Below, piece after piece: positions 1-42,018 of a stretch of 42,018 nt of DNA. This DNA comes from Zoogloea sp. (lineage in GTDB: Bacteria > Pseudomonadota > Gammaproteobacteria > Burkholderiales > Rhodocyclaceae): the NCBI RefSeq assembly GCF_028689785.1, contig NZ_JAQVCN010000044.1:1-42018 (forward strand). The letters are read 5' to 3'. A program made the position numbers and the translations under genes. Position 1 is the first letter of the stretch. Each line of letters opens with the position of its first letter. The notes beneath the pieces are model-generated. The model was given only the letters and a program-made list of their open reading frames with translations, searched no databases and was not told the DNA's origin.

Positions 1-980
1 GCCACGGGCTGACCGGCCGGGGCATCTGCCGGCGCCTGGGGCACCAGATCCAGTTCAATGTCGAGGCGGGCCCTGGGTGCGGCGGCATGAAAACGGGCCG
101 GATCCACGTCATGCAGGCTGAGACGCCCCGAGCGCAGGGGTAGGGGCGCAAACGGGGTGGCCGCCAGATGCACCTCACCGCGCAAACCTGAGCCGCCCGC
201 CCTTGCCGTCAGCTCCAGCTCGGCGAGGGTACCGGCGACATCGGCGTCCACAGCGTAGGCTTCGCCTTCCTGGACGGTGTTCAGATGGGCGCGGACCTTG
301 AGAGGGAAAGGCCCCTGACCGTCCAGGGTAGCGTCCGCAGCAAGCTGACCGAAGGGGGCGCTCACTCTCAGAGCGGAGAGCTCATGGTGGCGCCCGTCGG
401 ACACCAGCCCGCCAGCCAGGGCGGTAAGTTCAAGTTTGGGCTCGATGGGCTGGCCATCCACCAGATCAGCAATACGCAGGCGGTCGATGGCCACCCGGTC
501 GAGCTGCAATGCCAGCGGCAGCACCAGGCTGGCCGGCAGGGTTGCGGGTTCGGTGCTGGGCTGGCTCGCCACGCGCACTTCCGAGGCGCTCAGGGTAGCC
601 GCCTCAAAACGCCGATCCATCAGGGCGCCAGGGCGCCAATCGAGCTGTAAGTTGAGCACATCCAGGTGCAGGGTAGGCGTGCGCACCAGCACGGCGTCGG
701 CGCGCCACTCGCCCAGCAGGTAGCCCTCGGGCTTCTCGATATGCACCAGGCCGCCGCTCAGGCTGCCGGCCAGCCCTGCCAGGGCCTGCAGGCCCGAAGC
801 CGTGGCGCCCAGCCAGCCGGCCAGCACCACGACGATGACCACCAGGCCCATGCACAGGCCCAGCACCCCGCGGGTCAGGCGCGCAACCCGGCCTTCCCCA
901 CGACGGGGCGGCGGCCCGGGCGGGCCATCCGGCGCGCCAGGCGATGCGGTATCGGCCGGCGGGGCCGGCACCTCACGCAT
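1..980 (-). CDS. tamB: TamB, N-terminal part (translocation and assembly module subunit), truncated by window edge
   Basis: Reading leftward from the ATG at 980-978 there is an uninterrupted frame of about 326 codons that runs off the window. It begins with a proline-rich cytoplasmic stretch, then a single hydrophobic anchor (about residues 38-53, GVLGLCMGLVVIVVVLAGWL), then beta-rich repeats such as LHLDVLNLQLDWRPGAL and LPLALQLDRVAIDRLRI. This is the layout of TamB (DUF490/AsmA-like superfamily): inner-membrane anchored, spanning the periplasm as a beta-taco, and working with the Omp85 protein TamA in outer-membrane protein assembly and anterograde lipid transport. The start lies 3 bases after the trpC stop, so it is probably co-transcribed with the trp genes. 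The family assignment rests on the N-terminal third only; tamA is not visible. Confidence 0.82.
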   Translation of the reverse strand, partial: MREVPAPPADTASPGAPDGPPGPPPRRGEGRVARLTRGVLGLCMGLVVIVVVLAGWLGATASGLQALAGLAGSLSGGLVHIEKPEGYLLGEWRADAVLVRTPTLHLDVLNLQLDWRPGALMDRRFEAATLSASEVRVASQPSTEPATLPASLVLPLALQLDRVAIDRLRIADLVDGQPIEPKLELTALAGGLVSDGRHHELSALRVSAPFGQLAADATLDGQGPFPLKVRAHLNTVQEGEAYAVDADVAGTLAELELTARAGGSGLRGEVHLAATPFAPLPLRSGRLSLHDVDPARFHAAAPRARLDIELDLVPQAPADAPAGQPV

Positions 981-983
981 GGA

Positions 984-1772
984 TCAACCGAACAGGGCGG
1001 CCAGTCCAGCGCCCGGGTCGTCGGCACGCATGAAGGCCTCGCCGACCAGGAAGGCATTGACCTGATTGGCCTGCATCAGGGCCACGTCGGCGGGCGCCAG
1101 GATGCCGGACTCGGTGACCACGATACGCCCGGCCGGGATACGCGGCAGCAGATCCAGGGTAGTCTGCAGGCTGACCTCGAAGGTGCGCAGGTTGCGGTTG
1201 TTGATGCCCAGCAGCGGCGTGCGCAACTGCAGGGCCAGGTCCAGCTCGGCGCCATTGTGAACTTCCACCAGCACCCCCAGGCCGAGGCCTTCGGCGATGG
1301 CCTCCATCTCCTGCATCTCGGCCAGGCTGAGGGCCGCGGCGATGAGCAGGATGGCGTCGGCACCCATGGCCCGGGCTTCGTACACCTGATAGTTGTCCAC
1401 CAGGAAATCCTTGCGCAGAGCCGGCAGGGCGCAAGCGGCGCGGGCGGCCTGCAGGTATTCGGGAGCGCCCTGGAAGAACTGCCGGTCGGTCAGCACCGAC
1501 AGGCAGGCCGCGCCGGCCTTCTCGTAACTGGCGGCGATTTCGGCCGGGCGGAAATCGGCCCGGATCACCCCCTTGGAGGGACTGGCCTTCTTGATCTCGG
1601 AGATCACCGCGGCGCGGTCGGCGGCGATCTTGCTGCGGATCGCCCCGACAAAATCACGGGCCGGCGCCTGGGCGGCAGCCAGCTCGCGCACGGCGGCGTC
1701 GGAGACCACCGCCCGGGCGGCGGCCACTTCCTCGCGCTTCACGGCGAGGATCTTGTTGAGGATATCGGACAT
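984..1772 (-). CDS. trpC: Indole-3-glycerol phosphate synthase
   Basis: 262 aa; it closes 1-(2-carboxyphenylamino)-1-deoxyribulose 5-phosphate to indole-3-glycerol phosphate with loss of CO2 and water, in the cytoplasm. The start at 1772 ([16 protein letters not shown]) gives the usual family length; the upstream extension to 1868 is not family-like. Visible motifs are KKASPSKG (phosphate/catalytic lysine loop), [21 protein letters not shown], and the C-terminal [12 protein letters not shown] and VVTESGI strands of the TIM barrel. It is a stand-alone TrpC, not fused to TrpF. It follows trpD by 107 bases containing a palindromic repeat, and precedes tamB by 3 bases. Confidence 0.97.
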
Positions 1773-1840
1773 CGGTGTGTTCTTTCGTGGATATCGTTTC
1801 CGGGTCCAGCACGCTGGCATTCTGTCTGCGACCGGCGCGG

Positions 1841-1870
1841 CTGTGGGGTCGAACTCGTTCGACCTCACGG
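1841..1870. repeat. Solitary palindromic repeat between trpD and trpC
   Basis: A near-perfect hairpin lies between trpD and trpC: GGTCGAAC (1847-1854), loop TC, GTTCGACC (1857-1864). The stem extends outward to about 12 pairs with a GT wobble. The same motif, of the form GGGGTCGRAYTCRTTCG, ends both arms of the inverted element between recQ and hisD (23830-23852 and 24427-24451). It may attenuate trpC-tamB transcription or stabilise the mRNA, but no T tract follows it. Confidence 0.7.
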
Positions 1871-1879
1871 GCAGGCACC

Positions 1880-2908
1880 TCAGGCAAAGCGCCTGGTACA
1901 GGCCACAAAGGCCTCCAGCTTGGCCCGGGCGGCGCCGGAGGCGATGGCTTCGCGGGCCTTGAGAATGCCCTCGCCGATGGAGTCGACCACATTGGCGGTG
2001 TACAGCGCCGTGCCGGCGTTGAGGGCGACGATCTCCCGGGGGGCGCCGGGCTGGTTGTCGAGCACGCCCAGCAGCATGGCCTTCGACTCGTCGGCGTCGG
2101 CCACCCTGAGGTTGCGGCTGGCCATCATGGTCAGGCCGAAATCCTCGGGGTGGATCTCATACTCGCGGATCTCCCCATCCTTCAGCTCGCCCACCAGGGT
2201 GGCGGCGCCCAGGGAGACTTCGTCCATGCTGTCGCGGCCATGAACCACCAGCACATGCTTGGCGCCCAGACGCTGCATGACGCGCACGCAGATGCCCACC
2301 AGGTCGGGGTGGAAGACCCCCAACAGGGTATTGGGTGCGCCAGCCGGGTTGGTGAGAGGGCCGAGGATGTTGAACAGGGTACGCACGCCCATCTCCCGGC
2401 GCACCGGCGCCACGTTCTTCATGGCGCTGTGGTGATTGGGGGCGAACATGAAGCCGATGCCGGTCTCGGCAATGCACTCGGCCACCTGGGCGGCGTTGAG
2501 GTTGAGATTGACGCCCAGGGACTCCAGCACATCGGCACTGCCCGACTTGCTGGAGACGCTGCGCCCACCGTGCTTGGCCACCTTGGCACCGGCCGCAGCC
2601 GCCACGAAGATGGTGGCGGTGGAGATGTTGAAGGTGTGGGAGCCATCGCCGCCAGTGCCCACCACGTCCAGGAAGTTGTCGTCCGCCGGCACAAGCACCT
2701 TGGTGGACAGCTCGCGCATCACTGTCGCCGCCGCGGCAATCTCGCCGATGGTCTCCTTCTTGACCCGCAGGCCGGTCAGGATGGCGGCGGTCATGACCGG
2801 CGAGATCTCGCCAGCCATGATCTGACGCATCAGGGAGAGCATCTCGTCGTAGAAGATCTCCCGATGGTCGATGGTGCGTTGCAGGGCTTCCTGGGCACTA
2901 AAGGTCAT
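1880..2908 (-). CDS. trpD: Anthranilate phosphoribosyltransferase
   Basis: 342 aa, the full length for TrpD. It transfers phosphoribose from PRPP to anthranilate, the second step of the tryptophan branch. The PRPP-binding glycine-rich loop [34 protein letters not shown], the anthranilate-contacting [20 protein letters not shown] segment and the metal-binding region [12 protein letters not shown] are all intact. The start ATG at 2908 gives [19 protein letters not shown], as in other proteobacteria. trpG ends 12 bases upstream, so the two are in one transcript. It is not fused to TrpG. Confidence 0.97.
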
Positions 2909-2920
2909 GGCGGGCTCCGG

Positions 2921-3502
2921 TCAGGCTTTGGATTGTTCGAGGAAGTTGCGCAGCAGGTCGTGGCCACGCTCGGTGAGGATGGACTCGGGGTGGAACTGCA
3001 CGCCTTCCACCTGCAAGGTCTTGTGACGCACCCCCATGATCTCGCCGTCATCGGTCCACGCGGTGACCTCCAGGCAGTCGGGCAGGCTCTCACGCTCGAT
3101 GGCCAGCGAATGATAGCGGGTGCAGGTGAGCGGATTGGGCAGACCCTTGAACACGCCCTGGTCCAGGTGATGCACCGGCGACACCTTGCCGTGCATGAGC
3201 TTCTTGGCGTGGATGATCTTGCCGCCAAAGGCGGCGCCGATGCTCTGGTGGCCCAGGCACACGCCAAGGAGCGGGATCTTGCCGGCGAACGCCTTGATGG
3301 CCGCCACCGAGATGCCCGCCTCGGCCGGCGAACACGGCCCCGGCGAGACGACGATCTGATCGGGCTGCAGGTGGGCGATCTGTTCGACGCTGATCTCGTC
3401 GTTGCGGAACACCTTGACGTCGGCGCCCAGCTCGCCGAAGTACTGGACGAGGTTGTAGGTAAAACTGTCGTAGTTGTCGATCATCAGCAACATGGCTGTC
3501 AT
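2921..3502 (-). CDS. trpG: Anthranilate synthase component II (glutamine amidotransferase), TrpG/PabA type
   Basis: 193 aa class I glutamine amidotransferase that supplies ammonia to TrpE. The catalytic triad is visible: Cys82 in [12 protein letters not shown], and His171 and Glu173 in VQFHPES. The oxyanion strand [12 protein letters not shown] is also present. The start at 3502 ([14 protein letters not shown]) could instead be the next in-frame ATG at 3493 ([11 protein letters not shown]). It may double as PabA for folate synthesis, as in many bacteria with one copy; this is inference. It lies between trpE (120-base gap) and trpD (12-base gap). Confidence 0.96.
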
Positions 3503-3622
3503 TCCTTTCCGGAAGTGCGCTGCGGCACAGTGGCGGTCAACGCAGGGGAATCTTCATCGCAGCGCCCGCCGATCGCGGGCCGCTGCAGGCAGGTCGGGTT
3601 CGCAAGGCCGCAAACCGGGCGA

Positions 3623-5095
3623 TCACAGGCGCGTGTCGAGCCCGGCTTCGGCGATCTCGGCGGCGCGCAGCATGGCGCGGGCCTTGCTCTGGGTTTCCTG
3701 CCATTCGGCGTCCGGATTGGAGTCGGCGACAATGCCGGCGCCAGCCTGGACATGGATTTGCCCATCCTTGACGACGGCAGTGCGGATGGCGATGGCCAGG
3801 TCCATGTCACCGTGGAAGCCCAGGTAGCCCACCGAACCGGCATAGATGCCTCGCTTGGTCGGCTCCAGTTCGTCGATGATCTCCATGGCCCGCAGCTTGG
3901 GGGCACCGGACACGGTGCCCGCCGGGAAGGTGGCGCGCAGCACGGCCAGGGCGTTGAGCCCGTCCTTGAGCTTGCCTTCCACGTTGGAGACGATGTGCAT
4001 CACGTGGGAGTAGCGCTCGACGCTGAAACGCTCGGTGACCTTGACCGTGCCGGTGCGGGCCACCCGGCCGCAGTCATTGCGGCCCAGATCGAGGAGCTGG
4101 GTGTGCTCGGCGAGTTCTTTCTGGTCGGCCAGCAGCTCGGCCTCCAGGGCCAGATCCTCGTCGTGGGTGGCGCCGCGCTTGCGGGTGCCGGCAATGGGGC
4201 GCACGGTCACGTCGCCATCCTCAAGGCGCACCAGGATCTCGGGGGACGCGCCCACCACCTGAAACTCCTCGAAGTTGAAATAGAACATGTAGGGCGAGGG
4301 GTTGAGGCTGCGGATCGCCCGGTACAGGGCCAGGGGGCTGGCGCCAAAGGGCTTGCTCATGCGCTGGCTCAGCACCACCTGCATGATGTCGCCTTCGACG
4401 ATGTAGTCCTTGGCCTTCTGAACCGCGGCCTTGAAGGCCTCCTCGCCAAAGCTGGACACCGCCTCGGCTGACTCGGCGACCTGCTCGACCGGCACGCTCA
4501 CCGGCTCGCGCAGCTTGCCCAGCAGCACCTTCAGGCGGCGCACGGCGCGCACGTAGGCGTTGGGCACCTCGGGCTCGGCGTAAACCACCAGGGTCAGCTT
4601 GCCGGAGAGGTTGTCCACGATGGCGATTTCTTCGGACAGCAGCAGCAGGATGTCGGGGGTACCCAGTGCGTCCGGTTTTTCGGTCTTGGCGAGGCGCGGC
4701 TCGATGTAGCGCACGGTGTCGTAGCCGAAGCAGCCCACCAGGCCGCCGGCAAAGCGCGGCAGGTGGTCGCGGGGCGGCACCTTGATGCGGTCCATGAACT
4801 CGGCGACGAAATTGAGGGGGTCGCCATAGTCACGGCGTTCCACCAGACGGTCGTTGGTGAGCAGCAGCACCGAACGGCCATGGACCTCGATGCGGGTCGA
4901 AGCGGCCAGGCCGATGATGGAATAGCGGCCGAAGCGCTCACCCCCCTGCACGGATTCGAGCAGGTAGGTGTTGGGCGCATTGGCCAGCTTTAGGTAAACG
5001 GAGAGCGGGGTATCGAGATCCGCAAAGGTTTCGAGGGTAACCGGGATGCGGTTATAGCCCTGAGCGGCCAGGGCATTGAATTCGGCTTCGGTCAT
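3623..5095 (-). CDS. trpE: Anthranilate synthase component I
   Basis: 490 aa; it converts chorismate and ammonia or glutamine to anthranilate, the committed step of tryptophan synthesis. The N-terminal half has the allosteric region with [18 protein letters not shown], related to the LLES element that binds feedback tryptophan. The C-terminal chorismate-binding half has [55 protein letters not shown] and [17 protein letters not shown]. The start ATG at 5095 gives [20 protein letters not shown], the typical beginning. A 190-base gap separates it from gph, leaving room for a separate trp promoter. Confidence 0.97.
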
Positions 5096-5285
5096 GGAGA
5101 CTCCGGAAGGGCATGTTGCTTTTTCGCGAGGGTATCACGGGGCAGGCCCGCGACTGTTCAGAGCTGGCTCAGGCGAGCAGCCATGACCGGCCGCCGCATC
5201 CGCCAGAGCGGGGGATACGAACGGCAGGGAACTCCTCAACGAAGAACATGCGCTTGCGGGTCACGATGGATGGGTATCCGTGAAT

Positions 5286-5957
5286 TCAGGTGAGGATGCG
5301 CGGCAGCGCATCGACGAGGCTGGATAGTAGCCCGTCACATTCGATGCTGTCCACCGGCCGGCCTTCGCTGTAGCCGTAGGTGACCAAGAGCACCGGCATG
5401 CCGGCGGCCCGGGCAGCCTCGGCGTCGTTGGCCGAGTCACCGATCATCCACGCCGCGTCGGCCGGCACGCCCAGGTGGGCGCACGCATGGAGCAGCGGCG
5501 CCGGGTGGGGCTTCTTGTCGGGCAAGGTATCGCCGCTCACCGTCACGCTGAAGAAACGGGCGATGCCGGTGCGCTCCAGCAACGGCCCGGTGAAAGCGCC
5601 GGGCTTGTTGGTGACGCAGGCCATGGGCACCCCGGCCGCCTCGAAGGCCACCAGAGCCTCCACCACACCGGGGTAGATCATCGTGCGCTCGCCGTTCACA
5701 ACCGCGTAGTGGCGGCGGAAGACGTCCACCGCGGCGTCCACCTCGGCGGCCTCTGCCGAGCCGGACTCGGCCAGGCAGCGCCGCACCAGGTTGATCATGC
5801 CCTTGCCAACGAAAGTGCGGATCACCTCCAGGGGATGGGGTGGGCGCCCCAGCTCCACCATCATCCGACGGCAAGCCTCGGACAGGTCGGGGATGGAATC
5901 CAGCAGGGTGCCGTCGAGATCGAAGAGAACGGCAGTGGGGGCGCGGTGGGCAGACAT
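5286..5957 (-). CDS. gph: Phosphoglycolate phosphatase (HAD superfamily)
   Basis: 223 aa if started at 5957 (MSAHRAPTAVLFDLDGTLLD); an in-frame ATG at 5969 would add four residues. It hydrolyses 2-phosphoglycolate produced by DNA repair or oxygenation side reactions. HAD motif I is DLDGTLLDS, motif II lies in the CVTNKPG segment, motif III is the lysine in DKKPHPAP, and motif IV is MIGDSANDAEAARAAGM. gph commonly sits between rpe and trpE in betaproteobacteria. Here the trpE side is preserved, but rpe is 2.3 kb away behind two unrelated genes. Confidence 0.93.
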   Translation of the reverse strand: MSAHRAPTAVLFDLDGTLLDSIPDLSEACRRMMVELGRPPHPLEVIRTFVGKGMINLVRRCLAESGSAEAAEVDAAVDVFRRHYAVVNGERTMIYPGVVEALVAFEAAGVPMACVTNKPGAFTGPLLERTGIARFFSVTVSGDTLPDKKPHPAPLLHACAHLGVPADAAWMIGDSANDAEAARAAGMPVLLVTYGYSEGRPVDSIECDGLLSSLVDALPRILT

Positions 5958-6006
5958 CGGGCAGCTCATAACGGGGCAACAGGACAGCGCCGCAGCATAC
6001 GGGAGA

Positions 6007-7182
6007 TCAGCCCGCCGACGCCAGTCTGGCACGCCCGTGCAGCAGGGCCCGGCCCAGGCAAGCCAGCAGCACCAGCAAGGGCAGCGCCGCGAGCCCATTG
6101 ACCAGGGCCCAACCCAGCCGGTCCACCAGGGGCGCAGCGGCAAAAGTGGCCAAGGTCACCACGGCAAACACCAGGCTGTCGTTGAGCGCCTGCAAGTGGC
6201 CCTTTTCCTCGTCCCGCCAGCACTCGGCGAGGCGCGTGGTGGCCCCCACGTAGAGCAGGTTCCAGCCCAGGCCGACCAGCACCAGCGCAAGCTGGAAGTG
6301 CCCGTAGCGGTCGCCTAGCAGGGCAATGCCGATGGCGGCCAGGCTGGCCAGCACGCCCAACACCATCACCGGCAGCGCGCCGATGCGGCCGATCAGCCCC
6401 CCGGTAAGGAAGGACGGGGCAAACATCGCCACCAGGTGCCACTGGATCACCGTAGCCGTGGCATTGAAGTCATGCCCGACGCACAGCATGGCAAGGGGCG
6501 TGGCCGTCATCAGCAGGTTCATGACTCCGTAGGCCACTACCGCCGCAGCCACGGCCAAACCCACGCCGGGGTCGGCCAGCATCTGGCGTGCCGACCGAGG
6601 AGATGCCTGTGCCTGCCGCCGCGATGGCGGTGGCAGGCACAAACGCCCGGCCGCCCCGGCCGCCACCACGGCCAGCGCAGCGAGGATCAGGAAGCTCGCC
6701 AGGAAAGGCGCCTCCGATAGATGACGGGTGGAGCGCGCCAGCCACGGCCCCAGGAAGGCCGCCAGCACCCCGCCAGTGAGGGTGAGGGACACGGCCAGCC
6801 CCTTGCGCGCAGGGGGCACGGCTTCGATGGCGGCAAAACGGTAGAACTGCCCCACTCCGCCCAGCACGCCGATACCCAGGCCTGCCAGCACGAACAGGGG
6901 GAAGCTGCCCCAGGCGATGGCCAGCGCCGCCAGCAACAACCCGGCCATCCCCACCAGAGCGGCCCCGATGAACACCGGCCGACGGCCGTGGCTGCCCATC
7001 AGCCGGGCGGCCGGATGCAACACCAGCAGGGTGGCCAGGTACTGGGCAGCCAGAGGCAGGTTGGCCAGCCCTGCCGGCGCCGACAGCCCCACGGCGACCA
7101 GGGCCGAGCTGGAGAGAACGAGACCGACCAGGGTCATCATCAGGGCCTGGCTGAGGGCGAGAAGAAATACATTGGCGTTCAT
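6007..7182 (-). CDS. MFS transporter (drug/metabolite exporter type)
   Basis: 391 aa inner-membrane protein with about twelve hydrophobic segments. MFS motif A is recognisable in the loop after helix 2 (AARLMGSHGRRPVFIG, near residues 58-73), and a glycine-rich helix follows (LAGLGIGVLGGVGQFYRF). The substrate cannot be told from sequence. It is divergent from the GlxA-type regulator gene, 92 bases apart, which suggests that the regulator controls it. With that gene it lies between rpe and gph, which are usually neighbours, so the pair looks inserted. Confidence 0.9.
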   Translation of the reverse strand: MNANVFLLALSQALMMTLVGLVLSSSALVAVGLSAPAGLANLPLAAQYLATLLVLHPAARLMGSHGRRPVFIGAALVGMAGLLLAALAIAWGSFPLFVLAGLGIGVLGGVGQFYRFAAIEAVPPARKGLAVSLTLTGGVLAAFLGPWLARSTRHLSEAPFLASFLILAALAVVAAGAAGRLCLPPPSRRQAQASPRSARQMLADPGVGLAVAAAVVAYGVMNLLMTATPLAMLCVGHDFNATATVIQWHLVAMFAPSFLTGGLIGRIGALPVMVLGVLASLAAIGIALLGDRYGHFQLALVLVGLGWNLLYVGATTRLAECWRDEEKGHLQALNDSLVFAVVTLATFAAAPLVDRLGWALVNGLAALPLLVLLACLGRALLHGRARLASAG

Positions 7183-7200
7183 GGGGCGCTCCCGAAGACT

Positions 7201-7250
7201 TTGACGCCGCCATGGTCGCCGGCTAGAGTGAATGGCGTAAATGACGTAAA
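7201..7250 (+). promoter_or_regulatory. Candidate promoter with tandem 9-mer operator for the GlxA-type regulator
   Basis: TTGACG (7201-7206), a 17-base spacer and TAGAGT (7224-7229) form a reasonable sigma-70 promoter reading toward the regulator gene. Immediately downstream, two abutting 9-mers, TGGCGTAAA and TGACGTAAA (7233-7250), cover the likely transcription start. This fits autoregulation or control of the divergent MFS gene. It is a prediction from sequence only. Confidence 0.45.
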
Positions 7251-7274
7251 AACCACCTTTTCTGCCACACCACC

Positions 7275-8216
7275 ATGCTCCGCTCCATCAGCCTGCTGGT
7301 CTATCCCGGCTTTCAGATCCTCGATGCCGCCGGCCCCCTGTCGGCCTTCGAAACCGCCAATCGCTTCGCAAGCGACAGCTACCGGCTGGCCATCGTGTCC
7401 CGGGACGGTGGTCCGGTGGCCAGCTCCAGCGGCGCCGTGCTGCTGACCCGCCCCGTGACTGCCGACGACTCACCGGACACCCTGCTGGTGGTGGGCGGCG
7501 ACGGGGTGGATGAGGCCTCGAACTGCCCCGCCACCCTGAGTCTGGTCCAGGCCACCAGCGCGCGGGCCCGGCGCACCGCCAGTGTCTGCTCGGGTGCCTG
7601 GCTGCTGGCCAGCGCCGGGCTCCTCGACGGCCGGCGGGCCACCACCCACTGGCGGCGCACCTCACGCTTCAAGCAGCGTTTTCCGGGGGTACGGCTGGAT
7701 GCAGATTTGATTTACGTGCAGGACGGCTCGGTATGGACCGCCGCCGGCATCTCCGCCGGCATCGACCTGGCCCTGGCCCTGATTGCCGACGACCTGGGAG
7801 AGGCGGTAGCGCGCCAGGTGGCCCGACAGTTGGTGGTGTATTACCGCCGCCCAGGCGGCCAGTCGCAGTTCTCGGAGCTGGCGGAAATGCAGCCTGCCGG
7901 CGGGCGCTTTACGAGCCTGCTCGACTATATCCGCCAGCATCTGGGGGAAGAACTGGATGTGGATACGCTGGCAGCCCGGGCGTGCATGAGCCCACGCCAC
8001 TTCTCCCGGCGCTTTACCGAGGAGATGGGCGTTACGCCCGCACGGGCGGTGGAAAAGCTGCGGGTGGAGGCCGCAGCGGCGGCCCTGGAGAGCAGCACCG
8101 AGGCGGTGCAGAAAATCGCCCGGGACTATGGCTTTGGCGATCAGGAGCGGATGCGCCGGGCTTTTGTGCGCACCCTGGGCCGGCCGCCCTCCGCCCTGCG
8201 GCGCAAGACGGCCTGA
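7275..8216 (+). CDS. GlxA-type transcriptional regulator: DJ-1/PfpI domain plus AraC helix-turn-helix domain
   Basis: 313 aa. Residues about 5-170 form a DJ-1/PfpI-like amidase fold with the nucleophile-elbow cysteine Cys105 in VCSGAWLLASAGLLDGRRATTHW. Residues about 215-310 form an AraC/XylS double helix-turn-helix (VDTLAARACMSPRHFSRRF, then IARDYGFGDQERMRRAFVR). Proteins of this design (GlxA, GbdR, CdhR, ArgR types) usually sense small nitrogenous metabolites and activate catabolic or transport genes. The ligand here is unknown. The gene converges on rpe with only 5 bases between stops. Confidence 0.93.
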   Translation: MLRSISLLVYPGFQILDAAGPLSAFETANRFASDSYRLAIVSRDGGPVASSSGAVLLTRPVTADDSPDTLLVVGGDGVDEASNCPATLSLVQATSARARRTASVCSGAWLLASAGLLDGRRATTHWRRTSRFKQRFPGVRLDADLIYVQDGSVWTAAGISAGIDLALALIADDLGEAVARQVARQLVVYYRRPGGQSQFSELAEMQPAGGRFTSLLDYIRQHLGEELDVDTLAARACMSPRHFSRRFTEEMGVTPARAVEKLRVEAAAAALESSTEAVQKIARDYGFGDQERMRRAFVRTLGRPPSALRRKTA

Positions 8217-8221
8217 GCGGA

Positions 8222-8914
8222 TCAGACCCCGGCCAGGGCGGCGCGCAGGCTGCCCAGCACGCTGTTGTAACGCTGGGGGTCGCTGTCCTTGCCGGCACCG
8301 AACACGGCCGAACCGGCGACGAAGGTATCAGCGCCGGCCCGGGCGATCTCGGCGATGTTGTCCACCTTCACGCCCCCGTCGATCTCCAGCCGGATCTGGC
8401 GGCCGCTTCGGGCCGTGTAGGCATCGATCTTGGCCCGCGCCTCACGCAGTTTGTCGAGGGCGCTGGGGATGAAGGTCTGGCCGCCGAAGCCCGGGTTGAC
8501 GCTCATGATCAGCACCACGTCCAGCTTGTCCATCACGTAGTCCATCCAGTTGAGGGGCGTGGCCGGGTTGAACACCAGCCCGGCTTGGCAGCCACAGTCG
8601 CGGATCAGACCAAGGGTGCGATCCACGTGATCGGAGGCATCGGGATGGAAAGTGATGATGTTGGCGCCGGCCTTGGCAAAGTCCGGCACGATGCGATCCA
8701 CCGGCTTGACCATCAGGTGCACATCGATGGGTGCGGTGGTGCACGGGCGGATGGCCTCGCACACCAGGGGGCCGATGGTCAGGTTGGGCACGTAATGGTT
8801 GTCCATCACGTCGACGTGCACCCAGTCGGCACCGGAGGCGATCACGTTGGCGACTTCTTCACCCAGTTTGGCGAAGTTGGCGGAGAGAATACTGGGGGCG
8901 ATGCGGAAGCTCAT
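8222..8914 (-). CDS. rpe: Ribulose-phosphate 3-epimerase
   Basis: 230 aa TIM-barrel enzyme that interconverts ribulose 5-phosphate and xylulose 5-phosphate in the pentose phosphate pathway. The family signatures are [34 protein letters not shown] (metal-binding His/Asp), [28 protein letters not shown] and LEIDGGVK. The start at 8914 ([10 protein letters not shown]) is chosen because the 50 residues added by the upstream start match nothing in the family. It is divergent from apaG, a common betaproteobacterial arrangement. Confidence 0.96.
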
Positions 8915-9063
8915 GGCAGATCGTGGCGGGGATAACGCAAAGGTGCGGCAGTGTACCCGCCCCGCCCACGCTGCGCCAACGCTGCGTTCCTCATGCCCTG
9001 CGTGGTTGCGGCACGGGCACAATTCGGCTTCAATTGAATCCCCAACGCGCTGCACCCAAGACA

Positions 9064-9450
9064 ATGACCACCAGCAAGGAAGAGGACACCATCGAAGTCA
9101 GGGCCGTGGCCCAGTACATCGAGGAGCAGTCCAGCATCGAAGCCAACCGCTATGTCTTCGCCTATCGCATCACGATCCGCAACACCGGCCAGGTCCCGGC
9201 CCAGTTGGTCAGCCGGCACTGGATCATCACTGACGCCGAAGGCGCGGTGCAGGAAGTGGAGGGGGCCGGCGTGGTCGGCAAGCAACCCCTGCTGCGCCCG
9301 GGCGAGAAATTCGAATACACCAGCGGCTGTACCATCGCCACCCCGGTTGGCACCATGAAGGGGAGCTACCGCATGGTCGCCGAAGACGGCAGCCGCTTTG
9401 ATGCACCGGTCCCCGAATTCACCCTGGCGATGCCCCGCACCCTGCACTGA
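9064..9450 (+). CDS. apaG: ApaG (Co2+/Mg2+ efflux-associated protein)
   Basis: 128 aa, a single fibronectin-III-like ApaG domain. Typical strands are visible: [51 protein letters not shown] and [14 protein letters not shown]. The biochemical role is poorly known; the family is linked genetically to cobalt/magnesium resistance and to control of Ap4A metabolism. The start ATG at 9064 is taken because the longer frame from 8731 overlaps the divergent rpe gene. The next gene is 138 bases downstream in the same frame. Confidence 0.93.
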
Positions 9451-9508
9451 CGCCCTGCCGCCCCGATTGCGCCGGCCTCCCTCCCGCAGATCCGGCGCGG
9501 CCTGCACG

Positions 9509-9524
9509 CCCCCGTCTGCGGGGG
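9509..9524 (+). other. GC-rich stem-loop after apaG
   Basis: CCCCCG (9509-9514), loop TCTG, CGGGGG (9519-9524) sits 58 bases after the apaG stop and before the cyclic-di-GMP gene. No T tract follows, so it is a weak terminator or a transcript-end stabiliser. Confidence 0.35.
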
Positions 9525-9588
9525 TGCCGGCGGGCATGAATATCGCTTCGCCCTGCATCACGATTACGCCCGGAACACTCGACAACAC

Positions 9589-12117
9589 GTGCCCCCACTC
9601 TCCGGCCGCCAACGCCGCACCAGCCTCCACACTGCCCGGGCCGTAGACCGCACGCGGGTTCTCGACACCCTGGTGAACAACCTGGAGGGCATGGTTTACC
9701 GCTGCCTCGACGACGCCCAGTGGACCATGATCTTCGTCAGCCAGGGCTGCACCGCCCTGACCGGTCACGCCCCTGCCGACATCATCGACAACGCCATGCT
9801 GTCGTGGGCCGACATCACCCACCCGGAAGACCGGCCCTGGGTGGGCGAACACATCCGGGACGCGGTCCGCGAAGGACGGCGCTTTTCCCTGCAGTACCGC
9901 ATCCTCACCCGCGGGGGTGATCTCCGCTGGGTGATCGAGCGCGGCATCGCGGTGCCCGACGAACAGGGGCGCACGGTGATCGAGGGCTTCATCGAGGACA
10001 TCACCGCCAGGAAGGTGACCCTGGATGCCCTGGAGCACACCGAGCTGCGCTACCGCCACATCTTCGAGTACGCCTCGGAGGGCATCTTCCAGACCACCCA
10101 GGACGGCCACTACCTGGCCGCCAACCCGGCCCTGGCCCGGCTCTACGGCTACGCCTCGCCCCATGAGCTGATGGCCGACCTGTCGGACATCGAGAGCCGG
10201 CTCTACATCGACCCCGAACGCCGCGACGTCTTCCGCCACATCATGGAAACCCGCGGCGAGGTCATCAACTTCGAATCCGAGGTGCGCCGCCGGGATGGCT
10301 CCCGCATCTGGATTTCCGAGAACGCCCACACGGTGCGCGACGCCGCCGGGCGCTTCATCTGCTACGAAGGCACGGTGCAGGACATCTCCGAGCGCCGCCA
10401 TGCCGAGGAGCACCTGCGCCTGCTGGCCACGGTGTTCTCCAACAGCAACGAAGCCATCATCGTCACGGATGCGGCCAACCGCATCATCGCCACCAACCAG
10501 GCCTTCACCAAGCTCACCGGCTACACCCAGGAGGAAGTAGCCGGCCGGGATCCGTCCATGCTGTCCGCCGGCCGCACGCCACGGGACGTCTACCGGGAGA
10601 TGTGGACCAGCCTGGAGAGCACCGGCGCCTGGCAGGGTGAGCTGTGGGACCGCCGCAAATCCGGCGAGCCCTACCCCAAGTGGCTGTCCATCTCGCTGGT
10701 GCGCGACGAGCACGGCCAGATCCAGAACTACATCGGCAGCTTCATCGACATCTCCGAGCTGAAGGCCTCCGAAGAGCGCATCCGCCACCTGGCCCACCAC
10801 GACCCCCTGACCAACCTGCCCAACCGCTTCAGCCTCAACGAGAAGCTCGAGCAGGCGGTCGGCTTCTGCACCCGCAAGGGCGTGCAGATGGCCCTGATGC
10901 TGATCGATCTCGACCGCTTCAAGGCCATCAATGACACCCTCGGCCACCACGTGGGCGACGAGCTGCTGGTGCAGGTGGCCCAGCGCCTGAGCAGCACCGT
11001 CCGCAAGAGCGACATCGTGGCCCGCCTGGGCGGTGACGAGTTTGTCGTGGTGCTGCCGGGCGTGGACTCGCCAGCCGACGCCGCCCATGTGGCCGACAAG
11101 ATCGTCCAGACGGTGTCGGCGCCCTACCAGGTGGGTGGGCAGGAGCAGCGCACCTCGCCGAGCATCGGCATCTGCATCTATCCGGACGACGCCACCGAGA
11201 TCGGCGACCTGCTGAAGAACGCCGACATGGCCATGTACCACGCCAAGGCCAAGGGGCGCGGCAACTACCAGTTCTTCACCGAGAACATGAACGCAGCCAT
11301 CATGCGGCGCATCGCCCTGGAGTCGGAGCTGCGGGTCGGCCTGGAGCGCGGGCAGTTCGTGCTCCACTACCAGCCGCAGCAGGATTTGCGCAACGGCCGC
11401 CTGGTGGGCCTGGAGGCGCTGGTACGCTGGCAGCATCCGGTGCGCGGCCTGATTCCGCCGGCCGAGTTCATCCCGGTGGCGGAGGAGACCGGCATCATCG
11501 ACGCCCTCGGCGACTGGGTGCTGCAGGAGGCCCTGCGCCAGCTGGGTGAGTGGCGCGCCCGAGGCCTGACCGAGCTGCGCATGTCCATCAACCTGAGTAC
11601 CGGCCAGTTTCTCGACAAGACCCTGCCGGCCCGCATGGATGCCCTGCTCGCCCGCCACGGCCTGGCCGCCGGGCTGATCGACCTGGAGGTCACGGAGTCC
11701 GTCTCCATGGCCTCCCCCGACGAGACCATCGAGGTCATGCGGGCCCTCACCCAGCGCGGCCTGAGCCTGTCCATCGACGATTTTGGTACTGGCTATTCAT
11801 CCCTCGCTTACCTCAAGCTCTTCCCCATCCGCACCCTCAAGATCGACCGCTCCTTCGTCAAGGACATCGAGACGGACCCCAGCGACGCCGACATCTGCGA
11901 CGTCACCGTACTGCTGGCCCACAAGCTGGGCCTGGAAGTGGTAGCGGAAGGGGTGGAGACCGAAGCCCAGCTCAAGTTCCTGCGCAGCATCGGCTGCGAG
12001 AAGATCCAGGGCTACCTGATAAGCCGGCCGCTGCCCGCCGACCAGCTGGAAACCCTGCTGCGGCAACCCGCCCAGGCCTGGAGCAGTGGCGCCGTGGAAC
12101 TCTGGCACCCCCTCTGA
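9589..12117 (+). CDS. Three-PAS GGDEF-EAL cyclic-di-GMP signalling protein
   Basis: 842 aa from a GTG start at 9589; this is the only start codon between the apaG stop and the first PAS domain, and it has no good Shine-Dalgarno, so the N-terminus is uncertain. There are three PAS domains (about residues 20-140, 145-265 and 270-395), two with PAC-type tails (GFIEDITARK, CYEGTVQDISERR, NYIGSFIDISELK). A GGDEF domain follows with the intact motif at 481-485 and an RKSD inhibitory I-site five residues before it. The EAL domain has EAL at 609-611 and the DDFGTGYSSLAYLK loop. Both catalytic halves look intact, so it could synthesise and degrade c-di-GMP. There is no membrane segment, so it is a cytoplasmic sensor. 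Confidence 0.93.
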   Translation: MPPLSGRQRRTSLHTARAVDRTRVLDTLVNNLEGMVYRCLDDAQWTMIFVSQGCTALTGHAPADIIDNAMLSWADITHPEDRPWVGEHIRDAVREGRRFSLQYRILTRGGDLRWVIERGIAVPDEQGRTVIEGFIEDITARKVTLDALEHTELRYRHIFEYASEGIFQTTQDGHYLAANPALARLYGYASPHELMADLSDIESRLYIDPERRDVFRHIMETRGEVINFESEVRRRDGSRIWISENAHTVRDAAGRFICYEGTVQDISERRHAEEHLRLLATVFSNSNEAIIVTDAANRIIATNQAFTKLTGYTQEEVAGRDPSMLSAGRTPRDVYREMWTSLESTGAWQGELWDRRKSGEPYPKWLSISLVRDEHGQIQNYIGSFIDISELKASEERIRHLAHHDPLTNLPNRFSLNEKLEQAVGFCTRKGVQMALMLIDLDRFKAINDTLGHHVGDELLVQVAQRLSSTVRKSDIVARLGGDEFVVVLPGVDSPADAAHVADKIVQTVSAPYQVGGQEQRTSPSIGICIYPDDATEIGDLLKNADMAMYHAKAKGRGNYQFFTENMNAAIMRRIALESELRVGLERGQFVLHYQPQQDLRNGRLVGLEALVRWQHPVRGLIPPAEFIPVAEETGIIDALGDWVLQEALRQLGEWRARGLTELRMSINLSTGQFLDKTLPARMDALLARHGLAAGLIDLEVTESVSMASPDETIEVMRALTQRGLSLSIDDFGTGYSSLAYLKLFPIRTLKIDRSFVKDIETDPSDADICDVTVLLAHKLGLEVVAEGVETEAQLKFLRSIGCEKIQGYLISRPLPADQLETLLRQPAQAWSSGAVELWHPL

Positions 12118-12404
12118 GCCGGGCTGCCCCTCCAGCAGCGCCCTGCGTCGCAGCATCTCCGCCCGCACCTGGGGCGTAAGTCCGTAATCCCGGGCCTGGT
12201 CCAGGCCGCGCCAAGCACAGCCGAATTCATCCGCAAAGCCCGCCAGCGCCGGCCCCAAAGGCCCTGCCGTCGCAGATACGCGCCGCCCTCACGCCTTGAC
12301 CCGGCGCATGCAAGCCAACAGGACCAGCAGGATAGCTGGCCGGCTCCGCAGGCCCGCTTTTCAGCTTCCGAACAAGCCAAAACCACAAGTTTTTTTACAA
12401 GAGA

Positions 12405-12418
12405 TTGACAATTATCAA
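12405..12418 (+). promoter_or_regulatory. FNR/ANR-like box upstream of the CZB chemoreceptor
   Basis: TTGAC-AATT-ATCAA matches the FNR family consensus TTGAT-N4-ATCAA at nine of ten positions. It lies in the AT-rich part of the intergenic region, centred about 153 bases before the start codon. Oxygen- or nitric-oxide-responsive control is an inference from the motif. Confidence 0.45.
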
Positions 12419-12528
12419 TTTTCTGTCCAAAAACACCGTTTCAGGAGCAAGAAAACCTAAAACCCTGCCGTTACTATGGCCATGGTGGGCATCCCGACAG
12501 CACTTGTAGAACCGCTTTCCCGCCAGAC

Positions 12529-12536
12529 GCCGATAA
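12529..12536 (+). promoter_or_regulatory. Sigma-28 (FliA)-type -10 element
   Basis: GCCGATAA is an exact match to the flagellar sigma-28 -10 consensus. It lies 28 bases before the ATG of the chemoreceptor-like gene, which belongs to a class often transcribed by FliA. The expected TAAA -35 is absent at the standard distance; the nearest resemblance, TAGA at 12507-12510, has a spacer 3 bases too long. The match is therefore partial. Confidence 0.5.
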
Positions 12537-12564
12537 ATCAACAATAAAAGAGTGAATCACGCCC

Positions 12565-13701
12565 ATGTGGATCAAGCGCAACCAGTACGAACAACTCCAG
12601 GCTGAGCTCCAGGCCACCAACGCACGGGAGCAGGCCCTGCAAAGCGAGCTCGACGCCCTGCGCAGCGAGCTTGAGGGCCTGCGCCACACCCATTCCGAGA
12701 AAGTGCACCACTGCGAGCACCTGCTCGCCGTAGTGCGCCGCATGTCCGAATTCGGCAACTCCCTGTCGGGCGCCCAAGGCAGCCTGGGCGAGATGGCCGG
12801 CATTCTGCGGGACGAGAAGGTCAAGGCTGTCGAGGCAGCCCACGTCTCCCAGACCAGCGGCCAGGCCACCACCGAGATCGCCGAGAACCTGCAGCGCCTC
12901 GCCACCGAATCCCAGAGCTCCGCCAGCCAGGTGGAGGCCCTGGCCCTTCGCGCTGACGAGATCAGTGCCATCGTCAAGCTGATCCATGGCGTGGCCGACC
13001 AGACCAACCTGCTCGCCCTCAACGCTGCCATCGAAGCCGCCCGGGCCGGTGAGGCCGGTCGCGGTTTTGCCGTGGTGGCCGACGAAGTACGCAAGCTGGC
13101 CGAACGCACCTCCACCGCCACCGCCGAAATCTCCGCCCTGGTCACCCGCATCCGCGAGGACTCCACCCGTGCCCGCAACAGCATGGAGAGCCTGGCCGAA
13201 GCCGCCGGCCGCTTCAGCGAACGAGGCCAAAAGGCCACCGAAGACATGAAGCTGCTGATGGCCCTGTCCGGCAACATGGAAGGGGTGATCGCCGGTAGCG
13301 CCATGAAGAGCTTCGTGGAGGTGGCCAAGATCGACCACATCGTCTTCAAGTTCCGCATTTACCTGGCCGTTTTCGGGCTGAACAACCTGAAAGCCCACGA
13401 AACCTCCACCCACACCACCTGTCGCCTGGGCAAGTGGTACTACGAAGGTGAAGGCCAGGCCTGCTTCAGCCGCCTGCCCGGCTACCGGGAGATCGAGCCG
13501 CCCCATGTGGACGTCCATCGGGCGGGCGTCGACGCCTTGCAGGCCCTGGAAAGTGGCGACATGGATGGAGTGCTCCGTCACCTGGACAGCATGGAAAGCG
13601 CCTCCATGCGCGTGCTCGACAACCTGCAGCGCATGGGCGAGGCCGCTATGCACGACCCCTCCGCTCTGTGCGTGGCCGACGATCACAGCCACACCCACTG
13701 A
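12565..13701 (+). CDS. Soluble methyl-accepting-type signalling protein with C-terminal CZB zinc-binding domain
   Basis: 378 aa with no membrane segment. Residues 1-45 are a charged coiled coil ([20 protein letters not shown]). Residues about 60-240 form the MCP signalling hairpin with the tip sequence [20 protein letters not shown], which binds CheA/CheW. Residues about 255-360 form a CZB domain with its expected ligands: His258, Cys286 (in [13 protein letters not shown]), His314 and His318. Known CZB receptors such as H. pylori TlpD sense zinc and oxidants through the Cys-Zn centre, so a cytoplasmic chemotaxis sensor for oxidants or metal is likely. The hairpin is shorter than in a full transmembrane MCP. 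Confidence 0.92.
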
Positions 13702-13770
13702 ATCCGCCGGGCCAGGATACAAGCCGGCCCGCATTGACTCCCCCGCCGCGCCCGCCCAGAATCGGGCGCC

Positions 13771-14397
13771 ATGCCCAGCCTCGACACCCTCCTCGCCTTT
13801 CTCGGCATTTCCATCCTGATCACTCTCGCCCCCGGGCCCGACAACCTCATGGTCATCGGCCAGAGCCTGTCCCGGGGCCGCCGGGCGGGGCTGGCCTTTG
13901 GCCTGGGCTGTGCCGCCGGCTGCCTCACCCACATCGCCTGGGCCACCTTGGGCATCGCCGCCCTGGTCCGCGCTTCGGCGGGCCTCTTCCTGGCCATCAA
14001 GCTGGCCGGTGCAGCCTACCTGCTGTGGCTGGGCATCCAGGCCCTGCGCAGCGGGAGCAGCCTCCGGCCAGCTACCGGTACGCCCCCCCAACCCTGGCAG
14101 CGTGACCTGCGCAGGGGTTTTGTGGCCAATGCCCTCAACCCCAAGGTGGCCCTGTTCTTCCTGGCCTTTCTGCCCCAGTTTGCCGACCCGTCCCAAGGCA
14201 GCGTCAGCCTGCAGATGCTGGTCCTGGGCCTGGTCTTTGCCGCCCAGACCAGCCTGATCTTTGGCACCATGGCCTGCGCTGCCGGCAGCATCGGCCACCT
14301 GCTCGCCCGGCAGCCCACCCTCGGGCCATGGCTCGACCGCCTGTGCGGCGCCCTCTTCATCGGGCTGGCAGTCCGTATCGCCAGCGACGATCTGTAA
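13771..14397 (+). CDS. LysE/RhtB family amino-acid exporter
   Basis: 208 aa inner-membrane protein with about six hydrophobic segments. The family signature is ITLAPGPDNLMVIGQSLSRGRRAGLAFGLGCAAG in the first quarter (read at residues about 17-50), followed by the conserved RRGFVANALNPKVALFFLAFLPQF segment at about residues 115-140. Family members export lysine, arginine, homoserine, threonine or cysteine, driven by the proton gradient. The substrate is not deducible. It is preceded by a 69-base gap and followed after 44 bases by an ABC exporter on the same strand. Confidence 0.92.
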   Translation: MPSLDTLLAFLGISILITLAPGPDNLMVIGQSLSRGRRAGLAFGLGCAAGCLTHIAWATLGIAALVRASAGLFLAIKLAGAAYLLWLGIQALRSGSSLRPATGTPPQPWQRDLRRGFVANALNPKVALFFLAFLPQFADPSQGSVSLQMLVLGLVFAAQTSLIFGTMACAAGSIGHLLARQPTLGPWLDRLCGALFIGLAVRIASDDL

Positions 14398-14441
14398 GGG
14401 CGGCAGCCCCCGCCCCTCCCCCAACACCGAAAACCCTAAAA

Positions 14442-16256
14442 ATGCGACGTTCCCCTTCCGGCGCCCCGCCCCTCCCCGCCACTGGCGACCGCCACGACTG
14501 GCAGACCATCAAGAAACTCGTGCCCTACCTGTGGGCCTACAAATGGCGGGTGCTGTTTGCCCTCGGCTGCCTGATCTCGGCCAAGTTTGCCAACGTCACC
14601 GTGCCCCTGATCTTCAAGCAGCTGGTGGACGGCCTGGACATCACCCGCGAGCAGGCCGTCATCGTGGTGCCGGCGGCCCTGCTGGTGGCCTACGGCGCCC
14701 TGCGCTTCTCCACCTCGCTCTTCACCGAGCTGCGCGAGATCGTCTTCGCCCGGGTCACCCAGGAATCAGTGCGAGAGATCTCACTGCAGGTCTTCGGACA
14801 CCTGCATGCCCTGTCCCTGCGCTTTCACCTGGAACGCCAGACCGGCGGGCTGACCCGGGACATCGAGCGCGGCACCCGCTCCATCGGTAGCCTGATCAGC
14901 TACACCCTGTACTCCATCCTGCCCACCTTCGTGGAGATCAGCCTGGTGATCGGCATCCTGTTGGTGAAGTACGAACCCAGCTTCGCCATCATCACCCTGG
15001 TCACCCTGGTGCTTTACGTCACCTTCACCTTCAAGGTCACCAACTGGCGTACAGCCCTGCGCCGCCAGGCCAACGAGCTGGACTCGGCCGCCAACGCCCG
15101 GGCCATCGACAGCCTGATCAACTACGAGACGGTGAAGTACTTCAACAACGAGGCCTTCGAGACTCGCCGCTACGACACCGAGCTGAAGAAGTGGACCGCG
15201 GCCCAGATCACCAACCAGAAGTCCCTGTCCCTGCTCAACATGGGCCAGGCAGCGATCATCGCGGTCGGTGTCACCGCCATGATGTGGCGGGCCGCCCTTG
15301 GCGTCGCCGACGGCCGCATGACCCTGGGCGACCTGGTGCTGGTCAATGCCTTCCTGATCCAGCTCTACATCCCCCTCAACTTCCTCGGCGTGCTGTACCG
15401 GGAGATCCGCCAGGCCCTCACCGACATCGAGCGCATGTTCGGCCTGATGGGCACCCACAGGGAGGTGGCCGACGCCAGCGATGCCCATGCCCTGGCCCGG
15501 GGCCCCGCCAGCGTGAGCTTCGAGCGGGTGGACTTTGCCTACGAGACCAGCCGGCCCATCCTCCACGGAGTCGACTTCTCCATTCCGGCGGGCCGCACGG
15601 TGGCGGTGGTGGGCCACTCGGGCTCGGGCAAATCCACCCTCGCCCGCCTGCTGTTCCGCTTCTACGACGTGCAGGGCGGCGCCGTGCGCATCAACGGGCA
15701 GGACATCCGCACACTCACCCAGGACAGCCTGCGCGCTGCCATCGGCATCGTTCCCCAGGACACCGTGCTGTTCAACGACACCCTGTTCTACAACATCCAG
15801 TACGGCCGCCCCGATGCCAGCCGCGAAGAGGTGGAGGCCGCTGCCCGGGCCGCCCAGCTCGAAGACTTCATCGCCCGCCTGCCCGATGGCTGGCAGACCC
15901 GCGTGGGCGAACGCGGCCTCAAGCTCTCCGGTGGCGAGAAGCAGCGCGTCGCCATCGCCCGCACCCTGCTCAAGAACCCCGACATCCTGATCTTCGACGA
16001 AGCCACCTCGGCGCTGGACTCCAAGACCGAAAAGGCCATCCAGGCCCAGCTTGATGCAGCCGCCCGGGGCCGCACCACCTTGGTCATCGCCCACCGGCTG
16101 TCCACCGTAATGAACGCCGACGAGATCATCGTGCTCGACCAGGGCCGCATCCTCGAACGGGGTGGCCATGCCGGGTTGCTGGCCAGCGGCGGCGCCTATG
16201 CCCAGATGTGGAAGCTGCAGCAAGAGGAGCGGGAAGCGGAGGAGCAGGCAGCCTGA
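14442..16256 (+). CDS. Atm1-type ABC exporter (fused permease-ATPase half-transporter)
   Basis: 604 aa; the start at 14442 (MRRSPSGAPPLP) is chosen over the longer frame from 14328, which overlaps the LysE gene. Residues about 25-320 are a six-helix type I exporter domain containing SLINYETVKYFNNEAFE, characteristic of the Atm1/HMT1/ABCB7 branch. The ATPase has Walker A GHSGSGKST (Lys397), signature LSGGEKQRVAIARTL (from 495), Walker B ILIFDEATSALD and the switch histidine in VIAHRLSTV. Bacterial Atm1 proteins export glutathione conjugates and thiol-metal complexes and support heavy-metal tolerance. It functions as a homodimer. Confidence 0.93.
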   Translation: MRRSPSGAPPLPATGDRHDWQTIKKLVPYLWAYKWRVLFALGCLISAKFANVTVPLIFKQLVDGLDITREQAVIVVPAALLVAYGALRFSTSLFTELREIVFARVTQESVREISLQVFGHLHALSLRFHLERQTGGLTRDIERGTRSIGSLISYTLYSILPTFVEISLVIGILLVKYEPSFAIITLVTLVLYVTFTFKVTNWRTALRRQANELDSAANARAIDSLINYETVKYFNNEAFETRRYDTELKKWTAAQITNQKSLSLLNMGQAAIIAVGVTAMMWRAALGVADGRMTLGDLVLVNAFLIQLYIPLNFLGVLYREIRQALTDIERMFGLMGTHREVADASDAHALARGPASVSFERVDFAYETSRPILHGVDFSIPAGRTVAVVGHSGSGKSTLARLLFRFYDVQGGAVRINGQDIRTLTQDSLRAAIGIVPQDTVLFNDTLFYNIQYGRPDASREEVEAAARAAQLEDFIARLPDGWQTRVGERGLKLSGGEKQRVAIARTLLKNPDILIFDEATSALDSKTEKAIQAQLDAAARGRTTLVIAHRLSTVMNADEIIVLDQGRILERGGHAGLLASGGAYAQMWKLQQEEREAEEQAA

Positions 16257-16361
16257 GGGCCGTCTCGGCAAGAGACGCCACGGGGAGATTGACAGGCAAG
16301 TGCCCGGCGGGCGCATCATCACCCTATCCACTGCGTCATCCCCCTGGCACAGGAGCGCGCC

Positions 16362-17528
16362 ATGTCACAGCCAACCGGAAGCCCCGCCTCGCCGGGAGAG
16401 ACCATCCTGCTGATCGCCACCCGCAAGGGGGCATGGCTGTATTTCTCGGATGCGGAACGTCGGGCCTGGCGGGTGGATGGGCCGCACTTCCTCGGCCACA
16501 CCATCCACCACATGGTGCTCGACCCCCGCGACGAACGTACCCTCCTCGTGGCGGCCAGGACCGGGCACCTGGGCCCCACCGTTTTCCGCTCCACCGATTT
16601 CGGCCGCAACTGGCGGGAAGCCTCCCGCCCCCCGGCCTTCGCCCCCGCCCCGGAAGGCCAGGAGGGGCGTGCCGTGGACCACACCTTCTGGCTCACCCCG
16701 GGCCACCTCAGCGAGCCGGGCCTGTGGTACGCCGGCACTTCACCCCAGGGCCTGTTCCGCTCCACCGACGGCGGCGTCACCTGGGCCCCCGCCTCCAGCA
16801 TCAACGACGCCCCCCAGTACCGCCAATGGATGGGCACCGTGCAGGACGGCACCCCGGACGGCCCCAAGCTGCACTCCATCATCATCGACCCGCGGGACGC
16901 CAGCCATCTCTACATGGCCATGTCCGGCGGCGGCGTGCATGAATCCACCGATGGTGGCCAGACCTTCACCCCCCTGGTGGATGGCCTGCAGGTGGTCGAG
17001 GGCTTCAACCCCGATGACGTCGCCTTTCACGACCCCCACTGCGTGCGACTCTGCCCCTCCAACCCCGACCGCCTCTACCAGCAGAACCACTGCGGGATCT
17101 ACCGCCTCGATCGGCCATCGCGCAGCTGGACACGCATCGGCAAGGCCATGCTGGCAGAGGTGGGCGACATCGGCTTTACCATGGTGGTGCACCCGCGCGA
17201 CGCCGACTGCGCGTGGGTCTTCCCGATGGACGGCACCAGCGTCTGGCCCCGCACCAGCCCGGACGGCAAGCCGGCGGTGTACGGCACGCGGGACGCCGGC
17301 ACCAGCTGGCAGCGCCTCGACGCCGGCCTGCCCGTCAGCCAGGCCTGGTGGACCGTGAAACGCCAGGCCATGAGCGTCGATGCCCACGACCCGGTGGGCG
17401 TGTATTTCGGCACCAGCAGCGGCGAACTGTGGATGAGCCGCGACGAAGGCATTGAGTGGGAATGCATCGCCCGCCACCTGCCCGAGATCTACGCCGTGGA
17501 AACCGCGACCCGGGCCGTGCCGGCGTGA
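16362..17528 (+). CDS. BNR/Asp-box repeat beta-propeller protein (sialidase-like fold, function unknown)
   Basis: 388 aa with no signal peptide, hence cytoplasmic. Five Asp-box motifs of the form S/T-x-D-x-G-x-x-W/F mark the propeller blades: STDFGRNW (about 77-84), STDGGVTW, STDGGQTF, TRDAGTSW and SRDEGIEW. Each is followed by hydrophobic strands such as LHSIIIDPRDASHLYMAMSGGG. The fold resembles sialidases and VPS10-type propellers, but I see no evidence for sialidase activity. The stop overlaps the GTG start of a MoaD/ThiS-like gene by four bases, so the two are translationally coupled and probably act together. Confidence 0.88.
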   Translation: MSQPTGSPASPGETILLIATRKGAWLYFSDAERRAWRVDGPHFLGHTIHHMVLDPRDERTLLVAARTGHLGPTVFRSTDFGRNWREASRPPAFAPAPEGQEGRAVDHTFWLTPGHLSEPGLWYAGTSPQGLFRSTDGGVTWAPASSINDAPQYRQWMGTVQDGTPDGPKLHSIIIDPRDASHLYMAMSGGGVHESTDGGQTFTPLVDGLQVVEGFNPDDVAFHDPHCVRLCPSNPDRLYQQNHCGIYRLDRPSRSWTRIGKAMLAEVGDIGFTMVVHPRDADCAWVFPMDGTSVWPRTSPDGKPAVYGTRDAGTSWQRLDAGLPVSQAWWTVKRQAMSVDAHDPVGVYFGTSSGELWMSRDEGIEWECIARHLPEIYAVETATRAVPA

Positions 17529-17782
17529 AAGTCCTCATCCCCAGCGCCCTGTACGCCTACACCGGCGGGGCCCGCGCCGAAGCCGACGGCGAGACCCTCG
17601 CCGACGTGCTGGCCGACCTCGACCGGCGCCACCCGGGTATCCGCTTCCGCATGATTGACGAGCAGAACCGTATCCGGCGTCACATCCGCTTCTTTTCGGA
17701 AAACATCCAGATCTGCAAGCTGGATCACCCCCTGCCCGCCACCGGAGAACTGATCATCGTGCAGGCTCTGAGCGGGGGCTGA
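17525..17782 (+). CDS. MoaD/ThiS family ubiquitin-like protein
   Basis: 85 aa from a GTG at 17525 that overlaps the preceding stop (GTGA). The beta-grasp pattern is clear: VKVLIPSALYAYTG, then ETLADVLADLDRRHPGIRFRMI, a central linker RIRRHIRFFSENIQI, and the C-terminal strand ELIIVQALSGG. The free terminal Gly-Gly is the hallmark of sulfur carriers that are adenylated and thiocarboxylated by an E1-like enzyme (MoeB/ThiF). No E1, MoaE or ThiG gene is nearby, so its activating enzyme would act in trans. Its pairing with the BNR protein suggests a role other than the molybdopterin or thiamin pathway. Confidence 0.88.
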   Translation: MKVLIPSALYAYTGGARAEADGETLADVLADLDRRHPGIRFRMIDEQNRIRRHIRFFSENIQICKLDHPLPATGELIIVQALSGG

Positions 17783-17792
17783 GCGCAATACA

Positions 17793-17811
17793 GGCGTCAA
17801 GAAGGCGTAAC
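17793..17811 (+). promoter_or_regulatory. Tandem half-sites upstream of the PEP-CTERM gene
   Basis: GGCGTCAA (17793-17800) and GGCGTAAC (17804-17811) are direct repeats with an 11-base period, the spacing used by OmpR/PhoB-type response regulators. They lie about 50 bases before the start codon. The factor is unknown, and the sequence is not a canonical Pho box. Confidence 0.25.
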
Positions 17812-17847
17812 ACGGGCTGGTTAGCGTTGTCGGTTTATCCAATCGCC

Positions 17848-17851
17848 GGAG
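17848..17851 (+). promoter_or_regulatory. Ribosome binding site that sets a GTG start
   Basis: GGAG lies 6 bases before GTG at 17858, directly ahead of a typical signal peptide. This supports the GTG rather than an internal ATG as the start of the PEP-CTERM gene. Confidence 0.6.
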
Positions 17852-17857
17852 CCACCC

Positions 17858-19279
17858 GTGTTCGCCAAACGTCTGCTCGCCGCCGCCATCCCGGCGGCCC
17901 TCGCCCTGCCCTTCTCCTTCAATGCCCACGCCGGCGTCTCCCTGATCGGCATCGGCCAGATCAGCGGTTCCGACCTGTCGGGCCTCAACGGCACCCTCGA
18001 AAACGGCGCCTCCGCCAGCATCCTCGGCGGGCTCGGCTCCGCCATCGCCTGGGCCGGCGGCGACACCTTCCTGCTCACCCCCGACCGTGGCCCCAACGCC
18101 AGCGCCTGGAACAGCGCCGTGGACAACACCACCAGCTGGATTCCGCGCTTCCAGACCATGAGCCTCGGCCTGAGCACCACCACATTCAGCGCCGGCAGCA
18201 TCGCCACCCTCAGCCCGGTGCTCGACGCCACCACCCTGCTGTCCAGCACCACCGCCCTCAACTATGGCAGCGCCCCGGTACTGACCGGCAGCAATGGCCA
18301 GAACTACTTCACCGGCCGCTCCGACGCCTTCGCCACCGGCACTTCCACCAACCCGAACAACGCCCGCCTCGACCTGGAAGGCATCCGCGTCGCCGCCGAT
18401 GGCAAGAGCGTCTACATCTCCGACGAATACGGCCCCTACATCTACCGCTTCGACCGTGCCACTGGCGAACGTACCGGCGTGATCACCCTGCCGGAGAAGT
18501 TTGCCGCCACCACCCCGGCCGCCACCGAAGCCGCCGAAATCGCCGCCAATACCAGCGGCCGCGTCACCAACAAGGGCATGGAAGGCCTCGCCATCACCCC
18601 CGACGGCAAGACCCTGGTCGGCGTCATGCAAAGCCCCCTGGCCCAGGACGGAGGCACCGCCGCCAGCACCGTACGCATCGTCACCATCGACCTCACCACC
18701 GGCAAAGTCACCCACGAATACGCCTACCAACTCGACAACATCGGCACCGCCGCCAAGCCCAAGTACGGCACCATCAGCGAAATCGTCGCCATCAACGACC
18801 ACGAGTTCATCATCGATGAGCGCGACGGCAAAGGCCTTGGCGACGACTCCAAGGCAGTCCAGAAAAAGCTCTACACCATCAACCTGAGCGGCGCCCAGGA
18901 CGTGAGCAACGACACCGGCGCCACCGCCCTCGCCGGCAAGGCCGTCACCAAGACCCTGTTTGTCGACCTGGTCGCCCTGCTCAAGGCCAACGGCTACACC
19001 GACCGGACCATCCCCGCCAAGATCGAAGGCCTCGCCTTCGGCCCCGACGTGTGGGTGGACGGTGTGCTCCAGCACAGCCTCATCGTGGTGAACGACAACG
19101 ACTTCCTCGACACCGTGGACGTCAATGGCACCCCCACCGCCAACCCCAACCAGTTCTTCGTACTGGGCATTACCGGCGATGTCTTCCCCGGCTTCCAGGC
19201 CCAGCAGATCCCCGAACCTGCCACCCTCGCCCTGGCGGCCCTGGGGCTGACGGGCTTCATGCTGCGTCGCCGGAAGTAA
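17858..19279 (+). CDS. Secreted esterase-like-activity-of-phytase family protein with PEP-CTERM sorting signal
   Basis: 473 aa from a GTG start. Residues 1-25 are a signal peptide (KRLLAAAIPAALALPFSFNAHA). The body matches the 'esterase-like activity of phytase' propeller family: FLLTPDRGPN, LDLEGIRVAADGKSVYISDEYGPYIYRF, NKGMEGLAITPDGKTLVGV, EIVAINDHEFIIDERDGKG and KIEGLAFGPDV. The last 23 residues are a complete PEP-CTERM tail: PEPATLALA, a hydrophobic helix, then RRRK. Exosortase would process it for surface anchoring or matrix export; no exosortase gene is in the window. The substrate, phosphate ester or other, is not known. Confidence 0.92.
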   Translation: MFAKRLLAAAIPAALALPFSFNAHAGVSLIGIGQISGSDLSGLNGTLENGASASILGGLGSAIAWAGGDTFLLTPDRGPNASAWNSAVDNTTSWIPRFQTMSLGLSTTTFSAGSIATLSPVLDATTLLSSTTALNYGSAPVLTGSNGQNYFTGRSDAFATGTSTNPNNARLDLEGIRVAADGKSVYISDEYGPYIYRFDRATGERTGVITLPEKFAATTPAATEAAEIAANTSGRVTNKGMEGLAITPDGKTLVGVMQSPLAQDGGTAASTVRIVTIDLTTGKVTHEYAYQLDNIGTAAKPKYGTISEIVAINDHEFIIDERDGKGLGDDSKAVQKKLYTINLSGAQDVSNDTGATALAGKAVTKTLFVDLVALLKANGYTDRTIPAKIEGLAFGPDVWVDGVLQHSLIVVNDNDFLDTVDVNGTPTANPNQFFVLGITGDVFPGFQAQQIPEPATLALAALGLTGFMLRRRK

Positions 19280-19323
19280 GCACCGCACGGCGGGGCGGGG
19301 CGGGGCCGCTCATGAAGACCGCA

Positions 19324-19656
19324 TCAAGACGCCGCCCCGCGCGCCCTCCAACGAACCACCCCCAAGGCCGCCCACCACGCCAGCCCGAGCCAGAAGGCCG
19401 TGATGAAGCACCAGCCGAAGATCGTGGGCGCACACCAGCCCCAACCACAGGCCCCATCATTCACCAGCAAGCCCGGCACCCCAAGCGTGTGAAAGAGATA
19501 GACCGACAGGTAAGGCAACACCACCAGCACCCCGACTGGGCTATCGAGATAAGACGGCCAGAGCAAGGCAGGGGATAGGGCAAGGAGATAGGCGCCGACA
19601 ATCAAGACGAAGACGCCGATGGGGTGGTGGAACGGGCGGCAGAAGTGATGGGGCAT
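19324..19656 (-). CDS. Hypothetical small membrane protein
   Basis: 110 aa from ATG 19656; an in-frame ATG at 19713 would add 19 residues, and neither start has a convincing Shine-Dalgarno. Three hydrophobic helices are visible: GVFVLIVGAYLLALSPALLW, VGVLVVLPYLSVYLFHTLGV, and a tryptophan-rich ITAFWLGLAWWAALGVV. A conserved-looking aromatic/cysteine loop (CGWGWCAPTIFGWC) lies between the second and third. I do not recognise the family. It converges on the PEP-CTERM gene, 44 bases between stops. It could be a real gene or a decayed one. Confidence 0.55.
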   Translation of the reverse strand: MPHHFCRPFHHPIGVFVLIVGAYLLALSPALLWPSYLDSPVGVLVVLPYLSVYLFHTLGVPGLLVNDGACGWGWCAPTIFGWCFITAFWLGLAWWAALGVVRWRARGAAS

Positions 19657-19883
19657 GGGGGCTTCGGATAAACTGGTGAACGTATTCAGCGGCAAATTCT
19701 CTTCCATGCCCATTGCCGATGCTCACTGCCCCACGCGCCGATCGGTGAGAAAGGCTCCAAGCGCGACTCGCCGATTTCAATATTCTCCGTACCCGGAGGG
19801 CATCCAGTGCTATGGAGGCGAACAAGGCGATGGCTCACGCGACGGAGGTCGAGGGAACTCGACCCCGCAGCAATCCAGAACAG

Positions 19884-20828
19884 TCACTTCCTGCGCACGT
19901 CCAGCCACACATCCAGCCCCTGGGCGTTGAGCTCCACGTCCAGCGCCAGAATGCGCCGCCACTCGGCTTCAGGCACGGTCCACCCGGCACGGACGGCCTC
20001 TTCGCCGACCAGAGCCCAGATGTCCTGCTCGATCCGCTCCTTGCGCTCCTCTGCGGCCTCGTGACGCTCCGCGATGGCCACGTGGGCGTCGATCAGGCGG
20101 TGCATATCGGCCGCCAGGCGCGGCACGTCCCGCACCTGGGCGTAGTGAGTCAGATACATGGCAGTGGGCTGCTCGGCCTCCATGCGGCGGATGGAGGCGT
20201 GCATGGCCTCCGGCTCGAACTGCACCGGCGTGGTGGTGGGGAAGATGCTGGGTTTTCCGTTCACATCCAGAGTCCGGTACGAGAGGCCAAAGGTATCGCC
20301 GGTAAAGAAGGCCCGGCTCTTCGTGTCGAAATAACACACGTGATGGCGGGCATGACCCGGCGTGTCGAAGACGCGGATGACGCGCCCCGCCAGGTTCAGC
20401 TCATGGCCGTCACCGGCCTCGATGATGCGCTCCACCGGCACAGGGATCAGCTCGCCGTAGAGCGCCCTCGCCCGCTCCGGCCCATACACCGCCGACACCC
20501 CGGCAAACAGCTTCGACGGCTCCGCCATGTGGCGTGCCCCTCGCGGATGCACCACCAGCTTGGCGTTGGGAAAGGCCTGCATGAAGGCTCCGGCACCACC
20601 GGCATGATCCAGGTGGATGTGGGTGAGGAGCACGAAGTCCACCGACTCCGCAGACAGGCCCGTCTCGGCCAGGGCCGCCAGTACATGGCGTAGCGATTCG
20701 TTGTTTCCCGTATCTACCAGCGCCGCCCGGCCACCTTCCTCAATGAGGTGAATCGCGGCCACATCGGGTCCGGTATAAGCTGAGTCCACGGCAAAGATGC
20801 CGCTCCCGAAATCGATCAGTCCCTGCAT
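19884..20828 (-). CDS. MBL-fold metallo-hydrolase
   Basis: 314 aa. The dinuclear metal motif HxHxDH is present as His70, His72, Asp74 and His75 (LLTHIHLDHAGG). Further ligands lie in DTPGHARHHVCYF, FFTGDTFG and the late histidine YLTHYAQ. The first 215 residues form the alpha-beta-beta-alpha domain; the C-terminal about 90 residues form a helical extension seen in a subgroup of uncharacterised hydrolases. The substrate is not deducible; thioesters and lactones are precedents in the superfamily. It is divergent from the Zn-ribbon nuclease gene, with a palindrome between them. Confidence 0.9.
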   Translation of the reverse strand: MQGLIDFGSGIFAVDSAYTGPDVAAIHLIEEGGRAALVDTGNNESLRHVLAALAETGLSAESVDFVLLTHIHLDHAGGAGAFMQAFPNAKLVVHPRGARHMAEPSKLFAGVSAVYGPERARALYGELIPVPVERIIEAGDGHELNLAGRVIRVFDTPGHARHHVCYFDTKSRAFFTGDTFGLSYRTLDVNGKPSIFPTTTPVQFEPEAMHASIRRMEAEQPTAMYLTHYAQVRDVPRLAADMHRLIDAHVAIAERHEAAEERKERIEQDIWALVGEEAVRAGWTVPEAEWRRILALDVELNAQGLDVWLDVRRK

Positions 20829-20881
20829 GGCCTTGCCCCTGAAAAAATACCGATTCTAGCCGGCACGCTGACATTTATGTG

Positions 20882-20891
20882 ACGTGCACGT
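20882..20891. promoter_or_regulatory. ACGTGCACGT palindrome upstream of the MBL-fold gene
   Basis: A perfect 10-base palindrome, flanked by TTTATGTG on one side and AAAG on the other, lies 54 bases before the MBL gene start. It sits just upstream of a possible minus-strand -10 (TAGAAT, about 20856-20861). It resembles operators of MerR-type LiuR regulators, but the identity is a guess. Confidence 0.35.
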
Positions 20892-20950
20892 AAAGTAATC
20901 CGTCGTCACGCGGCGTGAAACCTTCGCTCGCCAGCCCCCAAACAGATTGG

Positions 20951-20956
20951 CATAAT
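20951..20956 (+). promoter_or_regulatory. Candidate -10 for the Zn-ribbon nuclease gene
   Basis: CATAAT lies 30 bases before the ATG of the nuclease gene. No good -35 is seen 16-18 bases upstream, so this is a weak or activator-dependent promoter candidate. Confidence 0.3.
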
Positions 20957-20985
20957 CCGCGGCTACCCCTTCTTCATCACCTCAC

Positions 20986-21969
20986 ATGGCCCTTCTTCGC
21001 TGCAACAAGTGTGGTCACGTCGCAGAAGCCCATGCCACCCAGATCGGCACCAACGTCCCCTGCCCGGCCTGCGGCAATCACGTCCCGGTGTACGACACGG
21101 TCCTGTTCGTCCGCAAGGTACTGCAGCAGTACTTCGCCCTGCAGGACGAAGTGAAGCAGCTTCGCGCCGGCTCTGCCGTTACCGAAATCGCTACTGCTCC
21201 AAAAACGGCGGTGTCCGACATTGATTTCCACAACACAGAACACCTCACCAGCGAAGCCTGGCATGCAGAGATCGTAGCCTGGTTCCAGCGCCGGCAGATC
21301 CAGGTCCGCACCAGCCCCGACGCCGTCAACACCACGGGCTTCTTCGACGAGTTTGCCGTGGAGATCGGTGACAACTACCCCCTGCTGGGGGACGTGGTGG
21401 GCAAGATCCGCTGGGCTCAGCAGAAGGATGTGCCCCACTTCAGCCTCAAGCTCGGCGAACTGAGCCAGAAGGACGGCCAAGCCATCAATGCCTTCTGCAA
21501 GCGCCTCCACGAACACACTTTCCTGTCCAAGTACTTCTACCAGAAGCAAGACAAGCTGGGCCGGGCCACCATTCAGTCGGCCCCGGCCATCCGGAATTTC
21601 TTTGCCGGTGACTGGCTGGAGTGGTACGCCCTGATGAAGCTGTTGACCTTCCTCCAGGCGCGGCAGAAGGCCTTCTCCTGCACCCGCAACCTGTCGGTGA
21701 TCTTTCCCAACGAAGACCTCCATGAGCTCGATGTATTCTTCCTGGTAGAGAGCAACACGCCGGTGTGCGTCGAATGCAAGACCGGCGAGTTCCGCCAGGA
21801 CATCGACAAGTACCTGCGGCTGCGCAAACGCCTGGGCATCGACCGGAGTCAGTTCATCCTGTGCTGCCTGGGCCTGAGCGACGAGCAGGCGGCGGGTCTC
21901 TCCAGCATGTACGAGCTCAGCTTTGTCAGCCCGACAGGCCTGCAGGGCCATCTGGCAAAGCTGTTCTGA
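20986..21969 (+). CDS. Zinc-ribbon protein with C-terminal Card1 (DUF1887)-like PD-(D/E)XK nuclease domain
   Basis: 327 aa. Residues 1-35 are a four-cysteine zinc ribbon (Cys6, Cys9, Cys26, Cys29). Residues about 36-60 are helical, and residues 75-200 form a region I do not recognise (LTSEAWHAEIVAWFQRR to IQSAPAI). Residues about 205-325 match the restriction-endonuclease fold of Card1/Can2: GDWLEWYAL (Glu212), HELDVFF (Asp249), and the catalytic strand PVCVECKTGEF (Glu263, Lys265), followed by DKYLRLRKRLGI. In Card1 this domain is joined to a CARF sensor and cuts DNA or RNA in type III CRISPR immunity. Here there is no CARF signature and no CRISPR locus; the zinc ribbon replaces the sensor. 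recQ starts 34 bases downstream on the same strand. The function is unknown; defence or DNA repair is an inference. Confidence 0.78.
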   Translation: MALLRCNKCGHVAEAHATQIGTNVPCPACGNHVPVYDTVLFVRKVLQQYFALQDEVKQLRAGSAVTEIATAPKTAVSDIDFHNTEHLTSEAWHAEIVAWFQRRQIQVRTSPDAVNTTGFFDEFAVEIGDNYPLLGDVVGKIRWAQQKDVPHFSLKLGELSQKDGQAINAFCKRLHEHTFLSKYFYQKQDKLGRATIQSAPAIRNFFAGDWLEWYALMKLLTFLQARQKAFSCTRNLSVIFPNEDLHELDVFFLVESNTPVCVECKTGEFRQDIDKYLRLRKRLGIDRSQFILCCLGLSDEQAAGLSSMYELSFVSPTGLQGHLAKLF

Positions 21970-22003
21970 CCTGCGCCGCTGGCCGGGGTAAAATCCGGGC
22001 CCT

Positions 22004-23824
22004 ATGAGCCGCGCCCGCGAAACCCTATTCCACGTCTTCGGTTACACCCAGTTCCGCGGTCCGCAGGAGGACATCGTCGAACATGTGGCGGCCGGCGGCG
22101 ATGCCCTGGTGCTGATGCCCACGGGCGGCGGCAAATCCCTGTGCTACCAGATTCCGGCGCTGCTGCGGCCCGGGGTGGCCATCGTGGTATCGCCGCTGAT
22201 CGCGCTGATGCAGGATCAGGTCAGTGCGCTGAAGGAAGTGGGCGCCGCAGCGGATTTCCTCAACTCCAGCCTGAGCTTCGACCGGGCCATGGAGATCGAG
22301 CGGGCCATGCTGGCGGGGGCGCTGGACATGCTCTACGTGGCACCGGAGCGCCTTGTCACCCCGCGCTTTCTGGACCTGCTGGACCATCTCCACGAGGCCG
22401 GCCAGCTCGCCCTGTTCGCCATCGACGAAGCCCACTGCGTGTCCCAGTGGGGCCATGACTTCCGGCCCGAATACCTGCAGCTGTCCATCCTGCAGGAGCG
22501 CTACCCGCAGATTCCACGCATCGCCCTCACCGCCACCGCCGACGCCCAGACCCGCCGCGAGATCGCCGAGCGCCTCTGCCTCACCACCGCGCGGGAGTTC
22601 GTCTCCAGCTTCGACCGGCCCAACATCCGTTACACCATCGTGCCCAAGGACAACGCCCGCGCCCAGTTGCTGGCCTTCATCCGCGACGGGCACCTGGGCG
22701 AAGCCGGCATCGTGTATTGCAGCTCCCGCAAGAAGGTGGATGAGACCGCCGCCTGGCTGACGGAAAAGGGCATCTCCGCCCTGGCCTACCATGCCGGCAT
22801 GGCGGCCGACGAGCGCGCCACCAACCAGGACCGCTTCCTGCGCGAGGACGGCATCGTGATGGTGGCCACCATCGCGTTCGGCATGGGCATCGACAAACCG
22901 GACGTGCGCTTCGTGGCGCATCTGGACCTGCCCCGCTCCATCGAGGGCTATTATCAGGAAACCGGCCGCGCCGGCCGGGACGGTCTGCCCTCGGAGGCCT
23001 GGATGGCCTACAGCGTGGCTGACCTGGTGCTGCAGCGCCGTTTCATCGACCAGGGCGAAGCCGACGCCGAGGTCAAGCGCGTGGCCACCGCCAAGCTCGA
23101 CGCCCTGCTCGGCCTGTGCGAGACCACCGGCTGCCGTCGCCAGCGCCTGCTGGGTTACTTCGACGAAGATTCTGCCCCCTGCGGCAACTGTGACACCTGC
23201 CTGCACCCGCCCCAGGTGCGCGATGCCACCGAGTCGGCCAAAAAGGCCTTGTCCTGCGTGTTCCGCACCGGCAGCCGCTTTGGCGCCGGCCACGTGGTGG
23301 ATGTGCTGATCGGCAAGACCACCGACAAGGTGAAGGAGTGGCAACACGACCAGGTGAGCACCTTCGGCATCGGCACCGAGCTCGACGACAAGGGCTGGCG
23401 CACCCTGATCCGCCAGCTCGTCGCCCACGGCGCCCTGGCCGTGGACCATGAACGCTACGGCGCCCTGACCCTCACCGAAGCCGCCCGCCCCCTGCTGCGC
23501 GGCGAGACCAGCTTCACCCTGCGCATCGACGCCACCCCGGCGAAGAAAAGCCGCAAGGCCGACACCACCCGCAAGCTGCGCGACTGGCCCGAGGCCACCG
23601 GTGCCGAGGCCCAGCTGCTGGAACGCCTGCGCAGCTGGCGCGCCGCCACCGCCCGGGAACGCAACGTGCCCGCCTACGTGATCTTCCACGACGCCACCCT
23701 GCGCGACATCGCCCACCAGCGCCCCGACAGCGTCGAAGGCCTGGGGACCATCTCGGGGGTGGGTGACCGGAAACTGGAGGCCTACGGCAAGGACATCCTG
23801 ACGCTTCTCGCCGACACCGAATAG
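22004..23824 (+). CDS. recQ: ATP-dependent DNA helicase RecQ
   Basis: 606 aa, the usual RecQ length. The helicase core has Walker [10 protein letters not shown] (Lys44), DEAH at 141-144 with the RecQ-specific aromatic loop [14 protein letters not shown], and motif [14 protein letters not shown]. The RecQ-C-terminal region has the four-cysteine zinc site [10 protein letters not shown]...CGNCDTC (about 378-400), then a winged helix. The HRDC domain occupies about the last 80 residues ([20 protein letters not shown]). It unwinds DNA 3'-5' in recombination and fork repair. The upstream Zn-ribbon nuclease gene is close enough for co-transcription. Confidence 0.96.
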
Positions 23825-23829
23825 TCCCC

Positions 23830-24048
23830 GTGGGGTCGGATCATTCGGTCTCGAACCGGTGAGCCTTTACGGCACGGTTTTCCGTTGCATTACGTCACAT
23901 CGGCCGGGGACTCGCCCCCGGCGGGCGACCTTCTTTCTTGCTTCGCCAAGAAAGAAGGCAACCCGGCTTCACCGGTCGGCCTTCGGCCGACTCCCCTGCG
24001 CTGCTCACAACGGGCGGCCGGCGCGGAACTCGCCCTGCGGGCTCAAAC
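23830..24048 (+). repeat. Structured repeat element, left copy
   Basis: It begins with the palindrome GTGGGGTCGGATCATTCG, then GAGCCTTTACGG and GGCCGGGGACTCG. Hairpin 1 follows (CCTTCTTTCTTG 23929-23940, loop CTTCGC, CAAGAAAGAAGG 23947-23958). Hairpin 2 is GTCGGCC-TTC-GGCCGAC (23975-23991). The copy ends with the 20-mer at 24029-24048. The right copy repeats this order on the other strand. Confidence 0.8.
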
Positions 24049-24224
24049 AGCCGCGCCGGACTTCCCCGCCCGTTGCTGCGCTGCTCGGCGGCTCAGATGG
24101 GCTTTCACACACACCGAGCCTTTACTGATGCAGGGATGGGCAACGGACCGTTGATCACCTGCATTTCCGGTCCCCTCTGGCGCGCCGACTGGAGGGTTTG
24201 GCAGGCGGAAAAAGGGCTGCGCAT

Positions 24225-24451
24225 GTTTGAGCCCGCAGGGCGAGTTTGCGCAGACCCCGCCTGACGGGCCCGGAAAGAGGGAACCCCCGAAGGGGGCGCG
24301 ACAGCGGGGTACGTTTTCTTGCCTTCTTCTTTGTCGTACAACAAAGAAGAAGGTCGGCCGCCGGGCCGAGACCCGGCCAACGATACGCAAAACACCGGAA
24401 AGCCAGCCAGCAAAGGCTGAACCCAAGGAGATCGAATGAATTCGACCCCAG
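24225..24451 (-). repeat. Structured repeat element, right copy (inverted)
   Basis: Read on the minus strand from 24451, it has CTGGGGTCGAATTCATTCG, then CAGCCTTTGCTGG and GGCCGGGTCTCGG. Hairpin 1 has arms CCTTCTTCTTTGT and ACAAAGAAGAAGG (plus-strand 24322-24334 and 24341-24353). Hairpin 2 is CCCCC-TTC-GGGGG (24284-24296). It ends with the 20-mer at 24225-24244, which is the exact reverse complement of 24029-24048. Both hairpins differ in sequence from the left copy yet stay paired. Confidence 0.8.
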
Positions 24452-24465
24452 GGAAAACCAACCAA

Positions 24466-25782
24466 TCAGGGCTTCAGCCGCATCTCCGCCGAGCGGGCAT
24501 GGGCCTGCAAGCCCTCGCCGTGGGCCAGCACCGAGGCGATGCGGCCGAGGGTCTGGGCGCCGGCTTCGGACACGTCGATCAGGCTGGTGCGCTTCTGGAA
24601 GTCGTAGACTCCCAAGGGGCTGGAGAAGCGCGCGCTGCGCATGGTGGGCAGCACATGGTTGGGGCCGGCACAGTAGTCGCCCAGCGCCTCGACGGAGTGG
24701 TGACCGATGAAGATGGCGCCGGCGTGGCGAATGCGATCCACCCACGGGCCAGGCTCGGCCAGGGACAGCTCCAGGTGCTCCGGGGCGATGCGGTTGGCAA
24801 TGTCGCAGGCCTCGGCCAGATCCTGCACCAGGATCAGCGCGCCCCGGTTCTTCAGGGACGTGGCGATGGTCTCGCGGCGCGGCATCTCGGGCAGCAGCCG
24901 GGCGATGCTCTCTTCCACCCGGGCAATGAAGGCTGCGTCGGTGCACAGCAGGATGGACTGGGCCAGGTCGTCGTGTTCGGCCTGGGCGAAGAGGTCCATG
25001 GCCACCCAGTCGGGGTTGCCGGAGCCATCGGAGATGATTAGCACCTCGGAGGGGCCGGCCACCATGTCGATGCCAACGGTGCCGAAGACACGGCGCTTGG
25101 CGCTGGCCACATAGGCGTTACCGGGGCCGACAATCTTGTCTACCTGGGGAATGGTCGCCGTGCCATAGGCCAGCGCGGCCACGGCCTGGGCGCCACCGAT
25201 GGTGAACACCCGGTCGACGCCGGTAATGGCGGCAGCGGCCAGCACCAGGGGATTCTTCTCGCCGCGGGGGGTGGGCACCACCATGATCAGTTCGGCCACG
25301 CCCGCCACCTTGGCGGGGATGGCGTTCATCAACACCGAGCTCGGGTAGGACGCCCGACCGCCGGGCACATACAAGCCGACGCGATCGAGGGGAGTGACCT
25401 TTTGGCCAAGCCGCGTGCCAGCCATGCCCGGCGCTTGGTCTTCATACTGCCAGGATTCCTGAACCTGCCGTGCGTGGTAGCTGCGCACCCGCTCGGCGGC
25501 GGCCTCGAGAGCCTGACGCTGTTCGGCACTGAGCCCGGCCAGGGCAGCCTCCAGCTCTGTCCGGGGCAGCTCCAGCGCCGCCATGTCGGCCACGTCCAGG
25601 TGATCGAAGCGGCGGGTGAACTCAACAACGGCCTGGTCTCCATCCCGGCGCACGGCCTGCAGGATGTCGGCCACGGCCTGCTCGATGGCAGCATCGGTGC
25701 TACCCTCGAAGGCCAGCAGGGCGTCCAGGGTAGCGGTAAAGCCCACGTCGGACGACGACAGGCGACGGATCTGTGCGCTCAT
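24466..25782 (-). CDS. hisD: Histidinol dehydrogenase
   Basis: 438 aa; it oxidises L-histidinol in two NAD-dependent steps to L-histidine. The start at 25782 ([15 protein letters not shown]) overlaps the hisG stop by four bases (ATGA), giving translational coupling. Family motifs include [59 protein letters not shown] and the zinc/catalytic [15 protein letters not shown], with GGSHSVEAL-like [17 protein letters not shown] near the C-terminus. hisC and hisB would normally follow in a betaproteobacterial his operon; here the inverted repeat element follows instead. Confidence 0.97.
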
Positions 25783-26423
25783 GGCTTGACGGCTCCGGCG
25801 AAGGCGTCGAGAACGGGCTGGATCAGCTCGCGCTTGAGCTTGAGGGACGCCTGATTGACAATGAGTCGGGAGCTGATGGGCATAATGTCCTCGACCTCGA
25901 CCAGGTTGTTGGCCTTGAGAGTGCCGCCGGTGGACACCAGGTCGACGATGGCATCGGCCAGCCCGACCAAGGGCGCCAGCTCCATGGACCCGTAGAGCTT
26001 GATCAGGTCCACGTGCATGCCCTTGGCAGCAAAGTGGGCCTTGGCCGCGCTCACGTACTTGGTGGCCACGCGAATGCGAGCACCACGCTTGACTGCGGCA
26101 GCGTAGTCGAAATCCTTGCGTACGGCCACGCACAGACGGCACTTGGCGATGTTGAGGTCAAGGGGCTGGTAGAGCCCGGCGCCGCCGTGCTCGATCAGGG
26201 TGTCCTTGCCGGCGATGCCCAGGTCGGCAGCACCATACTGCACGTAAGTGGGCGTGTCGGTAGCGCGCACGATGACCAGGCGCACATCATCACGGTTGGT
26301 ACCGATGATGAGCTTGCGTGAGCTCTCCGGGTTGTCGGTCGGGGTAATCCCGGCGGCGGCAAGCAGCGGCAGGGTCTCTTCGAAAATTCGGCCCTTCGAA
26401 AGGGCAAGCGTAATGCCGTTCAA
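25779..26423 (-). CDS. hisG: ATP phosphoribosyltransferase, short-form catalytic subunit
   Basis: 214 aa from a TTG start at 26423; no ATG is in frame upstream of [17 protein letters not shown]. It catalyses the first step of histidine synthesis, joining ATP and PRPP. The short form lacks the C-terminal histidine-binding domain and needs HisZ as regulatory partner; hisZ is not in the window. The PRPP-binding signature is [18 protein letters not shown]. The gene leads the hisG-hisD unit and is divergent from rnk. Confidence 0.96.
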
Positions 26424-26484
26424 GATGATGATCTGTCTGCGTAAAAAGCGATTTTAGCCGATCGCCAAGCGATCCGCCCCGGGG

Positions 26485-26518
26485 GCTGCGGGCAGGAGGT
26501 TTGTCCTGCCCCGCAGCT
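26485..26518. other. Stem-loop between hisG and rnk
   Basis: GCTGCGGGCAGGA (26485-26497) pairs with TCCTGCCCCGCAGC (26504-26517) around a six-base loop, with one bulged base. It lies in the divergent hisG/rnk spacer, upstream of both starts. No T tract follows on either strand, so it looks like an operator or 5'-leader structure rather than a terminator. Confidence 0.4.
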
Positions 26519-26586
26519 TCTGATAGCCTGTGTTGCATGGCTGAACCGCAACACGCGGTCTCGGCCATTTTCTTTTGTTCAATTCC

Positions 26587-26592
26587 GAGGAG
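26587..26592 (+). promoter_or_regulatory. Ribosome binding site of rnk
   Basis: GAGGAG lies 6 bases before the ATG at 26599. It selects MKPEIIVSNND as the N-terminus over the in-frame TTG at 26575. Confidence 0.7.
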
Positions 26593-26598
26593 TCCGTG

Positions 26599-26982
26599 AT
26601 GAAACCCGAAATCATCGTTTCCAACAACGATCTGGAGCGCCTGGAAGGCCTGCTCTCCAAGCCCCCCACCCGCAACCGCAGCGATCTGGACGGCCTGCGC
26701 GAGGAGTTGGAGCGCGCCCGCATCGTCGACGCCGCCGAACTGCCCGCCAACGTGATCGCCATCGATCGCCGCGCCCGCTTCCGTGAGGAACACTCCGGCC
26801 GCGAGTATGAACTGACCCTTGCCTGGCCCCACGAGGCTGACGCCGCCCAGGGCCGCGTCTCCATCTTTTCCCCCGCCGGCAGCGCCCTGCTGGGTCTGGC
26901 CGCCGGCCAGGTGATCGACTGGCGGACCCCCGAGGGCCATCTCATCCAGCTCCGCGTGCTGGAAGTCCTGCCCGCAGCCTGA
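26599..26982 (+). CDS. rnk: Rnk-type nucleoside diphosphate kinase regulator (GreA/GreB C-terminal fold)
   Basis: 127 aa. Residues 1-50 form a short N-terminal coiled coil (NNDLERLEGLLSKPP, LREELERARIVD), and residues about 50-127 form the FKBP-like GreA/GreB C-terminal domain (YELTLAWPHEADAAQGRVSIFSPAGSALLGLAAG). Rnk binds RNA polymerase in the secondary channel region, lacks the Gre cleavage activity, and affects nucleoside diphosphate kinase levels. It is transcribed against its neighbours hisG and murA, which usually adjoin. Confidence 0.9.
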   Translation: MKPEIIVSNNDLERLEGLLSKPPTRNRSDLDGLREELERARIVDAAELPANVIAIDRRARFREEHSGREYELTLAWPHEADAAQGRVSIFSPAGSALLGLAAGQVIDWRTPEGHLIQLRVLEVLPAA

Positions 26983-26998
26983 CGCCCGGCAGAAAACC

Positions 26999-27025
26999 GC
27001 ATGGGCGGCTCAAGCCGCCCTATGC
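26999..27025. terminator. Bidirectional terminator between rnk and murA
   Basis: GCATGGGCGGCT, loop CA, AGCCGCCC-T-ATGC forms a 12-pair stem with one bulge. On the minus strand it is followed by GGTTTTCT, a good terminator tail for murA; on the plus strand by CTTTC, a weaker tail for rnk. It occupies the 46-base convergent gap. Confidence 0.75.
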
Positions 27026-27028
27026 CTT

Positions 27029-28548
<1,520 letters not shown>

Positions 28549-28559
28549 GATTCAAATCC

Positions 28560-29315
28560 TCAGGCCCGCAGCTTGTAGCCCCTGGCAAGCATTTGCAGGG
28601 TAATCACCGCGAGCACGACAAAACAGACTGCCACCACTCCGATGCTCGTCCAAGGCGAGACATCGGAGACCCCGAAAAATCCGTAACGGAACCCGTCAAT
28701 CATGAAGAAAAACGGGTTGAAATGCGACACCCCCTGCCAGAACACCGGCAGGGAATGAATCGAATAGAAAACGCCCGAGAGCATGGTCAGGGGCATGATC
28801 AGGAAGTTCTGAAAGGCCGCCAGCTGATCGAATTTGTCCGCCCAGATGCCGGCGATGACACCCAGGGTGCCCAGGAAGGCTCCGCCGGTAAGGGTGAAAG
28901 CCAGCACCCAGCCCGGCTCGGCCAGACTCAGGGAGGCAAACGGCAGGGACACCAGCAACACACCGACACCACAGGCAATGCCCCGCAGCACCGAAGCGAT
29001 AACGTAGGCTGCGTAGAACTCCTGGTAGGAGATAGGCGGCAGCAATACGAAGACGATATTGCCAGTGATCTTGCTCTGGATGAGGGACGAGGAACTGTTG
29101 GCAAAGGCGTTCTGCAGCACCGTCATCATCACCAGCCCGGGGACCAGGAAGGCGGTATAGCTGACTCCCGGGTAAGGCTGGACATGATTTTCGAGCACAT
29201 GGCCAAAGATCAGCAGATACAGCACCGCGGTGAGCACCGGCGACAGCACGGTCTGGAAGCCGACCTTCCAGAAGCGCAGACACTCCTTGTAGAGCAGGGT
29301 CTTGAAACCTTCCAT
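28560..29315 (-). CDS. ABC-2 type permease (YadH-like)
   Basis: 251 aa with six hydrophobic segments and the ABC-2 signature around residues 95-225 (LPPISYQEFYAAYVIAS, FLIMPLTMLSGVFYSIHSLP). It pairs with the ATPase gene 7 bases upstream to form an inner-membrane exporter of the YadGH/NodIJ kind. The substrate is unknown; its place between the Mla genes and murA suggests an envelope component. The start ATG 29315 gives MEGFKTLLYKECLRFWKVG, typical of the family. Confidence 0.93.
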   Translation of the reverse strand: MEGFKTLLYKECLRFWKVGFQTVLSPVLTAVLYLLIFGHVLENHVQPYPGVSYTAFLVPGLVMMTVLQNAFANSSSSLIQSKITGNIVFVLLPPISYQEFYAAYVIASVLRGIACGVGVLLVSLPFASLSLAEPGWVLAFTLTGGAFLGTLGVIAGIWADKFDQLAAFQNFLIMPLTMLSGVFYSIHSLPVFWQGVSHFNPFFFMIDGFRYGFFGVSDVSPWTSIGVVAVCFVVLAVITLQMLARGYKLRA

Positions 29316-29322
29316 GGACGCC

Positions 29323-30225
29323 TCAGTTCTGATTCATGATGCCGACGAAGACCTGCTCCATGTCGGGCTTGCCGAGGGCCATGTCGGTGATCTCGCCCCC
29401 CGCGGCACGCAGGCCGGCGAGCAGGTGTCCGACATCGTCGTAGTGATCGAAACCCAGCACCAGCTCGGTGCCCGCCTGGCTGACGATGCGGGCAGAGAAC
29501 GGCGGCGGCAGACTCACCGGTGCGGCGAGCTGCAGCTTGAGGGTATGGGTGGCAAAGCGCTGCAGCAGGTTGGCGGTGGTGTCCAGCGCCACAACCCGGC
29601 CCGCCTTGAGCATGGCAATGCGCCCGCACAAGGATTCGGCCTCTTCGAGGTAGTGGGTGGTCAGCACGATGGTATGACCATCCTGGTTGAGCTTGCGGAT
29701 GAACTGCCACAGACCATGACGCAGCTCCACATCCACGCCAGCGGTGGGCTCGTCGAGGACGATCACCGGCGGGCGATGCACCAGGGCCTGAGCCACCAAC
29801 GCTCGGCGTTTCATGCCCCCGGACAGCATGCGCATGTTGGCGCCAGCCTTGCCGGTGAGGTCCAGGTGATGAAGGATCTCGTCAATCCAGTCGTCGTTGT
29901 TACGGATGCCGAAGTAGCCCGACTGGATGCGCAGCATCTCACGCACCGAGAAGAAGGGGTCGAAGACCAGCTCCTGGGGCACCACGCCCAGGGCCAGTCG
30001 GGCGGCACGGTAGTCCTTGATCACATCGTGGCCCATGACCTCCAGGGTGCCCGAGTCGGGCCGGGCCAGGCCGGCCAGAGAGGAAATCAGCGTGGTCTTG
30101 CCGGCACCGTTGGGGCCGAGGAGGCCAAAGAATTCACCCTGAACAACTTCCAGATCAACCCCGGCCAGAGCCTGGAGGGAACGGAAACGCTTGGTGACGC
30201 CGGCAATGCGGAGGGCTGGAATCAT
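29323..30225 (-). CDS. ABC transporter ATP-binding protein (YadG-like)
   Basis: 300 aa. Walker A is LLGPNGAGKTTLISS, the signature is LSGGMKRRALVAQALVHRP, Walker B is VIVLDEPTAGVD, and the switch histidine is in TTHYLEEAESLCGR. The C-terminal 80 residues are the accessory region found in NodI/CcmA/YadG-type ATPases. It energises the downstream ABC-2 permease. It follows mlaB by 17 bases and may be the last part of the mla transcript. Confidence 0.93.
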   Translation of the reverse strand: MIPALRIAGVTKRFRSLQALAGVDLEVVQGEFFGLLGPNGAGKTTLISSLAGLARPDSGTLEVMGHDVIKDYRAARLALGVVPQELVFDPFFSVREMLRIQSGYFGIRNNDDWIDEILHHLDLTGKAGANMRMLSGGMKRRALVAQALVHRPPVIVLDEPTAGVDVELRHGLWQFIRKLNQDGHTIVLTTHYLEEAESLCGRIAMLKAGRVVALDTTANLLQRFATHTLKLQLAAPVSLPPPFSARIVSQAGTELVLGFDHYDDVGHLLAGLRAAGGEITDMALGKPDMEQVFVGIMNQN

Positions 30226-30242
30226 GAACGGGAGACCGCGGC

Positions 30243-30527
30243 TCAGTGAGCCAGCGGCAGGATGGAGTCGACGTCGTAGAGGGAGGCGAGACTGACCAGC
30301 GCCGCCGGAGGCTGGTCAATGGTGAGGCGGTGACCGGCTGCACGGGCCGCACGAACCCAACTGAGCAGCAGGGCCAGCGCGGCGGAATCCACCTGGGTCA
30401 CGCCCGACAGGTCAACCACCACATTGCCGGCGGTGACGTGCGCCTGCCCCGCACTGGCGAGTTCGCCGGCGGTAGCCACCGTGAGCGGCCCGGAGAGGCT
30501 GAGGCGCGGGCCCTCGCAGCGGATCAT
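30243..30527 (-). CDS. mlaB: STAS-domain protein MlaB
   Basis: 94 aa STAS domain: LSLSGPLTVATAGEL, VVVDLSGVTQVDSAALALLLSWVRAA (residues about 36-61, with the conserved Asp-Ser pair) and HRLTIDQPPAALVSLASLY. MlaB binds MlaF and stabilises the MlaFEDB inner-membrane complex that moves phospholipids between the two membranes. Its start overlaps the mlaC stop by four bases. Confidence 0.93.
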   Translation of the reverse strand: MIRCEGPRLSLSGPLTVATAGELASAGQAHVTAGNVVVDLSGVTQVDSAALALLLSWVRAARAAGHRLTIDQPPAALVSLASLYDVDSILPLAH

Positions 30528-31159
30528 TTCTTGGCCGAAGCAGTGGCGTCGAGCTGCTTGTTCTTGTCTTTAAGGGACTTGATCAGGCCGTCGATGCCGC
30601 CAGCGCGCACTTCCTTGCCGAAGTCGTCCCGGTAGTTGGTGACGAGGCTCACACCGGCCACCAGCACGTCATAGACCTTCCAGCCTTCCGGCTGCTTCTC
30701 GAGGTTGTAGTCGATCTGTACGGCCTTGGCGCCGGGCTGGCGCACTTCGGTGCGCACCACCACGTCGGTGTCTTCGGGCTTGGCCTTGAGGGGCTTGAAG
30801 TCGATCTGCTGGTTACGGTACTGGGTCAGGGCGTTGGAGTAGGTGCGCACCAGCAGGGTCTTGAACTCCTGGGTCAGGACGGTCTTCTGCTCGGGGCTGG
30901 CGGTCTTCCAGTCACGACCCACGGCGAGGCGGGTCATGTGGGCGAAGTCGAAATAGGGCAGCACCCGGGTCTCCACCAGTTCGACGGCCTTGCGGGTATC
31001 ACCCGACTGGATGGCCTTGTCTTGGCGCACGATGGTGATGACGTCGTCGGTAACGCTCTTGACCAAGGCGTCGGGCGTGGTGACGTCAGCCGCCAGGGCA
31101 TTGAACTGGACACCCACGCTGAGGGCCAGCGCAGCAAACAGGGAAGCGATCTTGTGCAT
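30524..31159 (-). CDS. mlaC: Periplasmic phospholipid-binding protein MlaC
   Basis: 211 aa with a cleavable signal peptide (residues 1-23, HKIASLFAALALSVGVQFNALA). The mature protein has the MlaC/Ttg2D fold: VLPYFDFAHMTRLAVGRDWKTASPEQK, FKTLLVRTYSNALTQYRNQQIDFKP and GWKVYDVLVAGVSLVTNYRDDF. It ferries phospholipids across the periplasm between MlaA at the outer membrane and MlaFEDB at the inner membrane. The tail is lysine-rich. Confidence 0.95.
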   Translation of the reverse strand: MHKIASLFAALALSVGVQFNALAADVTTPDALVKSVTDDVITIVRQDKAIQSGDTRKAVELVETRVLPYFDFAHMTRLAVGRDWKTASPEQKTVLTQEFKTLLVRTYSNALTQYRNQQIDFKPLKAKPEDTDVVVRTEVRQPGAKAVQIDYNLEKQPEGWKVYDVLVAGVSLVTNYRDDFGKEVRAGGIDGLIKSLKDKNKQLDATASAKK

Positions 31160-31216
31160 GAGGAGTTCTCTCTGATGTCGTTCTGTTGTGGCCGGCGCGA
31201 TGCACCGGCCCTGGGC

Positions 31217-31945
31217 TTACTCGTCGTCCGGGTCCTTGACCCGGGGCGGCTGCCCGTCATAGACCTGATTGAGACGGTACTGCAGGTAGAAGCTGCGCAT
31301 GTAGCCGTACTTGTCGAGGGCCGCCTGCTCTGCAGTGGTGTCCGCCCCCAGCAGGGCCGCCCGGCGATGGGTGAGGCGCAGCCCGGTCAGGGAGTTGCGC
31401 ACGGCAACCTCGTCGAACTGCCACACCGGGTCTACCTGCAGGTCGCCGATAAGGCCCACGCTGTCGCGCACGGTACTCGGCCCCAGGAAGGGCAGCACGA
31501 TGTAGGGCCCCTCGCCGACGCCCCAGCTTCCCAGGGTTTGACCCAGGTCCTCGTCGTGCTTCTCGAGGCCCATGTCGCTGGCCACGTCGAACAGCCCGAA
31601 GATGCCCACCGTGCTGTTAACCAGCACCCGGCCACCGTCCGACAGGCCATCGACGAACTTGCCCTGAAGCAGATTGTTCACGCCGATCCACACGTCGCCG
31701 AGATTGCCGAAAAAGTTGCCGACCCCGACCTTGATTGGCAAGGGCAGGTAGTCGTACACCTCGGCCACCGGGCGCATCACGTATTTGTCGGCGGTTTCAT
31801 TGAAGCTGAAGGTGGCCCGATTGAGGGGCTCGAAGGGGTCTTTGGGGTGACCACCCGTGCTCGCACAGGCCGTCAGGGCCAGCGCGAGGGCCAGCACCAT
31901 CGGGCGCGTGGCCAGACTTCCCGATTGAGGCTTGTCCTTGATCAT
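31217..31945 (-). CDS. mlaA: Outer-membrane lipoprotein MlaA (VacJ)
   Basis: 242 aa from ATG 31945; the frame opens at 31990 but the extra 15 residues would precede a normal lipoprotein signal. The lipobox LTAC places the lipidated cysteine at 27. The family core DPFEPLNRATFSFNETADKY, NFFGNLGDVWIGVNNLLQGK, RVLVNSTVGIFGLFDVASDMGL and GPYIVLPFLGPSTVRDS is complete. MlaA forms a ring in the outer membrane with porins and removes surface phospholipid. Its position between mlaD and mlaC is usual in betaproteobacteria. Confidence 0.95.
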   Translation of the reverse strand: MIKDKPQSGSLATRPMVLALALALTACASTGGHPKDPFEPLNRATFSFNETADKYVMRPVAEVYDYLPLPIKVGVGNFFGNLGDVWIGVNNLLQGKFVDGLSDGGRVLVNSTVGIFGLFDVASDMGLEKHDEDLGQTLGSWGVGEGPYIVLPFLGPSTVRDSVGLIGDLQVDPVWQFDEVAVRNSLTGLRLTHRRAALLGADTTAEQAALDKYGYMRSFYLQYRLNQVYDGQPPRVKDPDDE

Positions 31946-31986
31946 CGTCACATGCTTTCTGTGGGGGCGGCAGCCGTCCGGCGACA

Positions 31987-32466
31987 TCACTTGGCCGGGG
32001 CGGTGTCACCCTCGGCCGCCTTGTTGAACATGAACTGGCTGATCAGCTTTTCAAGCACAACGGCGGACTGGGTTTTCTTGATGACATCACCGGGGGCCAG
32101 GAGCTTATCCTCGCCGCCAGGGTCCAGGCCCACATACTGCTCCCCGAGCAGGCCGGAGGTCAGGATATTGGCGAAGGTGTCTGTCGGGAACTTGTAACGC
32201 CCGTCCACGGTGAAGACCACCTCAGCCTGAAAGCGTTCATTGTCGTAGCGGATCTCGGCCACCCGCCCCACCAGCACACCCGCCACCTTGACCGGCGCAC
32301 GGGCCTTGAGGCCGCCGATGTTGTCGAAACGGGCGATCAGCGTGTAAGGCGACTGGATATCGGAACCAGAGATGCTGCCCACCTTTAGGGCTAGAAAGAG
32401 AAGTGCGGCGATACCCGCTGCGACGAACACACCCACCCACAGATCCATCGTGGTACGACTCATCAT
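31987..32466 (-). CDS. mlaD: MCE-domain protein MlaD
   Basis: 159 aa. One N-terminal membrane helix (residues about 9-28, [20 protein letters not shown]) anchors a single MCE domain (about 35-115: [29 protein letters not shown]). MlaD forms a hexameric ring with a hydrophobic pore in the periplasm. Two consecutive ATG codons (32466, 32463) overlap the mlaE stop (ATGATGA), so either may start it. The C-terminus carries a short helix and an alanine/glycine tail. Confidence 0.95.
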
Positions 32467-33245
32467 TGACCTCGGAACATGAAGGATGTCATTACAAAAT
32501 CAAGAGCCAGGATTGCCAGGGCCGAACTCACCACGGTGCGGGTAATGGCCCGGGATACCCCCTCGGCAGTGGGCACGCAATCGTACCCTTCGAAAACGGC
32601 GATCAGGGCCACCGCCACACCGAAGACGCAGCTCTTGATCACCCCGTTAAGCACGTCATAGCGAAAATCCACCGCCGACTGCATCTGCGACCAGAAAGCG
32701 CCGTCATCGACACCGATGGCCACCACTCCGATCAACCAGCCGCCAAACACGCCCATGGCCGAAAAAAGGGCTGCGAGCAGGGGCATCGAGATGACGCCCC
32801 CCCAGAAGCGCGGCGCCACCACCCGGGCAATCGGGCTGACAGCCATCATGTCCATGGCCTTGAGCTGCTCGGTGACCTTCATCAATCCGATCTCGGCAGT
32901 GACCGCCGAACCCGCCCGGCTGGCAAACAGCAGGCCAGCCACCACCGGGCCAAGCTCGCGCACCAAGGAAAGGGCAACCAGCGTGCCCAGGGAGTCGCTC
33001 GCGCCATAGCGCTGCAGGGTTTCATAGCCCTGCAGGCCCAGCACCAACCCCACGAACAAGCCCGACACCAGAATGATCAGCAGGGACATCACGCCGCTGA
33101 AATACAGCTCGCGCAGGGTAAGGTGGAGGCGCGTGAAGGACTGGCCGGAGTAAACCAGGATCAGCCAGAAGAAACGGGTGATGAACCCCAACTGCCAGAC
33201 CCCGTTGATGAACAGGGTTCCCAACCTGCGGATAGCGCCCACCAT
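32463..33245 (-). CDS. mlaE: Permease MlaE
   Basis: 260 aa inner-membrane permease with five to six hydrophobic segments. Family motifs include [47 protein letters not shown] (residues about 110-136) and the loop [20 protein letters not shown]. It is the membrane part of the MlaFEDB phospholipid transporter. Its start codon shares one base with the mlaF stop (TGATG), giving tight coupling. Confidence 0.96.
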
Positions 33246-34048
33246 CAGCCCGCCCCCCCCACCAGCGCCGTGGCGTAATCGCCGGCGGGATAGTGAAAAG
33301 GCACGGGGCCATCGGCCTCGGCATGCACGAACTGATGTACGAAGGGATCTGTCGAGTTGCGGATGGCGTCGGGCGTGCCCTCGGCAACCACCCGGCCTTC
33401 GGAAATGAAATAGATGTAATCCACGATCTGCAGGGACTCCTGGATGTCGTGGGTAACGATGACCGAGCTTGCCCCCAGAGCATCGTTGAGGCGCCGGATG
33501 AGCTGCCCGATGATGCCCAGGGAAATCGGATCAAGACCAGTGAAAGGCTCGTCGTACATCAACAGCATGGGGTCGAGGGCGATGGTGCGCGCCAGGGCTA
33601 CCCGCCGCGCCATCCCGCCGGAAAGCTCGCCGGGCATCAGCCGGGCGGCGCCACGCAAGCCCACGGCATGGAGCTTCATCATCACCAGGTCGTTGATCAA
33701 TTCGGGGGGCAGATCGGTGTGCTCCCGGAGGGGGAAAGCGACATTGTCGAACACCGTCATGTCGGTAAACAACGCGCCGAACTGGAACAGCATCCCCATG
33801 CGTCGGCGCAGGGCATACAGGGCATCGCGCCCCAGCCCGGCCACATCCTGCCCGTCCACGGTCACACGGCCGCCCACGGCCCGCTCCTGCCCGCCGATCA
33901 GGCGCAGCAGGGTGGTCTTGCCGCTGCCGCTCCCACCCATGATGGCTACCACCTGACCACGGGGGATCGACAGGGAAATGTCGCGCAGGATCGTCCGTTC
34001 GCCATAGGCGAAACGCACGTTCTCAAGACGGACGAGGGGCTCGGACAT
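33245..34048 (-). CDS. mlaF: ATPase MlaF
   Basis: 267 aa from ATG 34048 ([18 protein letters not shown]); the longer frame from 34120 adds residues not typical of the family. Walker A is [16 protein letters not shown], the signature is [19 protein letters not shown], Walker B is [13 protein letters not shown], and the switch histidine is in [12 protein letters not shown]. It drives the Mla complex and is the first gene of mlaFEDACB. It is divergent from leuS across a 179-base spacer. Confidence 0.96.
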
Positions 34049-34186
34049 GGAATTATGTTGCAACGCGGGAGGCGGATTGTAGCAGAGGGATGCTTGCGTG
34101 ACATGCAGCAGCACCGCCATTCAAGGGGAAATATCTCGTCACATCAACGTCTTGAGCACGCAACAGCGGGGTTTCCAGGAGCCGTT

Positions 34187-36852
<2,666 letters not shown>

Positions 36853-36872
36853 TCCCCCATAGGAGCCCCCTC

Positions 36873-37073
36873 ATGCTGCGCCTTGCCCTTCTCACCCTCG
36901 CCCTCCTGGCCGGCTGCGCTTCACCGGACCGCAACTTCTACGAGGGCATCCGGCAGGAAAACGCCCGACGCCAGCATGAGCCGGGCCGCGATATCAGCCG
37001 TGACGCCCCGCCGCCCGGCTACGACGCTTACGAGAAAGAACGTCAGCGCCTCAAGGAGGAATCGCCCAAATGA
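36873..37073 (+). CDS. Small lipoprotein between leuS and lptE
   Basis: 66 aa. The signal MLRLALLTLALLAGC has a clear lipobox with Cys15. The mature part is short, hydrophilic and highly charged (NFYEGIRQENARRQHEPGRD, YDAYEKERQRLKEE). The residue after Cys is alanine, so it should go to the outer membrane. I recognise no domain. Its stop overlaps the lptE start by four bases (ATGA), which implies a role near LPS assembly, but this is inference from position. Confidence 0.82.
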   Translation: MLRLALLTLALLAGCASPDRNFYEGIRQENARRQHEPGRDISRDAPPPGYDAYEKERQRLKEESPK

Positions 37074-37600
37074 GTTTCGCCCACCTGCCCGGGCGCCGGC
37101 GTGCCCTCGCCGCCCTTGCCGCAGCGCCCCTGCTCGCCGCCGGCTGCGGCTTTCAGCTGCGCGGGCCACGCCCGCTGCCCTTCGATACCATTTATCTGGG
37201 CATGTACGAATACTCCGAGCTGGCCGCAGCCATACGCCGCCAGATCCAGGCCGGCAGCAGCACCCGGGTCGTCACCCGCCCCGAAGAGGCGGCAGTGCGT
37301 CTCGAAGTCCTCGCCGATGCCAAGGAGAAGTTCATCCTGGCACTCAACACCCAAGGCCGTGTCCGCGAGTATCAGCTGCGCCATCGCTTCAGCTTCCGGC
37401 TGGTGGACAAGAACGGACAGGAGATCATCGCCCCGAACGAAATCCTGCTGCGCCGCGATCTGGCCTTCGACGATTCCCAGGTGCTGGCCAAGGAGCAAGA
37501 AGAGATCCTGCTCTACCGTGACATGCAGGGCGACCTTGTGCAGCAACTGATGCGCCGCCTGTCGGCCGCCCGCATGCCCGACGCCCCGCCCAAACCGTGA
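37070..37600 (+). CDS. lptE: LPS-assembly lipoprotein LptE
   Basis: 176 aa. The signal peptide has a twin-arginine-looking start (GRRRALAALAAAPLLAAGC) and lipobox Cys26, followed at once by the family's GFQLRG. The body (LPFDTIYLGMYEYSELAAAIRRQIQAGSSTRVV, then RVREYQLRHRFSFRLVDKNGQE; residues about 36-125) is the LptE/RlpB fold. LptE plugs the LptD barrel and helps place LPS on the cell surface. The stop overlaps the holA GTG start by four bases (GTGA). Confidence 0.94.
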   Translation: MSFAHLPGRRRALAALAAAPLLAAGCGFQLRGPRPLPFDTIYLGMYEYSELAAAIRRQIQAGSSTRVVTRPEEAAVRLEVLADAKEKFILALNTQGRVREYQLRHRFSFRLVDKNGQEIIAPNEILLRRDLAFDDSQVLAKEQEEILLYRDMQGDLVQQLMRRLSAARMPDAPPKP

Positions 37601-38628
37601 ATCTGCGCCCCGAGCAGCTTGCCAGCCAGCTCGACAAGCCCCTCGGACCGCTTTACGTCCTCCATGGCAACGAGCCCCTGCTGGTCCTTGAGGCGGGTGA
37701 CGCCATCCGCGCGGCCGCACGCAAGCAGGGCTACGCCGAGCGTGAAGTGCTGGTCGCCGGCCAGGGTTTCCGCTGGACGGAGCTGCAGTCGGTCGCCGGC
37801 AACCTTTCCCTGTTCGGCGCCAGCAAACTGGTCGACCTGCGCATCCCCAACGGCAAGCCCGGCCGTGAAGGCGGTGAGGCTCTGCAACGCTACGCCCGCC
37901 ACCTGGATGACGGCGTCGTCACTCTGATCACCCTGCCCGAGGTGGACTGGGCCACCCGCAAGGCCGCCTGGTTCGTGGCCCTGGGCGAAGCTGGCGTAGT
38001 GGTCGAACTCAACGCCCCCGAGCGTGAGCGCCTGCCCGACTGGCTGGCCCGACGCCTGGCCGCCCAGCAGCAGAAGGCCTCGCCGGAAGCCCTCTCCTTC
38101 ATCGCCGATCACATCGAGGGCAACCTGCTCGCCGCCCACCAGGAGATCCTCAAGCTCGGCCTGTTGCATCCGCCGGGCGAGCTGTCCCTCGAAGCGGTGC
38201 GCGACGCCGTGCTCAACGTGGCCCGCTACGACGTGGACAAGCTGCGCAACGCCCTGCTCGACGGCGATGCCGCTCGCTGCGCCCGCCTGCTCGAAGGCCT
38301 CGCAGGCGAGGGCGAAGCACCTCCTCTGGTGCTGTGGGCCCTGGCTAACGAGATCCGCACCCTGGCCCGCCTGCGCATGGGCGTCGACGAAGGCCAGCCC
38401 CTGCAGGGCCTGCTCAAGGCCGAGCGAGTCTTCGAGGAACGCCGCAAGCAGGCAATCCAGCGCGCCCTGCAGCGCCTCACCAGCGGCAGCCTGCGCACAG
38501 CAATCTTGCACGCTGCCAGAATTGACCGGATGATCAAGGGTCTGACAACGGGTGACGTGTGGGACGAGTTCCTGCAACTGTGCCTGCGCCTCTGCCGTGG
38601 CGCGGCCCAGCCCCCTGCGCGGCGCTGA
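37597..38628 (+). CDS. holA: DNA polymerase III subunit delta
   Basis: 343 aa from a GTG start at 37597. The HolA N-terminal beta-wrench motif is present (LGPLYVLHGNEPLLVLEAGDAIRAAAR), as are FGASKLVDLRIPNGKPG, the AAA+ domain's WLARRLAAQQQKASPEALSFIADHIEGNLLAAHQE (residues about 145-185) and the C-terminal helical collar. Delta opens the beta sliding clamp in the clamp-loader complex. The leuS-lptE-holA order is typical of beta- and gammaproteobacteria. Confidence 0.95.
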   Translation: MNLRPEQLASQLDKPLGPLYVLHGNEPLLVLEAGDAIRAAARKQGYAEREVLVAGQGFRWTELQSVAGNLSLFGASKLVDLRIPNGKPGREGGEALQRYARHLDDGVVTLITLPEVDWATRKAAWFVALGEAGVVVELNAPERERLPDWLARRLAAQQQKASPEALSFIADHIEGNLLAAHQEILKLGLLHPPGELSLEAVRDAVLNVARYDVDKLRNALLDGDAARCARLLEGLAGEGEAPPLVLWALANEIRTLARLRMGVDEGQPLQGLLKAERVFEERRKQAIQRALQRLTSGSLRTAILHAARIDRMIKGLTTGDVWDEFLQLCLRLCRGAAQPPARR

Positions 38629-38658
38629 ACGCCACCCACCGATTCGAGAGCACACACG

Positions 38659-39936
38659 ATGGACATCAAGACTTACATGCAAGGCGTCGGCCGCCAGGCC
38701 CGCGCCGCTTCCCGGGCTGTCGCCGCCGCAACCACCGGCGCCAAGAACACCGCCCTGCTGGCCATGGCCGCCGAGATCCGCGCCCGCAAGGCCGAGCTCC
38801 TCGCAGCCAACCAGCGCGATCTCATCGAAGCCCGCACCAATGGCCTCGAAGCCTCCATGGTCGATCGCCTGACCCTGTCCGAAAAAGGCATCGAGGCCAT
38901 GGCCCAGGGCCTCGAACAAGTCGCCGCCCTGCCCGACCCGGTCGGCGAAGTCACCGACATGAAGCGCCGCCCCTCGGGCATCTCGGTGGGCAAGATGCGC
39001 GTGCCCCTGGGTGTCATCGGCATCATCTATGAAGCCCGCCCCAACGTCACCGCCGATGCCGCAGCCCTGTGCCTGAAGTCCGGCAACGCAGCCATCCTGC
39101 GCGGCGGCAAGGAAGCCCTACACTCCAACCAGGCCATCGCCGCCTGCGTTCGCGCCGGCCTGGCAGCGGCACAGCTGCCCGAGCACGCCATCCAGGTCAT
39201 CGAGACCACCGATCGGGCCGCCGTGGGCGAGCTCATCACCATGCCCCAGTTCGTGGACGTGATCGTCCCCCGGGGCGGCAAGGGCCTCATCGAGCGCATC
39301 TCCAGCGAGGCCCGGGTGCCGGTCATCAAGCATCTGGACGGCAACTGCCATGTTTACGTGGATGCGTTCGCCGATCCGGCCAAGGCCCTGGCCATCGTCG
39401 AAAACTCCAAGACCCAGCGCTACGGCACCTGCAACACCACCGAATCCCTGCTGGTGGATGCAGCCATCGCCAAGGCCCAGCTCCCCGCCATCGGCACCAT
39501 GCTGGCCGCCAGGGGCGTCGAACTGCGTGCCTGTCCGGCAGCCCTGGCCATCCTGCGCGAAGCCGGCGTGGCCGAAGCCCAGCTGAAGCTAGCCGTCGAG
39601 TCCGACTGGACCGAGGAGTTCCTCGCCCCGATCATCGCCATCAAGGTGGTGGGCGGGCTCGACCAGGCCATCGAGCACATCAACACCTGCTCGTCCCAGC
39701 ACACCGAGTCCATCGTCACCGAGAACCACACCCGGGCCATGCGCTTCCTGCGCGAGGTGGACTCCGCCTCGGTGATGATCAACGCCTCCACCCGCTTCGC
39801 CGATGGCTTCGAGTACGGTCTGGGTGCAGAGATCGGCATCTCCACCGACAAGATCCACGCCCGCGGCCCGGTAGGCCTGGAAGGACTGACCAGCCAGAAG
39901 TGGATCGTCTTTGGCGACGGCCACGTGCGCGCCTGA
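38659..39936 (+). CDS. proA: Gamma-glutamyl phosphate reductase
   Basis: 425 aa; it reduces gamma-glutamyl phosphate to glutamate-5-semialdehyde with NADPH, the second step of proline synthesis. The catalytic Cys258 is in [17 protein letters not shown]. Other family motifs are [47 protein letters not shown] and [11 protein letters not shown]. It follows holA by 30 bases, as in related genomes, and ends before a long stem-loop. proB is not in the window. Confidence 0.98.
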
Positions 39937-39978
39937 CCCTCAAAGTCTCCTGCCGGCTTCATTTCCCGGCTAAGATTC

Positions 39979-40023
39979 AAACGCCCGTTCGAAGTCATCT
40001 ATAAAGATGACGGACGGGCGTTT
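39979..40023 (+). terminator. Long stem-loop after proA (probable terminator)
   Basis: AAACGCCCGT (39979-39988) pairs with ACGGGCGTTT (40014-40023). Inside, GTCATCT (39994-40000) pairs with AGATGAC (40005-40011) around loop ATAA, with a small internal bulge. It lies 42 bases after the proA stop and 26 bases before the next start. The T run is only three bases, so termination may be partial. Confidence 0.6.
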
Positions 40024-40049
40024 GCACATCCCTACACCTGGAGACAGTC

Positions 40050-40622
40050 ATGAAACGCTTCTTCCGCAGTGCTCTGCTGGCCACCGCCATCCTCCTCGCC
40101 CTGCCCACCACCGCAGCGGAGGTGGCCGGCATCCACATCGACGACAAGGCCAGCGTGGCCGGAACAGACCTCGCCCTCAACGGCAGCGGCCTGCGCACCC
40201 GCTTCATGCTCAAGGTCTACACCATCGGCCTGTATCTACCGAAACGCGGGGAGGCCCCCCTCGCCACCGCCAGCGGCCCCCGGCGCATTCAGATCGTCAC
40301 CCTGCGCGAACTCAGCGCCGAGAACTTCGCCAATGCACTGATCGACGGCATCCGGAAGAATCACAGCGACACCGAATTCGCCGGCCTGCAGAGCCGGGCC
40401 GAAGAATTCCGCAGCATTCTCCTCGGCCTCAAGACCGCCCCCAGCGGCACCCAGGTGCGCATCGACTGGCTCCCCGCCAGCGGCACCCGACTTTCCATTA
40501 ACAATGAAATCCGCGGCAAGGACATTTCCGGCGAAGATTTCTACCGCGCCCTGATGCGCATCTGGATTGGCGACAAACCCGTCGATGAAGACCTGAAGAA
40601 CGCCCTCCTCGGCAAACGCTGA
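40050..40622 (+). CDS. Chalcone isomerase-like periplasmic protein
   Basis: 190 aa with a signal peptide (residues 1-22, RFFRSALLATAILLALPTTA). The rest matches the bacterial chalcone-isomerase-like family: LALNGSGLRTRFMLKVYTIGLYLPK, RRIQIVTLRELSAENFANALIDGI, GTQVRIDWLPASGTRLSINN and the C-terminal FYRALMRIWIGDKPVDEDLKNALLG. Bacterial members are not flavonoid enzymes; a fatty-acid or lipid-binding role has been proposed from the plant FAP relatives. The function here is unknown. Confidence 0.88.
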   Translation: MKRFFRSALLATAILLALPTTAAEVAGIHIDDKASVAGTDLALNGSGLRTRFMLKVYTIGLYLPKRGEAPLATASGPRRIQIVTLRELSAENFANALIDGIRKNHSDTEFAGLQSRAEEFRSILLGLKTAPSGTQVRIDWLPASGTRLSINNEIRGKDISGEDFYRALMRIWIGDKPVDEDLKNALLGKR

Positions 40623-40663
40623 CAGGCTTGCGGCAGGCCCGGCGACGAGAGCAGAATCAGGAG

Positions 40664-41203
40664 ATGACTTTGCCAGACAACGCAGGCGCCGGGCTTTCTC
40701 TGGCGCTGCCCGCCCCATTTGGGAAAGTCGGCGTCTTTACGATTGGCGAATTCATCCATGAAATTGTCTTTCTGCCGCCGGCCCATCCGCCAATAACACC
40801 CCGCGACGCCCTCGGAGAAAAGGCCGCCGGGCAGATTCAGCGCTACCTCGACGATCCGGACGCGCCCTTCGCTCTGCCCCTTGCCCTGCGTGGCACCGCC
40901 TATCGCCGCCGCATATGGGCCGCCATTGCCGCCATTCCCCGCGGCCGCACACGCAGTTACGGCGATCTGGCCCGGGAAGCCAGCAGCGCGGCGCGTGCCG
41001 TAGGGCAGGCCTGCGGTGACAACCCATTTCCCCTGGTAATTCCGTGTCACCGGGTCGTTGCAGCCGGCGGCCCCGGCGGTTTTGCCCACGACCGGGGCGG
41101 CTATCTTCTCGACACAAAGCGCTGGCTATTACTCCACGAGAACGCCCTCCCCGGCAGCGATGACGCTTTCCTTCCCGGCCTCTTCGACAGCCCGCATTCC
41201 TGA
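40664..41203 (+). CDS. ogt: Methylated-DNA--protein-cysteine methyltransferase
   Basis: 179 aa from ATG 40664. It repairs O6-methylguanine by transfer to its own cysteine, Cys128 in LVIPCHRVVAAGGPGGF. The helix-turn-helix core RRRIWAAIAAIPRGRTRSYGDLA and the arginine finger ARAVGQAC are intact. AGGAG (40659-40663) abuts the ATG directly, whereas the in-frame TTG at 40670 has ideal 6-base spacing, so translation may begin there (two residues shorter). It could also be called ada C-terminal-like; no Ada N-terminal domain is present. Confidence 0.93.
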   Translation: MTLPDNAGAGLSLALPAPFGKVGVFTIGEFIHEIVFLPPAHPPITPRDALGEKAAGQIQRYLDDPDAPFALPLALRGTAYRRRIWAAIAAIPRGRTRSYGDLAREASSAARAVGQACGDNPFPLVIPCHRVVAAGGPGGFAHDRGGYLLDTKRWLLLHENALPGSDDAFLPGLFDSPHS

Positions 41204-41251
41204 ACGCATCCCCCGGCCATCACGGCCTATTCCTCTCCATTCCCGACTGCC

Positions 41252-41743
41252 ATGTCCCGCTCAGACCAGAACGCTCCCGAAACCCAGGCAACCCGATATC
41301 TCCGCCAGCATCACACGGCCTTCTCCACCCATCTCTACGCCTATGAAGAACACGGCGGAACAAAGGTGTCCGCCCGGGAACTGAATGTTCCGGAACACGC
41401 CGTCGTAAAGACTCTGGTGATGGAAGATGAAAGCCGCCAACCCCTCATCGTATTAATGCACGGCGACCGCAAGGTCTCCACCAAGGAACTCGCCCGCCAG
41501 ATCCGCCGCAAACACATCAGCCCCTGCGACCCCGCAGTCGCCCAGCGCCACACGGGCTACATGGTCGGCGGAACCTCACCCTTCGGTACCCGCAAGGCTC
41601 TCCCGGTATTCATGGAGAAGTCCATCCTGGATCTGCCGTTGATATATATCAACGGCGGGAAAAGGGGTTTCCTGGTCGGGGTTCACCCTCATGACATCCT
41701 GCAACTTCTTCAACCCGAAGTGGTCAGTGTGGCCCTGGAATGA
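41252..41743 (+). CDS. ybaK: Cys-tRNA(Pro)/Cys-tRNA(Cys) deacylase YbaK
   Basis: 163 aa INS-superfamily trans-editing enzyme that hydrolyses Cys-tRNA(Pro) made in error by ProRS. The catalytic lysine is in HAVVKTLVMED, and GYMVGGTSPFGTRKALPVFME and YINGGKRGFLVGV are the conserved pocket strands. The start ATG 41252 follows ogt by 48 bases on the same strand. Confidence 0.92.
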   Translation: MSRSDQNAPETQATRYLRQHHTAFSTHLYAYEEHGGTKVSARELNVPEHAVVKTLVMEDESRQPLIVLMHGDRKVSTKELARQIRRKHISPCDPAVAQRHTGYMVGGTSPFGTRKALPVFMEKSILDLPLIYINGGKRGFLVGVHPHDILQLLQPEVVSVALE

Positions 41744-42018
41744 ATTGAAATAAAAACACTTACCAAATCTTCGGTCTATAGTGGCAAAATAAATAGCGCG
41801 ATTAAGGCCGAAACAATCCGGTCAAATTCAAGGCATGCACATAACCACTCGTGCCGCCACTACACCACCAAGGAAAACAGCACCATGGAACCAGGGCAAT
41901 CGCATCGACCCAGCATAACCGCCTCAAAAATCCCGTTCACATTCATGCAATTACAACCCCCCCTGTTCACCGGGCCGCATTTTGTGTAGTTTCCTGCCTT
42001 TTTGGGCTTCCCATGAAG
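41744..42018. other. AT-rich 275-base end region without a certain gene
   Basis: After ybaK the composition drops to clearly AT-rich. A 34-codon frame starts at ATG 41885 with AAGGA upstream and ends at 41989, but I do not recognise it. The final ATGAAG at 42013 may start a gene that continues beyond the window. No convincing terminator is visible after ybaK. Confidence 0.5.

Follow-up and report, generated by a model that had tools for sequence, protein, structure and literature searches.

The best explanation of our results is that a 327-residue protein encoded in a 42,018-nucleotide stretch of Zoogloea sp. DNA (contig NZ_JAQVCN010000044.1; hereafter the window) is a solitary, horizontally moving nuclease of the Card1/Can2 type without a CARF domain, which would be controlled by the protein's N-terminal and middle domains and probably serves in nucleic-acid surveillance. 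We hold this reading, in which the nuclease activity is a prediction from models and sequence comparison, with about even confidence. Card1/Can2 nucleases have been studied as CRISPR effectors gated by cyclic oligoadenylate (cOA). A relative that is conserved and shares their active site but has another sensing end raises the question of how such a nuclease is controlled without CARF, and a small protein encoded by a single gene suits the study of CARF-free control of a Card1-type nuclease.

The features of the locus are listed in Table 1. A sequence-only reading of this DNA had described a zinc ribbon with four Cys, followed by a middle domain and by a PD-(D/E)XK core at the C-terminus, and this layout proves accurate according to the ORF, Pfam and the AlphaFold2 (AF2) model. 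Also, the coordinates agree with its statement that recQ follows 34 bases 3' of the nuclease gene on the same strand.

Table 1. Features of the nuclease locus, in positions of the window
Feature	Position	Strand	Basis
Nuclease coding sequence, 327 aa, ATG start	20986..21969	+	ORF call, profile matches, homologue alignment, predicted fold
Zinc ribbon, N-terminal, residues 5-32 (Cys 6, 9, 26, 29)	20998..21081	+	Pfam Zn_ribbon_8, Cys conservation
Long helix, residues 38-62	21097..21171	+	AF2 model
Middle domain, residues 78-199	21217..21582	+	Separate folding
Predicted Card1/Can2-type PD-(D/E)XK nuclease domain, residues 200-327 (E212, D249, E263, K265)	21583..21966	+	PADLOC, PDB profile and fold matches, hhalign, conservation
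recQ, 606 aa, ordinary RecQ helicase; judged outside the system	22004..23824	+	TIGR01389; adjacency not conserved
MBL-fold hydrolase, divergent, upstream; syntenic neighbour in Zoogloea, outside the system	19884..20828	-	Lactamase_B
Promoter-like site of nuclease gene, TCGCCA-17-CATAAT	20928..20956	+	Scan
Second promoter-like site, further upstream of nuclease gene	20868-20896		Scan
Promoter-like site of recQ, CTGACC-17-TAAAAT; first hexamer overlaps nuclease stop codon	21966..21994	+	Scan

Identity of the nuclease domain

The AF2 model of the full protein (pLDDT 89.9, pTM 0.74) has 19 matches among PDB folds at E <= 1e-3, all of them Card1, Can2, Cdn1 or VC1899, with VC1899 (PDB 1XMX) as the best one (E 2.6e-10). 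The structure prediction that had been suggested as a check against Card1/Can2 thus returns an REase fold. On the window protein alone the Pfam model Card1_endonuc (PF09002) reaches E 0.0021, which is under its cut-off, and at E <= 0.1 it matches 30 of the 33 homologues (best 6.3e-7). When the window's genome was searched in six frames, PF09002 returned nothing even at E <= 1, so this model is blind to the nuclease gene there. The PADLOC model CARF_PDDEXK matches residues 187-300 (E 2.9e-13), and a PDB search with the 33-homologue profile retrieves Can2 (2.1e-6) and Card1 (2e-4). D294, E308 and K310 of Card1 align in the profile alignment with D249, E263 and K265 of the window protein, positions being counted along the alignment; PDB 6xl1 is the Card1 D294N mutant. 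Against six CARF-bearing Card1-like proteins hhalign gives 98.1%, restricted to the nuclease (profile columns 198-332).

E212, D249, E263 and K265 are kept in 48 of the 49 homologues of our wider alignment, and in 45 of the 49 they occur together with the four Cys of the ribbon. Copies that are truncated, frameshifted or near-duplicates (L026, L028, L043, L045, L065 and L072, among others) were left out of this alignment, and some rows, both here and in the 42-row tree, are open frames read from the start of the aligned part, with an unproven start codon. Alignment A1 comprises 33 rows and A3 comprises 32 of those, with L024 left out. In the homologue P0002 the catalytic positions read S/D/Q/R, i.e. 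three of the four residues are lost; passages of PMC6981274 and PMC7969007 describe a loss of active-site residues in the nuclease-like domain of Can1. Models and alignments support a Card1/Can2-type nuclease fold and active site for the C-terminal domain with all four catalytic residues. The core Glu212, Asp249, Glu263-x-Lys265 had been likened to DUF1887/Card1 beforehand, a likeness borne out by the alignment to Card1 residues and by 19/19 fold matches within Card1/Can2 kin.

Zinc ribbon, helix and middle domain

The zinc ribbon spans residues 1-37. Pfam Zn_ribbon_8 matches residues 5-32 at E 1.1e-4, under the Pfam cut-off. Its cysteines (6, 9, 26 and 29) are invariant in the first homologue alignment (33/33 rows) and kept in 46 of the 49 rows of the wider one; the ribbon is missing in 3/49 homologues, one of which, L125, is a short ORF that may be a remnant. 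In the AF2 model residues 38-62 form a single long helix, a possible dimerisation segment, and residues 63-77 are a hypervariable linker of low AF2 confidence. Over 11 Zoogloea-type copies this linker averages 13% identity to the window protein, compared with 73% (ribbon), 80% (helix), 82% (middle domain) and 84% (nuclease). The zinc-ribbon/helix module also occurs on non-nuclease proteins. The ribbon is not essential to the architecture, because the relatives L124 and P0001 (L094) exist without it: they share the middle domain and the nuclease with the window protein, but have another N-terminus without the four Cys. For P0001, hhalign against the window protein gives 99.2% over window residues 97-297.

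Residues 78-202 folded alone reach a pLDDT of 83.6. We obtained no match of the middle domain to Pfam at E <= 0.5, to PDB sequences below E 0.6, or, folded alone, to PDB folds at E <= 1e-3. Yeast Stn1 fills the top rows of the fold search (E 0.035, rmsd 13). Ribosomal protein S8 accounts for six further rows (probability 0.96-0.99, E 0.11-0.24, rmsd 2.1-3.5), a likeness of the model that we regard as a weak lead. An origin as CARF remnant was rejected, since no CARF family matched and the hhalign columns lie outside that region. The same PDB results, with no Card1/Can2 among the best 50 rows listed, led us to reject the middle domain as a part of the Card1/Can2 nuclease or as a winged helix. 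The PADLOC Card1-type model (E 1.3e-10) covers residues 122-294 and reaches into the middle domain, and the VC1899 matches of the full-length model span 248 columns; given these two spans, the middle domain is perhaps less distinct or partly overlaps the Card1-type nuclease.

CARF and CRISPR context

The window protein has no Pfam match to CARF families at E <= 1, whereas the CARF-bearing relative L079, taken as control, matches CARF_Card1 at 8.3e-18. Searching the window's genome with the Cas10 palm model PF22335 gives no match at E <= 1e-3, and no CRISPR-like direct-repeat family was found within the window. The earlier observation of no CARF and no CRISPR therefore holds for these searches. 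Among 39 carriers of the nuclease gene, Cas10-like matches exceed 60 bits in 4 and the cut-off at all in 12, but this test is coarse, because just 2 of 6 control genomes with CARF-Card1 proteins exceed 60 bits for PF22335 and the model also matches in E. coli. We rejected PF22335 as a Cas10 marker due to this cross-reaction and use the counts with caution. The strong matches in 4/39 carriers and the catalytic loss in P0002 were counted against our best explanation, together with the relatives lacking a zinc ribbon and the weak assignment of the middle-domain fold.

With Card1/Can2 (CARF-PD-(D/E)XK, DUF1887, PF09002) the window protein shares the nuclease fold, the catalytic residues and the C-terminal position of the nuclease. 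It differs in having a zinc ribbon, a helix and a middle domain instead of a detected CARF domain, and strong Cas10-like matches are confined to the four carriers mentioned. Its best fold match, VC1899, has a CARF domain, whereas none was detected in the window protein; passages of PMC7969007 present VC1899 as a DUF1887 orphan that lacks type III CRISPR and as a weak RNase that is not regulated by cA4. The bAgaN protein of long-B Argonaute systems, a DNase that its authors call structurally similar to Card1/Can2 (passages of PMC10620215), is likewise a PD-(D/E)XK protein outside CRISPR. It works with Argonaute, however, whereas the window-type gene has no conserved partner. CARF genes that are not linked to CRISPR exist (passages of PMC4012209). 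As far as these passages go, the nuclease family is known and its non-CRISPR members have precedents in VC1899, the non-CRISPR CARF genes and bAgaN. Among the titles and abstract openings of the matches listed from openly licensed PMC literature, we found no zinc-ribbon or CARF-less Card1-type protein.

Neighbouring genes and recQ

Of 18 Zoogloea-type loci, 17 have recQ immediately 3' of the nuclease gene, while the 18th (L028) stops inside the gene. In each of the 18 loci measured, among them the window, the two genes share a strand and lie 27-40 bases apart. The picture is different elsewhere: recQ was found in none of the 27 other related loci within their available flanks (of which L038 and L040 have just 427 and 946 bases downstream), beside none of a second set of 21 loci (with flanks of at most 1.5 kb, under 200 bases downstream for L071 and L094; several from the same species as named loci) and beside none of another 16, which represent 10 distinct places and include two with the zinc-ribbon module only and one, L117, almost without downstream flank. 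The related loci from named genomes were found by shared short peptides and number at least 45. The check for conserved adjacency to recQ across homologues, which had been named beforehand, thus finds it in Zoogloea-type loci only, with unrelated neighbours elsewhere.

Five Zoogloea genomes have no nuclease match, and recQ was found in four of them. The MBL gene and recQ are adjacent with nothing between them in G010 and G009, recQ is present without the nuclease gene beside it in G007 and G016, and G018 gave no recQ match. Two genomes from another genus of the same family (G253 and G371) contain both the nuclease gene and recQ, apart from each other. A 16-base stretch at the G010 site matches the window gene exactly at its 3' end, through the stop codon (100 base shuffles gave 13 bases at best), a trace consistent with what a deletion would leave. 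No trace of the nuclease 3' end is seen at the G009 site, which may never have held the gene.

Promoter-like sites point in the same direction. Three were found against a shuffle mean of 0.3, and both -10-like elements, CATAAT 5' of the nuclease gene and TA[AG]AAT in the gap before recQ, are present in 18/18 Zoogloea-type loci. It is likely from these sequences that the two genes are transcribed separately. The window RecQ matches TIGR01389 at E 2e-242 and is, judged by sequence, an ordinary enzyme; the upstream divergent gene encodes an MBL-fold hydrolase (Lactamase_B, E 5.7e-25). Comparison of the loci indicates that the position of recQ beside the nuclease gene is Zoogloea synteny and a coincidence, and the nuclease appears to work alone since the helicase gene adjoins it in one genus only.

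Outside Zoogloea, in many Comamonadaceae, the neighbours are mogA and cysE with pmbA. In two genomes hda lies approximately 12 bases upstream of the nuclease gene on the same strand, with an HMM identification in one. Further neighbours are metG, mpl, a YggS-like gene, HlyIII, alpha-amylase, PBP and nitronate monooxygenase, as well as alpha/beta hydrolase, thioesterase, CMAS, histidine kinase, a Band_7 gene and dGTPase; relatives without zinc ribbon stand near tyrS and an M48 peptidase. A simple script served to call neighbouring ORFs, and chosen ones were identified by HMM (PADLOC, among the neighbours, for recQ only). The identified neighbours are ordinary genes, and among those seen there is no partner gene common to all loci. 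No relatives were found in plasmid records, phage records or viral contigs. A viral origin was rejected, since the model matched none of the BFVD folds at E <= 1e-3 and the viral contigs yielded no relative. The ordinary identified neighbours and the lack of plasmid, phage or viral-contig matches lend a defence role no support from gene position, a point counted against our best explanation.

Distribution, movement and selection

Besides the window's own, 17 of 22 Zoogloea genomes carry the nuclease gene. Sampled genomes from other genera of the family gave 0/13 carriers, yet G253 and G371 of that family were positive elsewhere. A sample of the order yields 15/399 at E <= 1e-3 (seven of these are partial matches only and one is broken), a sample of the class 10/369 at E <= 1e-10 (some partial) and a sample of the phylum 4/398, each with the window's genome included. 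The family of G128, whose copy is the Comamonas testosteroni copy by identity to L041, yields 14/250 at E <= 1e-20, a count without the window's genome. Two Desulfobulbaceae MAGs, from another phylum, carry the gene as well.

In the 42-row tree a Methyloversatilis copy falls inside the Zoogloea clade with support 100/98 and stands beside a YggS-like gene at a different locus. Its contig comes from a MAG and a binning error is therefore possible; the neighbours, however, are not those of the Zoogloea locus. The tree needs eight changes of neighbourhood class, against six as the least possible, when L023 is counted in the mogA class because its near-copy L081 has mogA upstream. These patterns indicate that the gene moves horizontally between genera and probably between phyla. 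As it is gained and lost as one gene among unrelated genes, the nuclease seems to need no conserved operon partner.

Omega lies at 0.10-0.29 for the nuclease gene in 11 Zoogloea-type comparisons, at 0.04-0.15 for recQ in 10 and at 0.08-0.17 for the MBL gene in 11; in some of the comparisons dS comes close to 1 or exceeds it. By this measure the nuclease gene is under purifying selection and functional, and is more loosely constrained than both neighbours. Frameshifted copies occur in G013 and G361, which may reflect decay or assembly errors.

Proposed function and alternatives

In the mechanism that we propose, the C-terminal PD-(D/E)XK domain would be the cutting part, and the zinc ribbon, the long helix, the flexible linker and the compact middle domain would stand where the cyclic-oligoadenylate sensor usually sits. 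The helix at residues 38-62 may pair two copies, and the resulting dimer would cut DNA and/or RNA in a metal-dependent manner. Access of the substrate would be set by what the zinc ribbon and the middle domain bind, be it a nucleic-acid structure or a protein partner, rather than by cOA. It is plausible that nucleic acid would be sensed by the ribbon or the middle domain. The likeliest role would be surveillance against nucleic acid that is foreign or aberrant, followed by chromosomal maintenance. More speculatively, and with distinctly less than even confidence, the protein may represent a CARF-independent branch of Card1 in which ribbon and middle domain themselves recognise such nucleic acid; it would then be a one-gene immune nuclease that needs no helper and moves from one ordinary chromosomal site to another in Pseudomonadota and Desulfobulbaceae.

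A role outside defence, as a chromosomal maintenance nuclease for repair, RNA turnover or processing of replication intermediates, is a serious though tentative alternative. It would fit the ordinary neighbourhoods, the purifying selection, the presence in most Zoogloea genomes (17/22), the position of hda in two genomes and the fact that no phage or plasmid copies were found. Against this, the gene is patchy (14/250 in one family), missing from intact Zoogloea sites, frameshifted in two assemblies and transferred between genera and probably phyla, and it evolves faster than both neighbours. We consider it unlikely that the protein is an effector that responds to a second messenger by binding, in its middle domain, a nucleotide other than cA4. 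Passages of PMC7969007 describe ligand gating in Card1/Can2 kin, and the middle domain adjoins the nuclease, but there is no CARF match, no conserved neighbour such as a cyclase was among those seen, and strong Cas10-like matches are limited to 4/39 carriers. Similarly improbable is a subunit or regulator of a larger complex with a partly structural nuclease domain. The degenerate homologue P0002 and the occurrence of the zinc-ribbon/helix module on non-nuclease proteins speak for it, though the active site is kept in 48/49 homologues and no conserved partner gene was seen.

The sequence-only reading had suggested a non-CRISPR branch coupled to RecQ as a possible defence or repair module, with DNA sensed by the zinc ribbon or middle domain and unwound by RecQ. 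In such a module the nuclease would act on the DNA that the helicase has opened. Both proteins are nucleic-acid enzymes and the close same-strand spacing recurs in 18 Zoogloea-type loci, but such coupling is very improbable in view of the absence of recQ from the other loci within their flanks (0/27, 0/21 and 0/16), the Zoogloea genomes that have recQ without the nuclease gene, the Methyloversatilis copy without recQ and the separate promoter-like elements in 18/18 loci. The accompanying caution that the pairing could be coincidental and RecQ ordinary was well placed, given the TIGR01389 match and the restriction of the adjacency to Zoogloea. The comparison of loci corrects an operon inference that is tempting to draw from gene adjacency.

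Relatives with altered domain composition

Two homologues of the window nuclease, P0001 and a protein at locus L124, retain the middle domain and the nuclease but lack the zinc ribbon. P0001 adjoins tyrS and the L124 relative an M48 peptidase gene. Among 78 genomes of the class to which the genome of P0001 belongs, a gene of the P0001 type is found only in that genome itself. In another homologue, P0002, three of the four catalytic residues are changed, and judged from these substitutions it is likely an inactive form. The nuclease-only ORF of L125, which lies immediately downstream of groEL, is perhaps a remnant.

The zinc-ribbon and helix module also occurs on nuclease-free proteins (L121, L122). 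By eye, a hydrophobic segment is seen within or shortly past both ORFs, and a BLUF-type gene near the one in L121; the corresponding gene near the L122 ORF was matched by BLUF (E 6.8e-30).

Coordinates of features within loci carrying relatives
Locus	Positions	Feature
L094	185-1081	P0001
L124	2599-3597	Relative without zinc ribbon
L093	1474-2505	P0002 (E212S, E263Q, K265R)
L121	1747-2475	Module, nuclease-free
L122	1755-2075	Module, nuclease-free
L122	2467-2967	BLUF-type gene
L125	2440-2913	158-codon nuclease-only ORF
L003	7490-7927	146-codon additional ORF

Gene neighbourhood

The additional ORF of L003, sited between the MBL-fold hydrolase gene and the nuclease gene, has no match in Pfam or NCBIfam. 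A comparably wide gap (473-530 bases) is present in four other Zoogloea-type loci among those listed; in the window it measures 157 bases and does not contain this ORF.

At L064 and L069, hda (DnaA regulatory inactivator; identified by HMM and by eye, respectively) lies about 12 bases upstream of the nuclease gene on the same strand, and both loci carry a divergent purM-like gene.
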